From Acidobacteriota bacterium (GTDB taxonomy: Bacteria; Acidobacteriota; Thermoanaerobaculia; Gp7-AA8), in NCBI GenBank assembly GCA_021325515.1, contig JAJPHC010000039.1, positions 124,001 through 188,000 of the forward strand: a stretch of 64,000 nt of DNA. Reading direction: 5' to 3'. The position numbers were made by a program, and so were the translations under genes. The notes under the pieces were generated by a model. It ran no database searches and had not been told where the DNA came from. It saw nothing but the letters and a program-made list of their open reading frames with translations. Shown here piece after piece: positions 1 through 64,000 of the stretch (position 1 is its first letter; every line of letters starts with the position of its first letter).

Positions 1-672
1 AAGACGACCGAGACGAAGTACAAGCCGCACCCGGCGCTGGCGAAGGCGCTGGATGTGCTGCTGATCCTGCACGCCGATCACGAGCAGAACTGCTCGACGA
101 GCACGATGCGCGTCGTCGGCAGCTCGCACGTCGATCCGTACTCCGCTCTCGCGGCCGCGGCGGCTGCGCTCTACGGCCCGCTGCACGGCGGCGCCAACGA
201 AGAAGTCATCCGCATGCTCACCGAGATCGGCTCGAAGGACAACGTGCCGGCATTCATCAAGAAGGTGAAGGCGGGTGAAGGCGTGAAGCTGATGGGCTTC
301 GGCCATCGCGTCTACAAGAACTACGATCCGCGCGCCAAGATCATCAAGCAGGTCGCGTACGAAGTGTTCGAAGTGACGGGGAAGAACCCGCTGCTCGACA
401 TCGCGCTCGAGCTCGAGCGGATCGCGCTGGAAGACGAGTACTTCGTGAAGCGGAAGCTCTACCCGAACGTCGACTTCTACTCGGGACTCATCTATCAGGC
501 GATGAAGTTCCCGATGGACATGTTCCCCGTGCTCTTCGCGATCGGGCGGACATCCGGCTGGCTCGCGCAGTGGCAGGAAATGCTGCTCGACGCCGATCAG
601 AAGATCTCGCGCCCGCGCCAGATCTTCACCGGCTCCCCCCGCCGCGACTACAAACCCATCTCCCAACGTTAA
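1..672 (+). CDS. gltA: citrate synthase, C-terminal part (5' end outside window)
   Basis: Open from the first base in frame 1, so this is the C-terminal half of a longer gene. It condenses oxaloacetate with acetyl-CoA at the entry of the TCA cycle, in the cytoplasm. The segment [19 protein letters not shown], the GPLHGGANE loop and the [14 protein letters not shown] stretch are typical of type II citrate synthase and carry the catalytic His residues; the conserved Asp lies further on, near [10 protein letters not shown]. It ends [14 protein letters not shown], a usual C-terminus for the family. The TAA stop lies inside an inverted repeat. Confidence 0.97.
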
Positions 673-724
673 GTTGGTTTTTGGGGGTCACACCTGGAAA
701 ATCAACTTAACCGGGTGTGACCCC
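668..724. repeat. two interleaved inverted repeats at the citrate synthase stop
   Basis: Arm A GTTAAGTTG (668-676) pairs with 703-711, and arm B GGGGTCACACC (684-694) pairs with 714-724. The order A-B-A'-B' is the topology of an H-type pseudoknot if transcribed. Arm A includes the TAA stop codon. The B hairpin followed by TTT could terminate the citrate synthase transcript. It may also be a short dispersed repeat. Confidence 0.7.
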
Positions 725-843
725 TTTCCATCTTCGCCCGCCGAACAGGGAGCAGTACTCCGTTCGTGCGTTCACCTCACCCAGCGCCTTCGTGGGTACT
801 CGATGCCCGGTTGATTCCTCTTTGTGGTCACTGACCGTGCGCA

Positions 844-2064
844 TCAATGACGCACGGCATGTCTTCGCGCTGGAGGAACGAGCTCGTCATGCGCCGCGAG
901 GATGCTTCCCTGAAACGCGTTCACATTCGCGGGAAACACTTCGATGTACTGCGCACGGAGCGGATTCGAAGCGCCAAGGGGATAGATGCCCGTCTCGAGC
1001 AGGGCGAGATAGGTCGCGCCGGTGCAGGGCGTGGGGTTGGTGACCGGCTCGGAGCACGCGGCACCCTGGCCCGTCGAGCCGAAATAGTTGTTCGTCTGGA
1101 AGGCAGCGAGTGTACCCAGCGTCTGCGCCGGCTGAATCACTGCGGCAGACGCTGCCTCGCCCGGCATCAGGAAGTTGAACTGCACGACGAGATGACCGGG
1201 AAACCTCTGGCTCGCCAGCAGCAGCAGCGGCGCATTCGCATCGGGAACGGGCGCCTTGACGATCGAACCGTCCTCCGCGATCGGAGGGAACGCGTTTTCA
1301 GGGATGATCGCGACCGAAAACGATTTGCCGGGAAAGCTCCGCTGGAACGCGGCCGTCACGCGATCCCACGCAGTGAGCAGCAGCGATGGCTTGTAACCCG
1401 CCTGCTGCCAGATCGTCACCGCGTCGCTGACGCAGCTCAGCCCCGTGCTCTTCGCCGTTTCGGCCGGCAGACGGAGCTCATCGGTCGTTCGATTGATCCC
1501 GGTCAATCGAAGAAGGCGGATGGAGGGATACGCTCCCGTCGCTTCCAGATGCGCGGCAACCGCCGCGAGCAGAGCATCCCAGCGGTTGAGAAACGCCGGA
1601 TCCCACGGCGCGGCAATCGTCTCCGCATCACACACACCCGTCGACCCGCCGTGCGGCGAGATCGTGAAGGCGATCGGCTTCGCGCCGGCTCCCGCGGGCG
1701 GCGATTGAAAGAGCCAGGCAGGAGTGTCCTGCCCCGCCGTGATCGTCAGATCGATCTTTTTCGCCTGCGCAATCGACTGCTGCAGCCACTGATCGAGCGT
1801 CGCCCACTGATACTGCCCCATCGCAGGCTCGATCGAGCTCCAACTGATGACGAGCACGATTCCGTCGACGCCGGCAACTTTCAGCGACGAGGTCACGTTA
1901 TTCGCGTAACCCTTCGAGATCGAAGAGACGTCGCTGCTGTAGACGTAGATACCGCGGAGATCCTGCGCCGCGCTCTCGCGGCTCGCGTGGAACGCGGCCA
2001 GCAACGCGAACAACATCCAAACACGGCCGGCCGGCGCTCTGCCCGATGCAGCAACATGCCACAT
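844..2064 (-). CDS. secreted TIM-barrel protein, glycoside-hydrolase-like
   Basis: About 406 residues. The start at 2064 is chosen because GGAGG sits 5 bases before that ATG; a GTG four codons upstream overlaps the ribosome site. A hydrophobic segment followed by Ala-rich residues and SAAQ looks like a signal peptide. The mature part opens LRGIYVYSSDVSS and continues with a strand-helix pattern and a SWSSIEPAMGQYQW segment, as seen in beta-galactosidase or GH42/GH5-like barrels where the substrate glycan is bound. Exact family and catalytic acids are not identified. It is last in the direction of the heat-shock operon, 50 bases after prmA, and may have its own promoter. Confidence 0.7.
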   Translation of the reverse strand: MWHVAASGRAPAGRVWMLFALLAAFHASRESAAQDLRGIYVYSSDVSSISKGYANNVTSSLKVAGVDGIVLVISWSSIEPAMGQYQWATLDQWLQQSIAQAKKIDLTITAGQDTPAWLFQSPPAGAGAKPIAFTISPHGGSTGVCDAETIAAPWDPAFLNRWDALLAAVAAHLEATGAYPSIRLLRLTGINRTTDELRLPAETAKSTGLSCVSDAVTIWQQAGYKPSLLLTAWDRVTAAFQRSFPGKSFSVAIIPENAFPPIAEDGSIVKAPVPDANAPLLLLASQRFPGHLVVQFNFLMPGEAASAAVIQPAQTLGTLAAFQTNNYFGSTGQGAACSEPVTNPTPCTGATYLALLETGIYPLGASNPLRAQYIEVFPANVNAFQGSILAAHDELVPPARRHAVRH

Positions 2065-2113
2065 GACAACCTCCACCGGGCTGGCAGAACGATGCCGTGA
2101 TTGTGGAGCGATG

Positions 2114-2974
2114 TCAAGAGTCGCGCGAGTGCAATGACATGTTAGGTGGCGAGTTGCTCGCTCTCCGGAACACTCCCGCCCACCACTCTCCCTTCATCCG
2201 CTCATCGGCCAGCGAGAGACCTTCTTTTTCCGCGGCTTCCACGATCTCGCCCCGCTTCACGATCAGAATCCCGCTCAGCATCAATGCATCCTTCATCCGT
2301 CTAACCACCAGCGGCAGCAGCGGGATGATCACCTCGGGGATGATGTTCATCGTCACGATATCGAACCGGCCGGCGCGCAGGGCTTCCACTCCGCCGATGA
2401 ACAACGGCATCGACTCCTCGGGCACCGCATTGCGGATCCGGTTGTCGCGCATCGCGGCATACGCATCGGGATCGTTGTCGAACGCGATCACCTTCGCGGC
2501 GCCGAGCTTCTGCATCGCGATCGCCAGAATGCCGCTGCCCGTACCGATGTCGAGGCAGCGTTTCCCCTCCACCTGCAGCGTTTCGAGAATCTCGACGCAG
2601 AGCGACGTCGTCTCGTGCGAGCCGGTACCGAAAGCCTGCTCCTGCGGCACGATGATCTTCGTTCGCGGACTGTCGCGCATCAGCGCGGGATCAGGCGCAA
2701 CGATGAACGTCCTGCCGATCTCCATCGGTTCGAGCGATTGCTGATAGAGCTGCAGCCAGTCGACCCGCTCTCTCTCCGCCTCCGTGACGTCGAAGTCCTT
2801 CAGCAGCGGCTTCGCCTCATCCCGAGCCTCCGGCGAATCGAAGTAGGCCGTGATCGCATCCTCGGTGGAGGTCGAGCCGGTCGAGGCGGTCAGGTAGAGC
2901 TGCGACTGGATCTGCTCTTCCTGCTCGCTGCTTTCGAAGGGGATGATGAGGAGGTAGTCCTTCACGAGTTGCAT
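2114..2974 (-). CDS. prmA: ribosomal protein L11 methyltransferase
   Basis: About 286 residues. It methylates ribosomal protein L11 using S-adenosylmethionine. The C-terminal class I methyltransferase domain shows motif I LDIGTGSGILAIAM, the acidic strand-2 end VIAFDNDPDA and the MNIIPEVI segment; before it lies the family signature EQAFGTGSHETT. The N-terminal substrate-recognition domain is short. The start is uncertain: ATG at 2974 gives the usual N-terminus but has weak ribosome binding, and GTG at 2989 lies only 2 bases from a GGGAGG. Position after dnaJ, in the hrcA-grpE-dnaK-dnaJ-prmA order, matches the arrangement known from Firmicutes. Confidence 0.93.
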   Translation of the reverse strand: MQLVKDYLLIIPFESSEQEEQIQSQLYLTASTGSTSTEDAITAYFDSPEARDEAKPLLKDFDVTEAERERVDWLQLYQQSLEPMEIGRTFIVAPDPALMRDSPRTKIIVPQEQAFGTGSHETTSLCVEILETLQVEGKRCLDIGTGSGILAIAMQKLGAAKVIAFDNDPDAYAAMRDNRIRNAVPEESMPLFIGGVEALRAGRFDIVTMNIIPEVIIPLLPLVVRRMKDALMLSGILIVKRGEIVEAAEKEGLSLADERMKGEWWAGVFRRASNSPPNMSLHSRDS

Positions 2975-3022
2975 TCTCGCACTACGCACAGCCTCCCGCG
3001 TGCGGGGCGAGAGGACAGAGCA

Positions 3023-3436
3023 CTAGCCGAGATTGTCCATGTGCTCGCGGATCAGCGCCGTTCTTCTCGAGTTGAAATACGCCGTGAAGAACAGCGAGAT
3101 GAGGCCCACCGTCCAGAACGCGGCGCCGAGGGATGCGAGCTGCTCCAGAGCTTCGGTTCTCGCGCTCTGCGCGGTCAGCACGGACATGTAGAGATAGAAC
3201 GCGGCACCCCAGCAAACCACCATCACCGTCCGCAGCCGCCCCACCCACTCGCTGAGAAATTCGAATTCTTCAATACGGGGAGCGCGCCATGACGCGAAGA
3301 GCGGGAGGAGGAACAACCCGCCCATGCAACTGACTGCCACGGTCAGATAGCGCAGCTCAGACTTCGACGTCGCGGCCGCGGCGATGATGAGAAGGCCGGC
3401 AAACGCAGAAGCAATGCGCAGCGAGGGACGGATCAT
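3023..3436 (-). CDS. small integral membrane protein, unknown
   Basis: 137 residues with about four hydrophobic segments (roughly residues 8-22, 30-48, 72-90 and 105-120) and a basic C-terminal tail ending HMDNLG. I do not recognise a family. It lies between dnaJ (33 bases away) and prmA on the same strand, so it is probably cotranscribed with the heat-shock genes, a place normally empty in this cluster. A link to membrane stress is possible but only inferred from position. Confidence 0.75.
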   Translation of the reverse strand: MIRPSLRIASAFAGLLIIAAAATSKSELRYLTVAVSCMGGLFLLPLFASWRAPRIEEFEFLSEWVGRLRTVMVVCWGAAFYLYMSVLTAQSARTEALEQLASLGAAFWTVGLISLFFTAYFNSRRTALIREHMDNLG

Positions 3437-3469
3437 GGGAGGACCTTGACGATGTTAGCGAAAACCTGA

Positions 3470-4588
3470 TCAGCCAGTGAAGAAATCCTTCACTTTCTCG
3501 AACACGCCCTTCTCGCCCGACCTCTCCTCGCCCGCCAGTTGCGCGAACTGCTCGAGCAGCGCGCGCTGCTCGTCGCTCATCGACGTCGGGATCTTCACCA
3601 CCGCATGCACGAAATGATCTCCGCGTCCCGAGCCATCGAGATACGGCACGCCCTTCCCCTTGAGGCGGAACACCTGATTCGGCTGCGTGCCGGCGGGGAC
3701 TCTCAGCATCTCGTCGCCATCGATCGTCGCGGTGCGGACCTCCGCGCCGAGTGCTGCCTGGGTGAAGCTAATCGTCTGCTCGGAGTGAATGTCGGAGTCG
3801 CGGCGCTGGAACTTCGGATGCTCGCGCACGGAGAGAAACACATAGAGATCGCCCGGCGGCCCGCCGTTGTGCCCTCCCTCTCCTTCACCGGCGACGCGCA
3901 GACGGGAACCGTCGTCGACCCCGGCGGGGACCTTCACCGAGATCTTCTTCTCTTCGCGAACGCGGCCAGCACCTTCGCAGGTCGCGCATGGATCTTTGAT
4001 CACCTTGCCCGCGCCGCCGCATTGCGGACACGTTCGGGCCACGGCGAAGAAGCCCTGCGTGAACCGGATCTGCCCTCGCCCGCCGCAACCGCCGCAGGTT
4101 TGCGGCTGCGTGCCGGGCTTCGCTCCCGTGCCGCTGCACGTGGGGCAAGTCGCCGCGCGCGGGATATCGAGCGTCACTTCCTTGCCGAACACTGCTTCTT
4201 CGAATGAGAGCGTGAGGTCGTAACGAAGATCGGCGCCACGAGCGGCGCGGGTTGCGCGGCGGCGTCCGGTACCAAAGAGGTCCCCGAATCCGAAGAGATC
4301 GCCGAGGATGTCGCCGAAGTCAGCGAACTGGCTCGGGTCGAAGCCGCCCATTCCGTTCAGGCCCTGATGGCCGTAACGGTCGTAGTGCGCACGCTTCTCC
4401 TCGTCGCTGAGGACTCCGTAGGCTTCCGCTGCTTCCTTGAATTTTTCTTCAGCGGTGGGATCGCCGGGATTCTTGTCCGGGTGGTACTGCATCGCAAGGC
4501 GGCGATACGCCTTCTTGATCTCGTCGACGGAGGCATTCTTCTGAATGCCGAGGACTTCGTAATAGTCGCGTTTTTCTGTCGTTGCCAT
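3470..4588 (-). CDS. dnaJ: chaperone protein DnaJ (type I Hsp40)
   Basis: 372 residues, the full type I layout. An N-terminal J domain carries YHPDKNPGD with the HPD triad at 36-38, which stimulates the DnaK ATPase. A Gly/Phe-rich linker (GFGDLFGTG) follows. Four zinc-binding CxxCxGxG-type repeats come next ([32 protein letters not shown]), then the two C-terminal substrate-binding beta domains and the dimerisation tail. It lies 36 bases after dnaK on the same strand. Expected to be under HrcA/CIRCE control as part of this operon. Confidence 0.98.
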
Positions 4589-4624
4589 TCGTTGATTCGG
4601 AAAAGCGCCGCGCCCGGTTGAGCG

Positions 4625-6487
4625 CTAGCTCTTGTTGGGAGGCGCCTGCGCAGTGGATTCGGTGCTTGGCGCGCCGGGCTTGATGGGGTTGTACAGCATG
4701 ACGCTGGTCAGGATGCGTGCGGCCGATTGCATCTCGAAGATCGCATCGTTGATGCGCTGCTTGTCTTCCGCCGTGGAGAGCTCTTTGGCCCGCGCGAGCG
4801 TGGCACCGACCTTGTCGCGTTCGGTCTCGCTCAGCAGCTTTCCGAACTCCTTGAAGACCTTGTCATTCGTGTAGATCATTCCCTCGAGCTTGTTCTGCAG
4901 CATGCGCAGCTCGCGGCGCGATGCGTCGACGCGCTGCATCTCCGTCGCCTCGCTGATGATCCGGTCGATTTCGTCCTTGGTCAGGCCGCCGGCCGGATTG
5001 ATCTGCACGCCCTGCGATGCGCCGGTCGCCTGATCGCGCGCCGTGACGTTCACGATGCCGTTGGAGTCGATCGCAAACGTCACTTCGATCTGCGGCACAC
5101 CGCGCGGCGCGGGAGGAATGCCGAAGAGATCGAACTTGCCCAGCGAGTTGTTCTCGCGCGCGAACTCGCGCTCGCCCTGCAGCACGTGCACCTGCACCTT
5201 GCTCTGGTTGTCGGACACGGTCGTGAAGATGAGCGAGTTCTTCGTCGGAATCGTCGAGTTGCGCTCGATGAGCTTCGTGAAGAGCCCGCCGTGCGTCTCG
5301 ATGCCCAGCGACAGCGGCGTGACGTCGAGCAGCACCATGTCCTTGATGTCGCCGCGCATGATCGCGCCCTGAATCGCGGCACCGACGGCAACGACTTCAT
5401 CGGGATTGATGTTGCGATTCGGCTCTTTCCCGAACACGCGCTTCACCGCTTCGATGACCTTCGGCATCCGCGTCTGGCCGCCGACGAGCACGACTTCGTC
5501 GATCTTCTCCGGCGTCACGCCGGCCGCTTTCAGTGCGTCGTTGACGGGACCGATGGTCCGCTCGATGAGATCGTCGACCATCTTCTCGAACTCGCGGCGC
5601 GTGAGGACGGCGTTGAAGTGCTTGGGGCCGGAGGCATCAGCGGAGATAAAGGGCAGCGTGATGCGGCTCTCGTCCGCCGTCGACAGTTCGCACTTCGCGC
5701 GCTCCGCGGCCTCTTTCAGCCGCTGCAGCGCCATGCGATCGTCGCGGAGATCGATGTTCGTGTCCTTCTGGAACGTCTCGATCATCCAGTCCATGATCCG
5801 CTTGTCGAAGTCTTCGCCGCCGAGGTAGGTGTCGCCTGAGGTGGAGAGGACTTCGAAGAGACCATCCTCGAGCTTGAGGATCGAGATATCGAACGTGCCG
5901 CCGCCGAGGTCGTAGACCGCGATCAACTGGTTGGCCTTGTTGTCGAGACCATACGCGAGCGCTGCAGCGGTCGGCTCGTTGATGATGCGCGAGACTTCGA
6001 GTCCGGCGATCTTGCCCGCATCGCGCGTCGCCTGGCGCTGGGAGTCGTTGAAGTAGGCCGGAACGGTGATGATCGCCTCGGTCACCGGCTCGCCGAGGAA
6101 GTCCTCGGCGAAGGCCTTGATCTCCATCAGGACGAAGGCGGAGACCTCTTCCGGCGAATAGTCGTGATCGCGGATCTTCACCTTCAGGTCTCCGTTGTTC
6201 GCGGAGACGATCTGATAGGGAAGCACCTGTTTCGCCTTCGATGCTTCTTCGGAGTCGTACTTGCGGCCGATGAGCCGCTTGATGGCGAAGATCGTGTTGA
6301 ACGGATTGGTGATCGCCTGCCGCTTCGCGATCTGGCCAACGAGCCGCTCTCCATCCTCGGTGAATCCGACGACGGACGGCGTGGTCCTGCTTCCCTCACG
6401 GTTCGGGATGACCTGCGGCGTCGTCACGTCGACGACAGCGACACAGGAATTCGTGGTCCCGAGATCGATTCCAATGATTTTCGGCAT
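4625..6487 (-). CDS. dnaK: molecular chaperone DnaK (Hsp70)
   Basis: 620 residues. The N-terminal ATPase domain starts PKIIGIDLGTTNSCVAVVD and contains the phosphate loop VYDLGGGTFDIS and LVGGQTRMPKV. The linker region VLLDVTPLSLGIET leads into the substrate-binding beta domain and helical lid. The C-terminus ends in a short Pro/Ser/Thr/Ala-rich tail and NKS, without the acidic EEV-like tail common in DnaK proteins. Operon partner of GrpE (upstream) and DnaJ (downstream); the three form the cytoplasmic refolding machine. Confidence 0.98.
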   Translation of the reverse strand: MPKIIGIDLGTTNSCVAVVDVTTPQVIPNREGSRTTPSVVGFTEDGERLVGQIAKRQAITNPFNTIFAIKRLIGRKYDSEEASKAKQVLPYQIVSANNGDLKVKIRDHDYSPEEVSAFVLMEIKAFAEDFLGEPVTEAIITVPAYFNDSQRQATRDAGKIAGLEVSRIINEPTAAALAYGLDNKANQLIAVYDLGGGTFDISILKLEDGLFEVLSTSGDTYLGGEDFDKRIMDWMIETFQKDTNIDLRDDRMALQRLKEAAERAKCELSTADESRITLPFISADASGPKHFNAVLTRREFEKMVDDLIERTIGPVNDALKAAGVTPEKIDEVVLVGGQTRMPKVIEAVKRVFGKEPNRNINPDEVVAVGAAIQGAIMRGDIKDMVLLDVTPLSLGIETHGGLFTKLIERNSTIPTKNSLIFTTVSDNQSKVQVHVLQGEREFARENNSLGKFDLFGIPPAPRGVPQIEVTFAIDSNGIVNVTARDQATGASQGVQINPAGGLTKDEIDRIISEATEMQRVDASRRELRMLQNKLEGMIYTNDKVFKEFGKLLSETERDKVGATLARAKELSTAEDKQRINDAIFEMQSAARILTSVMLYNPIKPGAPSTESTAQAPPNKS

Positions 6488-6533
6488 GGGCTAGTGACCG
6501 TTCAACAAAGGACTCTACCTTACGCTTCCAAGA

Positions 6534-7172
6534 TTACGCCTGAGGCGGCGCGTCCCGTTCCGGACCGCCTACGGCCACTCTCACGAGCGCCGGCCGGAGC
6601 AGGCGGTCATGAAGGAAGTAGCCCTTCTGCAGAATTGCGACGACTGTGTGATTGGGAACGGTCGAGTCTTCCTCGCGCACGACCGCCTCATGGATGTTGG
6701 GGTCGAAGTGCACCCCGCTCTCTTCAATCGTCTTGAGACCGTTTTTCTGCAGTACGTCGAAAAGCTGTTTGTAGATGAGAAGTACGCCTTTGTGAAAATC
6801 GTCGCCCTCCTCCGCATGTTCCAGGGCGCGATCGAAGTTGTCGAGCACCGGGAGGAGGTCCTTGATGGCTCCCGCCAGCGCATATTTAAAGAAGTCCTGC
6901 TTTTCGCGCTCGGCGCGTTTACGGAAGTTATCAAAATCCGCCATCGTGCGCAGCACACGATCCTGCAGCGCCCGGTTCTGAGCGCGCAGCTCGTCGGACG
7001 CGGGTGCCGAACCGTCGGCAGCCCCCGCCGCGGCGTCGGGCGCAGCGGCCTCGGCCGCCGCTTCTTTCGCCGCTTCCTGCATCTCGCGCTCGATCTCCTC
7101 GATCGAGCCGCCGGTATCTTCGATGACGTAGCTGTCGTCGTCTTCGCCGGCTTTCGGAGTGTTGTCTTCCAT
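6534..7172 (-). CDS. grpE: nucleotide exchange factor GrpE
   Basis: 212 residues. An acidic, Ala-rich disordered N-terminus (about 1-65) is followed by the long dimer coiled coil (RAQNRALQDRVLRTMADFDNFRKRAEREK) and the beta-wing head containing the family signature ESGVHFDPNIHEAV and ILQKGYFLHDRLLRPALVRVA. It releases ADP from DnaK. Its ATG overlaps the hrcA stop as TGATG (one shared base), so translation is probably coupled. Confidence 0.97.
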   Translation of the reverse strand: MEDNTPKAGEDDDSYVIEDTGGSIEEIEREMQEAAKEAAAEAAAPDAAAGAADGSAPASDELRAQNRALQDRVLRTMADFDNFRKRAEREKQDFFKYALAGAIKDLLPVLDNFDRALEHAEEGDDFHKGVLLIYKQLFDVLQKNGLKTIEESGVHFDPNIHEAVVREEDSTVPNHTVVAILQKGYFLHDRLLRPALVRVAVGGPERDAPPQA

Positions 7173-8242
7173 CAGCGATCCTGCTCCTGTTCTTCAATCT
7201 TGCGCGTCAGTGCGAGTCCCAGATAATCGACGAGCGGCGCCATCCGCGCGTACTCCATCCGCATGGGTCCGATGATGCCGACCATGCCGAGCGGGGCGCT
7301 GCTCGATCCATACCGCCGCGCAACAATGCTGAAATTGTGTACCTGCGTGAAGTCGCTTTCCGAGCCGATGAGGATCTGCAGGCCATCCTCGCTCAGAAAC
7401 GTGTTGAGAATCTCGATCAGCTTCTCTTTCTCCTGAAGCGCGAGGAACGTCCGGCGCAATGCATTCGCATCGGCGAACTCCGGCTTCGTGAGAATGGATG
7501 CCGCCCCTTCGACGAAGAGCTCGTGCTCGACCGGCGCGACATCGTTCACCGCTTCGATGCCGAGGGTGATCGTCTTCTGCAGCATCTGGTCGTGCAGCGC
7601 ACGCTCATCTTCGGTCATACGAATGAGCCGGCGGCGGATGCCGTCGAGAGTCATCCCGCTGAATTCGGCCGTGATGTAGCGGCCGATCTTCTCCAGTTCC
7701 TCGCGCTGGAACGTCTGCCGGGTATCGACGATCCGATTTACGACGACGCCGTTCGTACCGACGATGACGCACATGATGCGCGTTTCGGAGATGAGGACGA
7801 AGTCCATGCTGCGGATCGTGAACTGCAGAAGCGTCGGCATGAAGACGACGCCGATCTGATCGCTCAGTTTCGAAATGACACTCGATGCGAGGTGCAGGAT
7901 CTGCTCGATCTCGCCGGCATTCGCGACTTCGCCGTCGATCGTCTCGCGGTCGCGGCGCGAGAGGGCGTGCGACTTCATCAGATGATCGATGAAGAAGCGA
8001 TAGCCGCGGTCGGTAGGCACGCGACCTGCGGAGGTATGCGGCTGTGCGAGATATCCGAGATCCTCGAGGTCGGCCATGACGTTGCGCAGGCTGGCCGGAG
8101 AAAGCTGGAACTGCCCGCACTTCGACAGCGAGCGGGAGCTGATCGGCTCGCCCGTCGCCACGTGCTGGAGAATGATCGCCCGCAGCACGTCGCGCGCGCG
8201 GCTGTCGAGCTCGTCACCAGTCATCTCGAGTTTCGATACCAT
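7172..8242 (-). CDS. hrcA: heat-inducible transcription repressor HrcA
   Basis: About 356 residues. An N-terminal winged helix (ELDSRARDVLRAIILQHVATGEPISSRSL) binds CIRCE DNA; it includes the LSPASLRNVMADLEDLGYL recognition region and HTSAGRVPTDRGYRFF wing. A GAF-like domain and inserted domain follow. I place the start at ATG 8242, because an in-frame GTG at 8296 would lie upstream of the predicted transcription start and inside the CIRCE element. First gene of the hrcA-grpE-dnaK-dnaJ operon, and by family knowledge autoregulated. Confidence 0.96.
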   Translation of the reverse strand: MVSKLEMTGDELDSRARDVLRAIILQHVATGEPISSRSLSKCGQFQLSPASLRNVMADLEDLGYLAQPHTSAGRVPTDRGYRFFIDHLMKSHALSRRDRETIDGEVANAGEIEQILHLASSVISKLSDQIGVVFMPTLLQFTIRSMDFVLISETRIMCVIVGTNGVVVNRIVDTRQTFQREELEKIGRYITAEFSGMTLDGIRRRLIRMTEDERALHDQMLQKTITLGIEAVNDVAPVEHELFVEGAASILTKPEFADANALRRTFLALQEKEKLIEILNTFLSEDGLQILIGSESDFTQVHNFSIVARRYGSSSAPLGMVGIIGPMRMEYARMAPLVDYLGLALTRKIEEQEQDR

Positions 8243-8281
8243 CGAAGTAGCCTTGACGCCAGAGGAGATTGTCCTACACGC

Positions 8282-8310
8282 AGTTAGCACTCTCACGACG
8301 AGAGTGTCAA
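8282..8310 (-). promoter_or_regulatory. sigma70-type promoter of the hrcA operon, embedded in CIRCE
   Basis: On the minus strand TTGACA (8310-8305) and CTAACT (8287-8282, preceded by TG) are separated by 17 bases. Transcription would begin near 8275, leaving a leader of about 33 bases before the hrcA ATG. Both boxes lie inside or at the edge of the CIRCE palindrome, so HrcA binding would block RNA polymerase. Confidence 0.7.
8284..8310. promoter_or_regulatory. CIRCE operator (HrcA binding site)
   Basis: TTAGCACTC, nine spacer bases, then GAGTGTCAA. The left arm is the exact CIRCE consensus; the right arm differs from GAGTGCTAA at two positions, and this change creates the TTGACA -35 box on the minus strand. 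It lies between hrcA (minus) and the SurA-N-like gene (plus), whose first ATG begins 2 bases later. Confidence 0.9.
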
Positions 8311-8311
8311 G

Positions 8312-8974
8312 ATGAACGGACGGCGGATGACGATGATTTCACGACAGTTAGCGCGCGCCCTGGCCATCGTCCTGCTCGCTCTGAGCGCGCAGGGCGGCAC
8401 GATCGACCGGATCGCAGCGGTCATCGACCGCCAGGTGATCACGCTGAGCGAAGTCAATCAGATGGTCGCCCTCCGCTTCTTCGCGCGTGCTGCGAATCGC
8501 GACGAAAGCGAGTACCGCCACGACGTGCTCGAAGCGCTCATCGCGCAGGCGCTTCGTTACCGCGACGTCGAGCGATTCGGCGCGCAGGACATTCCGAAGG
8601 ACTCCATCGAAGCGCGTTTCAACGAGATGGCGGCACGATTCCCGTCGCCCGCTGCATTTGCCGCGACGATGTCGTCGGTCGAGCTGACACCCGACGAGGT
8701 GCGCGCGCTCGTCAAGCGGCAGCTTCAGGTCGAGGCCTACATCCAGGAGCGCTTCTCGCCGCTCGTCTTCATCTCCAATGAAGAGATCGAGACGTACTAC
8801 CGCGGGCCCTGGTCGGAGCAGCGCCGGCAGCGAGGACTGGCGATTCCTCCGCTCAACGACGTGCGCGACGAGATTCGCACGCTGCTGAAATCGGAGCGGC
8901 TCCAGAGCGAGATCGACAAGTGGACGGCGCAACTGCGCGCGCGCGCGAACGTCGACGTCTACGCCTGGAAATAG
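8312..8974 (+). CDS. SurA N-terminal-domain-like periplasmic chaperone without PPIase domain
   Basis: 220 residues. A basic start and hydrophobic run (LARALAIVLLALSAQG) form a signal peptide; then GTIDRIAAVIDRQVITLSEVNQ, the opening typical of SurA/PpiD-like proteins that hold outer-membrane proteins in the periplasm. The helical SurA_N region follows and the protein ends soon after, without any parvulin PPIase module. ATGs at 8312, 8327 and 8333 are possible starts; 8333 has GGCGG 6 bases before it. A possible TTGACG/TACACG promoter (8253-8280) would fire into the CIRCE element, so HrcA may control this gene too. Confidence 0.75.
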   Translation: MNGRRMTMISRQLARALAIVLLALSAQGGTIDRIAAVIDRQVITLSEVNQMVALRFFARAANRDESEYRHDVLEALIAQALRYRDVERFGAQDIPKDSIEARFNEMAARFPSPAAFAATMSSVELTPDEVRALVKRQLQVEAYIQERFSPLVFISNEEIETYYRGPWSEQRRQRGLAIPPLNDVRDEIRTLLKSERLQSEIDKWTAQLRARANVDVYAWK

Positions 8975-9000
8975 TACATGCGTCCTGGTGCAGCGCCGGG

Positions 9001-12890
<3,890 letters not shown>

Positions 12891-12954
12891 TGCCTGACGC
12901 CTTTCGTTCCCTTACTCTCTCCCAAGAGCTTCCAGTTTCCGCAAGCTGAAAACC

Positions 12955-13359
12955 ATGAACGTTACAAAGCTGGATGGTACCGGCCGTCACATTCTCGTCA
13001 TCGATGATGACCTTGCGATCCGCGTTCTGCTGCAGGCGGTTCTTCGGCGCATGAACTTCGACGTCGAGCTCGCGGAAGATGGAGCAGCCGGCCTGGAGAA
13101 GCTTCAGGCCAACGGCAAATTCGATCTGGTGCTGCTCGACCTGATGATGCCTCGCCTCAATGGATACGAATTCATCGAGCGGATCGGCGCGGCGCCCATC
13201 GAACGCCCGCACATCATCGTCTTCACCGCCGCGGGCAAGCGAGGCGTCGACAAGATTCCGCCGGATGCGATCTGCGCGTCGATCCTGAAACCGTTCGACC
13301 TCGAGAAGTTCATCGAGCTGATCGACGACTGCCTCGGTAAAGAGATGCCGCACAAGTGA
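12955..13359 (+). CDS. stand-alone response regulator receiver protein
   Basis: 134 residues, a single REC domain with no output domain. Acidic pocket D17-D19 (LVIDDD), phospho-acceptor Asp62 (LLDLMMPRLNG), Thr91 and Lys112 (LKPFD) are all present, so phosphorylation is expected. No sensor kinase gene is adjacent. Convergent with trmJ. Could act by protein contact, as CheY or Spo0F do. Confidence 0.9.
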   Translation: MNVTKLDGTGRHILVIDDDLAIRVLLQAVLRRMNFDVELAEDGAAGLEKLQANGKFDLVLLDLMMPRLNGYEFIERIGAAPIERPHIIVFTAAGKRGVDKIPPDAICASILKPFDLEKFIELIDDCLGKEMPHK

Positions 13360-13394
13360 CGCCGCGCCGTTTCGCCGACGCGCGGGCTCGCGGT

Positions 13395-14087
13395 TCACTG
13401 TGAGAGCTTCCATTCGATCTGCCGGATGATTCCGAGGAGGATCGTCACCTCGCGCGCATCGAGATCCGCGCGGCCAGCCATCGCGCGCAGACCGTCATAG
13501 ATGCGATCGGGATTGTTCGCGTGCAGAAAACCGACTTCGAGCAGCAGTTCCTCGGCGCGCTGATGCATGCGCTCGACGAGTGATGCCGGCGCGAGCTCGC
13601 GCGGCTGCTGCGCCGGTGTGATCGTCGAGAGCTCGTAGCAGAAAATGCCGGCGCTCTGCGCGAGGTTCATGGTGGGGAACTCGCGGTTCGTCGGCACGAC
13701 GGCGGTGTGCTGGCAGCTCACGAGCTCCTCGCGCGTCAGGCCGCTGTCCTCCCGTCCGAACACGAGAGCCAGCGTCTGACCGGCGCCGAGCGTGCCGGCG
13801 AGTTGTGCGACCTCGCGCGGAGTGAGATCGACCGGCGTCGTGCGGCCGCGCGACGACGTCGTGGCGACCGTCATGTGCGCATCGGCGATCGCGTCTCCAA
13901 GAGACGGTGCAAAACGCGCTGCCTCGACGAGATCCTCCGCGCCGCTGGCCCACCATCCGGCCAGCGGATGCAGATTCGGATGCTCGCCGACGATCCAGAG
14001 ATCGCGATGGCCGAAATTCTTCATCACGCGCGCGACCGCGCCGACGTTGCCCGCCTCGCGCGGCTCGACGAGAACGACGCGAATCAT
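13395..14087 (-). CDS. trmJ: tRNA (cytidine/uridine-2'-O-)-methyltransferase, TrmJ-like
   Basis: 230 residues. SpoU/TrmH-type SPOUT methyltransferase: motif 1 LVEPREAGNVGAVARVMKNFG, motif 2 ALVFGREDSGLTREEL and motif 3 TMNLAQSAGIFCYEL. The latter two form the trefoil knot that binds S-adenosylmethionine. A C-terminal helical extension is typical of TrmJ, which modifies position 32 of tRNA; the target here is inferred. Its ATG overlaps the decarboxylase stop (ATGA). Confidence 0.9.
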   Translation of the reverse strand: MIRVVLVEPREAGNVGAVARVMKNFGHRDLWIVGEHPNLHPLAGWWASGAEDLVEAARFAPSLGDAIADAHMTVATTSSRGRTTPVDLTPREVAQLAGTLGAGQTLALVFGREDSGLTREELVSCQHTAVVPTNREFPTMNLAQSAGIFCYELSTITPAQQPRELAPASLVERMHQRAEELLLEVGFLHANNPDRIYDGLRAMAGRADLDAREVTILLGIIRQIEWKLSQ

Positions 14088-15391
14088 CGCGCCAGCCGCC
14101 GCAGCGACGCGAGCATCTCGTCGACGTGGCGCTTCTCCGTGCGCGGATTGATCATCGTCACACGCAGCACGCGCCTACCCTTGAGCACCGTCGACGTGAT
14201 CCACGCATCGCCGCTGCGGATCAGCTTCTCGCGCAACGCGAGGTTTTCATCGTCGCTGCCGCGGTAGCGGAAGCAGTAGATGTTGAACTGCGGCTCGTGC
14301 ATCGCCTCGAAGTCGCTCGATTCGACCACTCGGTCGTGGAGGTAGCGCGTGATGTCCGAGACCTTCTCCAGCGCGTCGCGGAACGGCTCCGTTCCGAACA
14401 GCTTCAGCGTCAGCCAGAGCTTGATCGCATCAGCGCGCTTCGAGCACTGGATCGTGACCGCGCCGATGTTGTCCGGCTCACGCTCGGCGTGGAAGAGATA
14501 CGGCGCATCCGCTTCGAACGCACGCCGCAGCCACTGCCCGTCACGCACGAGAATGGCGCCGAGGGAGAGCGGCATCCAGAGCATCTTGTGCGGATCCCAG
14601 GAGAACGAGTCCGCCTGATCGAGTCCGCGGACGAGATGCTTCAGCCGCTCGCTGAGCAACACCGAAGCGCCGTGCGCGGCGTCGACGTGAAGCCACGTAT
14701 CCTTCGCGAGCTCGCGCGCACGGAGCAGATCATCGAACGCGCCGGTGGCCGTAGAGCCTGACGTCGCGACGACGGCCAGCACGCTCGCACCGTGATCGCG
14801 CAGCGCCCGCTCCAGCGCCTCGAGGTTCATCTGATGGCGATGATCGGTCTCGATCTTGACGACATGCTCGACACCCATGATCGATGCCGCGCGCGCGACC
14901 GAGTAGTGCGTATCGGCGGAGGCGAGGATCACGGCACCGCCGTCACCGCCGCGAGCGCGCCATCGCGCGCGCGCAGCGAGCAGTCCGGTGAGATTCGCGG
15001 CGGAGCCTCCCGACACCGCCGTGCCGAGCGACTCGGCCGGATAGCCAGCGAGAGTCGCGAGCCAGCGCACCATCTCCTGCTCGATCACCGTCCCGACCGG
15101 ACTCATCTCCCACACTGCGGTCGACTGATTCAGCGTCGAGATGATGAGGTCGCCGAGAATCGCCGAGGGAAAAGGAGGACAGACCTGATGTCCCATGTAC
15201 GAGGGGTGATGGAGCTGGATCGAGTGATCGAGCAGCGCCTTCACGGGATCGGACGTATCGCGGATCAGATCACGCAGCTCCGGCGCGCTCTTCCAGTCGA
15301 CGACAGGACGTGACTCGATGTTCTCCACATGATCGAAGAGGCGATCGACGAGGGCGTGCGCGTGCTCGCGCATGGTGCGATCGAAGTGCAT
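14084..15391 (-). CDS. group II PLP-dependent amino acid decarboxylase
   Basis: About 435 residues. The start at 15391 gives MHFDRTMREHAHALVDRLF, the usual family N-terminus; in-frame sequence upstream reads through the lipase gene. SGGSAANLTGLLAAR binds the PLP phosphate, HVDAAHGAS has the pyridine-nitrogen Asp, and SWDPHKMLW has the Schiff-base Lys at about 269. The family (aromatic L-amino acid, tyrosine or glutamate decarboxylase) makes amines from amino acids; the substrate cannot be read from the sequence. It starts 20 bases after the lipase gene and overlaps trmJ by 4 bases. Confidence 0.9.
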   Translation of the reverse strand: MHFDRTMREHAHALVDRLFDHVENIESRPVVDWKSAPELRDLIRDTSDPVKALLDHSIQLHHPSYMGHQVCPPFPSAILGDLIISTLNQSTAVWEMSPVGTVIEQEMVRWLATLAGYPAESLGTAVSGGSAANLTGLLAARARWRARGGDGGAVILASADTHYSVARAASIMGVEHVVKIETDHRHQMNLEALERALRDHGASVLAVVATSGSTATGAFDDLLRARELAKDTWLHVDAAHGASVLLSERLKHLVRGLDQADSFSWDPHKMLWMPLSLGAILVRDGQWLRRAFEADAPYLFHAEREPDNIGAVTIQCSKRADAIKLWLTLKLFGTEPFRDALEKVSDITRYLHDRVVESSDFEAMHEPQFNIYCFRYRGSDDENLALREKLIRSGDAWITSTVLKGRRVLRVTMINPRTEKRHVDEMLASLRRLAR

Positions 15392-15410
15392 GGCCGGGCC
15401 GGATTGTAAG

Positions 15411-16121
15411 TCAGTGTGCCATCGCGTCGGCGACGATGCGCTCGTACAACGGCAGATGATCGAAGGCGCGCGGGCGGAACAGCGGGAAGTCGTCGAGATC
15501 GTGACCGATGAGATCGACATGATCCCCCTCGGCGCGCTCCAGCAGCGTGCGTCCCGGAGGAACGGCGGATGCGAAGGAGACGACACCGTCGTGCTCGCCG
15601 CTCATGCCGGCCCGCGCTGCGAGCGCGAGCGCCTTCGAGGTCTTCGAAGGATGAGCGCGGCCGACCCCTGCGATCTCGCGGTAATGAATGTGGGGATAGT
15701 CTGCGCACCGCGCATCGATTCTTCGCGCGCCTTCCTCCGACAGATCGTGAACGGCGTCGACCGCGAGGATGCGGCTCATCATGCTCGCGACGGGCGAGCC
15801 ATGGTGCGGCGTCGCAATGCACGTCAGGCTGCGCACATGCTTCGCGAGCGCGGGATCGTCGGTGAGCATCTGGCGCGCATCGAGGCCGCCCATGCTGTAA
15901 GCGATGAGGATCAGCGGCTCGGACGGCGTGGCGCCGAAGTGATCGAGGATCTGCTTACGCGCCTGCGCAGCTCGCACCGCGACCGTGCCGATCGCCGCGG
16001 CGTTCGTCGCCAGCACCTTCGCGCCGAAGCGCGTCCGCAGATGGGCTTCCACGCCGTTGAAGTAAGGAAGAGCGCCGAACGCATGCGCGCCGAGCACTCC
16101 ATGCACGAGCACGATGTTCAT
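15411..16121 (-). CDS. lipase/acyltransferase-like alpha/beta hydrolase
   Basis: 236 residues. It opens MNIVLVHGVLGA (oxyanion-hole HG motif) and has the nucleophile elbow AYSMGGLDA with Ser76, then CIATPHHGSPVA as in class 2 triacylglycerol lipases and PGAP1-like proteins. GEHDGVVSF and DHVDLIGHDLDDF supply probable Asp and His. No signal peptide is visible, so it may act inside the cell. Separated by 3 bases from the upstream gene of the run. Confidence 0.85.
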   Translation of the reverse strand: MNIVLVHGVLGAHAFGALPYFNGVEAHLRTRFGAKVLATNAAAIGTVAVRAAQARKQILDHFGATPSEPLILIAYSMGGLDARQMLTDDPALAKHVRSLTCIATPHHGSPVASMMSRILAVDAVHDLSEEGARRIDARCADYPHIHYREIAGVGRAHPSKTSKALALAARAGMSGEHDGVVSFASAVPPGRTLLERAEGDHVDLIGHDLDDFPLFRPRAFDHLPLYERIVADAMAH

Positions 16122-16124
16122 CGA

Positions 16125-16502
16125 TTACGCTTCTGGTTCGCGTCCGGCGCGTGCGAGCAGTTCTTCGAGAGACAACACCGGATTGAATTCGTGGAGCACG
16201 CGCGCCCACGCTTCGAGATAGGCATCGCGCGTCACGCGAAAGGTCTTCTCATTCTCGGTGACATAGACGAAGCCCTCGTGCTCGTAGATCGCGATCTGCC
16301 AGCCGTCGTCGAAGTCTTCATACGGCGCGTCGATTGACCCGAGCGGCACGTCGGCGGCGATGAAGTGCTTGAGATCGCGATCGGCGCACTCCCACGCGGG
16401 AAACCACGCGAGACGATTGCCATCGCCATCGACGAGCTCGATCTTGCGATCGCGAAGCTCGATGGAGAAGTCGTCGATGATCGGAGCGGAAGGATCGGGC
16501 AT
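16125..16502 (-). CDS. hypothetical protein
   Basis: About 125 residues from ATG 16502. A GTG at 16532 would instead give a 4-base GTGA overlap with the upstream gene, so the start is uncertain. Acidic, soluble, mostly beta at the N-terminus (FSIELRDRKIELVDGDGNRLAWFPAWE) with a helical C-terminus (YLEAWARVLHEFNPVLSLEELLARAG). No recognised family and no signal peptide. Fourth gene in the overlapped seven-gene run. Confidence 0.75.
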   Translation of the reverse strand: MPDPSAPIIDDFSIELRDRKIELVDGDGNRLAWFPAWECADRDLKHFIAADVPLGSIDAPYEDFDDGWQIAIYEHEGFVYVTENEKTFRVTRDAYLEAWARVLHEFNPVLSLEELLARAGREPEA

Positions 16503-16528
16503 CAGGCGCGATTCTACTCCCGCGGAAC

Positions 16529-16903
16529 TCACTCATATTCGACGCTGCGGACACGCTCTTCGAGCACGTGCGCAACGCAGCGCGCATCGTCGTACACCCA
16601 CGCTTCCGCACCAGGTCCGCGCGTATCGGCTTCCGTCACCTTGCGCGAGGGGTCACCCATCTTCAGCGTCATCTCGGCTTTGGTCATCCCTTCACGCAGA
16701 ACGGCACATCCGCGTGCCGTCGCAATGGACACTTCATGCTTTTCGGATCGAGCCGTGGCGATTCCTGTCCACACCAGCGCGAGGAGCACAGTGGCCATGA
16801 GGAATCCCACTTCGCCCTTCGAATCGTTGCGGCGAAAGACGACGCGCCACCAGAACGGCAGCCAGAGAAGAAGCGCGGCAGCAGCGAGGATCTGGTGCGT
16901 CAC
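16529..16903 (-). CDS. membrane-anchored SmpA/BamE-like small protein
   Basis: 124 residues. Two hydrophobic helices (about 5-22 and 34-50) precede a small domain with CAVLREGMTKAEMTLKMGDP and AWVYDDARCVAHVLEERVRSVEY. The pattern of a Gly-Met-Thr helix, LGxP-like turn, Trp-x-Tyr strand and final strand resembles the SmpA/OmlA (BamE) fold. BamE is normally an outer-membrane lipoprotein, whereas here the anchor is a helix pair, so the role may differ. ATGA overlap with the upstream metallopeptidase gene. Confidence 0.7.
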   Translation of the reverse strand: MTHQILAAAALLLWLPFWWRVVFRRNDSKGEVGFLMATVLLALVWTGIATARSEKHEVSIATARGCAVLREGMTKAEMTLKMGDPSRKVTEADTRGPGAEAWVYDDARCVAHVLEERVRSVEYE

Positions 16904-19608
16904 CAGCGGCTCCCCGGGTCACTCAGAGTGCCTGCGCGCTCTTTGAGTCCGTCGTAGCGGATGACCGCCGCGTCGGTAAATAGCGTCGGTTGCATGAAGC
17001 CCCACTCGCGCGCGTCACGATCGAGCTCCGATACGCTGCCATGAGTCACGTCGCGCACCGCAGCCTCGGTCGTCGCCCCCGCGCGAAACGCCGCGAGCAT
17101 CCGGCCGATCGACGCCTTGCCGTACTTCGCTTCCATATAGCGGAGCGTCGTCTGTCCGATCTGATACGACTCCATGACGAGGTCGGGATCCGGCGAGCCG
17201 TCGGCAACCGCATCGAGCAGCGAGACCGTCAGGAAGTTCTCGTCGCGATAGAGCTTGAATGCGTTGCGCGTCGTCTCGTTCATCTCGACCCTCGATGCGA
17301 GCGCTTCATGAAACCAGCGCGGTGCGAGGTTGTTCGTCGATTCTGCAATCAGCGCATGCGCGAGCTCGTGCGTCATGATGGCGACGATCTCCGGCGGGAA
17401 TTCGTCGACGTTCGCAATCGGCAGAAAGACCTTATTCGTGTAAAGACCGGCGATGTACTCGTTGCTTACGTAGCTTTGAAAATCCTGCCAGGAAAGAATG
17501 CCGACGGTGACGCGCTTGGCGCCCGCGCCCGGGAACCACGACGAGCGCAGCCGCTTGAACTCGGCCTCGAGGATATTCGCGATCTTCTTTACGCGCTCCG
17601 GAGACATGTCCGGCGGATGATGAATGTCGAGATGCTCCGTATGGACGGCAGTGAATGCGGTCGCGAGTTGCCGTTCGAGCTGCAGTTGCTCGATGCGCTG
17701 CGAAATGCCGGGAAGATCGACATCGGCGCGAGCGCGCTCCAGCAGCTTGATCGCCGAGTCGAAATCGTCGGTGGCAACGAGCAGTTCGGCGATATCGACC
17801 ATCGCGTTCGGGTCTTTCTTACGCTTCAGCGCCGGATTGCGCAGAAGACTCGCGAGCAGATCCTTGAGCCGGTCCAGTTGGTGCAGCTTGGCGAATGATT
17901 CGCCGCGCAGAATCGACAGTTCGAGCGGCACCCGCTCATCGCCGGCAATGAGCGGCTCCGTCAACAGCGAGACATCGGACCATCGGTTCCGCGCGGCGAG
18001 AGAGGCAGCGCAGCGCAGAACCCGCGCGCGAATCGCGGGCTGCAGCAGCACCGCACTGGAACGGACGTCACGCCGCAAGACATCGAAGTCGCTCACCGCG
18101 AGCTGTTCCCTTTCGCGGCGCCACGTTACGGCATCGACGACGCGGCTGCTGGCAGGCGCAATCGCCGCACCGCCCGGGATGTCGATCTCTCCCCCGCCAG
18201 CCCGCACGCGCAGGAAAGTTCCACTCAGCAACGCCGTCGTCGCAGCGTCGACCGTCATCGGATGCACCCCGCGCGCCGCAGCGAACGCAGGTTCTTCCGC
18301 GACGTAGGGCTGCATCATCGTGCGGACCTCAGGCGTTCTGAGGAGCTGCCAGAACGGCCCGATGTGATAGAGACTCGCGCGCTCGATGGGCTCCATCTTC
18401 CAGGCAGTCCTGAGCAAACGCCCCGCGCGGAGCTCGTCGTCATCCATCGCGGCGAAGAGCGCCATCTCGTAATAGATGTTCGGATCGCGCGACCCGATCT
18501 CGACCGTACGGCGAAGGTAGCGCTCACCTCGATCGTCGAATCCGAGAATCGACAACGCCTCCGCTGCTTCGATCGACAGCGCATCACGCCCGGGGCCGAG
18601 ATCCATCGCATGCTCGTACGCGATGACGGCGTCGATCGCATTCTTCTCCGACCATGCGATGCGCGCACGAAGCAGGTCGTTCAGCGGCTCATTGTTCGCG
18701 GTGCGAATGCGATTCAGCACCCTCTTCGCTTCATCGACGTTGTTCTGCTGCAGCATCATCTGCGCGGACCACAGCGCAGCAGCGTCGCGAACGGGACCTT
18801 CCGGAAGATTCGGATCCGGGTGCAACGCGGAGAGATCGCCGCTTGCCAGCGCTTTTCGCATCGCCACGAGTGACCCAAGACGAACTGCATCCGGGGCGGC
18901 TGCTTTCTTCGCCGGAGGATGCGAAGCGATCACCGGAAGTGCGGCTGCGTGCGTCTGCAGCAAAGGGAGAAAGACGATCACCGTCGCTGCCGCGATCGGC
19001 ACCGAAGCGAGAGCGATGATGATTCGCCCTTTCCAGTGCGATCGGCGTGTCATCGCGACTCCGGCGATCGCCAGCATGAGCGACGGGAGGACGAGCGCGA
19101 ATGCCACTCGGCGATCGGTGTAGGGCTTCGCATGGACGGCGGGACTACTGCTGGGACGCACCACCGCAGGATGATGATCCGCCTTGAAATAGGCGATCGT
19201 TTCCACCGGCTCGACAGAACTGCGGATATTCCTGACGCGCCATTCGCCGTTCTCCTGCTGCATCTCGAATTCGATCGTGTCATCGACACCTGATGGATAC
19301 GCGACGCTGAAGACCGCGGCGCGCTCGGAGAGCGATGGCATGACCGTGTCCAGCCTCCACTTCGCACCGTTCGCCGGCCCGAGACGCACTTCGATCTCAC
19401 TCAAGGCGGCATCGTGTCCGAGTGCGCGAAGTGGCGAATCGGAGGCAAGCGCCCCCCAGATCGATTCGGAACCGGCCGCAAGGTAATGAACCATGTCCGC
19501 CGCAGCAGCTTCCTCTGCGGGAGAAAAGACGCGCGGTGCGGGATCGGGTTTCGGCACCGCAGCCAGAGGAATGGCCAGAATGAGTGCAGCGAGGAGTGAG
19601 CGTCTCAT
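16900..19608 (-). CDS. TPR protein with C-terminal gluzincin metallopeptidase (MA-like) domain
   Basis: About 902 residues from ATG 19608, which overlaps the upstream stop (ATGA). N-terminal signal or anchor MRRSLLAALILAIPLAAVP, a small beta domain, a second membrane segment near residues 170-220 (LVLPSLMLAIAGVAMT and ALASVPIAAATVIVFLPLL), then a long TPR-like helical region. At the C-terminus THELAHALIAE gives H747, E748 and H751, and FHEALASR gives Glu768, the spacing of a zinc gluzincin. Fits an envelope-bound peptidase with a TPR platform; its substrate is unknown. Confidence 0.85.
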   Translation of the reverse strand: MRRSLLAALILAIPLAAVPKPDPAPRVFSPAEEAAAADMVHYLAAGSESIWGALASDSPLRALGHDAALSEIEVRLGPANGAKWRLDTVMPSLSERAAVFSVAYPSGVDDTIEFEMQQENGEWRVRNIRSSVEPVETIAYFKADHHPAVVRPSSSPAVHAKPYTDRRVAFALVLPSLMLAIAGVAMTRRSHWKGRIIIALASVPIAAATVIVFLPLLQTHAAALPVIASHPPAKKAAAPDAVRLGSLVAMRKALASGDLSALHPDPNLPEGPVRDAAALWSAQMMLQQNNVDEAKRVLNRIRTANNEPLNDLLRARIAWSEKNAIDAVIAYEHAMDLGPGRDALSIEAAEALSILGFDDRGERYLRRTVEIGSRDPNIYYEMALFAAMDDDELRAGRLLRTAWKMEPIERASLYHIGPFWQLLRTPEVRTMMQPYVAEEPAFAAARGVHPMTVDAATTALLSGTFLRVRAGGGEIDIPGGAAIAPASSRVVDAVTWRREREQLAVSDFDVLRRDVRSSAVLLQPAIRARVLRCAASLAARNRWSDVSLLTEPLIAGDERVPLELSILRGESFAKLHQLDRLKDLLASLLRNPALKRKKDPNAMVDIAELLVATDDFDSAIKLLERARADVDLPGISQRIEQLQLERQLATAFTAVHTEHLDIHHPPDMSPERVKKIANILEAEFKRLRSSWFPGAGAKRVTVGILSWQDFQSYVSNEYIAGLYTNKVFLPIANVDEFPPEIVAIMTHELAHALIAESTNNLAPRWFHEALASRVEMNETTRNAFKLYRDENFLTVSLLDAVADGSPDPDLVMESYQIGQTTLRYMEAKYGKASIGRMLAAFRAGATTEAAVRDVTHGSVSELDRDAREWGFMQPTLFTDAAVIRYDGLKERAGTLSDPGSRW

Positions 19609-20732
19609 CGAACGAATGTTCCAATCAGAACGATGACGTTCGCGGCGACGACAACCGAGGCGGTGATCGCGATCAGACCCCAGCTCTCTGAGGCGGCACT
19701 CGCCGGCCGATGACGTGCGAAGACTGCCGCGAAGAGAAGAAGCAGCACGCCTGCCGCACCGTAAATCGCGCAAAGGATGCGCGAGACATCGTCGCCCTCG
19801 AAGGCGACGTGCGCGGCGATCGTGAGCATCGCGATGCCGGCGATCGCCAACACGAGCGCCATCAGGCGGACCTGGAGCAGGTTGTGTTGCGTCGAGGGCC
19901 GCGGCTCTCGATCGAGGGTCCGAGGCTGTGGACGGGGTGCGGGGCGCACACCCGACGCCGGCGCGGCAATCCTTTCACTCTCCCACGGCGGTGACACCGG
20001 CTTCGGGACGATGACCTGCCGTGGTGGTCCGATCGAATGCTGCACCGGCGGAGCGGGCGGCGCTTCGATCACCTCACTTCGCGCCGGCTGAGCCGCAAGC
20101 GCCGCCTGGCGGCGCTCTTTCGCTGCAGCCTCGATCGCAGCGAGCTGGGGTGCGAGCACGGCCGGCGTTGCCGGCGTGCGCGGCGGTTCCACCTTCGGCG
20201 CGGGAGCGGGAGGAGGCATGCTCGCAGCCGCTTTCGCGAGTCCATCCGTAATTCTTCGGACGAGGATGAACGCGAGTGAAGCCGAGATCACGAGCGCGAG
20301 GTATGCCGTCTTGATCAGATCGACGTAATAGAAGACCGGCGCCGAAAGAAAAATGATCCACCAGGCAAAGAGAATCAGAGGAGAGTCACCGCGGCGCGCG
20401 ATCCGCCTCCACATCTCGATCATGATTTCGCACGGGCGGAAGAGTACGAACGGCGGGAGAAAGCCGCCGACGGCAGCCCAGCGATCGTGCTGACAGCGAC
20501 CGTCGATCGCTTCGAGATTCGCGTACGAGCGGTCGAACCAGGTCAAGAACGCCCACCCTTCCAGCAGCGCGACGACCTGACGAAGGCGCGACAGGAGAAA
20601 CGCGACCGGATGGCCGAAGAAGAGAATGGTCAACAGACAGACGTCGAGCAACGCGCCCGTAGCGAGCAGGGCCATGGTGACCTGCGCGTACAGAGAGCCG
20701 TCGCGAAACGGCTTTGGAGACTCCGAGCTCAT
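19605..20732 (-). CDS. DUF4328-like multi-spanning membrane protein
   Basis: 375 residues. Four hydrophobic segments in the first 165 residues, with LTWFDRSYANLEAIDG and FLPPFVLFRPCEIMIEMWR, resemble the DUF4328 pattern. A Pro/Ala-rich cytoplasmic-type linker (about 170-275) leads to three more membrane helices at the C-terminus (VLAIAGIAMLTIAAHVAF, AAGVLLLLFAAVFA and a final helix). First gene of the seven-gene run that ends with trmJ; 4-base overlap with the next gene. Confidence 0.7.
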   Translation of the reverse strand: MSSESPKPFRDGSLYAQVTMALLATGALLDVCLLTILFFGHPVAFLLSRLRQVVALLEGWAFLTWFDRSYANLEAIDGRCQHDRWAAVGGFLPPFVLFRPCEIMIEMWRRIARRGDSPLILFAWWIIFLSAPVFYYVDLIKTAYLALVISASLAFILVRRITDGLAKAAASMPPPAPAPKVEPPRTPATPAVLAPQLAAIEAAAKERRQAALAAQPARSEVIEAPPAPPVQHSIGPPRQVIVPKPVSPPWESERIAAPASGVRPAPRPQPRTLDREPRPSTQHNLLQVRLMALVLAIAGIAMLTIAAHVAFEGDDVSRILCAIYGAAGVLLLLFAAVFARHRPASAASESWGLIAITASVVVAANVIVLIGTFVR

Positions 20733-20776
20733 CTGGACGAGCCCGTAGCCTAGCGCAGGTGCAGCACTGCCGTCAC

Positions 20777-22339
<1,563 letters not shown>

Positions 22340-22358
22340 TCACGCCTCGCTTTGAAGG

Positions 22359-22364
22359 AGTATA
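22359..22364 (-). promoter_or_regulatory. probable -10 box of guaB
   Basis: TATACT on the minus strand, 19 bases before the guaB ATG, in an AT-rich pocket. The -35 region 17 bases upstream (TTTCGA) is poor. Confidence 0.35.
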
Positions 22365-22423
22365 AAACACGGCAAAATGCATCGAAATTGCAGAGCGTCT
22401 CGCGGGAGAATGGAACAGTGTTG

Positions 22424-22678
22424 ATGCGATTCACGATCGAGGAGAGGCATCTCACCGATCTCAAGGGCCACACAGTTCCGGATTCCGTCCGGTTTCTCAG
22501 CCTCGACGCGAGATCGGTCGAGGAAGCCGTCTCCGCACATATCGAGACCAGCGGCGGCGAGATCATCGGCAAAGTGCAGACGTTCCCCGGATTTCAGGGA
22601 ATGGCGACCGTGCGCAAGTCGAGCGGCGTCTACACGCTGACGATCGCACCGTCGAGCCAGCAAATGCGAACGCTGTGA
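22424..22678 (+). CDS. small hypothetical protein
   Basis: 84 residues from ATG 22424. The same frame stays open far upstream antisense to guaB, but that part is a shadow. Mixed alpha/beta, containing LKGHTVPDSVRFLSLDARSVEEAVSAHIETSGGEIIGKVQTF and no signal peptide. Its TGA overlaps the GTG of the next gene (GTGA), suggesting coupled translation. No family recognised. Confidence 0.65.
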   Translation: MRFTIEERHLTDLKGHTVPDSVRFLSLDARSVEEAVSAHIETSGGEIIGKVQTFPGFQGMATVRKSSGVYTLTIAPSSQQMRTL

Positions 22679-24366
22679 GAACCGCGCTTGCCGTCTGCCT
22701 TCTCGTCCTCGCGCCGGGCGCGATGCAGGGACGGACGCGCGCAGTCCCCTCCGTTCAACCCCTCGGTCACTATCGCGTCGCCGTTCACGGTCTCTACACA
22801 CAGTTCGAGCGGCGCGGCTGGCCCTCTCAATACTGGACGGGCGATCTCGTGCGGCAACTCGACGACTTCGATTCGGTCGTCGGCTCCACGGTTCGCGCCG
22901 AAGTCGAGAGACAACTCACGGCCATGTCCGGCCTCGGCGTCAACACGATCACACTCGAGCTCCGCACGACCGATGCCGGCGACGATTTCTCGTTCCCGAA
23001 ATGCGAAATCAGTCCGCCGCTCGGCTTCCGATGGCCTTCACCGTCGGCGATCGAGACGACGAATCTTCGCGCGCTCTTCGACATCGTGCAGGCGCACAGA
23101 ATGAAGGTCTATCTCCGGCTCGCCTCCACCCACATGGATGAACCGTTCGAGAATTCGAAAGCCTGGCTGGGGCCGATTCTGAATGCGATCGGCAATCATC
23201 CCGCGCTCGACCTGATTCTGTTCGAGGGCGACACGCACGTGGTGGACAGCAGCGGCGACGGCGTTGCCGATTCGTGCGGCATCCCCGCTGAGCCGCCGCT
23301 CTGGCTCGGCGCGAAGGCGAAACCGGGCACGTACGTGAAGGCTGCGATCGCGTATGCGATGTCGCTCGGCATCGACGCGCGCCGCCTCTCAGCCGAAGCG
23401 GTCGTCGGCGCGTACATGTTCGACGTGCGCAGCGGTGCAGGCCCCGATGCACAGGACCGGCACCTCTGGCCGACGCTCGAAGTGATGCGCCAGATCTTCG
23501 ACGAGCTGGCAATCCCCCCATCGAAGCGCACCTACGCCATCTCGATGTACGAACATCGCAAGTGCCTCAACGTTCCCTCGTTCGTGACGCCGGCGTGCGT
23601 CGACGCCGACCCACACACGTGGGCCGACGAAACTCTGCGGAACGTCTTTGACATCGTGGGACGAGGCAATGGCGCGCGCGTGGTCGCGCCGGAGATCGGC
23701 CTGAACCGGCCGGCATCCTCCAGCTGGAAATCGGAATGGGCACTCGAGAGCCTGGCAGCATTGTTCGAGAAGTGGGGCGTTGACGGCGGCACCTACTGGG
23801 TGTGGATTCACTTCAGCGATTCCGAAGATCGCGATGCGACGATCGAGGATGCGGTCAAGCGGCGCGGCGTTGCCTTCACCTACAACCCGGTCGCGAATGA
23901 GCTGATCGACATGAGCGGCTTTCACCTCAACGCCATCGAGAATGCGTCGTTCGAGGATGGCGGCACCACACCGGACAAGTGGACCCTGTCCGGAAGCGGC
24001 ACACTCTCGCGGCTCGACCTCGGCCAGGCCGAGGTGCCGTCGCGTGGCAGGTATGCGCTGCGGCTGACGGCGAATCCGGCGGCAGAGGCTGTCAGCACGC
24101 CGATCGCCGCGACCGCGGGAGTCACCTACACGACGACGCTGAATCTGCGATTCGATTCCGGCGCGAATGTTTACGTCGCCGTCCGCGAGCTCGACGCAGA
24201 CGGCCGGGTGATCGGCGAGTCGCTGACGCGCTTCACGTCACAGCCGGCGACGGACGGCTTCGACACGTTTCCGCTGCGCTACACGACGCCGGCAGGAACC
24301 GCCGCGGTGCGCATTGCGATCGGCGCGTCGGCACCGGCGACCGTAGACGCCGACAACCTGCGCTAA
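22675..24366 (+). CDS. secreted barrel protein with C-terminal carbohydrate-binding-like domain
   Basis: 563 residues, GTG start. Signal peptide MRTALAVCLLVLAPGAMQG. The central part (about 60-400) alternates strands and helices as in a TIM barrel: VNTITLELRTTD, MKVYLRLASTHMDEPF, LDLILFEGDTH, TYAISMYEH, ARVVAPEIGLNRP and GGTYWVWIHFSD. The last 150 residues (IENASFEDGGTTPDKWTLSG onward) look like a CBM4/9-type jelly roll that follows many glycosidases. A glycoside hydrolase role is likely, but no catalytic pair is proven. Its 3' end overlaps the convergent TPR gene by 4 bases. Confidence 0.75.
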   Translation: MRTALAVCLLVLAPGAMQGRTRAVPSVQPLGHYRVAVHGLYTQFERRGWPSQYWTGDLVRQLDDFDSVVGSTVRAEVERQLTAMSGLGVNTITLELRTTDAGDDFSFPKCEISPPLGFRWPSPSAIETTNLRALFDIVQAHRMKVYLRLASTHMDEPFENSKAWLGPILNAIGNHPALDLILFEGDTHVVDSSGDGVADSCGIPAEPPLWLGAKAKPGTYVKAAIAYAMSLGIDARRLSAEAVVGAYMFDVRSGAGPDAQDRHLWPTLEVMRQIFDELAIPPSKRTYAISMYEHRKCLNVPSFVTPACVDADPHTWADETLRNVFDIVGRGNGARVVAPEIGLNRPASSSWKSEWALESLAALFEKWGVDGGTYWVWIHFSDSEDRDATIEDAVKRRGVAFTYNPVANELIDMSGFHLNAIENASFEDGGTTPDKWTLSGSGTLSRLDLGQAEVPSRGRYALRLTANPAAEAVSTPIAATAGVTYTTTLNLRFDSGANVYVAVRELDADGRVIGESLTRFTSQPATDGFDTFPLRYTTPAGTAAVRIAIGASAPATVDADNLR

Positions 24367-24953
24367 CGAACGTTCGCGATCGAGTCGGCCAGCTTTTGCA
24401 CATCGGGATCGCCCGGCCGCAGTTGCTGCAGCTTTGCGAGCTCCGTCTTCGCCTCGGCCATGTGCTTCGTTTCGGCCAGCACGATGACCTCGTTGAAGAG
24501 CGCCTGCCACTGATCGGGATTCGTTCGCACGACCTGCTGAAACTCCGCGAGCGATTTCGCCGTGTCGCCGTTGTTGCGGTAGCAAATGCCGAGGTCGGTG
24601 CGCACCTGAGGATCGTCGCGCACTTTCAGGGAACGCTCGAGATACTCCGCGGCCTGCGGAAACTTTCCGGCGTCCATGTACATCGAGCCGAGCTGCGTCA
24701 GAGCGTCGGCATCGTTCGGATTCTTCTCGATCGCCTGCTTGAGCTCGTTGATCTTCTGGAAGACCGCGCCCATCGGGTTGCCGCCGCTTGCCTGCGCCAC
24801 AGGCGCGGCAGACGCCGGAGCTTCCGCGGGTGCAGCCGCTGGTTGGGCTCCGGCGAGCTTCGACTGCGCGAGCTTCGGACCAAGCACCATGCTGCCGAGG
24901 ACGAGACCGAGGAGAAATCCAAATGCGGTGAATACGATGTTGTCTTTGCTCAT
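24363..24953 (-). CDS. membrane-anchored TPR protein
   Basis: 196 residues. One N-terminal membrane helix (NIVFTAFGFLLGLVLGSMVLG) then a Pro/Ala-rich linker and three to four TPR motifs (about 65-190), for example ADALTQLGSMYMDAGKFPQAAEYLERSL and VRTDLGICYRNNGDTAKSLAEF. Likely a periplasm-facing scaffold for protein contacts. Convergent with the preceding secreted protein (4-base tail overlap). Confidence 0.85.
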   Translation of the reverse strand: MSKDNIVFTAFGFLLGLVLGSMVLGPKLAQSKLAGAQPAAAPAEAPASAAPVAQASGGNPMGAVFQKINELKQAIEKNPNDADALTQLGSMYMDAGKFPQAAEYLERSLKVRDDPQVRTDLGICYRNNGDTAKSLAEFQQVVRTNPDQWQALFNEVIVLAETKHMAEAKTELAKLQQLRPGDPDVQKLADSIANVR

Positions 24954-24981
24954 GGGTGGGCCAGGAATGCTCTCACAATTT

Positions 24982-25157
24982 CGCGCCGCGGGCGCTAGGC
25001 GCCTTCGGCGCGGCGCGAGGCGCTGGGCGCTGGGCGCCTTCGGCGCGAGGCGCTGGGCGCTAGGCGCTAGGTGCGGGGGACGCCTCGGAAGTCTGCAGGC
25101 TAGCGACTCTGCACCCCGCGCCCCGCGCCTCGCGCCCAGCGCCGCGCCGAAGGCGCC
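24982..25157. repeat. inverted array of a GC-rich heptamer (GGCGCTR) next to the dacB stop
   Basis: The left part (24982-25080) is built from GGCGCTA/GGCGCTG words with two GGCGCCTTCGGCGC palindromes. The right part (25111-25157) carries the complementary words GCGCCTC, GCGCCCA. A 30-base centre separates them. The array ends at the base before the dacB stop codon. No gene seen in this spacer. Confidence 0.75.
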
Positions 25158-26702
25158 TCATCCGTTCCTGATGATCTCCCTCAGCATTTCATCCTGCAGC
25201 GCGTGCACGGCGTAGACGCCGGTGTGGTAGCGGTTGAAGATGAAGGAGAAGGCGTAGATCCTGCCGCTCTGCGCGTGCACGTAGCCGGACAGCCCCACCA
25301 CGCCGACGATGTAGCCGGTCTTCGCGTAGACCTGCCGCGCGTACGGCGCCTGGCCGAGGCGGTGGCCGAACTTCGAGTCGGGATCGCCGGAGTAGGGAAG
25401 CGACGAGACGAAGTCCTCGCGCCAGGGACTCTTCCACATGTAGCGCAGCAGTTGGATGAACGCGTTGGCCGACGCGCGGTTGTCGCGCGACATGCCGGAA
25501 CCATCGGCCTGGTGATACTCGTTCGCAGGGACGCCGATCTTCGTCGTCAGCCACTCGGTCACCGCGCTGGTGCCATCGGCCCACGTGCCGTTCTTCTTCA
25601 GCTCGGCGCCGATCATCTTCACCATCTCTTCCGCGTAGTGGTTCTGGCTCTTCTTGTTCACGACGTAGACGAGGATGTTGAGCGGCGTCGAATGCTGGGT
25701 GACGGCGCGCCAGTCGGGGCGCGCATCGCGCGGCGCCACGATCAACTGCCCATCCAGATGAATCCCGTTCCGCTCGAACGTCTCGTGCGTGACCGTTGCG
25801 AAATACTGAATCGGGTTCTCGACCGTGACGAAGATCGGGCTCGTGCCCGAGCGCGCGGGAACGCCGCCGCGCACCACGAGCGTGTTCGTGTTGAGCGCGC
25901 GCGTGACGTAGAGCGCGCCGCGGCCGGTGCGGCAGTTGTTGTCGATGTTCAGGAACGAAGTCGGCGGCTCGAGCTGCACGACGCACGGCTTGCCCGGACG
26001 CCCGGGCATCACGCGCACCTCGACGCAGCCTTCCTGCATCGTGAATGCGGACACCGGAGCCTCGTACCAGTTCACGAGCTGATTCACCGGCCAGGTCGGA
26101 TGGATGTACTCCGTATCCATGTAGCCGTATTCGAAGATCAGATTTCCGTGGATCGTCTTGATGCCGGAGCGCTTGAGATCGGTGGCCCAGTCTTCGATCA
26201 CGGACGTCGCATGGCCATCGTGAAAGCGGCCGCCGATCGTCGGGTCGCCGTGCCCTACCACTTTCACGTCGCCTTCCAGCGTGCCGTTCGGCTGCACCGC
26301 ACCGCGCGCATACACCGTCGTCTGCACTTCGAAGGTCGGCTTCAGCAGATCGATGGCGGCAGCGGTGGTGAAGAGCTTCATGTTCGAGGCCGGCGCGAGA
26401 GGCGTGTGCGGATCGCGTTCGGCGACGACGGTTCCAGTCTCGACATCGACGACCTGCAGGCTCGCTTCCGAGGCCTGCCCCACGCGGCCGTTCATAAGCG
26501 ACTGGAGGCGTTCGCTGAGCGTGCCGCCCGTTGCAGTCTCGATCGGCGCCTTCGCAGCGCGAGCCGCGCGTGCGCGGCGCGGCGACTTGCGCCGCTTCTT
26601 CGCGGTCGCCGCCGTGGCGTCGAACGCGAGCAGAACCACGAGCAGAAGAGGAAGGAACCGGCGAGCCCGCGAGCCCGCATCACAGCACCACCCATCACGC
26701 AT
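25158..26702 (-). CDS. dacB: D-alanyl-D-alanine carboxypeptidase/endopeptidase (PBP4, S13 family)
   Basis: About 514 residues from ATG 26702. An N-terminal hydrophobic segment (FLPLLLVVLLAFDATAATA) exports it; a Lys/Arg-rich stretch follows. Serine peptidase signatures are SNMK (Ser106, Lys109), DGSGMSRDN (SxN motif) and AKTGYIVG (KTG). Trims peptidoglycan cross-links in the periplasm. Its start overlaps the HAD gene by 8 bases; its stop abuts an inverted repeat array. Confidence 0.95.
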   Translation of the reverse strand: MRDGWCCDAGSRARRFLPLLLVVLLAFDATAATAKKRRKSPRRARAARAAKAPIETATGGTLSERLQSLMNGRVGQASEASLQVVDVETGTVVAERDPHTPLAPASNMKLFTTAAAIDLLKPTFEVQTTVYARGAVQPNGTLEGDVKVVGHGDPTIGGRFHDGHATSVIEDWATDLKRSGIKTIHGNLIFEYGYMDTEYIHPTWPVNQLVNWYEAPVSAFTMQEGCVEVRVMPGRPGKPCVVQLEPPTSFLNIDNNCRTGRGALYVTRALNTNTLVVRGGVPARSGTSPIFVTVENPIQYFATVTHETFERNGIHLDGQLIVAPRDARPDWRAVTQHSTPLNILVYVVNKKSQNHYAEEMVKMIGAELKKNGTWADGTSAVTEWLTTKIGVPANEYHQADGSGMSRDNRASANAFIQLLRYMWKSPWREDFVSSLPYSGDPDSKFGHRLGQAPYARQVYAKTGYIVGVVGLSGYVHAQSGRIYAFSFIFNRYHTGVYAVHALQDEMLREIIRNG

Positions 26703-27465
26703 TTCGCATCCTCTCGATGACTTCCGGCAACTCCGACAGTGTGTGAATGGTCGCATCCGGCGTGATCGTGAAATCGAGCTCGACCGGCGGTGCCACCGCC
26801 GTTCCCCGCTGCTCCGGAATGAAATGGATGCCGCGCATGCCGCAGCGCTGCGCACCATAGACGTCCACATAGAGATTGTCGCCGACGAACATCATCTCCT
26901 GATATTCGACCCCCAGGCCCGCGCGAAGCTGCTCGAAGATCGAGACACGTGGCTTGCACTCGCCATGCTCATTCGAAAAGACCATGACGTCGATCGACTG
27001 CGCGAGGCCGAGACGGTCGAGAATCTTGCGGAGCACGTAGCCCGGCGTGCGGCCCGTGTTGCTGATCAGCCCGATCGGGAGCTCCTGCTTCCTGATGTGC
27101 GCCAGAGTTTCGTTCGCACCGGCGACGGCCTGCGGCAGGATGTCGAGTGCCGCGTGCGCGTAGGCATGCTCGATCTCATCGAGCGAGGCTTCGTCGAACG
27201 ACGCCGGATCGAGGCCGAGCCCTTCGAGGAAATGCTCCACCTGCCGCCGGCAGGGAACGTCGCGGTCTTCCGACCAGTAGAGCTCGTGGCAGCGATGCCA
27301 GAGCTTGCGGTACGCGTTCTCGATGCGATCGGCAGAATGCGATTGTCCACGAGCAACGAGCACCTGCTCGATGCGATCGAGACGCAGCCGCTCCTGCCGC
27401 CGCGCAGTCTGCGCATCTTCAGTGATCAATGTTTCCCAGAGGTCGAAAGCGATGGCTTTGATCAT
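26695..27465 (-). CDS. HAD-superfamily hydrolase
   Basis: 256 residues. Motif I FDLWETL (nucleophile Asp8), motif II LISNTGRTPG, motif III Lys in GECKP and motif IV MFVGDNLYVDVYGAQR are in the usual order, with a helical cap between motifs I and II. A phosphatase or dehalogenase-like enzyme; substrate not predictable. Its ATG follows directly on a GAGTGAY inverted array; overlaps dacB. Confidence 0.92.
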   Translation of the reverse strand: MIKAIAFDLWETLITEDAQTARRQERLRLDRIEQVLVARGQSHSADRIENAYRKLWHRCHELYWSEDRDVPCRRQVEHFLEGLGLDPASFDEASLDEIEHAYAHAALDILPQAVAGANETLAHIRKQELPIGLISNTGRTPGYVLRKILDRLGLAQSIDVMVFSNEHGECKPRVSIFEQLRAGLGVEYQEMMFVGDNLYVDVYGAQRCGMRGIHFIPEQRGTAVAPPVELDFTITPDATIHTLSELPEVIERMRNA

Positions 27466-27605
27466 GACGTGATGAGTGACGAGTGACGAGTGACGAGTGG
27501 AGTGACGAGTGACGAGTGATGAGTGATGAGTGATGAGTGACGGTCCCTACTCTTCACTCTTCACTCTTCACTCGTCACTCTTCACTCTTCCTCATCACTC
27601 ACTCC
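27466..27605. repeat. inverted array of heptamer GAGTGAY, copy 1
   Basis: Left arm 27469-27541 is a run of GAGTGAC/GAGTGAT words; after an 8-base centre the right arm (27549-27605) is the complementary run of TCACTCT/TCACTCG. It fills the spacer from the HAD start codon to 3 bases from the DUF2203 stop. RNA from either strand would fold into a long hairpin. Confidence 0.9.
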
Positions 27606-27608
27606 TGC

Positions 27609-27917
27609 TCAGTTCAACTGCACCCGGCCCCGGAATCCTTCTTCGTATCCATGAAAGAACTGCAGTGAGGGCTCGGGATGGCGCCAGCAGTAGTAGCCGC
27701 TGCCGCTGTCGAAGTCGACGAGCCAGAGGCCCTTCACTTCGATGCCGAGGGAGAGAACGGCTTCGGCCCAGTGGGAGACGATACGGCGGAAGTCGTCGTT
27801 GGTCTCATCGACGTCCTCGCCGAGAGCCTCGACTTCGGCGAACGCAAGGCCCGTCAGCCGCTGCACTTCGGGCAGCAGCGCACAGGCGTCTTCGTAGGAA
27901 AAAATCTTCTTGTCCAT
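27609..27917 (-). CDS. DUF2203 family protein
   Basis: 102 residues. Helical N-terminus with FSYEDACALLPEVQRLTGLA, then the diagnostic VKGLWLVDFDSGSGYYCWRHPEP and FFHGYEEGFRGRVQLN, which match the conserved core of DUF2203. Function unknown; cytoplasmic. It follows the MCE-like gene without a gap (stop then ATG on adjacent bases). Confidence 0.88.
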   Translation of the reverse strand: MDKKIFSYEDACALLPEVQRLTGLAFAEVEALGEDVDETNDDFRRIVSHWAEAVLSLGIEVKGLWLVDFDSGSGYYCWRHPEPSLQFFHGYEEGFRGRVQLN

Positions 27918-28448
27918 TTACCTGATCTTGGATTTGGTCTGGTCGACCCAGCCGCCGACTTTCTCTTTCAGTTTCTGCGCCTCATCGTTGGACGCGCCAC
28001 GCACGGTTTCGACACCGTTGTCCGCCTTTTGTTTCAAAGATTCCACCAGCGGCTCGACCTTCGAGCCGTTCTTCGCAAGCCAGCGGCTCACTTTGTCGTC
28101 CTTCGCCTGCAAAAGTGCTCCGTCTTCAACGGGTGCGCCAACTGCAAAGGCATTGGTGACGAGCAGCCTGTGACCATCGATCGTAAAGAGAGAATCGGTG
28201 ACGATGGCGCGCCGATGCGCGGGGTCGAGACGCACCGTCACGGCGTCGCGATCATCCACGCGATCGATGCGTACAACTCTGCCGGCGGCAAGATTGTTCT
28301 CGATCACGAGATCGCCGCCGCGCAGTCCTGCCGCACTGTGGAACAGGATCGTGGCTTTCACCGGGCCACGGCCGGCGATCCAGCGCGCGCCGATCCAGAG
28401 ACTGGCCGCCAGAACGATCAGAAAGAACAATGCACCAAGTTTTCGCAT
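27918..28448 (-). CDS. MCE/MlaD-like membrane-anchored protein
   Basis: About 176 residues from ATG 28448. One N-terminal membrane helix (LGALFFLIVLAASLWIGARWI) then ATILFHSAAGLRGGDLVIENNLAAGRVVRIDRVDDRDAVTVRLD, the strand pattern of a single MCE domain, which binds lipids in periplasmic transport systems. A charged helical tail follows. No Mla ABC genes are next to it, so a lipid-transport role is inferred only from the fold. Paired with DUF2203. Confidence 0.72.
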   Translation of the reverse strand: MRKLGALFFLIVLAASLWIGARWIAGRGPVKATILFHSAAGLRGGDLVIENNLAAGRVVRIDRVDDRDAVTVRLDPAHRRAIVTDSLFTIDGHRLLVTNAFAVGAPVEDGALLQAKDDKVSRWLAKNGSKVEPLVESLKQKADNGVETVRGASNDEAQKLKEKVGGWVDQTKSKIR

Positions 28449-28566
28449 CGGGCGAAGTGTAACGAAATCAGGCGGCAGGCTGCCTGCTTGCTGACGCGCG
28501 TAGACGCGTGCTAAAACGCGGCCTGCACTTGTTGCGTTCCCCTGGAATCTGATGGAGGAGATGCCC

Positions 28567-28806
28567 ATGTCGGTTGAGGATAGGGTCAAGTCGATCATCG
28601 TCGAGCAACTCGGAGTGGACGCGGATGAAGTCCAGCCGGAAGCGTCGTTTGTCGAAGACCTCGGCGCGGATTCGCTCGACACGGTCGAGCTGATCATGGC
28701 GTTCGAAGAGGAATTCGGCGTCGAGATCTCGGACGATGAGGCGGAGAAGATCCGCAAGGTCAAGGACGCGGTCGAGTACATCGACAAGCGTCAGAGCGCG
28801 CAGTAG
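28567..28806 (+). CDS. acpP: acyl carrier protein
   Basis: 79 residues. Start ATG 28567 follows GGAGGAG by six bases. Acidic four-helix protein; the phosphopantetheine attachment Ser lies in [20 protein letters not shown]. Carries growing acyl chains in fatty acid synthesis. Followed by a strong hairpin and then fabF, its partner condensing enzyme. Confidence 0.98.
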
Positions 28807-28843
28807 GACCTTCCGACTTCACAATCCGCTTGCAGTTCTCTCT

Positions 28844-28895
28844 GGTCAGTTCAGATCGTCGCCGCGGCCGTCTGAACTGACCATTCCATTTTTTT
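28844..28895 (+). terminator. strong hairpin between acpP and fabF
   Basis: Perfect 12-bp stem: GGTCAGTTCAGA (28844-28855) and its complement (28871-28882), 15-base GC-rich loop, then six bases and a run of seven T. Looks like a rho-independent terminator or a partial attenuator that lowers fabF relative to acpP. Confidence 0.75.
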
Positions 28896-28922
28896 GAAAA
28901 CCTTTTTTTCGGGAGTGCTCTC

Positions 28923-30161
28923 TTGAACAAACGGCGCGTCGTCGTCACCGGCATCGGCATGATCTCCCCCCTCGGCATCGGCAACGAGCCGACGTGGCAG
29001 GGGCTGATCGAAGGTCGCTCCGGCATCGATCGCATCACGAAGTTCGATGCCAGCGCGTTCGCCTGCCAGATCGCAGGCGAAGTGCGGGGCTTCGATCCCG
29101 AGAAGTGGATCGAGAAAAAGGAAGTGAAGAAGTCCGACACGTTCATCCACTACGCCATCGCCGCAGCGCAGATGGCGGTCGATGACGCCGGCCTCGACAT
29201 GACGAAAGAGGACGGCGACCGCGTCGGAGTGATCATCGGCTCCGGCATCGGCGGTCTTCCTCTCATCGAGGAAATGCACCAGAAGCTGATGGAGCGCGGC
29301 CCGAGCCGCATCTCGCCGTTCTTCATCCCCGGACTCATCGTGAATCTGGCGGCGGGACACATCTCGATCCGCTTCGGCGCGAAGGGACCGAGCTCCGCTC
29401 CGGCGACCGCCTGCGCGACAGGCGCGCACGCACTGGGCGATGCATTCAAGATCATCCAGCGCGACGAGGCCGACGTGATGTTCGGCGGCGGATCGGAAGC
29501 GGTGATCACGCCGCTGGCCGTCGGCGGCTTCGCCGCGATGCGCGCGCTGTCGACGCGCAACGACGACCCGCAGCACGCGTCGCGGCCGTGGGATGCCGAT
29601 CGCGACGGCTTCGTCATGGGCGAAGGAGCGGGCATCCTTCTGCTCGAAGAGCGCGAGCGCGCACTCGCGCGCGGCGCGAAGATCTATTGCGAGCTCACCG
29701 GCTACGGCATGTCGAGCGACGCGTACCACATCACGTCGCCGGCCGAAGACGGCAGCGGCATGATGCGAGTGATGCAGCGCGCGCTGAAAGACGCCGGCCT
29801 GCATCCGCAGGACATCCAGTACATCAACGCGCATGGCACATCGACGCCGGTGGGCGACAAGACGGAGACGGTGGCGATCAAGCGCGTGTTCGGCGATCAC
29901 GCCTACAAGCTCGCCGTGAGCTCCACGAAGTCGATGACCGGCCATCTCCTCGGCGCGGCGGGCGGACTCGAGGCCGCCATCACGGCGATTGCGGTGAAAG
30001 AGGGCGTGCTGCCGCCGACGATCAACTACGAGAAACCGGACCCCGAGTGCGATCTCGACTACGTTCCGAACAAGGCGCGCCAGGCCGGGCTCTCGCACGC
30101 GATGTCGAATTCCTTCGGGTTCGGCGGCACGAACGCAACGCTGATCTTTTCGAAGCACTAG
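28923..30161 (+). CDS. fabF: beta-ketoacyl-ACP synthase II
   Basis: 412 residues, TTG start with GGGAG 9 bases upstream. Thiolase fold; elongates acyl-ACP with malonyl-ACP. Catalytic Cys164 (ATACATGAH), His304 ([11 protein letters not shown]) and His341 ([11 protein letters not shown]) are present, with Lys336 region KSMTG and the C-terminal [12 protein letters not shown] loop. Downstream of acpP, as in many fab clusters. Confidence 0.98.
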
Positions 30162-30165
30162 TTGA

Positions 30166-30193
30166 AGTGCGGACGTTCCGTCCGCACTTTTTT
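30166..30193 (+). terminator. rho-independent terminator of fabF
   Basis: 9-bp perfect stem AGTGCGGAC/GTCCGCACT (30166-30174 and 30180-30188), five-base loop, followed by a six-T run beginning at the last stem base. Starts 5 bases after the stop codon. Confidence 0.92.
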
Positions 30194-30211
30194 GGCGTCT
30201 TCACTTTATGT

Positions 30212-30217
30212 TATAAA
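30212..30217 (+). promoter_or_regulatory. -10 box placing transcription start at the GTG of the FAD oxidoreductase
   Basis: TATAAA ends 7 bases before GTG 30225, immediately downstream of the fabF terminator. The messenger would begin at or next to the start codon (leaderless). No ribosome site is visible. Confidence 0.45.
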
Positions 30218-30224
30218 GTTCTTT

Positions 30225-31343
30225 GTGCAATACGACACCGCCGTCATCGGCGCCGGCCTCGCCGGCCTCCACACCGCGCGCCTTCTCTCGCTGCGCGGCC
30301 TGCGGGTGGTTCTCATCGATCGCAAACGCTCCCTCGCGGACGGCATTCACACCACCGGCATCTTCGTCCGCAAGACATGGGAGGACTTCCCGCTGCCGGA
30401 GGAACAGCTCGGCCGCCCGATCCGGGACGTGACGCTCTACTCGCCGGCGCGGCGCCCGATGCATCTCACCGCCGCCCGTGACGAGTTCCGCATTGGACGG
30501 ATGTCGTGGATCTACCTCTACCTTCTCGAGCAGTGCGCACGCACCGGCGTGCACTTCATGCCCAACACGCGGTTCGTCGAAGCGCGCGAGCGGTCGATCC
30601 TCGTCCACCGCGGGACGCGCTGCGAGGAGATCGGCGTGCGCTATGTCGTCGGCGCCGACGGCGCACGCTCACGAGTGGCGCGCGCGTATGGCCTCGATGT
30701 GAATCGCGAACTGCTCACCGGAATCGAAGACGTCGTGCCGGGACGCGCGGCGAAGCCCGAGCTCCGTTGCTACCTCGATCCGCGTCTCGCTCCCGGCTAC
30801 ATCGCGTGGATTGCCGATGACGGAGACGAAGCGCACATCGGTGTCGCTGGATATCGCGAGCGCTTCGATCCGCTCTCCGCGCTCGCGCGCTTCCGCAACT
30901 CGATCGGTGAAGCATCGGCACATCGCATCGAACGGCGCGGAGGCCTGATTCCGGTCGGCGGCATGCTGCGGCGCATCGCGAATGAGCGCGCGCTGCTCAT
31001 CGGCGACGCCTGCGGCTCCGTCTCACCGCTGACTGCCGGCGGACTCGATCCCGCGATCAGGCTCTCGTCGTTCGCCGCCGATGTCGTCGCGGCGTGGCTG
31101 GACACAGGCGACCGCGACGCGCTCCGGCAATACAGCGGCGATCTCTTTCGCGCGAGGTTCGTGTCGCGCTCCTGGATGCGGCGGATCATTCGCACGATCG
31201 AGTCGCCGATGCTGATGGAGCTCGCCTGCGCGTGTCTGCGCATGATGCCGGGCATCGCGGCTCATGTGTTCTTCGCCCGAGGATCGGTCCTTGGTCCCGT
31301 GGATCGCGGACGTCTCGTCCGCACATTCGTGAGGACGAGCTGA
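30225..31343 (+). CDS. FAD-dependent oxidoreductase, geranylgeranyl-reductase-like
   Basis: About 372 residues from GTG 30225; sequence upstream in frame is the fabF terminator. Rossmann dinucleotide fold YDTAVIGAGLAGLHTARLLSLRG, ribose-binding DRKRSLADG, mid-protein VVGADGARSRVAR and the C-terminal ALLIGDACGSVSPLTAGGLDPAI, in the order of group A flavoprotein monooxygenases and geranylgeranyl reductases. May saturate polyprenyl chains or hydroxylate a small molecule; substrate unknown. Confidence 0.85.
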   Translation: MQYDTAVIGAGLAGLHTARLLSLRGLRVVLIDRKRSLADGIHTTGIFVRKTWEDFPLPEEQLGRPIRDVTLYSPARRPMHLTAARDEFRIGRMSWIYLYLLEQCARTGVHFMPNTRFVEARERSILVHRGTRCEEIGVRYVVGADGARSRVARAYGLDVNRELLTGIEDVVPGRAAKPELRCYLDPRLAPGYIAWIADDGDEAHIGVAGYRERFDPLSALARFRNSIGEASAHRIERRGGLIPVGGMLRRIANERALLIGDACGSVSPLTAGGLDPAIRLSSFAADVVAAWLDTGDRDALRQYSGDLFRARFVSRSWMRRIIRTIESPMLMELACACLRMMPGIAAHVFFARGSVLGPVDRGRLVRTFVRTS

Positions 31344-31360
31344 GTGAGAGCGTCTCTCCG

Positions 31361-31987
31361 CTAACTCTCCAGCAGCGAGGCCAGCTCTTCGAACCCTCGC
31401 TCGCGCGCGACATCCGCCGGCGATTTTCCGTCGCCCGACTTTCGCTTCGGATCGGCACCTCGACCGAGCAGCAGCCGGGCAGTTTCGATGTCACCTCTCC
31501 CCGCGGAGCTGTGCAGTGGCACGTAGTCCAGTTGCTGCGTGGCGTTCGGATCGGCGCCATGATCGAGCAGCAGTTGCATGATCTCGCGATCGCCCTGCGC
31601 CGCCGCTGCATGCACCGGCGCGACCTTCATCGGGTTGCGCGCCGGAGCGCAGCAGTCGGCACCGCGCTCGATCAGCATCCGCGCGATCTCCGGATGCCGG
31701 AAGAAGATCGCGAGACCGAGGGCATTGAAGCCGTCGTCACCGAAGGAATCGAGCAGCGCGTGATCCCGATCGAGCAGCTCGCTCACGCGCACCGCATCGC
31801 CGTACGCCGCCGCCTCGTGAAACGAGAGACGATGGCCGCGCTCGAGAAATAGCGGGACGAGGTCCGCACGTCCGTTGTAGATCGCCTGCAGCAGCGCGGC
31901 GCCGTCGACGAGCGAGGGATCGCCATCGAGCAATGAGGCGACGCGGGCGCGATCGCCCTTGCGAATGGCTTCGAGCAACTCTTCCAT
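31361..31987 (-). CDS. ankyrin repeat protein
   Basis: About 208 residues. Start ATG 31987 has GGGAGGT six bases upstream. Five to six ankyrin-type repeats: e.g. FNALGLAIFFRHPEIARMLIERGAD, APVHAAAAQGDREIMQLLLDHGADPNA, VPLHSSAGRGDIETARLLLGRGADP and KSPADVARERGFEELASLLE. No signal peptide, so a cytoplasmic protein-contact module. Convergent with the oxidoreductase. Confidence 0.92.
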   Translation of the reverse strand: MEELLEAIRKGDRARVASLLDGDPSLVDGAALLQAIYNGRADLVPLFLERGHRLSFHEAAAYGDAVRVSELLDRDHALLDSFGDDGFNALGLAIFFRHPEIARMLIERGADCCAPARNPMKVAPVHAAAAQGDREIMQLLLDHGADPNATQQLDYVPLHSSAGRGDIETARLLLGRGADPKRKSGDGKSPADVARERGFEELASLLES

Positions 31988-32111
31988 CGTTCTACCTCCC
32001 GGAGAGTGAAGCGGCAAAACAGCCCTGTTCGATGCTCGAAATTCTACGCGCGCTGGATAAATAAACCCTTCCTGCGCCTCCGAGGGACCATTCCTGGTAG
32101 AGGAGATGCAG

Positions 32112-32300
32112 ATGATTCCTTTCGTGACGAAACAGGCGCAGCCATGCCGCAAGTGCGGGCACTCGCGTGCTGCACACATCGACGGAATCCGTTGCGCGCT
32201 CTGCGGATGCAGTCCGCAGCGCGAGGAGGAGATCCAGGAAAATCTCCCTTTCCGTTCTCTGATACCGCTCCGGGTGATGACGAACACACGAAAACGGTGA
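32112..32300 (+). CDS. small zinc-ribbon-like protein
   Basis: 62 residues from ATG 32112 (AGGAG six bases upstream). Two CxxC pairs, PCRKCGHSRAAHIDGIRCALCGC, suit a single zinc ion; a His in between may help. The C-terminus is basic. Family not recognised; could bind nucleic acid. Confidence 0.55.
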   Translation: MIPFVTKQAQPCRKCGHSRAAHIDGIRCALCGCSPQREEEIQENLPFRSLIPLRVMTNTRKR

Positions 32301-32347
32301 GCTGATCCGTAGGATTAACCGGAGCGTAACCTCAGTTGCGAACTGTT

Positions 32348-32572
32348 ATGGACATCCAAGTCAGAAAGACCCCGAAGCTCGTCTCAGTCTCTGACCGGAA
32401 CCTGCAAAGCGCCGCCATCCGCCTCCTCCCGAAGCACAACAAGCTCGTCTCTCCGGAGCTCGTTTACCTTCGTCGGGTGCTTGGCGACAAGGCGACCCAG
32501 ACGGAGATCGACGAGAAAGTCATCGCCGTCCGCCGACTCCCCTGGTCAGAGATCGTCGGCGCCGGCGACTAA
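32348..32572 (+). CDS. small hypothetical protein
   Basis: About 74 residues from ATG 32348. Basic N-terminal half (RKTPKLVSVSDRNLQSAAIRLLPKHN), no membrane or signal segment, no clear ribosome site. Codon use looks like its neighbours, but coding status is unproven. Confidence 0.4.
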   Translation: MDIQVRKTPKLVSVSDRNLQSAAIRLLPKHNKLVSPELVYLRRVLGDKATQTEIDEKVIAVRRLPWSEIVGAGD

Positions 32573-32613
32573 GCCGGAATCGCTCCGGATCTTCGCGCGT
32601 TTGACCTCGCGCG

Positions 32614-32751
32614 ATGTCCGACGAGCAGCCGTCCGCAGAGCTTCCTCAAGGCTCGGCCACCGAGCCCGAAGAGAATCTTCATCGCCCCGAAATCCGCCCC
32701 GCCAGCGAGCCCACCTGCTGCGGCTCCGGCTGCGACGATTGCCCGTTCTGA
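32614..32751 (+). CDS. mini protein with oxidoreductase-like CCGSGC motif
   Basis: 45 residues, ending PTCCGSGCDDCPF. The Cys-rich end matches the core of the oxidoreductase-like domain found at the C-terminus of short bacterial and N-terminus of eukaryotic proteins (pattern CCGxGCxxC). The N-terminus is Glu/Pro-rich. Its TGA is the first three bases of a GAGTGAY array. No ribosome site seen. Confidence 0.5.
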   Translation: MSDEQPSAELPQGSATEPEENLHRPEIRPASEPTCCGSGCDDCPF

Positions 32752-32893
32752 TGAGTGATGAGTGACGAGTGATGAGTGACGAGTGATCAGTAGTGGATGG
32801 AACGATCGCTGCTTAGCTTCGTCCTCGGTACTCATCACTCATCACTCGTCACTCGTCACTCGTCACTCATCACTCGTCACTCATCACTCATCA
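32749..32893. repeat. inverted array of heptamer GAGTGAY, copy 2
   Basis: Left arm 32749-32790, 39-base unrelated centre, right arm 32830-32893 of TCACTCA/TCACTCG words. Left arm supplies the stop codon of the mini protein. Same words as copies at 27466 and 58279. Confidence 0.9.
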
Positions 32894-32998
32894 AAGGACA
32901 CCGTTGCCGGCGCGATCGCCAGCGGCGGTATCGTCCTTTTCACAATGAGCTAAACGCAGTTCGGCGCGACTCCGTACCAATCAGCCGAGGAGATCATC

Positions 32999-35788
32999 AT
33001 GATGCAGCAGCGGCGGCACGGCCTTTTTGCAGTTCTGCTTTTTTGTCTTGCACCTCTGCTGTCCGCACGCGTGATCTCGTACGCACCGTACAGTGATCGG
33101 GTCTCCTTCCCCGGCGTTCAACACCGGCTGAGCCGCCACTTCGTCCTGGTCGAAGGACCGACGCCTGCGTATGGCGGGCCGATCCTCTCGCCACTGCCGT
33201 ACTACAACGGCTATCCGTTCGGCCAGGTCGTCGTCTACGACAACGAGAGCAAGGAAGAGCCGCGCGTCGTCTTTCCGCAGGACGGCTCTCTCGCCGCATT
33301 CACATTGCTGGCGATGCGCGAGAACGCGCAGGGAACTCCGGTCATCCTCATCCAGACCAACTCCACGCTCAACGGGCAGAACCCGCAGCAGCAGTGGCTG
33401 ATGCTGATCAGCACCGACGGCGGATCAACGTGGACCCACGTCCTCTTCCCCAACTCCGTCGTCAATCAACTCGGCTACTACACTCCCGACCTCGGAGGTC
33501 CCTACGCGCGCGGCAACTGGTCGCAGGTGCGCATCGGCACGAGCGACTACCCGTTCGTCGTCGGCACGTCGAGCGCGGTGATGGCGATCTCGCCGGACGG
33601 CATCGCGCGCACGATCGCTTCGACTGCCAACGTGGTGCAGCCGCTGGTTGGGATGAGCCGCGACGGCTCGCTGGCTCTGGTCCGGCTCACCCTGACGACG
33701 ATCACCGTCGTCCCCGTCACTCCCGCAGGCCAGTCGCTGCCGGTGCAGCGGCCCACGATCACCGTCGACTCTTCCGGAGTCTATGAGGGCTGGGTCGTGA
33801 ACGATCTCTCGTTCTATCTCCAGTCGCTGGTCGGCATGCGCCGGACGCTGAAGAGAGTGATCGGAGATGCCGTCGTCGATATCGCCGGAGCCGATCCGGC
33901 TACGTCGGACGTGATGTCATTCTTCGCCGTGCCCACGATCGATTACGACGGCGCATGGATGATTCAGCGCGGCACCGGAAAACCGACGCGCCTGCTCCGT
34001 TACACACCGGCCGATGGCGTGAAGACGCAGTGGGAAGATCCGACCGGTCCGGAAGTCGAGGCGCTGCATGCCGGGACTTCCGGGAATTCGCTCCTCATTC
34101 AGGTTCATCGCTCGCGCCCGCAGGCGGACCAGCGCCTCTTCAAGGATCCTGCGCTCGCCGTGTGGCACATCGGCGAGCCGGCGCCTGCGAGCTACGACGA
34201 GCTCTACCTCAACGAGACGCTGGCGAAGGGGTTCGTGCATGTCGATGTGGAGAAGATCGCGGCGGGCGACCCGTTCGTCTTCGACTCCGGACCGCAATCG
34301 ACCGGCGGCGGCGGTGGAGTCATCATCTCGCCCGCACCCGGCGGCGGCAGCGACGTCGTTCAGGAATGGGGCGTCGTCCGCGCATCGCTCAAACAGCATC
34401 TCGTGCTTCCCGGCATCGGACGGATCGAAGGTGCGTACGGAAGTTTCTGGAAGAGCGACATCATCCTCTACAACCCGCTGCCGGTCGCGCAGAACGTCAC
34501 GCTGCGCTATGTCGCAAACGGCGCCGTGACGACGGTGGCGGAAAACGATCAGAAGACCCTCACGCTCGCGCCGGGCGAGATCCGGCAGATCACCGACGCC
34601 TTGAAGTCGATCTTCGGCTACGACTCAGGAAACGGCGCGGTGTTCATCGATCCGGAATCGGGCATCAACGCCACGAGCCGCACGTACACGCGGTCCACCG
34701 CCGGCTCGTTCGGCTTCGGCATGAATGCGATCGACATCTTCTCCGCGACGCGGCCGCGATTCCCGGTGACCTTCTCCGGCGCATTCAACGGAAAGGATTT
34801 CCGCACCAGTCTGATTCTGACCGACGTCTCGGGCCGCGGAACGAATGCGAATCTGAAGGCGACCGGCATGAATGGACTCATGGGCGCTTCTCACGCGACG
34901 TTCGGGACGGCGGCTAACGGTCAGCAGCAGCTCGGCGGTTTGAGCAGTTTCCTCTCGCTCCTTCCCAGCGATACTGGCGCGCTGCTCGTGCAGCCCGAGA
35001 CCGGCGAGGCCATCGCATCGCTCTATCTCGTCGACAATCGCACGAACGACTCGACGTACTTCCCGCCCGACCTGCCGGCGCCTGTCGTCCGTACGATTCC
35101 CGTGATCGGACATGTCGACGGTGCGAACAATTCGCAGTTCCGCAGCGATCTCTATCTCTACAACCCCGCGGGCCAGACACGCACGGTCACGCTCCAGGTG
35201 AAGCCGTGGGACACGCCGGAGAGCCCGAATGCGATCTCGCTCACGATGCTTCCCAACGAGGCGCGCGTGATTCGCGATGTCCTCTTCACTGTCTTCGGCC
35301 GCACCGGCCTGGCGCGTCTCCGCTATCAGTCGACGTCGGACGCGGCGAGCATTCGCGTCACATCAAGGACCTACACGATCGACAAGGATGGCGGCACGTA
35401 CGGCTTTCTGATGCCGCCGCTGAACAATTTCCAGTCCGCAGGAGTGGGCGACACGCTCGAGATTCTCGGAGCCGTCGGCGACAAGAACTTCCGCACCAAC
35501 CTCGGCCTCGTCGAGATGACGGCCTTCCCGAACAACACCAGCGCCATGGTGAAGGTCGACATCGTCGATGCCGCGGGACATACGATCGACACGTTCACGA
35601 CGGCGGTCGCCGTCGCCGGCGGCATGCAGATCAACGACATCTTCCACGCCCGCAACCTCGGGGACAACGCGGGAGCGGTGCTCATCCGGATCTCGCCGGT
35701 CAGCGGAATGATCGGCGCCTACGCCACGATCATCGACAACGGGACGAACGATCCGACATACCTCGCGGCGCAACTCGGCGCGAAATGA
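32999..35788 (+). CDS. large secreted protein with four C-terminal repeats
   Basis: 929 residues. GAGGAG lies 6 bases before the first of two ATGs. Signal peptide (HGLFAVLLFCLAPLLSARV). The first half has propeller-like blades (TLLAMRENAQGTPVILIQ, WLMLISTDGGSTWTHVLFPNS with an Asp-box-like SxDGGxTW). From about residue 475 four related segments of about 115 residues follow (starts near 475, 593, 704, 821), each with a G-A-x-G...F-R/K-(S/T)-(D/N/S)-L pattern. Extracellular; function unknown. Confidence 0.8.
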   Translation: MMQQRRHGLFAVLLFCLAPLLSARVISYAPYSDRVSFPGVQHRLSRHFVLVEGPTPAYGGPILSPLPYYNGYPFGQVVVYDNESKEEPRVVFPQDGSLAAFTLLAMRENAQGTPVILIQTNSTLNGQNPQQQWLMLISTDGGSTWTHVLFPNSVVNQLGYYTPDLGGPYARGNWSQVRIGTSDYPFVVGTSSAVMAISPDGIARTIASTANVVQPLVGMSRDGSLALVRLTLTTITVVPVTPAGQSLPVQRPTITVDSSGVYEGWVVNDLSFYLQSLVGMRRTLKRVIGDAVVDIAGADPATSDVMSFFAVPTIDYDGAWMIQRGTGKPTRLLRYTPADGVKTQWEDPTGPEVEALHAGTSGNSLLIQVHRSRPQADQRLFKDPALAVWHIGEPAPASYDELYLNETLAKGFVHVDVEKIAAGDPFVFDSGPQSTGGGGGVIISPAPGGGSDVVQEWGVVRASLKQHLVLPGIGRIEGAYGSFWKSDIILYNPLPVAQNVTLRYVANGAVTTVAENDQKTLTLAPGEIRQITDALKSIFGYDSGNGAVFIDPESGINATSRTYTRSTAGSFGFGMNAIDIFSATRPRFPVTFSGAFNGKDFRTSLILTDVSGRGTNANLKATGMNGLMGASHATFGTAANGQQQLGGLSSFLSLLPSDTGALLVQPETGEAIASLYLVDNRTNDSTYFPPDLPAPVVRTIPVIGHVDGANNSQFRSDLYLYNPAGQTRTVTLQVKPWDTPESPNAISLTMLPNEARVIRDVLFTVFGRTGLARLRYQSTSDAASIRVTSRTYTIDKDGGTYGFLMPPLNNFQSAGVGDTLEILGAVGDKNFRTNLGLVEMTAFPNNTSAMVKVDIVDAAGHTIDTFTTAVAVAGGMQINDIFHARNLGDNAGAVLIRISPVSGMIGAYATIIDNGTNDPTYLAAQLGAK

Positions 35789-35800
35789 TGAAATAGGAGA

Positions 35801-36352
35801 ATGTCTTACTGCGACGTGGCCATCGGCCATCCTTTTCACGGCCCCTATCACGATCACGAATACGGCTTCCCGATTCTCGAGGACGACGCGCTGTTCGAGC
35901 GCCTCGTCCTCGAGATCAATCAGGCCGGACTCTCCTGGCTCACGATCCTCAAAAAGCGCGAGGCATTTCGCAAGGCCTATCGCGGATTCGAGATCGCGCG
36001 GGTTGCGCGCTTCAACAATCGCGACCGGCAGCGGCTCCTCAGCGATGCGGGCATCATCCGCAACCGCCTGAAGATCGACGCCGCGATCGAGAACGCGAAG
36101 CGGATCCTCGCCCTGCCGCAGGGATCATTCGCGCAGTGGCTCGAGGAACATCATCCGCTCAGCCGCGAAGAGTGGGTGAAGCTCTTCAGGAAGACGTTCG
36201 CGTTCACCGGCGGAGAGATCACGTCGTCGTTTCTGATCAGCATCGGCTATCTGCCCGGCGCGCATGATGAGACGTGCCCGGTCTTCGCGAAATCGAGCGC
36301 CGCCGTCTCGGCAGCATTCGACGGGCGCCGCACCGCGCGAAGGAAACGCTGA
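35801..36352 (+). CDS. tag: DNA-3-methyladenine glycosylase I
   Basis: 183 residues. Removes 3-methyladenine from DNA in base excision repair. Zinc-site residues Cys4 and His17 at the N-terminus (SYCDVAIGHPFHGPYHDHEYG) and HDETC near the end match the Tag pattern. LEINQAGLSWLTILKKR with the conserved Glu/Gln region and the helix-hairpin-helix are intact. Starts 13 bases after the large secreted protein. Confidence 0.96.
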   Translation: MSYCDVAIGHPFHGPYHDHEYGFPILEDDALFERLVLEINQAGLSWLTILKKREAFRKAYRGFEIARVARFNNRDRQRLLSDAGIIRNRLKIDAAIENAKRILALPQGSFAQWLEEHHPLSREEWVKLFRKTFAFTGGEITSSFLISIGYLPGAHDETCPVFAKSSAAVSAAFDGRRTARRKR

Positions 36353-36360
36353 CGCGTCGA

Positions 36361-37425
36361 TCACTGCGGGCGAGATGCGCTCTCTCCGCACAAGCCCATC
36401 GCTTCCGCGTAGAGCCCATGGAAGTGGTGCACACCATTCTCGCGCTGCGGTGAATAGCGGCCGGTGTCATACGTCGCCGACGCGAGGCCGCGCTGCACCG
36501 CTTCGCAGATCTCGATGTCCTCGATCTGAATCTCGTCGCTGAAGGAGATCGTCTCGTCGATCTCCTGGCGCACCTTCTCCGGATCGCGGAAGTACCACTC
36601 GAAGACGGTCAGCGTCCTCCCCTGTCCCAGCGGCAGAATCAGATTCGTCGAGAAGTTGTCCGGATAGACGTTCAGCATCAGGTTGGGATAGACCCAGTAG
36701 TAACTGACCTCGCTACCCGATTCACTCACGCGAATGCGCTCCGCGCGCTTCAACGGCGCGTGCTGAATCGAGTACCAGCGCTTCGTCTCCGTCCGGTAGT
36801 TCGGATAGTCGATCTCGCGAAAGAGGGACGGATGGACGATGGGGATGTGATAGCCCTCGAGGTAGTTGTCGACGTAGACCTTCCAGTTGCAGTTCATCTC
36901 CCAATCTTTCCGCGCGGCGAGACGATAGCCGCGGAAGTCATGGCGGGTGATGTCGCCGAGGAAATCGGCGAGCGCCGGCACTGCATGGGAGATGGAGACG
37001 AAGATCAAATCACTCCACTCTTCGATTCTGAACTGCGGCAGGCATGGGCGATCGAACTCCTGAACACCTTCGAACTCAGGAGTGCGCAGCAGCGTTCCGT
37101 CGAGGTTGTACGTCCAGCCGTGATAGCCGCATTGCAGCACGGGGCGCTTCCCCTCCCCTTTCGCCACGGGCCCGGCGCGATGGCGGCAGACGTTCGACAT
37201 CGCGCGCAGCACGCCATCATTGCCGCGGACGACGAGCACCGGCTCCGCGCCGATGGTCGTCGTGAAAAACTGCCCAGGCTCACGCACCTGTTCCGCGCGG
37301 CCGGCAAGCTGCCAGACGGCGCCGAACACATCGCGCTGTTCCTGTTCGAGCACCGCAGCATCGAAGTAGTAGCGCGACGGAATCGTCGCCGCGAATTCGA
37401 GTCGTGAATCGAAAGTCCAACTCAT
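36361..37425 (-). CDS. Rieske [2Fe-2S] oxygenase, alpha subunit
   Basis: About 354 residues from ATG 37425, which overlaps the permease stop (ATGA). The Rieske cluster motif is CRHRAG...CGYHGWTY. The mononuclear iron site is in VDNYLEGYHIPIVHP (Asp, His, His). Needs a reductase and ferredoxin not present here. Similar proteins hydroxylate aromatic rings or demethylate quaternary amines such as choline, betaine or carnitine; the paired permease favours uptake of a small amine or amino acid, which is inference. Confidence 0.9.
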   Translation of the reverse strand: MSWTFDSRLEFAATIPSRYYFDAAVLEQEQRDVFGAVWQLAGRAEQVREPGQFFTTTIGAEPVLVVRGNDGVLRAMSNVCRHRAGPVAKGEGKRPVLQCGYHGWTYNLDGTLLRTPEFEGVQEFDRPCLPQFRIEEWSDLIFVSISHAVPALADFLGDITRHDFRGYRLAARKDWEMNCNWKVYVDNYLEGYHIPIVHPSLFREIDYPNYRTETKRWYSIQHAPLKRAERIRVSESGSEVSYYWVYPNLMLNVYPDNFSTNLILPLGQGRTLTVFEWYFRDPEKVRQEIDETISFSDEIQIEDIEICEAVQRGLASATYDTGRYSPQRENGVHHFHGLYAEAMGLCGESASRPQ

Positions 37426-38753
37426 TTGTATTTCGCCAGTCGTGTCACCCAGAAGACCGGGTAGCTCAGCGCCAGAAGCACGAGCGTGTAGATGCTGTTC
37501 CGCGTATCGGCAGCCATCTGGCTGACGAGAAACGCGATCGAGGCGGCGAGTGCGATGCCTGTCGTGAACGGATGTCCCCACGCGCGGTAAGGCCGCTCGG
37601 CATCGGGCTGGCGGCGGCGCATGACGAAGAGCGAGACGAAGGAGAGCGTGTAGTTCGCGACGAAGAAGAACGCCAGCTTCGCCAGCACCGTCTCGAATGT
37701 GCCCGTGAGCACGAACACCGCGGCGACGATGCTGCTGAAGAGCAGCGCGACATCCGGCGTCCCGCCATGGTTCACTTCACGCGCGCCGCGCCAGAAGAGT
37801 CCATCGCTCGCCATCGCATAGAGCACGCGCGGCGCCATCAGCACATTCGAGTTCACCGCACTGAGCAGCGAGATGATGAAAATACAGCGCAGAATCGGAT
37901 CGGCATACATTCCGAACACATGCTGCGCGACGACACCCGCCGCGAGCTTCTGCCCCGCAATCGATCCGAGAGGAACCACGCGCAGGAACGCGAGGTTCAT
38001 CATCAGGTAGAGAACGATCACCAGCACGACGCCGCCGAACATCGAGCGAGGAATGTCGCGTCCCGGATCGCGCACTTCTTCCGAGAAATAGATGATGCTC
38101 GTCCATCCATCGTAGGTGTAGATGACCGCGGCGAGCGCCAGCATGAACGCGGTGAAGAACGATCCTTCGCTGTCGGTCACGAATGAATCGAGGAACGGAT
38201 TGCGCCCGCCGAGATGGAAGCAGGCGAAGACCAGAGCGATCAGGACGACGGCTTTCATCACGCTGGTGACGTTCTGCATCGCTCCGCCCCAGCGGATGCC
38301 GAGCCATTGAACGAGCGTCAGGAGTCCGATGGTGAGCAGCGCGACCACTTCGTACGCGCGAAGCGCATAGAGATAGATGAGCGCATATTCGCCGACGGTG
38401 ATCGCGACGAGCGCAGTCGTGCCGCACGTCGACAGCCAGTCGCTCCAGCCGACGATGAAGCCCGCGTAATCGCCGAGCGCATGGCGGACGAACACATACT
38501 GCCCGCCGGACCGGGGAACCATCGTCGCCAGTTCCGCCAGCGCGTTGGCGCCGAGCAGCGCGTAGAGACCGCCGATGATCCAGACCGCGAGATACGGTCC
38601 AACGCTCGGAAGATGCTGCGCGATCTCTCCCGGCGTGCGGAGAATGCCGGCGCCGATGATGTTGCCGATCGTTACTGCGAGACCAAACCCGAGTCCCAGG
38701 ATCGCCAGAAGGCGCCGCGGGGATTTCGCGGTGGGCATCGCTGTGTCCGGCAT
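37422..38753 (-). CDS. APC-family amino acid permease
   Basis: 443 residues with about twelve membrane helices. Helix 1 carries the unwound GNIIGAGILRTPGEIAQ substrate motif of the amino acid/polyamine/organocation superfamily; LARL/LSRxxPRAL-like GANALAELATMVPRSGGQYVFV also fits. Inner-membrane uptake by ion coupling. First gene of a two-gene unit with the Rieske oxygenase. Confidence 0.93.
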   Translation of the reverse strand: MPDTAMPTAKSPRRLLAILGLGFGLAVTIGNIIGAGILRTPGEIAQHLPSVGPYLAVWIIGGLYALLGANALAELATMVPRSGGQYVFVRHALGDYAGFIVGWSDWLSTCGTTALVAITVGEYALIYLYALRAYEVVALLTIGLLTLVQWLGIRWGGAMQNVTSVMKAVVLIALVFACFHLGGRNPFLDSFVTDSEGSFFTAFMLALAAVIYTYDGWTSIIYFSEEVRDPGRDIPRSMFGGVVLVIVLYLMMNLAFLRVVPLGSIAGQKLAAGVVAQHVFGMYADPILRCIFIISLLSAVNSNVLMAPRVLYAMASDGLFWRGAREVNHGGTPDVALLFSSIVAAVFVLTGTFETVLAKLAFFFVANYTLSFVSLFVMRRRQPDAERPYRAWGHPFTTGIALAASIAFLVSQMAADTRNSIYTLVLLALSYPVFWVTRLAKYK

Positions 38754-38799
38754 GCGGCGCGCTAAGTGTAGCGCGCTCCCGCTGCTCTACCTCACCGTT

Positions 38800-38827
38800 C
38801 CCCTCTCCCCGCGAGCGGGGAGAGGGG
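38800..38827. repeat. CCCCTCTCCCC palindrome
   Basis: 12-13 bp arms CCCCTCTCCCCGC/GCGGGGAGAGGGG with almost no loop, between the permease start and the DUF4097-like gene. A related, longer palindrome lies at 45571-45629. Such GC-rich intergenic palindromes are common in many bacterial genomes. Confidence 0.75.
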
Positions 38828-38843
38828 CAGGGGCTTCATAGCA

Positions 38844-39713
38844 TCAGTTCCGCTCTTTGATCGACAGCGGCCCGTTGTGCGTCGCGATGTGAATCACCGC
38901 CGGGCCCGAGCCGAGCTCGATGCGCCGGCTTTCCCCATCATCATCCGTGACCGTTCGCTTCGCACCGCGGCATGCCTCCGCCTTGCACGACACCGGTCCA
39001 TGTCCATTCGCCTCGGCGACCACACCTGAGCGATAGTCATGCGGGATCTTCAGCGACAGAGGGCCGTTGTTCGTCGACGCCTGGAGCGATCCGTCCCACT
39101 CCGTTCCTTCGAGCTTGAGAGAGAGCGGGCCGTTCTCGGCATTCAGGCTTACGGTTCCGCGCCCGCCAGCGAAGCTGATCGGACCATTCACGGTCGTCGC
39201 GTCGATCGTGCCGCTCGAGCGTTTCACCGACAGCGGTCCGTTCTGCGCGCGCAGCTTCATCGTGCCGTTCGCATCGTAAAGACCGACCGGTCCGCTCGTC
39301 GCATCGACGTCGAGCACCGCGTTCTTCGGGGCGCGAATCAGGAAATAGACGAACGCCTTTTCGCCGGCGCTCTTCGACGTCAGTTCGTTGCCGCTCAGAC
39401 TCACGCGGATATCGTTCAGCGCAGCCGCATCCGCTCCGGCCTTGCACGCCTTGATCGACCAGTCGCTCTTGTCCCAGCCAACAACGCGGACTCCGGTGTG
39501 CTCCGACGCGCGCACGCGAAGACTCCGCAGTCCCGCGGCGGGAATCTCTTCCTCTGCGCGCACAGCCTTCGCATCCTCGAAGCTGACTTTGACCTGGCTG
39601 CAGTCGGTCACGACTTCGTCATCTGCGTCGATCGAGAGATTCATCCCATGCTGGTGGCTGTATCCCGCGAGAGGGAGCAGCGCAGGCAACACCCATAGCA
39701 AAAGCTTTCGCAT
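38844..39713 (-). CDS. secreted DUF4097-like beta-solenoid protein
   Basis: 289 residues. Signal peptide (LLLWVLPALLPLAGYS). The second half contains six spaced NGPLSxK-like repeats (QNGPLSVK, VNGPISFA, ENGPLSLK, NNGPLSLK, GHGPVSCK, HNGPLSIK) typical of the beta-helix DUF4097/adhesin-like fold. Cys pair near the C-terminus (CKAEAC). Probably periplasmic or surface; role unknown. Confidence 0.85.
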   Translation of the reverse strand: MRKLLLWVLPALLPLAGYSHQHGMNLSIDADDEVVTDCSQVKVSFEDAKAVRAEEEIPAAGLRSLRVRASEHTGVRVVGWDKSDWSIKACKAGADAAALNDIRVSLSGNELTSKSAGEKAFVYFLIRAPKNAVLDVDATSGPVGLYDANGTMKLRAQNGPLSVKRSSGTIDATTVNGPISFAGGRGTVSLNAENGPLSLKLEGTEWDGSLQASTNNGPLSLKIPHDYRSGVVAEANGHGPVSCKAEACRGAKRTVTDDDGESRRIELGSGPAVIHIATHNGPLSIKERN

Positions 39714-39800
39714 CGTTCGTCCTCCGTTCCAATTGGATGGATAGACGAGAATCGCGAGAAAAGGTTAGACGCGGATCGGGACAATTCGATTGGCAGCGGA

Positions 39801-40070
39801 GTGCGGACGCCTCGTCCGCACTTTTCTACGCAGGCGGAGCACCGCTGCCTCGACGGCAGCGGCTCGCGGACGAGGCGTCCGCGCTCCACCTGCCGCGATC
39901 GCACTCGCTGTGCTCGTCCGCACTTTTCTACGCAGGCGGAGCACCGCTGCCTCGACGGCAGCGGCTCGCGGACGAGGCGTCCGCGCTCCACCTGCGGCGA
40001 TCGCACTCGCCACTTTTTCTACGCGGGCGGAGTTCGCGGACGAGGCGTCCGCGCTCCACCTGCGGCGATC
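39801..40070. repeat. tandem repeat, 102-bp unit, next to the OmpA-like gene stop
   Basis: Copy 1 at 39814-39915 (102 bp), copy 2 at 39916-40010, truncated copy 3 at 40011-40070, preceded by a 21-base palindrome (39801-39821, GTGCGGACG with its complement). Each unit has two hairpins, GCTGCC-TCGA-GGCAGC and GCGGACG-AGG-CGTCCGC; copy 3 lacks the first. Ends 2 bases from the ompA-like stop. Fills the whole spacer; no gene seen. Confidence 0.85.
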
Positions 40071-40072
40071 TT

Positions 40073-41887
40073 CTATTGCGTGATTACCAGCTCGACTCTC
40101 CGATTCTGCTGCCGGCCGGCCGCGGTCTTGTTCGTGGCGATCGGCTCTGCTTCGCCTTTGCCCGCGGCGGTCACATGATCCGCGGGAACGCCGGCGCTGA
40201 CGAGAAAATCGCGCACCGCATTCGCGCGCTTCTCCGAGAGCGCCTGATTCTTCTGTTCCGTTCCCACGCTGTCGGTGTGTCCTTCGACGAGGATGCGCGC
40301 CGCAGGATTCGTCTTGAGCTGGTCAGCGATCTTCGTCAGTGTGGATTTCGCGCCCGCCTTCAACGTGGTCTTGCCGGTATCGAAGAGGAGGCCTCCGGAG
40401 AGTGCGACGATGAATCCGCGCTTGTCGCTCCGCGTCTGCGCGAGCTTCGCGAGCTCGCTCTCCATCCGCATCCGTTGCGCTTCCGCGTCGCGCTGCGCGA
40501 GCTGCTGCTTCGTCCGATCCAACTCCGCGCGCGCGGATTCCGCCTGTTTCCGAGACTCCTCGGCCTGCGCGCGCGCCTGCTCGGCAGCCTTCTGCGCCGC
40601 CTCCGCCTGCGCCTTCATCTCCTGAGCCTGCGCCTCAGCCTGCTGCCGCTTCGCGGTCGCATCGGCGATCGCCGCCGCATGCTGCTGCTGGATCTGGGTG
40701 AGCCGCGCGGCATCGGTCTCACGCTGCTTCCGCAGTTGTTCGAGCTCCGCCTGACGCTGCTGCAGTTCGGCCTGGCGCTGCGCGAGGAGCGCCGCATCGG
40801 CACCCTGCTGCTGCGACGCCGCGAGATCGTTGCGCAATCCCTGAAGCTGCGCATCCATCATCTGTTCGTTCAGACGCTCGCGTTCCTGAATGCTTCGCAG
40901 CGCGAGCTGCTGATCCTCGACCTGACGGCGCAGCGACTCGACATCCGCGGCGGTCCCTGAAGTGATCGCCGATTCATACCGGCCGTAGGTCTCGGTGAGC
41001 TGGCGCTCGGCTGCTTCGCGCGCCGCGCGATCGGCATCGATCCTCGCCTGCTGCGCTTTCCGCTGCTCATCGATCTGCGACTGCAGCGCCTGCAACTGCG
41101 CCTGCTGCGCCTCGCGGTTCGCCTGCTCCGCCGTGAGTTGCCGCTGCAGATCGGCAGCACGGCGCTCCGCCTCTTCGCGCTGCTGGCGCTCGATCGCGGC
41201 CTGGCGCTCGGTCTGCGCCTGCGCAAGCTGCGTTCGGGTCAGTTGCAGCGGCGTAATCTGCTTCGATGCCTCCGCGGCGCGCGCCAGATAGTACGCGCGG
41301 CGCGCCATCATCTCCGACGTATACGCGAGATAGTCGGCGGCATCATTGTTCCCGCCGGCCTTCGTCACCTTGCGCGCGCCGTCGAGATTCTTCTGGGCGG
41401 TGTCGAGATCGTCGGCGGCAACCTGCGCCGCGCCCACCGCGCGCGCCTGATCGAGAGCCGCCTGCGCGAATGCAATGCGGTCTTTCGACGATGCTCCGCG
41501 CTGCAGTGCGAGCGACGGCGACTCTTCGGCCAGCGCGAGATCGGACGTGCCGCCCAGCCTGCGGATATCGCCCTGAAGATTGCGGATCGCGTCGTTCGTC
41601 CCGATCCAGTTCGCCTTCGCCAGCGCCGCACGCGCGGCCCACAGCCCTTCGATCGCCTGCATGCGCGCTTTCTCACGCATGCCGCTCTTCGATGAGTTGT
41701 CCTGCGCGAAGCGCAGGTGTGCAGCAGCCTCATCGTAAATGGAGGTCGCGTACGTTCGCGCTCCTGCCTGCTCGGCCGCGTGGAGAACGGCCTGAGCCTG
41801 TTGAATGACGTCGGCGTCGCTCTGGGCCATGACAGGCACGGCCACGAGCATCGCGACGGCAATCGCGAGTTTGATTCGTTGCAGCAT
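40073..41887 (-). CDS. OmpA-like peptidoglycan-binding protein with long coiled coil
   Basis: 604 residues. Signal peptide (IAVAMLVAVPVMAQS), DUF4398-like helical region (VIQQAQAVLHAAEQAGARTYATSIYDEAAAHLRFAQ), a central Gln/Ala/Glu-rich coiled coil (about 215-470), and a C-terminal OmpA domain: ILVEGHTDSVGTEQKNQALSEKRANAV with the peptidoglycan-binding Asp and Arg. GGAGG precedes the ATG. Links envelope layers; lies downstream of livF but is a separate unit (41 bases). Confidence 0.92.
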   Translation of the reverse strand: MLQRIKLAIAVAMLVAVPVMAQSDADVIQQAQAVLHAAEQAGARTYATSIYDEAAAHLRFAQDNSSKSGMREKARMQAIEGLWAARAALAKANWIGTNDAIRNLQGDIRRLGGTSDLALAEESPSLALQRGASSKDRIAFAQAALDQARAVGAAQVAADDLDTAQKNLDGARKVTKAGGNNDAADYLAYTSEMMARRAYYLARAAEASKQITPLQLTRTQLAQAQTERQAAIERQQREEAERRAADLQRQLTAEQANREAQQAQLQALQSQIDEQRKAQQARIDADRAAREAAERQLTETYGRYESAITSGTAADVESLRRQVEDQQLALRSIQERERLNEQMMDAQLQGLRNDLAASQQQGADAALLAQRQAELQQRQAELEQLRKQRETDAARLTQIQQQHAAAIADATAKRQQAEAQAQEMKAQAEAAQKAAEQARAQAEESRKQAESARAELDRTKQQLAQRDAEAQRMRMESELAKLAQTRSDKRGFIVALSGGLLFDTGKTTLKAGAKSTLTKIADQLKTNPAARILVEGHTDSVGTEQKNQALSEKRANAVRDFLVSAGVPADHVTAAGKGEAEPIATNKTAAGRQQNRRVELVITQ

Positions 41888-41928
41888 GAAAACCTCCTTG
41901 CAGGAGGCGAACGCTGCAAGAGTGAGTC

Positions 41929-42639
41929 CTATCCCCCGAGGTAGGCCTTCTTGATTCGATCCGAGGCGAGCAGTGCTTTTGTGTCGTCGGCGAGGACGAT
42001 GCGTCCCGTCTCCATCACGTAGCCGCGATGCGCAGTGACGAGCGCCATGTGGGCATTCTGCTCGATCAGGAGAATCGTCGTTCCTTCCTGATTGATCTCA
42101 CGGATCACGCGGAAGATCGTCTGCACCATCTGCGGCGCCAGGCCGAGGGAGGGCTCGTCGAGAAGAAGGACCTGCGGCTTCGACATCAGCGCGCGCGAGA
42201 TCGCGAGCATCTGCTGCTCGCCGCCCGACAGCGTTCCGGCGTTCTGTTTCATCCGCTCCTTGAGAACGGGGAAGAGCGAGAAGATCCGCTCGTACTCCGA
42301 CTGCTGCACTTTGTCCTTGCGGAGATAGGCGCCCAGCTCGAGGTTGTCGGCGACCGTGAGGTTCGCGAAAATGCCGCGCCCTTCCGGCACATGCGACATG
42401 CCGCGCGCCGTGATGATGTGCGGCTTCACGCCGGTGATGTCGTCGCCGTTGAACGAGACGGAACCTTTGCGCGGCTTGAGCAATCCGGAGATCGAGCGCA
42501 GAGTCGTCGTCTTCCCCGCACCGTTGGCGCCGATGAGAGTGACGATCTGTCCCTTCTCGACGTCGAGATCGATGCCGTGCAGCGCGGTGATCGCGCCGTA
42601 CGACACCTCGAGTCCGCGCACGGAGAGAATCGGGCTCAT
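41929..42639 (-). CDS. livF: branched-chain amino acid ABC transporter ATPase LivF
   Basis: 236 residues. Walker A GANGAGKTT, signature LSGGEQQML, Walker B VLLLDEPSLGL and H-loop EQNAHMAL. Pairs with LivG to drive LivHM. ATGA overlap with livG. The C-terminal pattern (GRIVLADDTKALLASDRIKKAYLG) is typical of LivF. Confidence 0.96.
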   Translation of the reverse strand: MSPILSVRGLEVSYGAITALHGIDLDVEKGQIVTLIGANGAGKTTTLRSISGLLKPRKGSVSFNGDDITGVKPHIITARGMSHVPEGRGIFANLTVADNLELGAYLRKDKVQQSEYERIFSLFPVLKERMKQNAGTLSGGEQQMLAISRALMSKPQVLLLDEPSLGLAPQMVQTIFRVIREINQEGTTILLIEQNAHMALVTAHRGYVMETGRIVLADDTKALLASDRIKKAYLGG

Positions 42640-43436
42640 AGGTCCGCCAGCTCCACCGGCTCGCCGAGATACGCTTCGATCACCGCCGGATTGTTCTGCA
42701 CCTCATCGGGAGTCCCATGCGCGATCGTCTTGCCGAAGTTCAGCACGAGGATCCGCTCGCAGATCCCCATGACGAGCTCCATGTGATGCTCGATGAGCAG
42801 AATCGCGATGCCGAAGCGGTCGCGGATATCGTGAATCGTCCGCATCAGGTCGCGGGTCTCGCTGTCATTGAGTCCGGCCGCCGGCTCGTCAAGGAGCAGC
42901 AGCTTGGGCTTCGCCGCAAGAGCGCGCGCGATCTCGAGTCTGCGTTGATCGCCGTACGGAAGATTCTTCGCGTAATCGCGGGCGCGCTTTTCGAGCTTGA
43001 AGATCTGCAGCAGCTTCATCGCCTCTTCTTCCGCAGCATCCTCGGCGGCGTGGAATCGATTCGTGTGCAGAATCGCCGAGGTCGCGGAGTACGTGTAGTG
43101 GATGTGCCCGCCGATCTTCGTGTTCTCGAGAACGGTGAGCTCCTTGAAGAGACGGATGTTCTGGAACGTGCGTGCGAGGCCGAGCGCGGTGATCTGGTAG
43201 GGCTTGAACTGCGTGGTCGGCACGCCGCTCACGGCGATCGTCCCCTCGGTCGGGCGATACACGCCGGTCAGGAGATTGAAGACGGTCGTCTTTCCCGCGC
43301 CGTTCGGACCGATCAATCCGATCAGCTCGTGCGGCTGAATCGAGAGATTGAAATCGGAGACGGCAGTGAGTCCGCCGAAGCGGATCGTCACGTTCTTCGC
43401 ATCGAGAACCGCGGAATCGGGATTCGGCGCCACCAT
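42636..43436 (-). CDS. livG: branched-chain amino acid ABC transporter ATPase LivG
   Basis: 266 residues. Walker A GPNGAGKTTVFNLLTG, Walker B KLLLLDEPAAGL, signature-region LPYGDQRRLEIARAL and the H-loop IEHHMELVM. The longer insert between the Walker motifs and signature distinguishes LivG from LivF. Shares one base with the livM stop (TGATG). Confidence 0.96.
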   Translation of the reverse strand: MVAPNPDSAVLDAKNVTIRFGGLTAVSDFNLSIQPHELIGLIGPNGAGKTTVFNLLTGVYRPTEGTIAVSGVPTTQFKPYQITALGLARTFQNIRLFKELTVLENTKIGGHIHYTYSATSAILHTNRFHAAEDAAEEEAMKLLQIFKLEKRARDYAKNLPYGDQRRLEIARALAAKPKLLLLDEPAAGLNDSETRDLMRTIHDIRDRFGIAILLIEHHMELVMGICERILVLNFGKTIAHGTPDEVQNNPAVIEAYLGEPVELADL

Positions 43437-44482
43437 CAGTCCACCGCCGGTCCGGAGTCACGCTCCGGCGCAGTCGTATCCTTGCGCTTCGGAAGAAAGT
43501 CCCACAGCTCGCGGCGGCCGAGCAGACCCTGCGGACGCGTGCGCATTAGGATGATCAGCACGAGCGAGTAGACGACCATGCGGTACTCGCTGAACGCGCG
43601 CAGACCTTCCTGCAGATAGGTCAGCACGACGGCGGCGACGATCGAGCCGGAGATCGAGCCGAGTCCGCCCAGAACCACCATCACCACCAGATCGAACGAG
43701 CGAAGGAAGGTGAATGCGGTCGGATTCAGATATGCCGGCGGATAGTGCGCGAAGAGCGCACCGGCGACGCCGGCCAGAAACGATCCGATGACGAACGCCT
43801 TCACCTTGAAGCGGGTGGTGTCGACGCCCATCGCATTGGCCGCGATCTCGTCTTCGCGAATCGCGAGGAAGGCGCGCCCGACGGACGATGCGACGAGCCT
43901 GATCGAGATCAGAATCGTCATCACGCAGAAGAAGTAGACCCAGAAGAAATTCGCCCACGTCGGAATGCCCGAGAAGCCGCGCGCGGCGCCGACCTTGTCG
44001 ACGTTGAGAATGATCACGCGAATGATCTCGCCGAAGCCGAGCGTCACGATCGCGAGATAGTCACCGCGCAGCCGCAGCGACGGAAGCCCGACGAGGTAGC
44101 CGGCGATGGCCGCAACGAGGCCGCCGGCGAGAATCGCGACGAGAAACAGCCCGTTCTGCGCAATCCACGCCTGCATGCTCCCCTCGGGATACTTCGCCAC
44201 GATCGGCGCGAACGTGTAGAACGTCAGCGCCGCCGACATGTACGCGCCGACGCCCATGAATCCGGCATGTCCCAGCGAGAACTGCCCCGCATGTCCGTTG
44301 ATGATGTTCAACGAGACGGCAAGCGTGATGTTGATGCCGATCATCGCCAGGATGCGGTTGTAGTAACGCATCACCGGATACACCGAAGCGACGGCGTCGA
44401 GACCGTAGGTGATGCCGAGCAGAATCGCAACGAAGACTGCGAGGTACATCAGATCGCGCAACCACCAGGGAAGCTTCTTCAT
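43436..44482 (-). CDS. livM: branched-chain amino acid ABC transporter permease LivM
   Basis: 348 residues, about ten helices. Carries GHAGQFSLGHAGFMGVGAY and the cytoplasmic coupling loop FLAIREDEIAANAMGVDTTRFKV seen in LivM. Forms the inner-membrane pore with LivH. Separated from livH by an inverted ATTGAAA array. Confidence 0.95.
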   Translation of the reverse strand: MKKLPWWLRDLMYLAVFVAILLGITYGLDAVASVYPVMRYYNRILAMIGINITLAVSLNIINGHAGQFSLGHAGFMGVGAYMSAALTFYTFAPIVAKYPEGSMQAWIAQNGLFLVAILAGGLVAAIAGYLVGLPSLRLRGDYLAIVTLGFGEIIRVIILNVDKVGAARGFSGIPTWANFFWVYFFCVMTILISIRLVASSVGRAFLAIREDEIAANAMGVDTTRFKVKAFVIGSFLAGVAGALFAHYPPAYLNPTAFTFLRSFDLVVMVVLGGLGSISGSIVAAVVLTYLQEGLRAFSEYRMVVYSLVLIILMRTRPQGLLGRRELWDFLPKRKDTTAPERDSGPAVD

Positions 44483-44502
44483 GAGCTCTCCCCGCGCGAT
44501 CT

Positions 44503-44593
44503 CGAATTCGAAATTGAAAATTGAAAATTGAAAATTGACGCCGGCACGTTCAGCGCGCCATTTTCAATTTTCAATTTCCCATTTTCAATTTCG
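44503..44593. repeat. inverted array of heptamer ATTGAAA between livM and livH
   Basis: Left arm 44503-44538 (ATTGAAA repeated at 7-base period), centre 44539-44559, right arm 44560-44593 of the complementary TTTCAAT/TTTTCAA words. Strongly AT-rich against its surroundings. Ends 7 bases from the livH stop. Same architecture as the GAGTGAY arrays. Confidence 0.85.
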
Positions 44594-44600
44594 CCTCTCC

Positions 44601-45503
44601 TCATACTTTCTCCGCCTGGTACTTCCCGAACAGTCCCGACGGACGGAAGAGCAGAATGAGAATCAGGATGACGAAGGTGATCGCATCGCGCCAGCTCGAC
44701 AGCGGGCTGCCGCCGACGAACGCCTCGATGATGCCGATCACGATGCCGCCCACCACGGCGCCCGGCACGTTGCCGATGCCGCCGAGCACTGCCGAGACGA
44801 ATGCCTTGAGACCCGGCAGAACGCCCATCAGCGGATCGATCTTCGGATAAGAGAGCGAGAAGAGAATCCCGCCCACTGCCGCGAGCGTCGAACCGAGAAT
44901 GAATGTCAGTGAGATGACGCGATCGACGGGGATGCCCATCAGAGCTGCGGTCTCGAAGTTGAACGACACGGCGCGCATCGCGCGGCCGAACTTCGTGCCG
45001 AACACGATCCACTGCAGCACGCCCATCACGACGATCGCGACACCGAGCACGATGAGCTGATAGTTGGTCGTCGTCACGCTGCCGAAATGCAGCACCTGCT
45101 TGTCGAGCAGCGTCGGGAAGAACTTCGGATCCGGACCGAAGACGAGCTGTCCGCCGTACTCCAGGAAAAAAGACACGCCGATCGCGGTGATCAACGACGC
45201 GATGCGCGGCGCGTTGCGAAGGGGACGATAGGCGACGCGCTCGATCGTGAATCCGAGCATCGCGCAGGCGAGCATCGACGTCAGCATGACGAGGGCGAGA
45301 TGCACGACCGATGGATGGTTCGACTGCTTCATCAGGGCGTTGCCGGCGTAGAAGCCGGCGTACGAGCCGACCATGAACACGTCGCCATGCGCGAAGTTGA
45401 TGAGCTTGAGGATGCCGTACACCATCGTGTAGCCGAGGGCGATCAGCGCGTAAATCGAGCCGAGGGCAATCCCGTTCAGCAGGTTTTGAAGAATCGTCTC
45501 CAT
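44601..45503 (-). CDS. livH: branched-chain amino acid ABC transporter permease LivH
   Basis: About 300 residues from ATG 45503 (METILQNLLNGIALGSIYALIALGYTMVYGILKLINFAHG, the LivH hallmark). About eight helices; coupling loop FGRAMRAVSFNFETAALMGIP. Works with LivM. Confidence 0.95.
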   Translation of the reverse strand: METILQNLLNGIALGSIYALIALGYTMVYGILKLINFAHGDVFMVGSYAGFYAGNALMKQSNHPSVVHLALVMLTSMLACAMLGFTIERVAYRPLRNAPRIASLITAIGVSFFLEYGGQLVFGPDPKFFPTLLDKQVLHFGSVTTTNYQLIVLGVAIVVMGVLQWIVFGTKFGRAMRAVSFNFETAALMGIPVDRVISLTFILGSTLAAVGGILFSLSYPKIDPLMGVLPGLKAFVSAVLGGIGNVPGAVVGGIVIGIIEAFVGGSPLSSWRDAITFVILILILLFRPSGLFGKYQAEKV

Positions 45504-45570
45504 GGAAAACGGATAAGGCGAGCGAAAACTACCTGCGGTAGCCGTCGTTGTAAAGAGAAAGATGCCACAG

Positions 45571-45629
45571 CCCCTCACCCCTTATCCCTCTCCCCGCTGT
45601 CGCGGGGCGAGAGGGACGAGGGTGAGGGG
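45571..45629. repeat. imperfect palindrome CCCCTCACCC...GGGTGAGGGG
   Basis: Nested complementary tracts (CCCCTCACCC, CCCTCTC, CCGC and their complements) centred near 45599, in the 139-base livH-livK spacer. Could reduce downstream expression after the highly needed binding-protein gene; also resembles common GC-rich intergenic repeats. Confidence 0.7.
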
Positions 45630-45642
45630 CCGCGTCAGAAAA

Positions 45643-46821
45643 TTACTTCGGCTCGATGCTCTTCCGCAGCGTGAGCTGGCCGTTTTTCACTTCTTCGATG
45701 ACGATCTTCTTGTTGATCGGATTGCGGTCCGGACCAAGCGTGATCGTGCCGGTGACGCCGGCGAAGTTCTTCGTCGCGGCGATTGCGTTCTTCAGATCCG
45801 CGCCGCCCTTGCCGCCGGAGCGCTTGAGCGCATCGCCAAGCACGCGCGCCGCGTCGTAACCGAGGGCTGCCAGAGCGTCCGGCTTGACCTTGTTCCGCTG
45901 CTCGTACTTCTGCACGAAGTCATGAACGATCGGCGAAGGATCGTCCGAGAAGTAGTGATTCGCGTAGAAGCAGCCTTCGAGGGCCTTCCCGCCGATCTCG
46001 AGAAGCTTCGGCGATTCCCACCCATCGCCGCCGACGAACGGCACCTTGATGCCGAGCTCGCGCGCCTGGCTCGCGATCTGGCCGACGTCGGTGTAGTAAC
46101 CGGGAACGAAGATGACATCGGGATTCGCGGCGCGGATCGCGGTGAGCTGCGAATGGAAGTCCGCATCGCCATTCGCGTAGTTCGCTTTCGCGACGATCTG
46201 CTTGCCGGCCTTCTGATACGTCTCCTCGATCACGGACGTGAGGCCGGTCGAGTAGTCGTTCTTCATGTCGGTGAGAATCGCGGCTCTCGTCGAGTGCAGA
46301 TCCTGGATGGCGAAATTCGCCATGACCGGGCCCTGATAGTTGTCGATGAAGCACATCCGGAAGATGTAGTCGCCGATCTTCGTGACCGCCTCGTTGGTCG
46401 AGGAGGGTGTGATCATCGGGACCTTGTTCGCCTGGCACTCCGGCGCCGCGGCCTTCGATGCCGAGGAAGCGACTTCGCCGAGAACGGCGATGACGCCATT
46501 CTGCGAGATCAGCTTCGAGACGGCGTTCGATGCTTCTTCCGGCTTCGACTGATCGTCTTCGGTGATGACCTTGATCTTCTTGCCGTTGATGCCGCCCGCG
46601 GCGTTGATCTCATCGACGGCGAGCATGATGCCGTTGTGCGTCGACTGGCCGAAGGTGGCCTGTGGTCCGGTCAGCGAGCCATACTCGCCCACCAGAATCT
46701 CACCGCCGCCACCGGCGGCGGATGTGGTTGCGCCTCCGCCCTGCTGGGCTTCCTTCGGCGGGCAGCCGAAGAGCATCAGCGAGACGACGGCGAGAAACAC
46801 GATTCCAGATTTCTTGTTCAT
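45643..46821 (-). CDS. livK: branched-chain amino acid ABC transporter substrate-binding lipoprotein
   Basis: 392 residues. Lipoprotein signal MNKKSGIVFLAVVSLMLFGC with lipobox Cys20. Leu/Ile/Val-binding type periplasmic-binding protein: GEYGSLTGPQATFGQSTHNGIMLAVDEINAAGGINGKKI and VPMITPSSTNEAVTKIGDYIFRMCF. It hands ligand to LivHM; the ligand may be an amino acid or other small acid. First gene of the liv unit. Confidence 0.93.
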   Translation of the reverse strand: MNKKSGIVFLAVVSLMLFGCPPKEAQQGGGATTSAAGGGGEILVGEYGSLTGPQATFGQSTHNGIMLAVDEINAAGGINGKKIKVITEDDQSKPEEASNAVSKLISQNGVIAVLGEVASSASKAAAPECQANKVPMITPSSTNEAVTKIGDYIFRMCFIDNYQGPVMANFAIQDLHSTRAAILTDMKNDYSTGLTSVIEETYQKAGKQIVAKANYANGDADFHSQLTAIRAANPDVIFVPGYYTDVGQIASQARELGIKVPFVGGDGWESPKLLEIGGKALEGCFYANHYFSDDPSPIVHDFVQKYEQRNKVKPDALAALGYDAARVLGDALKRSGGKGGADLKNAIAATKNFAGVTGTITLGPDRNPINKKIVIEEVKNGQLTLRKSIEPK

Positions 46822-46873
46822 AGATTCGCTCTCACTCCGCTAGTTGTGAAAAAAGTCATATTAATGCACGGTC

Positions 46874-48316
46874 CTACAAATTCACCCAGACGCTCTTCGT
46901 CTGCGTGTATTTCTCGAGCGCGTCTTTTCCCTGATCGCGGCCGAATCCCGACTCCTTGAATCCGCCGAACGGCAGTGCCGGGTCGTAGAGGTTGTAGGTA
47001 TTCACCCACACCGTGCCGGCCTTGATCGAGCGGGCGATGCGATGCGCCTTCGAGACGTCCTTCGTCCACACCGCGGCGGCGAGACCGTAGACCGTCGCGT
47101 TGCCTTTTGCGACCGCATCCTCCGCATCCTTGAAGCGGATCGTGGCCAGCACAGGCCCGAAGATCTCCTCGCGTGCGATGCGCATGTTGGGATCGACATC
47201 GTCGAAGATCGTCGGCTTGATGAAGTAGCCCTTGCCCGTGCCGATGTCGGCGCGCTCACCGCCGGTGAGCAGCCTGGCACCTTCGCTCTTGCCGGCCTCG
47301 ATGTAGGAGAGCACGTTCTCCATCTGTTCTTTCGAGACGACGGCGCCGAGGCGCGTCTTCGGATGAAGAGGATCGGCCGCGACCATCTTCGTCGCGCGAT
47401 CTGCGATCTTCGACATCAGCTCATCGTGGATCGGTTCTTCGACGAGCAGGCGCGATCCGGCGGCGCAGACTTCCCCTTTGCCGTAGAAAATCGCGTTGAG
47501 TGCGCCGCGCGCTGCGGCTTCGAGATCGGCATCCGCGAAGACGATGTTCGGCGATTTGCCGCCCAGCTCGAGCGAGACCTTCTTCAGCGTCTTCGCCGCG
47601 CGTGCCATCAACTGTTTGCCGACATCGGTGGAGCCGGTGAATGCGATCGCGTCGATACCGGGGTGATCGACCATCGCGTTGCCGACGACGCTTCCCTTTC
47701 CGGGGATCACGTTCAGGACTCCCGCAGGAAGCCCGCATTCCTTCGCATACTCCGCAAACTTCAGCAGCGAGAGCGACGTGTTCGATGCCGGCTTGATCAC
47801 GACCGTGTTGCCGCAGGCGAGCGCCGGCGCGATCTTCCACACCGCGAGCATCAGCGGAAAGTTCCACGGCGTGATGGCGCCGACGACGCCGACCGGCTCG
47901 CGCAGCGTGTAGGTGAATGCGTTGTCGGCAACAGGGATCGTGTCGCCCGTGACCTTGCCGCTCCAGCCTGCGAAGTAGTAGAGACATTCCGCGGCGGCCG
48001 GCGTGTCGACGAACTGCGACTCGAAGATCGGCTTGCCGTTGTCGAGCGTCTCGATTCGTCCGATCTCTTCGGCTTTCGACGACAACATGTCGGCGATGCG
48101 CCAGAGGACTTTCGCGCGATCGCGCGGCTTCATCTTCTGCCACTCGCTGCCCGGCTCCATCTGCGCGCGCGCGGCGCGCACCGCGAGATCGACATCCTCG
48201 ACGCCCGCGGACGCAACATTCGTGATGGTCTCTTCGGTTGCCGGGTTGATGGTGGCGAAGGTTTCGCCCGATTGTGCGGCGACGAACTCGCCGTTGATGA
48301 AGAGCTGATTCTGCAT
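46874..48316 (-). CDS. NAD(P)-dependent aldehyde dehydrogenase
   Basis: 480 residues. Catalytic Cys in GEVCAAGSRLLVEE and general-base Glu in LELGGKSPNIVF; NAD-binding ITPWNFPLMLAVWKIAPALACGN and FTGSTDVGKQ. The C-terminal GGFKESGFGRDQGKDALEKYTQTKSVWVNL matches the betaine/phenylacetaldehyde/2-hydroxymuconic semialdehyde type. Substrate not determined. 52 bases ahead of livK on the same strand, so possibly cotranscribed. Confidence 0.94.
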   Translation of the reverse strand: MQNQLFINGEFVAAQSGETFATINPATEETITNVASAGVEDVDLAVRAARAQMEPGSEWQKMKPRDRAKVLWRIADMLSSKAEEIGRIETLDNGKPIFESQFVDTPAAAECLYYFAGWSGKVTGDTIPVADNAFTYTLREPVGVVGAITPWNFPLMLAVWKIAPALACGNTVVIKPASNTSLSLLKFAEYAKECGLPAGVLNVIPGKGSVVGNAMVDHPGIDAIAFTGSTDVGKQLMARAAKTLKKVSLELGGKSPNIVFADADLEAAARGALNAIFYGKGEVCAAGSRLLVEEPIHDELMSKIADRATKMVAADPLHPKTRLGAVVSKEQMENVLSYIEAGKSEGARLLTGGERADIGTGKGYFIKPTIFDDVDPNMRIAREEIFGPVLATIRFKDAEDAVAKGNATVYGLAAAVWTKDVSKAHRIARSIKAGTVWVNTYNLYDPALPFGGFKESGFGRDQGKDALEKYTQTKSVWVNL

Positions 48317-48575
48317 GGCGGCGGATAGTAGCGCAGAACAGGCAGCGGACAGCAGACAGCAGCCGGCACGCGGCGAACATCGGCTGCCTTCAGTTCGCTC
48401 GCGATCGAAGACCCGCGGCTCATGGGGTTAAAACCCGCCCGCTCGCCGGTACACTTTCTGAGCACAGGGTATCGGCCTGACCCATGCCTGCACGTGTTTT
48501 CAACGACTTAGCGATGGCATCCCGATTGCGCTACGCGCGAATGAAATCGGTGGAAGGAAATAGGAGAAACGTTTC
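48317..48575. other. spacer without recognised gene
   Basis: Divergent region between the aldehyde dehydrogenase and the M43 protease. It holds a short run of CAGCGGACAG-like words near 48335-48355 but I see no ORF, RNA gene or confident promoter. Confidence 0.5.
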
Positions 48576-49487
48576 ATGAATCGTCGCTCAATCGTCGTAC
48601 TCACTGCGGCTCTGTCGCTCATGACAGGGATCGCTTCAGCCCAGGAAGCCCGCGAGATCAAGGGAGACTATCGCGATCAGTTCGATCACTACTGCGGCAC
48701 GCGCCCGGTGAGCGAGCAGGAAGCGTTGATGATCGAGGAGTACACGAACTCGATCCGCTCCAGCCGCATCAAGACCGATGCACTGTTCGGCAGCGATCGC
48801 GCGGCCGGTTCGGTGACCGTCAGCGTCTACGTTCACGTGATTCGCAACTCGGCGGGTCAGGGTGGCGTGACCTCGACGCAGATCAGCAATCAGATCAAGG
48901 TCCTCAACGACTCGTACGCCGGAATCACGGGCGGCGCACCAACGCCGTTCAAGTTCTCGCTCGTGTCGACCGATACGTCGGACAACGATGCGTGGTACAC
49001 GTGCCAGCCCGGCAGCACCGCGGAAAAGGACATGAAGACCACGCTGCGCAAAGGCACCGCGCGCGATCTCAACATGTACTTCAACAACATGGGCGGCGGT
49101 CTTCTCGGCTGGGCGACATTCCCCTCCGACTACTCTCGCTCTCCGCAGATGGACGGTGTCGTCATCCTAAGCGCTTCGCTCCCCGGCGGCTCCGCGGCGA
49201 ACTACAACCTCGGCGACACGGCGACGCATGAAGTCGGCCACTGGCTCGGTCTCTACCACACGTTCCAGGGCGGCTGTAACGGCAACGGCGACTACGTCGA
49301 CGATACGCCGGCCGAGCGGTCCGCGACGTATCAGTGCCCGACCGGTCAGGATTCCTGCCCGCGCAAGCCGGGCCTCGATCCGGTGCAGAACTTCATGGAC
49401 TACACCTACGACTCCTGCATGTACGCGTTCTCGGCCGGCCAGGCCTCGCGCGCGGACTCGCAGTGCCAGACGTATCGCGGCCTGTAG
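48576..49487 (+). CDS. secreted M43 (pappalysin-like) zinc metalloprotease
   Basis: 303 residues. Signal peptide (IVVLTAALSLMTGIASAQE). Zinc site HEVGHWLGLYH (His218, Glu219, His222, His228), Met-turn NFMDYTYDSCMYAFSAGQ, and paired Cys residues, as in bacterial M43B proteases. Extracellular protein or peptide degradation. Followed directly by a strong terminator. Confidence 0.93.
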   Translation: MNRRSIVVLTAALSLMTGIASAQEAREIKGDYRDQFDHYCGTRPVSEQEALMIEEYTNSIRSSRIKTDALFGSDRAAGSVTVSVYVHVIRNSAGQGGVTSTQISNQIKVLNDSYAGITGGAPTPFKFSLVSTDTSDNDAWYTCQPGSTAEKDMKTTLRKGTARDLNMYFNNMGGGLLGWATFPSDYSRSPQMDGVVILSASLPGGSAANYNLGDTATHEVGHWLGLYHTFQGGCNGNGDYVDDTPAERSATYQCPTGQDSCPRKPGLDPVQNFMDYTYDSCMYAFSAGQASRADSQCQTYRGL

Positions 49488-49512
49488 TCCTCACTCCAAT
49501 CGTAGAATGCAG

Positions 49513-49540
49513 GGGACGCCTTCGAGGCGTCCCTTTTTTT
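49513..49540 (+). terminator. rho-independent terminator after the M43 protease
   Basis: GGGACGCC (49513-49520), five-base loop, GGCGTCCC (49526-49533), then seven T. The next gene starts 5 bases after it. Confidence 0.93.
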
Positions 49541-49544
49541 CATC

Positions 49545-50234
49545 ATGCTCATCCTCCTCGCGCTCCTCTTCGCAACGGCCCCTGTTCCGGTCCGCACCAT
49601 CACTCCGGCCGAGCTCCGCGATGCGATGCTGAATCACGAGGCCGTCGTCATCGATGTCCGCGGCAGCGTTCCCTTCGACCTCGGACACATCGAAGGAGCG
49701 ATCTCGATGCCGCTCGGTCTCATCGCGCAGCGTGCGAGCGAGCTTCCGCAGGACAAGCTGATCGTCGCCTACTGCTCGTGCCGCCGCGAAGAGCTCAGCG
49801 ACAACGCGGTGCGCCAGCTCGCGAGCCACGGCTACACGAACGCGGCGGCGCTGAAGGGCGGCTACGACGCATGGGTCGACGGCGGATTTCCGATCGTTCG
49901 CCACGTCGACGAAGAGCAGCGGCTCTCCGTACCATCCTTCGTGACCTGCAACGATGTGACCTCGCATGCGGGCGAAGTCATCTCGTACAAACGGGGACGC
50001 TCGAAGACCGTTCTTCGCATCGCGACCGATGAGAAGACGACGGAAGAAGTGACGGTGACGCAGGAGCGGTACTACCTGTTCGGAGAGAAGTTCACGAAAG
50101 CCGGCTGGGCGCGCATCGAATCGAAGCGCGGCGTGCTCCGGCCACACACGCGTGCAATCGCATGGGTGTGCCGGAGCAGCGGCCAGAGCTGGATCGACTG
50201 GCGTCCGGGCGAAACGCGCGCGAACGCCGAGTAA
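49545..50234 (+). CDS. rhodanese-domain protein with C-terminal extension
   Basis: 229 residues. Short hydrophobic start (MLILLALLFATAPVP) suggests export or anchoring. Rhodanese domain about 18-115: VVIDVRGSVPFDLGHIEGAISMP and the active loop AYCSCRREELS with Cys77 and Cys79. An uncharacterised 110-residue C-terminal part follows (VRHVDEEQRLSVPSFVTCND and a Trp-rich end). Sulfur transfer or redox role is inferred. Confidence 0.85.
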   Translation: MLILLALLFATAPVPVRTITPAELRDAMLNHEAVVIDVRGSVPFDLGHIEGAISMPLGLIAQRASELPQDKLIVAYCSCRREELSDNAVRQLASHGYTNAAALKGGYDAWVDGGFPIVRHVDEEQRLSVPSFVTCNDVTSHAGEVISYKRGRSKTVLRIATDEKTTEEVTVTQERYYLFGEKFTKAGWARIESKRGVLRPHTRAIAWVCRSSGQSWIDWRPGETRANAE

Positions 50235-50242
50235 TCGCGCGA

Positions 50243-51355
50243 CTACCGCGCGGCTGCCGCCTCTTCGACATACGGCACGACGTCGAAGCTGCGCACGTAG
50301 AGCTCGTGAATCTGCTCCATCTCCGCATCGTTGAGCGGCTCGTGCTTCGACGCGCCGGCGAATTCCTCGAGTTGCTCTTCGTTGTAGATGTTCGGCAGCG
50401 CCGACACGATCGACGGATGCGCGTAGAGCCACAAGAGCGCGAGCTGGCCGATCGTCACGCCGCGCGCTTCGCACAACGCCTTGAGACGATCGACCTTCTG
50501 CAGTCCTTCGACCAGCCACGCGCGCGGGCGATGCGAGCGGTGATCGTTCTCATCGAACTTCGTATCGAGCGTGTACTTGCCTTCCAGCATCCCCGAGGAG
50601 TGCGTGACGCGGATGAGAAACTGCGGATCGGGATTCGCCTTCCACGCGCGGAACGAATGATCGAAGGCGGACGTCGGCGCGCAGACGCGCTTGTTCGTCT
50701 CTCCCCGCTCCGCTTCGGCGACCCCACCATACGTTGCACCACGCTCGGCGGCGAGAATGAACTCGCGTCCCGGATCCTGCTCGAGGATGTTGTAGATCAT
50801 CTGCGTCAGCGGTGCGCGGCGCACCGCCGTCGAGTAGATGCCCTCGTCACGCCAGCCGATCGCCGGTCCGAGCGACGGACCGTACGACGAGATCTTTCCT
50901 TCCTGTTTCAGCGCTTCCAGCGTTTCCCAATGCTCGTCCTGCATCAGCACCGTGACACGCGGATTGTGCGGCTGATAGATCGCGATGTGATCGACACCGA
51001 GCCGCTTCATCGACTGCTCACAGGCAAAGCGGATGAACTTCGGCGACATGTCCTGCGGCAGTTCGCGCTGGCCGCGCGGACGCTCCGGATTGTTGTAGAA
51101 GTCGTAGCCGAACTTCGTCCCGATGATCAGGTCGGGATGATCCTTCAGGATCGGAGCGAGGATCGTCTCGCCACGGCCGTTGCCATAGGCGTCGGCGGTG
51201 TCGATGTAGTTGATGCCGTAGTCGATCGCGCGGCGGATGATCCGCTGCGCTTCTGCATCGCTGTAATCTCCCCACCAGCCGGTCGACACGGTCCAGGTGC
51301 CGAAGCCGAGCTCGGAGAGTTGCAGATCGGTGTTGTGCAGCTTGCGATAGCGCAT
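50243..51355 (-). CDS. aldo/keto reductase
   Basis: 370 residues. TIM barrel: GFGTWTVSTGWWGDYSDAEA, IDTADAYGNGRGE (catalytic Asp, Tyr), IIGTKFGYDFYN (Lys) and VDHIAIYQPHNPRV. Cofactor NADPH is likely. Longer than the basic AKR by an insert near residues 180-235. Substrate unknown. Convergent with the rhodanese gene (8-base spacer). Confidence 0.92.
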   Translation of the reverse strand: MRYRKLHNTDLQLSELGFGTWTVSTGWWGDYSDAEAQRIIRRAIDYGINYIDTADAYGNGRGETILAPILKDHPDLIIGTKFGYDFYNNPERPRGQRELPQDMSPKFIRFACEQSMKRLGVDHIAIYQPHNPRVTVLMQDEHWETLEALKQEGKISSYGPSLGPAIGWRDEGIYSTAVRRAPLTQMIYNILEQDPGREFILAAERGATYGGVAEAERGETNKRVCAPTSAFDHSFRAWKANPDPQFLIRVTHSSGMLEGKYTLDTKFDENDHRSHRPRAWLVEGLQKVDRLKALCEARGVTIGQLALLWLYAHPSIVSALPNIYNEEQLEEFAGASKHEPLNDAEMEQIHELYVRSFDVVPYVEEAAAAR

Positions 51356-51442
51356 GGGGGTGGGCCTCCGTGGCCGTAGATTATCACCGCCTCAGCATCA
51401 GCTCGATCGCCAGTTACTAGTCCCGGCTTCTTCGCGCGATCG

Positions 51443-52213
51443 CTATCGCCCTGCCCTGCGCCGCCGCGGTATTTCCACCTTGACCGTCAGTTCGTGGACC
51501 TGCTCAACGACGCCGGGCGGACCCAGACCGTAGGTGATGGCGTTGACCCATGTCAGCCGATAGAGCCCTGGCGAGAGCGGACCCACATCGATCGCCGCAT
51601 CCACGCACCGCGAGAAGATCGGGGCAGCATCGCCGGACGACACTGGCTGCCGCACCGCGATGTGGTTGCCTTCAACCGTCGCCGTTCCTCGGCCGCTGTA
51701 AAACTCATTCGACGCAAGCAGCGCGTCGTAGTGCAACTCGTATCCGCGCTTCTCCGCCGAATACGTGACGAATGCATTGGCAGCCGGATAGCAAGCCGAC
51801 GGAACCACGAAGTCCGCAAGCCTGTACTTGAACGCCGCCGGACCCGATTCGTTCATCACGGTCACTTCGAGATCGATCGAGTACGTTCCCGCTTCCACGT
51901 ACAACAATGCCGATTCGCGGTGCTCCGCCTCGCCATTCGGATTTGGTGTCGCGGTCTGCCGGATGGTGATGTTGTGAGGCATCCCATACGTCATGAAGCC
52001 CGGATAGACGAAATTCCACGGGCCACTCTGCGGCACGATCGGCGCGTCGAACTTCATCGACGGCGCGACCTTCTGCGACCAGATGAGCGTCACCACATTC
52101 GCATCTCGCGGGTGTTCGGGAACGACGACCGCGACCGGCGCCGCGATGCTCTGCGCACCGAGTTGCACAGCGATGAACGACAACAACAGAGCCACGACTG
52201 CGTTTTTCATCAT
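51443..52213 (-). CDS. secreted hypothetical protein
   Basis: 256 residues. Signal peptide (AVVALLLSFIAVQLGAQS) then an immunoglobulin-like or beta-rich protein with regular strands (NVVTLIWSQKVAPSMKF, GTYSIDLEVTVMNESGPAAFKYRLADFVVPSACYP). Ends in a basic RRRRAGR tail. No family recognised. A hairpin followed by TTTT lies just upstream of its start. Confidence 0.7.
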   Translation of the reverse strand: MMKNAVVALLLSFIAVQLGAQSIAAPVAVVVPEHPRDANVVTLIWSQKVAPSMKFDAPIVPQSGPWNFVYPGFMTYGMPHNITIRQTATPNPNGEAEHRESALLYVEAGTYSIDLEVTVMNESGPAAFKYRLADFVVPSACYPAANAFVTYSAEKRGYELHYDALLASNEFYSGRGTATVEGNHIAVRQPVSSGDAAPIFSRCVDAAIDVGPLSPGLYRLTWVNAITYGLGPPGVVEQVHELTVKVEIPRRRRAGR

Positions 52214-52231
52214 GACGCCTTAAAGAGAAAA

Positions 52232-52251
52232 GGCGCAGCCGAGGCTGCGCC
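52232..52251 (-). terminator. hairpin in the leader of the preceding minus-strand gene
   Basis: GGCGCAGCC/GGCTGCGCC with a 2-base loop; on the minus strand TTTTCTCTTT follows and then the ATG at 52213. It acts as an attenuator or is a left-over terminator from an upstream gene. Confidence 0.5.
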
Positions 52252-52335
52252 GTCCGTTCGTTCGATGAAACTGCCGAAGGATATCACGCGCCCTCGCGGG
52301 GCGTATCATGAGTCGTCCAGCAAGCGAGGTGCACG

Positions 52336-52797
52336 ATGGTCCGAACATCACTGGCTCTGCTCGCGCTCACGATCTTTCTCACGGCCCACTGCGGGCAGAA
52401 GGAGAAGGCGAGGACGACCGAGAGCGACCGCTGGAACGCGATGCAGCAGGATCCCGGGATGAATGCGATCGCGCGGAATTACGAGGCGAAATCCTCTCCC
52501 CCCGAACCTGCTCGCGAAGGAGCGCCGCACATCAACACCGTCGAGGGGCAATGGGCGGCGATCGCCGATCGGATCGAAGGAGTGATCACGCTCACGGGCA
52601 GCAACATGCCGAAGAACGCGACGGTCACGAGCCGCTCTCCCTACGTCACGGTCGGCGCCATCGAGAGCGATGCCAGCCGCACGCTCGTGAGCATCACGAT
52701 CGATCCCGCGACTCCGGCCGGAAATCTCGAGCTCGAGTACACCGCGCCCGGCTTTCCGCCCGTCGATTTCACAGTCGGCTACTCGCCGCCGCAATGA
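52336..52797 (+). CDS. exported hypothetical protein
   Basis: 153 residues. Hydrophobic start MVRTSLALLALTIFLTAHC; the Cys after it resembles a lipoprotein signal, but the -1 residue is His, so lipidation is doubtful. C-terminal beta-rich part (GVITLTGSNMPKNATVTSRS and VSITIDPATPAGNLELEYTAPGFPPVDFTVGY) resembles an IPT/TIG or Ig-like domain. Function unknown. Confidence 0.7.
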   Translation: MVRTSLALLALTIFLTAHCGQKEKARTTESDRWNAMQQDPGMNAIARNYEAKSSPPEPAREGAPHINTVEGQWAAIADRIEGVITLTGSNMPKNATVTSRSPYVTVGAIESDASRTLVSITIDPATPAGNLELEYTAPGFPPVDFTVGYSPPQ

Positions 52798-52821
52798 ACC
52801 GGTGACGGCGATCCAAACGAA

Positions 52822-52848
52822 AACGGCGCAGCGGGATGCTGCGCCGTT
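52822..52848 (-). terminator. rho-independent terminator of the enoyl-CoA hydratase gene
   Basis: 11-bp stem AACGGCGCAGC/GCTGCGCCGTT with five-base loop; on the minus strand it continues TTTTCGTTT. Lies between convergent genes, 22 bases from the minus-strand stop. Confidence 0.85.
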
Positions 52849-52869
52849 CATCGTTCCTGTGAATTCGGC

Positions 52870-53658
52870 TTACTTGCCGGCGAATGCAGGCTTGCGCTTC
52901 TGGTTGTATGCGCCGAGGCCTTCCTTCGCATCTTCGCTCTGGAAGAGCTGCTGCTGCAGCTCGCGCTCGATCGCCAGCGCGGACTCGAACGGCACTTCCC
53001 AGCCGCTCTGCACCGAACGCTTGATGCGGCCAACGGCTTTCGACGCCTTGTTCGGCGGGCAGAAGCTCCACGCGTATTCCATCACGCGATCCCACCATCC
53101 CTCGGCCGGCCACACCTTGTTGACGATCCCGAGCTCTTCGGCCTGCTCGAACTCGATGAGGCCGCCCTCGACCATCATCTCGATCGACTTCGACTTGCCG
53201 ACGATGCGCGAGAGCCGCTGCGTGCCGCCGGTGCCCGGCAGAACGCCGAGGTTGATTTCGGGCAGACCGACTTTGCCGGCGCCCTGCTTCGCGATCCGGA
53301 TGTCCGCAGCCATCGCGATCTCGAGTCCGCCGCCGACCGTGTGGCCGTTCAGCGCTGCGATCACGAGCTTCGGCGTCTGCTCGAGACGGTTCAGCGTCTC
53401 GTTCGCATGCAGACAGAAGTAGTACTTGAATCCCGGCGTCACCTCGGAAAGCATCTTGATGTTCGCGCCGGCGGAGAAGAACTTGTCGCCCGATCCGCGG
53501 AGCACGATGACATGAACCGAATCGTCCATGCGAGCCTCGAGGATGCAGGAGTCCAACTCCTTGTTCATTTCGTAGGTGTAGGTGTTGGCAGGGGGATCAT
53601 TCAATTCGAGAATTGCGACGCCCTTTTCAACCCTGTAGTCGACCAGATTTCCAGCCAT
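52870..53658 (-). CDS. enoyl-CoA hydratase/isomerase family protein
   Basis: About 262 residues from ATG 53658 (GGAG 7 bases upstream). Crotonase fold: oxyanion loop FFSAGANIKMLSE and NGHTVGGGLEIAMAADIRIA, GLPEINLGVLPGTGGTQRL, with the catalytic Glu of LPEINLGV. Hydrates enoyl-CoA or acts on another acyl-CoA; specific pathway unclear. Confidence 0.93.
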   Translation of the reverse strand: MAGNLVDYRVEKGVAILELNDPPANTYTYEMNKELDSCILEARMDDSVHVIVLRGSGDKFFSAGANIKMLSEVTPGFKYYFCLHANETLNRLEQTPKLVIAALNGHTVGGGLEIAMAADIRIAKQGAGKVGLPEINLGVLPGTGGTQRLSRIVGKSKSIEMMVEGGLIEFEQAEELGIVNKVWPAEGWWDRVMEYAWSFCPPNKASKAVGRIKRSVQSGWEVPFESALAIERELQQQLFQSEDAKEGLGAYNQKRKPAFAGK

Positions 53659-53699
53659 TCGAATCTCCGTTTTCTTGATGAAGTGGGGGATTGTACGCC

Positions 53700-53801
53700 A
53701 TGAGGCTTTTCTGCGGATTTCTCTTCGCGCTCGCGACGACTGTCTTCGCTGCTGAACCACCGATCACGGCGATTCATGCCCGGCGTCTGACAACCGTATA
53801 G
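53700..53801 (+). pseudogene. orphan signal-peptide fragment (N-terminus of a lost secreted protein)
   Basis: 34 codons with TAG: a complete signal peptide (MRLFCGFLFALATTVFAAEP) then PITAIHARRLTTV. The start resembles exported amidohydrolases, which open with AITxARxIDG. The frame is cut exactly where a TGTAGGACA-type palindrome begins. A decayed gene or a small secreted peptide; the former is more likely. Confidence 0.4.
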
Positions 53802-53859
53802 GACGACCTCTCAGGTTGTCCCGTGGTGTGTGAGGGACAAGCTGAGAGCTTGTCCTACA
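53797..53859. repeat. TGTAGGACA-family double palindrome, copy 1
   Basis: First half TATAGGACGACCT/AGGTTGTCC, second half GGACAAGCT/AGCTTGTCCTACA, with outer ends also complementary. It ends in the pfkA stop codon: the TAG of pfkA is part of the element. Confidence 0.75.
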
Positions 53860-54934
53860 AGCCATCCCCGAAGGAGACGCCGAGACTCCTCGCGGTCTGC
53901 ACCATCTGCCCCTGGGGATCGACGTACTTCATCTTCGACACCGCGTCCTTGATTGCGACGGAGACGATTTCGTCGCCGCGCAACGCGACCATCTTTCCGA
54001 ACTCGCGCCGGCCGAGGAGATCGGCTGCAGCTTTGCCGAATCGCGTGGCGAGGATGCGGTCGTATGCGATCGGCGATCCCCCGCGCTGGATATGGCCGAG
54101 GACCGTGACGCGGATCTCGTGCTTGATGTGCTGCGCGATCTGATCGGCGACGCGATAGGCGATGCCGCCCAGCCGCTTCGAGCGGCGGTCGAGGTACGCC
54201 TCTTCGCCGCCTACCGCTTTCGATCCTTCCGCAACGACGATCAGATCGAAGGTCGCGCCCTCCCGATCGCGTGTGCGGATCGAGGAGATGATGTTCTCCG
54301 GCGTGTACGGAATCTCGGGGATGAGAATGATGTCGGCGCCGCCCGCCAGTCCCGAGTAGAGCGCGATCCATCCCGCATCGCGGCCCATGACCTCGAGGAT
54401 CATCACGCGGTCGTGACTCTCGGCCGTGGTGTGCAGCCGGTCCACCGCTTCCGTCGCGACGGACACGGCCGTGAAAAAGCCGAAGGTGTAGTCGGTGGCG
54501 GCGAGATCGTTGTCGATCGTCTTCGGCACGGCGACCATCGGGATGCCCATGTCGCAGAGCCTCTGCGCGATCTTGAGCGTGCCGTCGCCGCCGATCGCGA
54601 TGATGCCGTCGATGCCGAGCTTATGAATGTTCTCGACGCATTCCGCCGAACGATCGACACAGATCCGCTCGCCATCCTTCATCGCCGGATACTCGAACGG
54701 ATTCCCGCGATTCGTGGTGCGAAGCAGCGTGCCGCCTTTCGGAAGAATGCCGCGGATCGCTTCGACCGACAAAGGAATTGCTGAGCTGGTCAGAAGTCCC
54801 TCGAATCCGAATTGAATCCCGAGAACTTCGAAGTCGTAATCGCGGATCGCGGTGCGGACGGCCGCGCGAATGACTGCGTTGAGGCCGGGACAATCGCCGC
54901 CGCCGGTGAGAATGCCGATGCGCTTGCGGGCCAT
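53855..54934 (-). CDS. pfkA: 6-phosphofructokinase
   Basis: About 359 residues from ATG 54934. Phosphorylates fructose 6-phosphate in glycolysis. GILTGGGDCPGLNAVIR, GGDG at 115-118 (the Gly marks ATP rather than pyrophosphate use) and catalytic PKTIDND (137-143). The motifs around TDYTFGFFTAVSVATEAVDRLH and MGRDAGWIAL are those of the group III PFK type. The C-terminal end GVSFGDGL is completed by a TAG within a palindromic repeat. Confidence 0.95.
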   Translation of the reverse strand: MARKRIGILTGGGDCPGLNAVIRAAVRTAIRDYDFEVLGIQFGFEGLLTSSAIPLSVEAIRGILPKGGTLLRTTNRGNPFEYPAMKDGERICVDRSAECVENIHKLGIDGIIAIGGDGTLKIAQRLCDMGIPMVAVPKTIDNDLAATDYTFGFFTAVSVATEAVDRLHTTAESHDRVMILEVMGRDAGWIALYSGLAGGADIILIPEIPYTPENIISSIRTRDREGATFDLIVVAEGSKAVGGEEAYLDRRSKRLGGIAYRVADQIAQHIKHEIRVTVLGHIQRGGSPIAYDRILATRFGKAAADLLGRREFGKMVALRGDEIVSVAIKDAVSKMKYVDPQGQMVQTARSLGVSFGDGL

Positions 54935-55022
54935 GGGCGAACAATAACAGGCATGGCACTCCCATTGCTCAACCATAAGGAGCCGGCGCCATCAATGCGC
55001 CGGCCCAAACTGTGGAGGAGAC

Positions 55023-55271
55023 ATGAACATTCTTGGATGGCTCTTATTCGGATTGATCGTCGGCGCGATCGCCAAGTTCCTCATGCCGGGCAATGATCCG
55101 GGCGGCTGGATCGTGACGATTCTGCTGGGCATCGCCGGATCGTTCGTCGGTGGTTTTCTCGCTTCTGCGATCGGTCACAATGAACAGACGGCGGGGTGGA
55201 TCGGCTCCATCATCGGAGCGATGGTCCTCCTCTTCATCTACAGGCTGATCGCCGGCAGACGAACGGTCTGA
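55023..55271 (+). CDS. GlsB/YeaQ/YmgE family stress-associated membrane protein
   Basis: 82 residues, three helices. MNILGWLLFGLIVGAIAKFLMPG and GGWIVTILLGIAGSFVGGFL are typical of the transglycosylase-associated protein family; despite the name it has no glycosylase activity shown. GGAGGAG precedes the start. Usually stress-induced in other bacteria. Confidence 0.92.
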   Translation: MNILGWLLFGLIVGAIAKFLMPGNDPGGWIVTILLGIAGSFVGGFLASAIGHNEQTAGWIGSIIGAMVLLFIYRLIAGRRTV

Positions 55272-55330
55272 CCCCGGCCCCTTCGTGAAAGAACAAGGCC
55301 TCGCGCAGTCCCGGCGAGGCCTTCGTCGTG

Positions 55331-55414
55331 TGTAGGACAGGCGCCCTCGCCGTGTAGGACAGGCGCCCTCGCCTGTCCCATCAAGAGCCGACAGGCGAGG
55401 GCGCCTGTCGTACA
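55331..55414. repeat. TGTAGGACA-family palindrome, copy 2
   Basis: TGTAGGACAGGCGCCCTCGC is partly duplicated (55331 and 55353) and then pairs with GACAGGCGAGGGCGCCTGTC at the right. Same words as the copy at 59953. Outer ends TGTAGGACA/TGTCGTACA. Confidence 0.8.
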
Positions 55415-55457
55415 CACTGTTCAACGATTTGTCACCGGATTCGTAACTCCCATCAGC

Positions 55458-55485
55458 GAACCACCTAATGCATCGTTACGTCTGA
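55458..55485 (+). promoter_or_regulatory. possible ECF (sigmaE-like) promoter of htrA
   Basis: GAAC at 55458 and TCTGA at 55481 are 19 bases apart, the spacing seen in sigmaE promoters (GGAACTT / TCTGA). The match is partial and it is 98 bases before the ATG. HtrA genes are classic targets of such sigma factors. Confidence 0.35.
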
Positions 55486-55582
55486 TACGGTAGAAGGTGC
55501 GCGCTCCACCGTTCGCAATTCCGCGCGGGCGCGCTCTGTTTCCTACACACGTTCAGAGTTCCCAGGAGGAGTTCGAATAGTC

Positions 55583-57145
55583 ATGACAGCATCGACGAAA
55601 CGAATTTTGTCGACCATCGCCATCGTCATCGCCTCGGTCGCGTTCGGGGTGATCATCAGCGCCGATCTCGGTCTGATGCGCAATTCACACGCGCAACCCG
55701 CTCCACAAATCCAGACGTCGTCCGGGCCGGTCACGAGCGTGACGATCCCGTCGTTCGCCGATGTCGCCGCCCGCGTGATGCCCGCGGTCGTCTCCATCCG
55801 CTCGACAGAAATCGTCAAGAGCAGCGAGATGCGCCAGCAGCACGGCGGGTTCGACCCGTTCGAGTTCTTCTTCCCGAATCCGGGACAGACACCGCGCCGG
55901 CGCGGCATGCAGCAGACGCCGAACGATGATGACGACGAGCACGCGCAGCGCAGCGGCGGCTCGGGCTTCATCATCTCGCCGGATGGCTACATCCTGACGA
56001 ACAATCACGTCATCGAAGGGGCGACGAAAGTCGAAGTGCACTACGGCGCCGACGAGAACGGCAACGGCGGGCACACCGTCGAAGCGAAGATCGTCGGGCA
56101 CGACGCCGCGACCGACATCGCCCTGCTGAAGATCGAGTCGAACGGCAATCTGCCGAACATTCCTCTCGGCGACAGCGACCGCATTCGCAAGGGCGACTGG
56201 GCGATCGCCGTCGGCAATCCGTTCGAGTTCGAGAACACGCTCACGGTCGGCGTCATCTCCGCGAAGGGGCGTTCACTCGGCCTTTCGACGCAGACGCGCT
56301 CGTTCGAGAACTTCATCCAGACCGACGCCGCCATCAACTTCGGCAATTCCGGCGGCCCGCTCATCAACATCAACGGTGAAGTCGTCGGCATCAACACCGC
56401 GATCCGCGGCGGCGGCGCGCAGGGCATCGGCTTCGCGACTCCGATCAACACGGCGAAGCGGCTCCTGCCGCAGCTCAAGCAGGGCAAGATCGTCCGCGGC
56501 TACCTCGGCATGGGTATCTATGAGGTGACCGAGGACGTGAAGCAGGCCTTCAATCTGCCGGAAGCGCGCGGCGCACTCGTGCAGCAGGTCGAGCCGGGCA
56601 AGCCCGCTGACAAAGCCGGCATCGAGAAGGGCGACGTCATCATCGAGATCGACGGCCGCAAGATCAACACGAACCGCGAGCTGATCGACTACATCTCCTA
56701 TCTGCCCGTCGGCACGAAGGTGAACATCACGCTGATCCGCAACGGCCAGCGCAAGACCGTCACCGCAACGACCGCAGAGCGCCCGAATGAGGGCGATCAG
56801 AGCGAAGAGTCGGCGACCGAGAACAACGGCCCGACGAAGAACCGCCTCGGCGTTTCGGTGCAGGAGATCACTCCGCAGACCCGCCAGCTCTACGGCCTCG
56901 GCGACAGCGTCAAGGGTGTCGTCGTCACCGGCGTGAAGGAAGTCTCGCCCGCCGGCGAAGCCGGCATCGCCGAAGGCGACGTGATCAGCGAAGTGCAGGG
57001 GCAGAAGATCAACAACGCAGCCGACTTCCGCGCGGCAGTCGATGGGCTCAAGGGCGGCACGACGATCCGCATCTACGTGACGAGCAGCGGCGGCGGCCGC
57101 GGAAGCCAGTCGCTGTCCGGCTACCGCTTCCTGCGCATTCCCTGA
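55583..57145 (+). CDS. periplasmic serine endoprotease HtrA/DegP-like
   Basis: 520 residues. Membrane anchor or signal (ILSTIAIVIASVAFGVIISA). Trypsin-like domain with His142 (TNNHVIEG), Asp178 (AATDIALLK) and Ser256 (NFGNSGGPL). Two PDZ domains follow (about 312-400 and 425-515: GYLGMGIYEV, LGVSVQEITP). An LA-loop insertion after residue 85 is Gln/Asp-rich. Degrades or refolds misfolded envelope proteins. Confidence 0.96.
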   Translation: MTASTKRILSTIAIVIASVAFGVIISADLGLMRNSHAQPAPQIQTSSGPVTSVTIPSFADVAARVMPAVVSIRSTEIVKSSEMRQQHGGFDPFEFFFPNPGQTPRRRGMQQTPNDDDDEHAQRSGGSGFIISPDGYILTNNHVIEGATKVEVHYGADENGNGGHTVEAKIVGHDAATDIALLKIESNGNLPNIPLGDSDRIRKGDWAIAVGNPFEFENTLTVGVISAKGRSLGLSTQTRSFENFIQTDAAINFGNSGGPLININGEVVGINTAIRGGGAQGIGFATPINTAKRLLPQLKQGKIVRGYLGMGIYEVTEDVKQAFNLPEARGALVQQVEPGKPADKAGIEKGDVIIEIDGRKINTNRELIDYISYLPVGTKVNITLIRNGQRKTVTATTAERPNEGDQSEESATENNGPTKNRLGVSVQEITPQTRQLYGLGDSVKGVVVTGVKEVSPAGEAGIAEGDVISEVQGQKINNAADFRAAVDGLKGGTTIRIYVTSSGGGRGSQSLSGYRFLRIP

Positions 57146-57155
57146 CGTGAACGGC

Positions 57156-57184
57156 TGTAGGACAACCTCTCAGGTTGTCCTACA
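57156..57184. repeat. TGTAGGACA-family palindrome, copy 3
   Basis: TGTAGGACAACCT, three bases, AGGTTGTCCTACA: perfect 13-bp arms in the spacer between htrA and ribD, 10 bases after the htrA stop. Confidence 0.92.
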
Positions 57185-57204
57185 CGCCTTACAATGCGCG
57201 GCGC

Positions 57205-58287
57205 GTGAACGACGAGATCTTCATGCGCCGCGCCCTCGATCTCGCCGAGCGAGGCCGCTACGGCGTCAGCCCCAATCCGATGGTCGGCTGCGTCATCGTG
57301 AGCGACGGCGCGATCATCGCCGAAGGCTTTCACGAGCGCGCCGGCGAGGCCCATGCGGAAGTCGCCGCTCTCCGTCGATGCGGCGATGAAACGCGCGGCG
57401 CGACGATGTACGTGACGCTCGAGCCCTGCTGCCATCACGGCCGCACGCCGCCATGCACCGAGGCGGTGCGCGCCGCAGGCATCGCGCGGCTCGTCATCGC
57501 GATGCGCGATCCGAACTCGATCGTCGACGGGCGGGGCATTCAGGAACTGCGCGACGCCGGAATCGAAGTCGTCGTCGGAGTCCTGGAAGCCCAGGCGCGG
57601 AGACTCAACGAGAAGTTCGCATGGGCGATGTCGCAGCAGCTCCCGTTCGTGCTGCTGAAAGCCGGCATGACACTCGACGGGAAACTCGCCACGGTGACCC
57701 GCGAGAGCCAGTGGATCACCTCGAGTGAAGCACGCGAGCGGAGTCTGCTGCTGCGCGAGGAGTACGACGCGATTGCGATCGGCAGCGGCACGCTCATCGC
57801 CGACAACCCCCGCCTCACCCGCCGCCTCGGCGTCTCGACGTCGGTGACTCCGTTCACGCGCGTGGTGCTCGATGCGGCAGGCGATGCACCGGCGCATGCC
57901 CAGATGTTCGCCGACGGCGGCCGGACGATTCTCTTCACGCCGCGCGCGCCGCAGGATCTCGCGTCCTCCGTCGAGGTCGTTGAAATGAACGCACCCTCCG
58001 GGCGCCTCGATCTGATCGCCGTGCTGCGCGAACTGTTTGCGCGCGGCATTCGCTCTCTCCTCGTCGAAGGGGGCTCGCTCGTCCACTCCGATTTCATCCG
58101 CCGCGGGTTATGGCAGAAGATGATCGTCTTCGCCGCGCCGGTGATCGTAGGCGGAGCAGAAGCTCCATCGATCTTCTCCGGCGAACCGGTAAGCAGGTTG
58201 ACAGATGCATACCGCTTTCGGTTTGATCGGGCCGAGATCGTCGGATCCGACATCATGATCACAGCGTATCCCAGCAGCGAGGGATGA
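57205..58287 (+). CDS. ribD: bifunctional pyrimidine deaminase/reductase RibD
   Basis: About 360 residues from GTG 57205; a TTG at 57175 lies inside the palindrome and is rejected. N-terminal deaminase: HAEVAAL, PCCHHGRTPPC zinc site. C-terminal reductase: TLDGKLATVTRESQWITS, RSLLVEGGSLVHSDFI. Second and third steps of riboflavin synthesis. A TACAAT -10 box ends 9 bases before GTG. The stop TGA is inside the GAGTGAY array. Confidence 0.96.
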   Translation: MNDEIFMRRALDLAERGRYGVSPNPMVGCVIVSDGAIIAEGFHERAGEAHAEVAALRRCGDETRGATMYVTLEPCCHHGRTPPCTEAVRAAGIARLVIAMRDPNSIVDGRGIQELRDAGIEVVVGVLEAQARRLNEKFAWAMSQQLPFVLLKAGMTLDGKLATVTRESQWITSSEARERSLLLREEYDAIAIGSGTLIADNPRLTRRLGVSTSVTPFTRVVLDAAGDAPAHAQMFADGGRTILFTPRAPQDLASSVEVVEMNAPSGRLDLIAVLRELFARGIRSLLVEGGSLVHSDFIRRGLWQKMIVFAAPVIVGGAEAPSIFSGEPVSRLTDAYRFRFDRAEIVGSDIMITAYPSSEG

Positions 58288-58410
58288 GGGATGAGGGATG
58301 AGTGATGAGTGACGAGTGATGAGTTGAATCAGTCATAACTCAGCACTCAGCACTCAGTACTCAGCACTGGTCACTGGTCACTCGTCACTCATCACTCGTC
58401 ACTCATCACT
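58279..58410. repeat. inverted array of heptamer GAGTGAY, copy 3
   Basis: Left arm from 58279 (GAGGGAT, GAGTGAT, GAGTGAC), a short variant centre with CTCAGCA words, right arm of TCACTCG/TCACTCA to 58410, the base before the ribE ATG. Supplies the ribD stop and removes any normal ribosome site for ribE. Confidence 0.9.
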
Positions 58411-59007
58411 ATGTTCACAGGCATCATCCTTCACAGCGGCACGATCGCTTCGTTCGAACGCCACGAGAAAGGGGCGCGTCTGCGGCTGCGCGTGCCTTCG
58501 GAATTCGACCTCCATCGCGGAGAGAGCGTTGCGGTCAACGGCGTCTGCCTCACGATGCTGCCGGAAGGCGGCGACATCGTGATTGCCGACGTCTCCGATG
58601 AGACGCTGGCGCGGACGACCCTCGGGACTCTAACCACCGGCTGCACCGTCAACCTGGAGCGCGCCCTCGCGGTCGGCGACCGCCTCGGCGGACACATCGT
58701 GCAGGGTCATGTCGACACGGTCGGAACACTGCTCTCCACCCGGGATGAAGGCGAGTTCGCGGTGTATCGCTGGGGCTTTCCGCGCGAGTATGCGGAGCTC
58801 GTCGTTCCCAAGGGATCGATCGCCGTCGACGGCGTCTCGCTGACGATCGTCGATCCTGATCCCGGCTCCTTCGGCGCCGCTTTGATCCCCGAGACGCTGC
58901 GCCGGACGACCATCGGCACCTCGAAGATCGGAGACGGCGTGAACCTCGAGTTCGACATGATCGCGAAGCATCTGCAGGCACTTGTGGCACCCTACATCCG
59001 CAAGTGA
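58411..59007 (+). CDS. ribE: riboflavin synthase, alpha chain
   Basis: 198 residues. Two lumazine-binding half-barrels: MFTGIILHSGTIASFE...ESVAVNGVCLTML and GGHIVQGHVDTVGTL, repeated at the second half with SIAVDGVSLTIV. Dismutates 6,7-dimethyl-8-ribityllumazine to riboflavin. No Shine-Dalgarno upstream. Its TGA overlaps the next start (GTGA). Confidence 0.97.
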   Translation: MFTGIILHSGTIASFERHEKGARLRLRVPSEFDLHRGESVAVNGVCLTMLPEGGDIVIADVSDETLARTTLGTLTTGCTVNLERALAVGDRLGGHIVQGHVDTVGTLLSTRDEGEFAVYRWGFPREYAELVVPKGSIAVDGVSLTIVDPDPGSFGAALIPETLRRTTIGTSKIGDGVNLEFDMIAKHLQALVAPYIRK

Positions 59008-59957
59008 TCCTTTATCGAAAGACGCCGCAACTCCGTGTGCGCCGCCTCGCGGCTCCCGAGCCGCCGTTCTGGGCGGCGACGACGGTCTCTCCCTACTCGA
59101 GCCGCCGCACGACACCGATCGCGATCGATTACCTGACGCTGCGCGCGACCGCCGGAGAGCGGCTCGACGTCACGGTCTGCGAGCGCATCGAGCTGCCGCC
59201 GCGCATCGACGGGCCGGTGCTCATCGAGGCGACGGGAACCGCCGAGACGGTGTTCCGCCGCGGCGAAGAAATCGCGAACCTCGCCGGCGATCCGATTCTC
59301 CTGACCGATGTCGTACCGGAAAGACTGCCGGCCGAGGCAATTCTCGCTCTCACGAACTCCGCAGCGTTCGAAGCCGCATCGGGATACCGATGGGGCGCCG
59401 TCATTCCGGTGATGTATCCGGTCACTACGAAGCTGGACGTCCTGAACGAACTCGCAGCGTCAGCCCGGAAACATGGCGCCCGGTTTCTCGCCGCCGTGAG
59501 CATCGAGCTCGACGCCACGGCCAAACATGCACTCGGCACCGACGACGAAACGTACGAGATGCTGTTTCATGCGGACCTCGAGCCGATCCACACGGCGACA
59601 GAACGCCACATCGCGGCGCTCGCCGCGAAACACGGCATGGCGGACTTCATCATCCCGCCGCATTGGGAGCAGCGTTCGAACTGGAACGGCGCGATCGTCC
59701 TGACGCTCGCGGCCTCGCGCATGATTGCGATGGATTACGAGCCCGAGCTCGCCGGCACGCTCGCGCGCTCCGCGCGCATCGTCGCGGAGCTCGACAAGCC
59801 GCTCGAGCGCATCGCCGAGGCAGCGAGCCTCTCGATCGTCGAGGCGCTCGACGAAGTCTCCGTCGACATCCTCACCGAATGGCTGGAATCAGGCAGCGCA
59901 GCGTTCGTGCGGAAGATCGACGAGATGTGGCGCCTGCGAAGAGATCATGGAGTGTAG
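59004..59957 (+). CDS. unrecognised conserved-looking protein coupled to ribE
   Basis: 317 residues, GTG start overlapping ribE. Soluble, no signal. An N-terminal beta part (about 1-90) leads to a regular strand-helix part (AVIPVMYPVTTKLDVLNELAA, ARFLAAVSIELD, MADFIIPPHWEQRSNWNGAIV) that may be a TIM-type barrel, and a helical C-terminus. No metal or cofactor motif of a family I know; no radical SAM CxxxCxxC. Stop TAG is part of a palindromic repeat. Confidence 0.8.
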   Translation: MILYRKTPQLRVRRLAAPEPPFWAATTVSPYSSRRTTPIAIDYLTLRATAGERLDVTVCERIELPPRIDGPVLIEATGTAETVFRRGEEIANLAGDPILLTDVVPERLPAEAILALTNSAAFEAASGYRWGAVIPVMYPVTTKLDVLNELAASARKHGARFLAAVSIELDATAKHALGTDDETYEMLFHADLEPIHTATERHIAALAAKHGMADFIIPPHWEQRSNWNGAIVLTLAASRMIAMDYEPELAGTLARSARIVAELDKPLERIAEAASLSIVEALDEVSVDILTEWLESGSAAFVRKIDEMWRLRRDHGV

Positions 59958-60017
59958 GACAGGCGCCCTCGCCTGTCCCCTGGCGAGGCCCCGACAGGCG
60001 AGGGCGCCTGTCCTACA
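59953..60017. repeat. TGTAGGACA-family palindrome, copy 4
   Basis: TGTAGGACAGGCGCCCTCGCC and its complement flank a 20-odd-base centre. It starts in the stop codon of the unknown plus-strand gene and ends one base before the queF stop, so it lies exactly between two convergent 3' ends. Confidence 0.92.
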
Positions 60018-60018
60018 C

Positions 60019-60372
60019 CTACTTCGTATGCGTGACCTTTACCTTTGTCTTGATCCCGCCGCGGATGTAGAAATCGCCCTCGACTTCGAGGAAGCGCGGA
60101 TCGATCGCGGCGATGATGTCGTTCGCGATGCGGTTCGTGACCGCTTCGTGGAACGTGCCTTCATCGCGGAAGGACCAGAGGTAGAGCTTCAGCGATTTCA
60201 GCTCGACGCACTTCGCATCCGGCGTGTAGCGGATGCGGATCGTCGCGAAGTCGGGCTGTCCGGTCATCGGACAGAGACAGGTGAATTCCGGCGCCTCGAA
60301 CGAGATCTCGTAATCGCGCTCGGGATTCGGATTCGGAAACGTCTCGAGCTCTCTGGAAGGCTTCGTCGCCAC
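60019..60372 (-). CDS. queF: NADPH-dependent 7-cyano-7-deazaguanine reductase (type I QueF)
   Basis: 117 residues. Reduces preQ0 to preQ1 in queuosine synthesis. Nucleophile Cys34 and general acid Asp41 in [14 protein letters not shown], with [26 protein letters not shown] for NADPH and the C-terminal [15 protein letters not shown]. Start 1 base after the PilT-like stop; no other queuosine genes here. Confidence 0.97.
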
Positions 60373-60373
60373 G

Positions 60374-61843
60374 CTATCTCTTCACCTGCGGCTGCGAGGC
60401 CATCAGCTTCTGGTTGAGCTCCTTGATGCGCTCCTGAAGCTGCGTGATCTTCGCCTGTGCTTCGGCGCGCAGCCGCTCGTTGTCCGCCTTCAGCCGCGCG
60501 ACTTCCTGTTCGGCGCCCGACGAGGCCGACGCCTGCTGCGCCGCCTGCTGCACGCGCCACTCCATGTCGTGGCGGAGATTCTCGAGCTCCTCGTCCTTCT
60601 CGGCGAGCCGCTGCCGCCAGTTCACTTCCTGTTCTTCATAGAGCCGCTTGATGTCCATCAGCTCCGTGATCTGCGAGAAATCGGAGTAACTCGGGGCCAT
60701 GTCTCCTCCCTGCCTCACGCGCTCTTCGATCTGCGGGAACAGCTTGCGCAGTTTCAGCGAGAGATCGTCGGGATCGCTCGAGAGCGCCATCGCATCTTCA
60801 TAGGTGATCTTCTGATGCACGAGCAGTGCGATCAGCGATTGATTCATCGACTGCATCCGGTACAGGCCGACGGAGCTTTCGATCTCGTCGTGAATGTCCT
60901 TCGATGCTCCCTCTTCGATGAGCTTGGCGATGCGGGGCGAGTTCTTGAGAATCTCCACCGCCGCAGTCTGCTTCCCATCCTTCGTCTTGACGAGCTTGAG
61001 CGAGATGATGCCGCGCAGCACGAGGGAGAGCTGCGAGCGGATCTGCTTGTGCTGATCGACGGGAAATGCATCGATCACACGGTCGATCGTCTGCGATGCG
61101 TTGTTGGTGTGCAGCGTCGAGAAGACGAGGTGTCCTGTCTCCGCCGCGGTCAGCACGGTCTGCATCGTTTCGACGTCGCGCATCTCGCCGACCATGATCA
61201 CGTCGGGATCCTGGCGCATGGCGTTGCGCAGCGCTTCCTTGAAGCTCGGCGTGTCGCTGCCCACCTCGCGCTGCGAGATCGCCGCGACTTTGTCGGTGAA
61301 GAGAAACTCGATCGGATCCTCGATCGTGACGATGTGCAGCGGCTCCTTCTCCGAGATTTCGGAGATCATCGCCGCGAGCGTCGTCGACTTGCCGGAGCCG
61401 GTCGGACCGGTGACGAGCACGAGTCCGTCGGGAATCTGCGTCATGTCGCGGATCGCCTGCGGCAGTTCCAGAGCATCGATCTGCATGATCTGGATCGGAA
61501 TGCGGCGGAAGACCGCCCCCACCGTGCCGCGCTGCATGTAGCAGTTCGCGCGGAACCGCGCGACGCCCGGAACGCCATAGCCGAAGTCGACCGAGTTGAG
61601 ATGATCGAACTTCTCGCGCTGCACACGATTGAGCAGCGGCAGCAGCATCCGCTCGAGATCGGCCGGCTTCAGCGGCGTGCTCCCCACCGGCACGAGCTGC
61701 CCCTTCACACGAATGAGCGGCGGGCGCATCGGCTTGAGATGAAGATCCGAAGCCTGCTGCTTGGCCATGTACACCAGCAGATCGTTCAGCGCGAACTGCG
61801 GCTGCTGTTCGGGAGGTGCGGTGGCAGGAGTGGGAGACGTCAC
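60374..61843 (-). CDS. PilT-like twitching ATPase with long coiled-coil tail
   Basis: About 489 residues from GTG 61843. [24 protein letters not shown] is the PilT-family N-terminal module. Walker [15 protein letters not shown], Asp box [11 protein letters not shown], Walker [11 protein letters not shown] and His box [11 protein letters not shown] are intact. After residue 355 there is a 130-residue charged coiled coil ([21 protein letters not shown]) not found in standard PilT (about 345 residues). A retraction motor or regulator for type IV pili; no pilus genes are adjacent. Confidence 0.9.
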
Positions 61844-61849
61844 GGGGAG

Positions 61850-61855
61850 ATTATA
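61850..61855 (-). promoter_or_regulatory. TATAAT -10 box six bases before the PilT-like GTG
   Basis: On the minus strand TATAAT, CTCCCC, GTG. The transcript would start at or very near the start codon (leaderless). Lies between the nonamer repeat and the gene. Confidence 0.5.
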
Positions 61856-61856
61856 T

Positions 61857-61934
61857 GAGACGGATGAGACGGATGGGACGGATGGGACTGATGGGCCCAT
61901 CCGTCCCATCGGTCCCATCCGTCCCATAAGTCCT
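61857..61934. repeat. inverted array of nonamer GATGGGACG
   Basis: Left arm 61857-61895 repeats GATGAGACG/GATGGGACG/GATGGGACT at 9-base period; right arm 61896-61934 repeats the complement CCCATCCGT/CCCATCGGT. No centre, so the arms meet at GGGCCC. It runs into the stop codon of the response regulator. Confidence 0.88.
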
Positions 61935-62322
61935 ATCTCCGCATCACGCTGTCCAGAATCATCAGAAACGCCTCCTGCTGCTTCGCCTCGGTCTTGTTGA
62001 TCACGGCGATCGCTTCGCCGAGGCGGAAGCGCTGGTGCAGTTCGTCGGCGGAGTGCGAGGAAGTCACGATGATTCTGCGCGGCGGCAGACCTTTGAGATG
62101 CGCGTAGTCGACGAACTTCTTCCCATCCATGCCGGGCATCTCGAGATCGACGATCAGCAGATCGATCGACGCGTCGATCTTCGGCAGTGCCTCGTAGGGA
62201 TGGCTGTAGGTCTCGACCTGCGCCTTCTCTTCGTAGCGCTCGGTGATGAAGTTGGACCAGAGGTCGCAATACGCCGGCGAATCGTCGACGATGACGATCC
62301 GCTTCTTCCCGCCGTCGCTCAT
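61933..62322 (-). CDS. stand-alone response regulator receiver protein
   Basis: 129 residues. REC domain only: Asp13/14 (IVIVDDSPAY), phospho-acceptor Asp59 (LLIVDLEMPGMDG), Thr87 and Lys110 (VINKTEA). Directly upstream of the PilT-like gene, so it may take part in its control. Its ATG overlaps the pyrC stop (ATGA). Confidence 0.9.
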   Translation of the reverse strand: MSDGGKKRIVIVDDSPAYCDLWSNFITERYEEKAQVETYSHPYEALPKIDASIDLLIVDLEMPGMDGKKFVDYAHLKGLPPRRIIVTSSHSADELHQRFRLGEAIAVINKTEAKQQEAFLMILDSVMRR

Positions 62323-63641
62323 CTCTTCGCCGTCTTCTTCGAAGGCTTCGCCGGTGCGACGCCGGGGCGGATGTCGAATTTCACGCTGCCGCCGACGATC
62401 GTCATCACCGCACGGCCGTGGAACGTCTCGCCGATGAACGGCGAGTTCGACGCTTTCGACGCGAACGTATTCGTCACTGCGTAACGCGTGTCGAGATCGA
62501 GAATCGTCACATCGCCGAGACTGCCTTCGCGCAGCGTGCCGCCGGGAAGGCGGAAGGTGCGCGCCGGGCCGCAGGAGAGCAGATCAACGAGACGCCCGAG
62601 GGCGATCACTTTCTCGCGCACGAGCCGGTCGTAGCAGACTCCGAAGGCGGTCTCCAGTCCGATCACGCCGAACGGCGCGAGATCGAACTCGACGTTCTTC
62701 TCGTCGAAATGATGCGGCGCATGATCGGTCGCAATCGCGTCGATCGTGCCGTCGGCGATCGCCTCCAGCAGCGCTTCGCGATGCTCGGCCGAGCGCAGCG
62801 GCGGATTCATCTTCAGGTTCGTCGAGAACGACTGCACCGAGTCGTCGCCGAGCGCGATGTGGTGCGGCGTCACTTCGCACGTCACCTGCACGCCGCGCTT
62901 GCGCGCCGCACGAACCGCGTCGATCGCGCCGGCAGTCGACAGATGCGCGATGTGCAGCCGCGACTTCGTCAGTGCGGCGAGGATGACGTCGCGCGCGACG
63001 AGCGTCTCTTCCGACGCCGCCGGAATCGCGCTCATCCCGAGGAGCGTCGAGTAGTAGCCCTCGTGCATGACGCCGCCTTCGTTCAGGTTCGCGTCTTCTT
63101 CATGGGCGACGACCGGAATGCCGAGCATCGAGCAGTACTCGAGAGCGCGGCGCATCAACTGCGCATTCGCGATGGGCTTGCCGTCGTCGCTGACAGCGAC
63201 GCAGCCTGCGCTGCGCAGATCGGCGAGCTCGGCGAGCTCTTTCCCTTCCAGCCCGCGGCTCACGGCGCCGACGGGATACACGCGGCAGGCGCCGTTGCGC
63301 GCCGCTTCGGCGATGATCATCTCCGTCACCGCGCGCTCGTCATTCGGCGGAACGGTATTGGCCATCGCGCAGACGGCGGTGTAGCCGCCGGCCACGGCGG
63401 CGCGCGTTCCGGTGGCGATCGTCTCCTTGTGTTCCTGTCCCGGCTCGCGCAGATGCGTGTGCAGGTCGATGAAACCGGGCGTGACGATGAGTCCCGCCGC
63501 ATCGATCACCGTCACGTTCGCCTTGATCTTCCGATCGACTTTCGTGACGAGACCATCTTCGATCAGTACGTCGAGCTTCCCGTCGAGATCCTGCGACGGA
63601 TCGACGACGCGGCCGTTGGTGATGAGAACGCTACTCGACAA
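62319..63641 (-). CDS. pyrC: dihydroorotase
   Basis: About 440 residues. Start TTG 63641 has GGAGGAG six bases upstream and overlaps the pyrB stop by 11 bases. Amidohydrolase barrel: [16 protein letters not shown] metal site, [36 protein letters not shown] and [12 protein letters not shown]. Third step of pyrimidine synthesis. The tail is extended and basic (KPSKKTAKR). Confidence 0.96.
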
Positions 63642-64000
63642 CGTGTGCTCCTCCGAGGAGATAGAGAACCGCCATGCGGACGGCAACGCCGTTGGTGACC
63701 TGCTGCAGGATGACCGAGCGCTCCGCGTTGTCGGCAACGTCGGACGCGATCTCCACGCCGCGGTTCATCGGGCCGGGATGCATGACGATCGCGTTCCTGT
63801 TCGCGCGGCGCAGCCGCTCCGGCGTGAGGCCGAAGGTGTTGTAGTACTCGCGCAGCGAGGGGAAGCTGAGCTTTCCCTGCCGCTCGAGCTGGATGCGCAG
63901 CATCATCACGACGTCCGCCCCTTCGATCGCTTCATCGAGCGAGTGCACCACGCGCACACCCATCTTCTCGATCTCCGCGGGAATGAGTGTCGGCGGCGCG
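63631..64000 (-). CDS. pyrB: aspartate carbamoyltransferase, C-terminal part (5' end outside window)
   Basis: Open to the window edge. C-terminal, aspartate-binding half: [35 protein letters not shown] (carbamoyl aspartate site) and the C-terminus [21 protein letters not shown]. Second step of pyrimidine synthesis; first visible gene of the pyrB-pyrC-regulator-PilT-like-queF run. Confidence 0.97.

Follow-up and report, generated by a model that had tools for sequence, protein, structure and literature searches.

The hrcA-grpE-dnaK-dnaJ operon of a soil acidobacterium is preceded by a CIRCE operator that, at a probability we put at about two in three, is a chimera made by deletion, through which HrcA represses the operon at an ECF-type promoter. 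The window, that is the whole 64-kb stretch of DNA analysed here, contains the operon, the operator and a divergent gene on the operator's other side (Table 1).

Table 1. Features of the operator region and flanking genes (window positions)
Feature	Position	Strand	Remarks
CIRCE / HrcA operator	8284..8310	.	TTAGCACTC-TCACGACGA-GAGTGTCAA; spacer N9
hrcA	7172..8242	-	probable ATG 8242, MVSKLEM...
grpE	6534..7172	-	profile match
dnaK	4625..6487	-	profile match
dnaJ	3470..4588	-	profile match
SurA core chaperone without parvulin domains	8333..8974	+	SurA_N and C-terminal helix, signal-peptide-like start; further in-frame ATGs at 8327 and 8312
TTGACA, probable relic of vegetative -35	8305..8310	-	promoter intact in 12 family members
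ECF (SigH/SigR-type) promoter-like element, GAAAT-N18-GTT	8315..8340	-	-35 at 8340-8336, -10 at 8317-8315; position conserved in relatives
Predicted start of the ECF-type promoter	8305	-	inside the CIRCE; C. glutamicum SigH/SigE numbering, fifth -35 base at -31

The CIRCE upstream of hrcA

Compared with the 27-bp inverted repeat of the CIRCE consensus, TTAGCACTC-N9-GAGTGCTAA, the operator has two mismatches, both in the right arm, and its minus strand reads TTGACACTC-N9-GAGTGCTAA. It is the only CIRCE match with three or fewer mismatches in the window, and no such match arose in 100 dinucleotide shuffles. At the same threshold the organism's own genome (5.4 Mb) contains one further CIRCE, a perfect one upstream of the groES (Cpn10) gene. 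The first gene of the operon matches the HrcA profile (E 1.2e-50) and is followed by matches to GrpE, HSP70 and DnaJ, which places the operator ahead of chaperone genes in a genome that has hrcA. The first-pass annotation had described a CIRCE variant whose deviating right arm gives TTGACA on the minus strand and which faces two genes, hrcA on the minus strand and a SurA_N-like gene on the plus strand; all of this is borne out. The sequence evidence supports the reading of this element as a genuine HrcA-type operator serving the dnaK operon, at which HrcA binding and repression are predicted.

Arrangement in relatives and the proposed deletion

A search for HrcA in 60 genomes, of which 59 were relatives and one was the window's own, succeeded in 58. 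Seventeen of the relatives belong to the same family, and family-wide searches cover 18 genomes, the own genome (G000) included. Read in the direction of hrcA, 12 family members have TTGACA-N17/18-TANNNT followed by a palindrome at CIRCE spacing, which differs from CIRCE at 0 to 5 positions and whose first base falls between -7 and +5 relative to the vegetative start expected there. In G000 and G001 the TANNNT -10 is lacking; TTGACACTC-N9-GAGTGCTAA stands in its place, and the alignment shows that these two genomes miss the intervening block. Two more genomes, G014 and G007, are otherwise rearranged.

The -35 region TTGACACTC is nearly the same as the CIRCE arm TTGGCACTC, suggesting that a deletion between these repeats joined them. 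Eight of nine bases are alike in G011, G002, G005 and G012, and 7, 6 and 5 of nine in G003, G016 and G009, respectively; joining the -35 half-site to the CIRCE arm in the compared relatives would delete 27-36 bp. As the first 12 bases of the window's element, TTGACACTCTCG, are identical to the -35 region of G011, G002, G005 and G012, the copy retained is probably that of the -35. The operator would then be chimeric, its plus-strand left arm being the old CIRCE arm and its right arm the old -35 region. Three genomes with the separate arrangement (G012, G003 and G005) branch outside the rest of the tree with support of 97-98, which indicates that the fused state is derived. One deletion and two deletions (G000, G001) are indistinguishable, with backbone support of 24-50 and an AU p-value of 0.43.

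Several other variants were seen at hrcA. No CIRCE was found before hrcA in G014 (L014) or in G006 (L022), where the contig ends 37 bp upstream. Of the CIRCE-like palindromes before hrcA in the 32 class members that lie outside the family, the two best, in G041 (L026) and G032 (L029), have 5 and 1 mismatches, and only that of G032 is within three mismatches. In three genomes of genus g5 (G013, G004 and G017; L004, L005 and L006) the arms of the hrcA operator are changed symmetrically (TTAGCGGTC/GACCGCTTA and similar) and the palindrome is kept. A switch in HrcA specificity was considered for these genomes and rejected, since all three have a perfect CIRCE at groES. Finally, the record L076 (JAHFCS010000367.1), filed under a Gemmatimonadetes MAG, groups by its hrcA, grpE, dnaK and SurA-like genes with the acidobacterial family; its filing is probably a binning error.

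TTGACA and the missing -10

The first-pass annotation had gone further and treated operator and promoter as one, with the far edge of the palindrome as the -10. According to that reading, CIRCE is itself a vegetative promoter, contested by HrcA and RNA polymerase. In its favour, TTGACA matches the -35 perfectly, the far edge offers either CTAACT or, with a TGN preceding TAACTG, the extended -10 TGC-TAACTG, and there is a published precedent in groEL2 of Myxococcus xanthus, where CIRCE lies over the -35 region. The hexamers found at spacers of 15 to 19 bp from TTGACA (TGCTAA, GCTAAC, CTAACT, TAACTG and AACTGC) do not bear this out: none has T12-A11-T7, and nothing like TANNNT occurs at 16-18 bp. 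We scored them against a -10 matrix made from 26 family promoters (12 of hrcA and 14 of groES; two groES promoters and one hrcA promoter have the 18-bp spacer). The best candidate of the window reached -2.14, as do 28% of random sequences, and that of G001 reached -1.36, as do 23%. The lowest leave-one-out score among the 26 family promoters is 3.56, well above the window's best.

A generic promoter scan of positions 7000-10000 found no promoter either. Furthermore, TTGACA can be completely explained as a relic of the -35 that other family members retain, which counts against reading it as an active box. The -10 of the ancestral vegetative promoter is missing and a different promoter-like element lies just upstream, so the proposed identity of operator and promoter is unlikely. 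Most likely, judging from the comparison of sequences, TTGACA is now an operator arm, left over from an ancestral -35, and no longer a -35 box.

Another vegetative promoter could drive the operon from the hrcA side, with a CIRCE half overlapping its -35. The candidate, GTGAGA-N17-GACAAT from 8296, is the best sigma-70-like match on that strand (8/12), but its score is low and below the scan threshold, its -35 is poor, and the region is not common to the relatives in the alignment. We regard this as very improbable.

A promoter-like element of ECF type at hrcA

The element just upstream, GAAAT-N18-GTT, has one mismatch to GGAAT-N18-GTT, the SigH/SigR-type promoter, and its GTT ends 4 bases before TTGACA and the operator. 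With at most one mismatch, 11 of 16 family members have this motif at hrcA, and the window is one of them; L076 matches it in its readable letters. It was not found at hrcA in G004, G013, G017 or G015; G008, which has no TTGACA anchor, and G006 and G010, in which the contig ends, were not scored. The offset of the element is identical in 8 of the 13 TTGACA-anchored genomes, with G016 three bases off, whereas 20,000 shuffles never placed more than one genome at any one offset. G014, G007 and L076 were left out of this test; G014 and G007, which have no TTGACA, retain the ECF-type element. It should be noted that the window's own -35 (GAAAT) shares letters with the SurA-like gene's start codons, and coding constraint may therefore account for some of it. 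A stricter pattern derived from the hrcA sites, GGAATC-N16-CGTTNACC, matched in just 3 of 18 genomes, in two of them at hrcA and in the third at another place.

Relative to the predicted start of this promoter, CIRCE occupies about -5 to +22 in the window, and in the 12 other family members the first base of the palindrome lies at +23 to +35, counted from the same point. HrcA probably sits on the start site of the ECF-type promoter in the window. We propose that the ancestral operon was preceded first by an ECF-type stress promoter (GGAAT-N18-GTT), then by a vegetative promoter (TTGACACTC...-N17-TANNNT), and last by a CIRCE lying at the start of the latter. A deletion of about 27-36 bp between the repeats would have joined the -35 to the surviving CIRCE half and taken out the vegetative -10. 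Relative to the ECF-type start, the operator would have shifted from about +23..+35 to about -5..+22. HrcA would then act directly to stop initiation at the ECF-type promoter, so that the operon would need stress-sigma activity and release of HrcA together.

The motif at other heat-shock genes

The motif was first noticed in these data and then tested on other genes. It is exact upstream of both clpB and a second dnaK in the window's own genome. Across the family, it precedes clpB in 15 of 15 genomes (13 exact, 2 with one mismatch), at 54-56 bp measured from the match start in 12 of them; G016, G010 and G006 were not scored for clpB, which is truncated or missing there. The second dnaK also has the motif in 15 of 15 genomes (nine exact with N18, two as GAAAT-N18, and four exact with N19 read from the sequences), and in 14 of these it lies 65-69 bp upstream of the ATG; here, for the same reason, G006, G012 and G014 were not scored.

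Genome-wide, GGAAT-N17-S-GTTTA has 17 matches in the 18 genomes, compared to 2 for the reversed control. Five are before clpB, four before the second dnaK (HSP70), one before hrcA of G007 and seven elsewhere. The five clpB matches are expected, as the letters GTTTA came from the clpB sites. The second-dnaK and hrcA matches are independent of these letters, and the second dnaK had not been examined before.

Two further genes were tried as ECF targets and dropped. trxB has a one-mismatch match in only 1 of 15 genomes (G003) and no consistent site, and clpC, for which only 7 loci were looked at, has one-mismatch matches at scattered positions in two (the window's own genome and G008). An extension of the motif beyond the family, to other members of the class, was likewise rejected, with none at the family's position in 19 clpB and 32 hrcA regions: allowing one mismatch and N18, the motif occurs at 1 of 19 out-of-family clpB genes (G039; G018 and G048 have it with N19) and at 2 of 32 out-of-family hrcA genes (G029 and G044), about 340 bp upstream.

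Some additional sequence features accompany the motif. At the clpB loci (L108 and others) an inverted repeat, GGCAAATATTGCC in G000 and similar elsewhere, lies between -35 and -10 and is perhaps a further repressor site. At the second dnaK (L225-L239), ACTCAG or GCTCAG directly precedes the GTT of the motif in 15 genomes. In G016 (L215) and G009 (L221), which are of one genus, GGAAT-N18-GTTTA is followed by a gene whose product combines a carboxypeptidase-regulatory-like domain with TPR repeats (by Pfam on L215 only), a possible further ECF target.

Candidate sigma factors

No RpoH over the cut-off was found in the 18 family genomes, and a sigma-32 promoter was rejected on this ground. SigH/SigR-type ECF sigma factors are known mainly from Actinobacteria. 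Each family genome has 12-27 sigma-type matches to choose from, and the one closest to the SigH_actino model is present at full length in 15 of 18 genomes, scoring 192-218 bits, below the cut-off of 251.55; G010 and G013 have pieces of it, and G006 has weaker matches only. In G000 the sigma reaches 210.6 bits to TIGR02947, again below that cut-off, and is followed by a protein with an RsrA match (TIGR03988, 48.9 bits, E 5.3e-13) below the cut-off of 62.5 and a zf-HC2 match above its cut-off. This pair, a SigH/SigR-like ECF sigma with an acidic C-terminal tail beyond the sigma domains and an RsrA-like zinc anti-sigma, is at L093:1430-2606 (G000:C42). Within 260 bp of the SigH-like gene the motif is absent in 14 of 15 genomes, with one inexact match in G011, so the usual autoregulation is not seen over that distance. 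We infer that the SigH-like sigma acts at the GGAAT-N18-GTT motif.

The divergent SurA-like gene

The product of the divergent gene is 213-220 aa long. Its own SurA_N match is below the Pfam cut-off, but 16 of 16 aligned members match SurA_N (Pfam, E 0.01 or better). SurA_N and SurA_N_3 are the only Pfam families among these 16 members, with no parvulin PPIase domain found. The N- and C-terminal core fold of SurA was recovered by a profile match to SurA in the PDB (E 2e-6), and the predicted model (pLDDT 87.6) matches SurA with a Foldseek E of 2.7e-6, a VIA Z of 13.5, and an rmsd of 4.0 over 165 residues. The named records with this gene are Acidobacteriota / Thermoanaerobaculia MAGs, plus L076.

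The first-pass annotation had placed the start of this gene 2 bases from the operator, and the sequences offer several candidate starts. An ATG does lie one base from the operator (8312), but it is present in none of 13 aligned relatives, whereas an ATG equivalent to 8333, 22 nt from the operator, is common to G016, G009 and L076. G001, which shares the fused operator, has a likely start with a signal-peptide-like sequence 8 nt from the operator.

The suggestion of the first-pass annotation that HrcA uses this single site to control the SurA-like gene along with the DnaK operon is compatible with repression at the ECF-type promoter, and the geometry makes it possible: at 22 nt in the window or 8 nt in G001 before the probable start codon, the operator sits where the gene's promoter would have to be. 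The SurA-like gene is a conserved neighbour, divergent and adjacent to hrcA in 15 of 17 testable family members (L076 included). A divergent GGAAT-N19-GTT faces it exactly in G005 and with one mismatch in 7 of the other 14, but is absent in the window and in G001, and no promoter for the gene was recognisable in the window. G014 has the gene still adjacent although no CIRCE was found, and in G008 and G015 it lies 2-5 kb from hrcA without such a motif, indicating that the link between CIRCE and the SurA-like gene is not obligatory. Taken together, we regard dual control as a tentative proposal that is somewhat more likely to be wrong than right. In G018, a member of another family, the SurA-like gene is co-directional with hrcA and upstream of it.

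Discussion

If HrcA acts at the ECF-type promoter as proposed, this case shows that resemblance between a -35 box and an operator half-site lets a repressor site pass from one promoter to another in a single step. A cautionary point also follows for annotation: a TTGACA inside a palindrome should not be taken as a promoter when there is no -10. The comparison also suggests that the heat-shock genes of this acidobacterial family, which has no recognisable sigma-32, are run by a SigH/SigR-type ECF sigma.

A wider scenario can be drawn, although we consider it speculative and unlikely. A SigH/SigR-type ECF sigma would have replaced sigma-32 in the heat shock response (dnaK operon, second dnaK and clpB) of a family without recognisable RpoH. 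The ancestral hrcA site would have been a bidirectional ECF promoter whose two directions share GTTAAC as a palindromic -10, with the cytoplasmic DnaK operon on one side, a periplasmic SurA core chaperone on the other, and HrcA over both. The window would represent this module after a repeat-mediated deletion made the vegetative -35 an operator arm.

In a partial literature library, none of the matches listed concerned heat-shock promoters of Acidobacteria (CIRCE, HrcA, SigR/RsrA or ECF/SigH/dnaK), and nothing relevant was found that links HrcA/CIRCE with SurA. The SurA-like protein shares the N- and C-terminal core fold of SurA and SurA-like periplasmic chaperones and differs from SurA in that both parvulin domains are missing.

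The operator resembles the CIRCE/HrcA systems of Bacillus subtilis and Geobacter in its consensus, in gene order and in its position ahead of hrcA; for Geobacter, PMC545781 gives candidate CIRCE sites at hrcA-grpE-dnaK-dnaJ and groESL. In contrast to these systems, one arm here appears to be a former -35 box, and the promoter beneath would be of the ECF type, not vegetative or sigma-32. CIRCE also overlaps the -35 region of groEL2 in M. xanthus (Zhuo 2018, as cited in PMC9040617). That promoter is described as a sigma-32 target, whereas the overlapped -35 of the window has no -10.

The proposed promoter resembles those of the actinobacterial SigH/SigR (RshA/RsrA) regulon for heat and disulfide stress. 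The dnaK and clpB targets are shared, and an RsrA-like anti-sigma adjoins the sigma gene in G000. PMC10012870 gives the C. glutamicum SigH consensus as GGAAt-N18-19-GTT and lists dnaK and clpB among SigH/SigE targets, and PMC3489674 describes HrcA and HspR as acting in addition to SigH in Corynebacterium. The family differs from the actinobacterial regulon in that no RpoH was found in it, trxB and clpC have no consistent motif, and no site was found within 260 bp before the sigma gene in 14 of 15 genomes.

The nearest precedent that we found for the proposed SigH/HrcA logic is ruc (Rv0991c) of M. tuberculosis. SigH and HrcA sites overlap upstream of this gene and are proposed to compete, with HrcA repressing and SigH inducing (PMC7448276). 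While ruc is a small redox chaperone gene of an actinobacterium, the module described here would apply similar logic to the hrcA-dnaK operon of an acidobacterium, with an operator arm probably derived from a -35 box.
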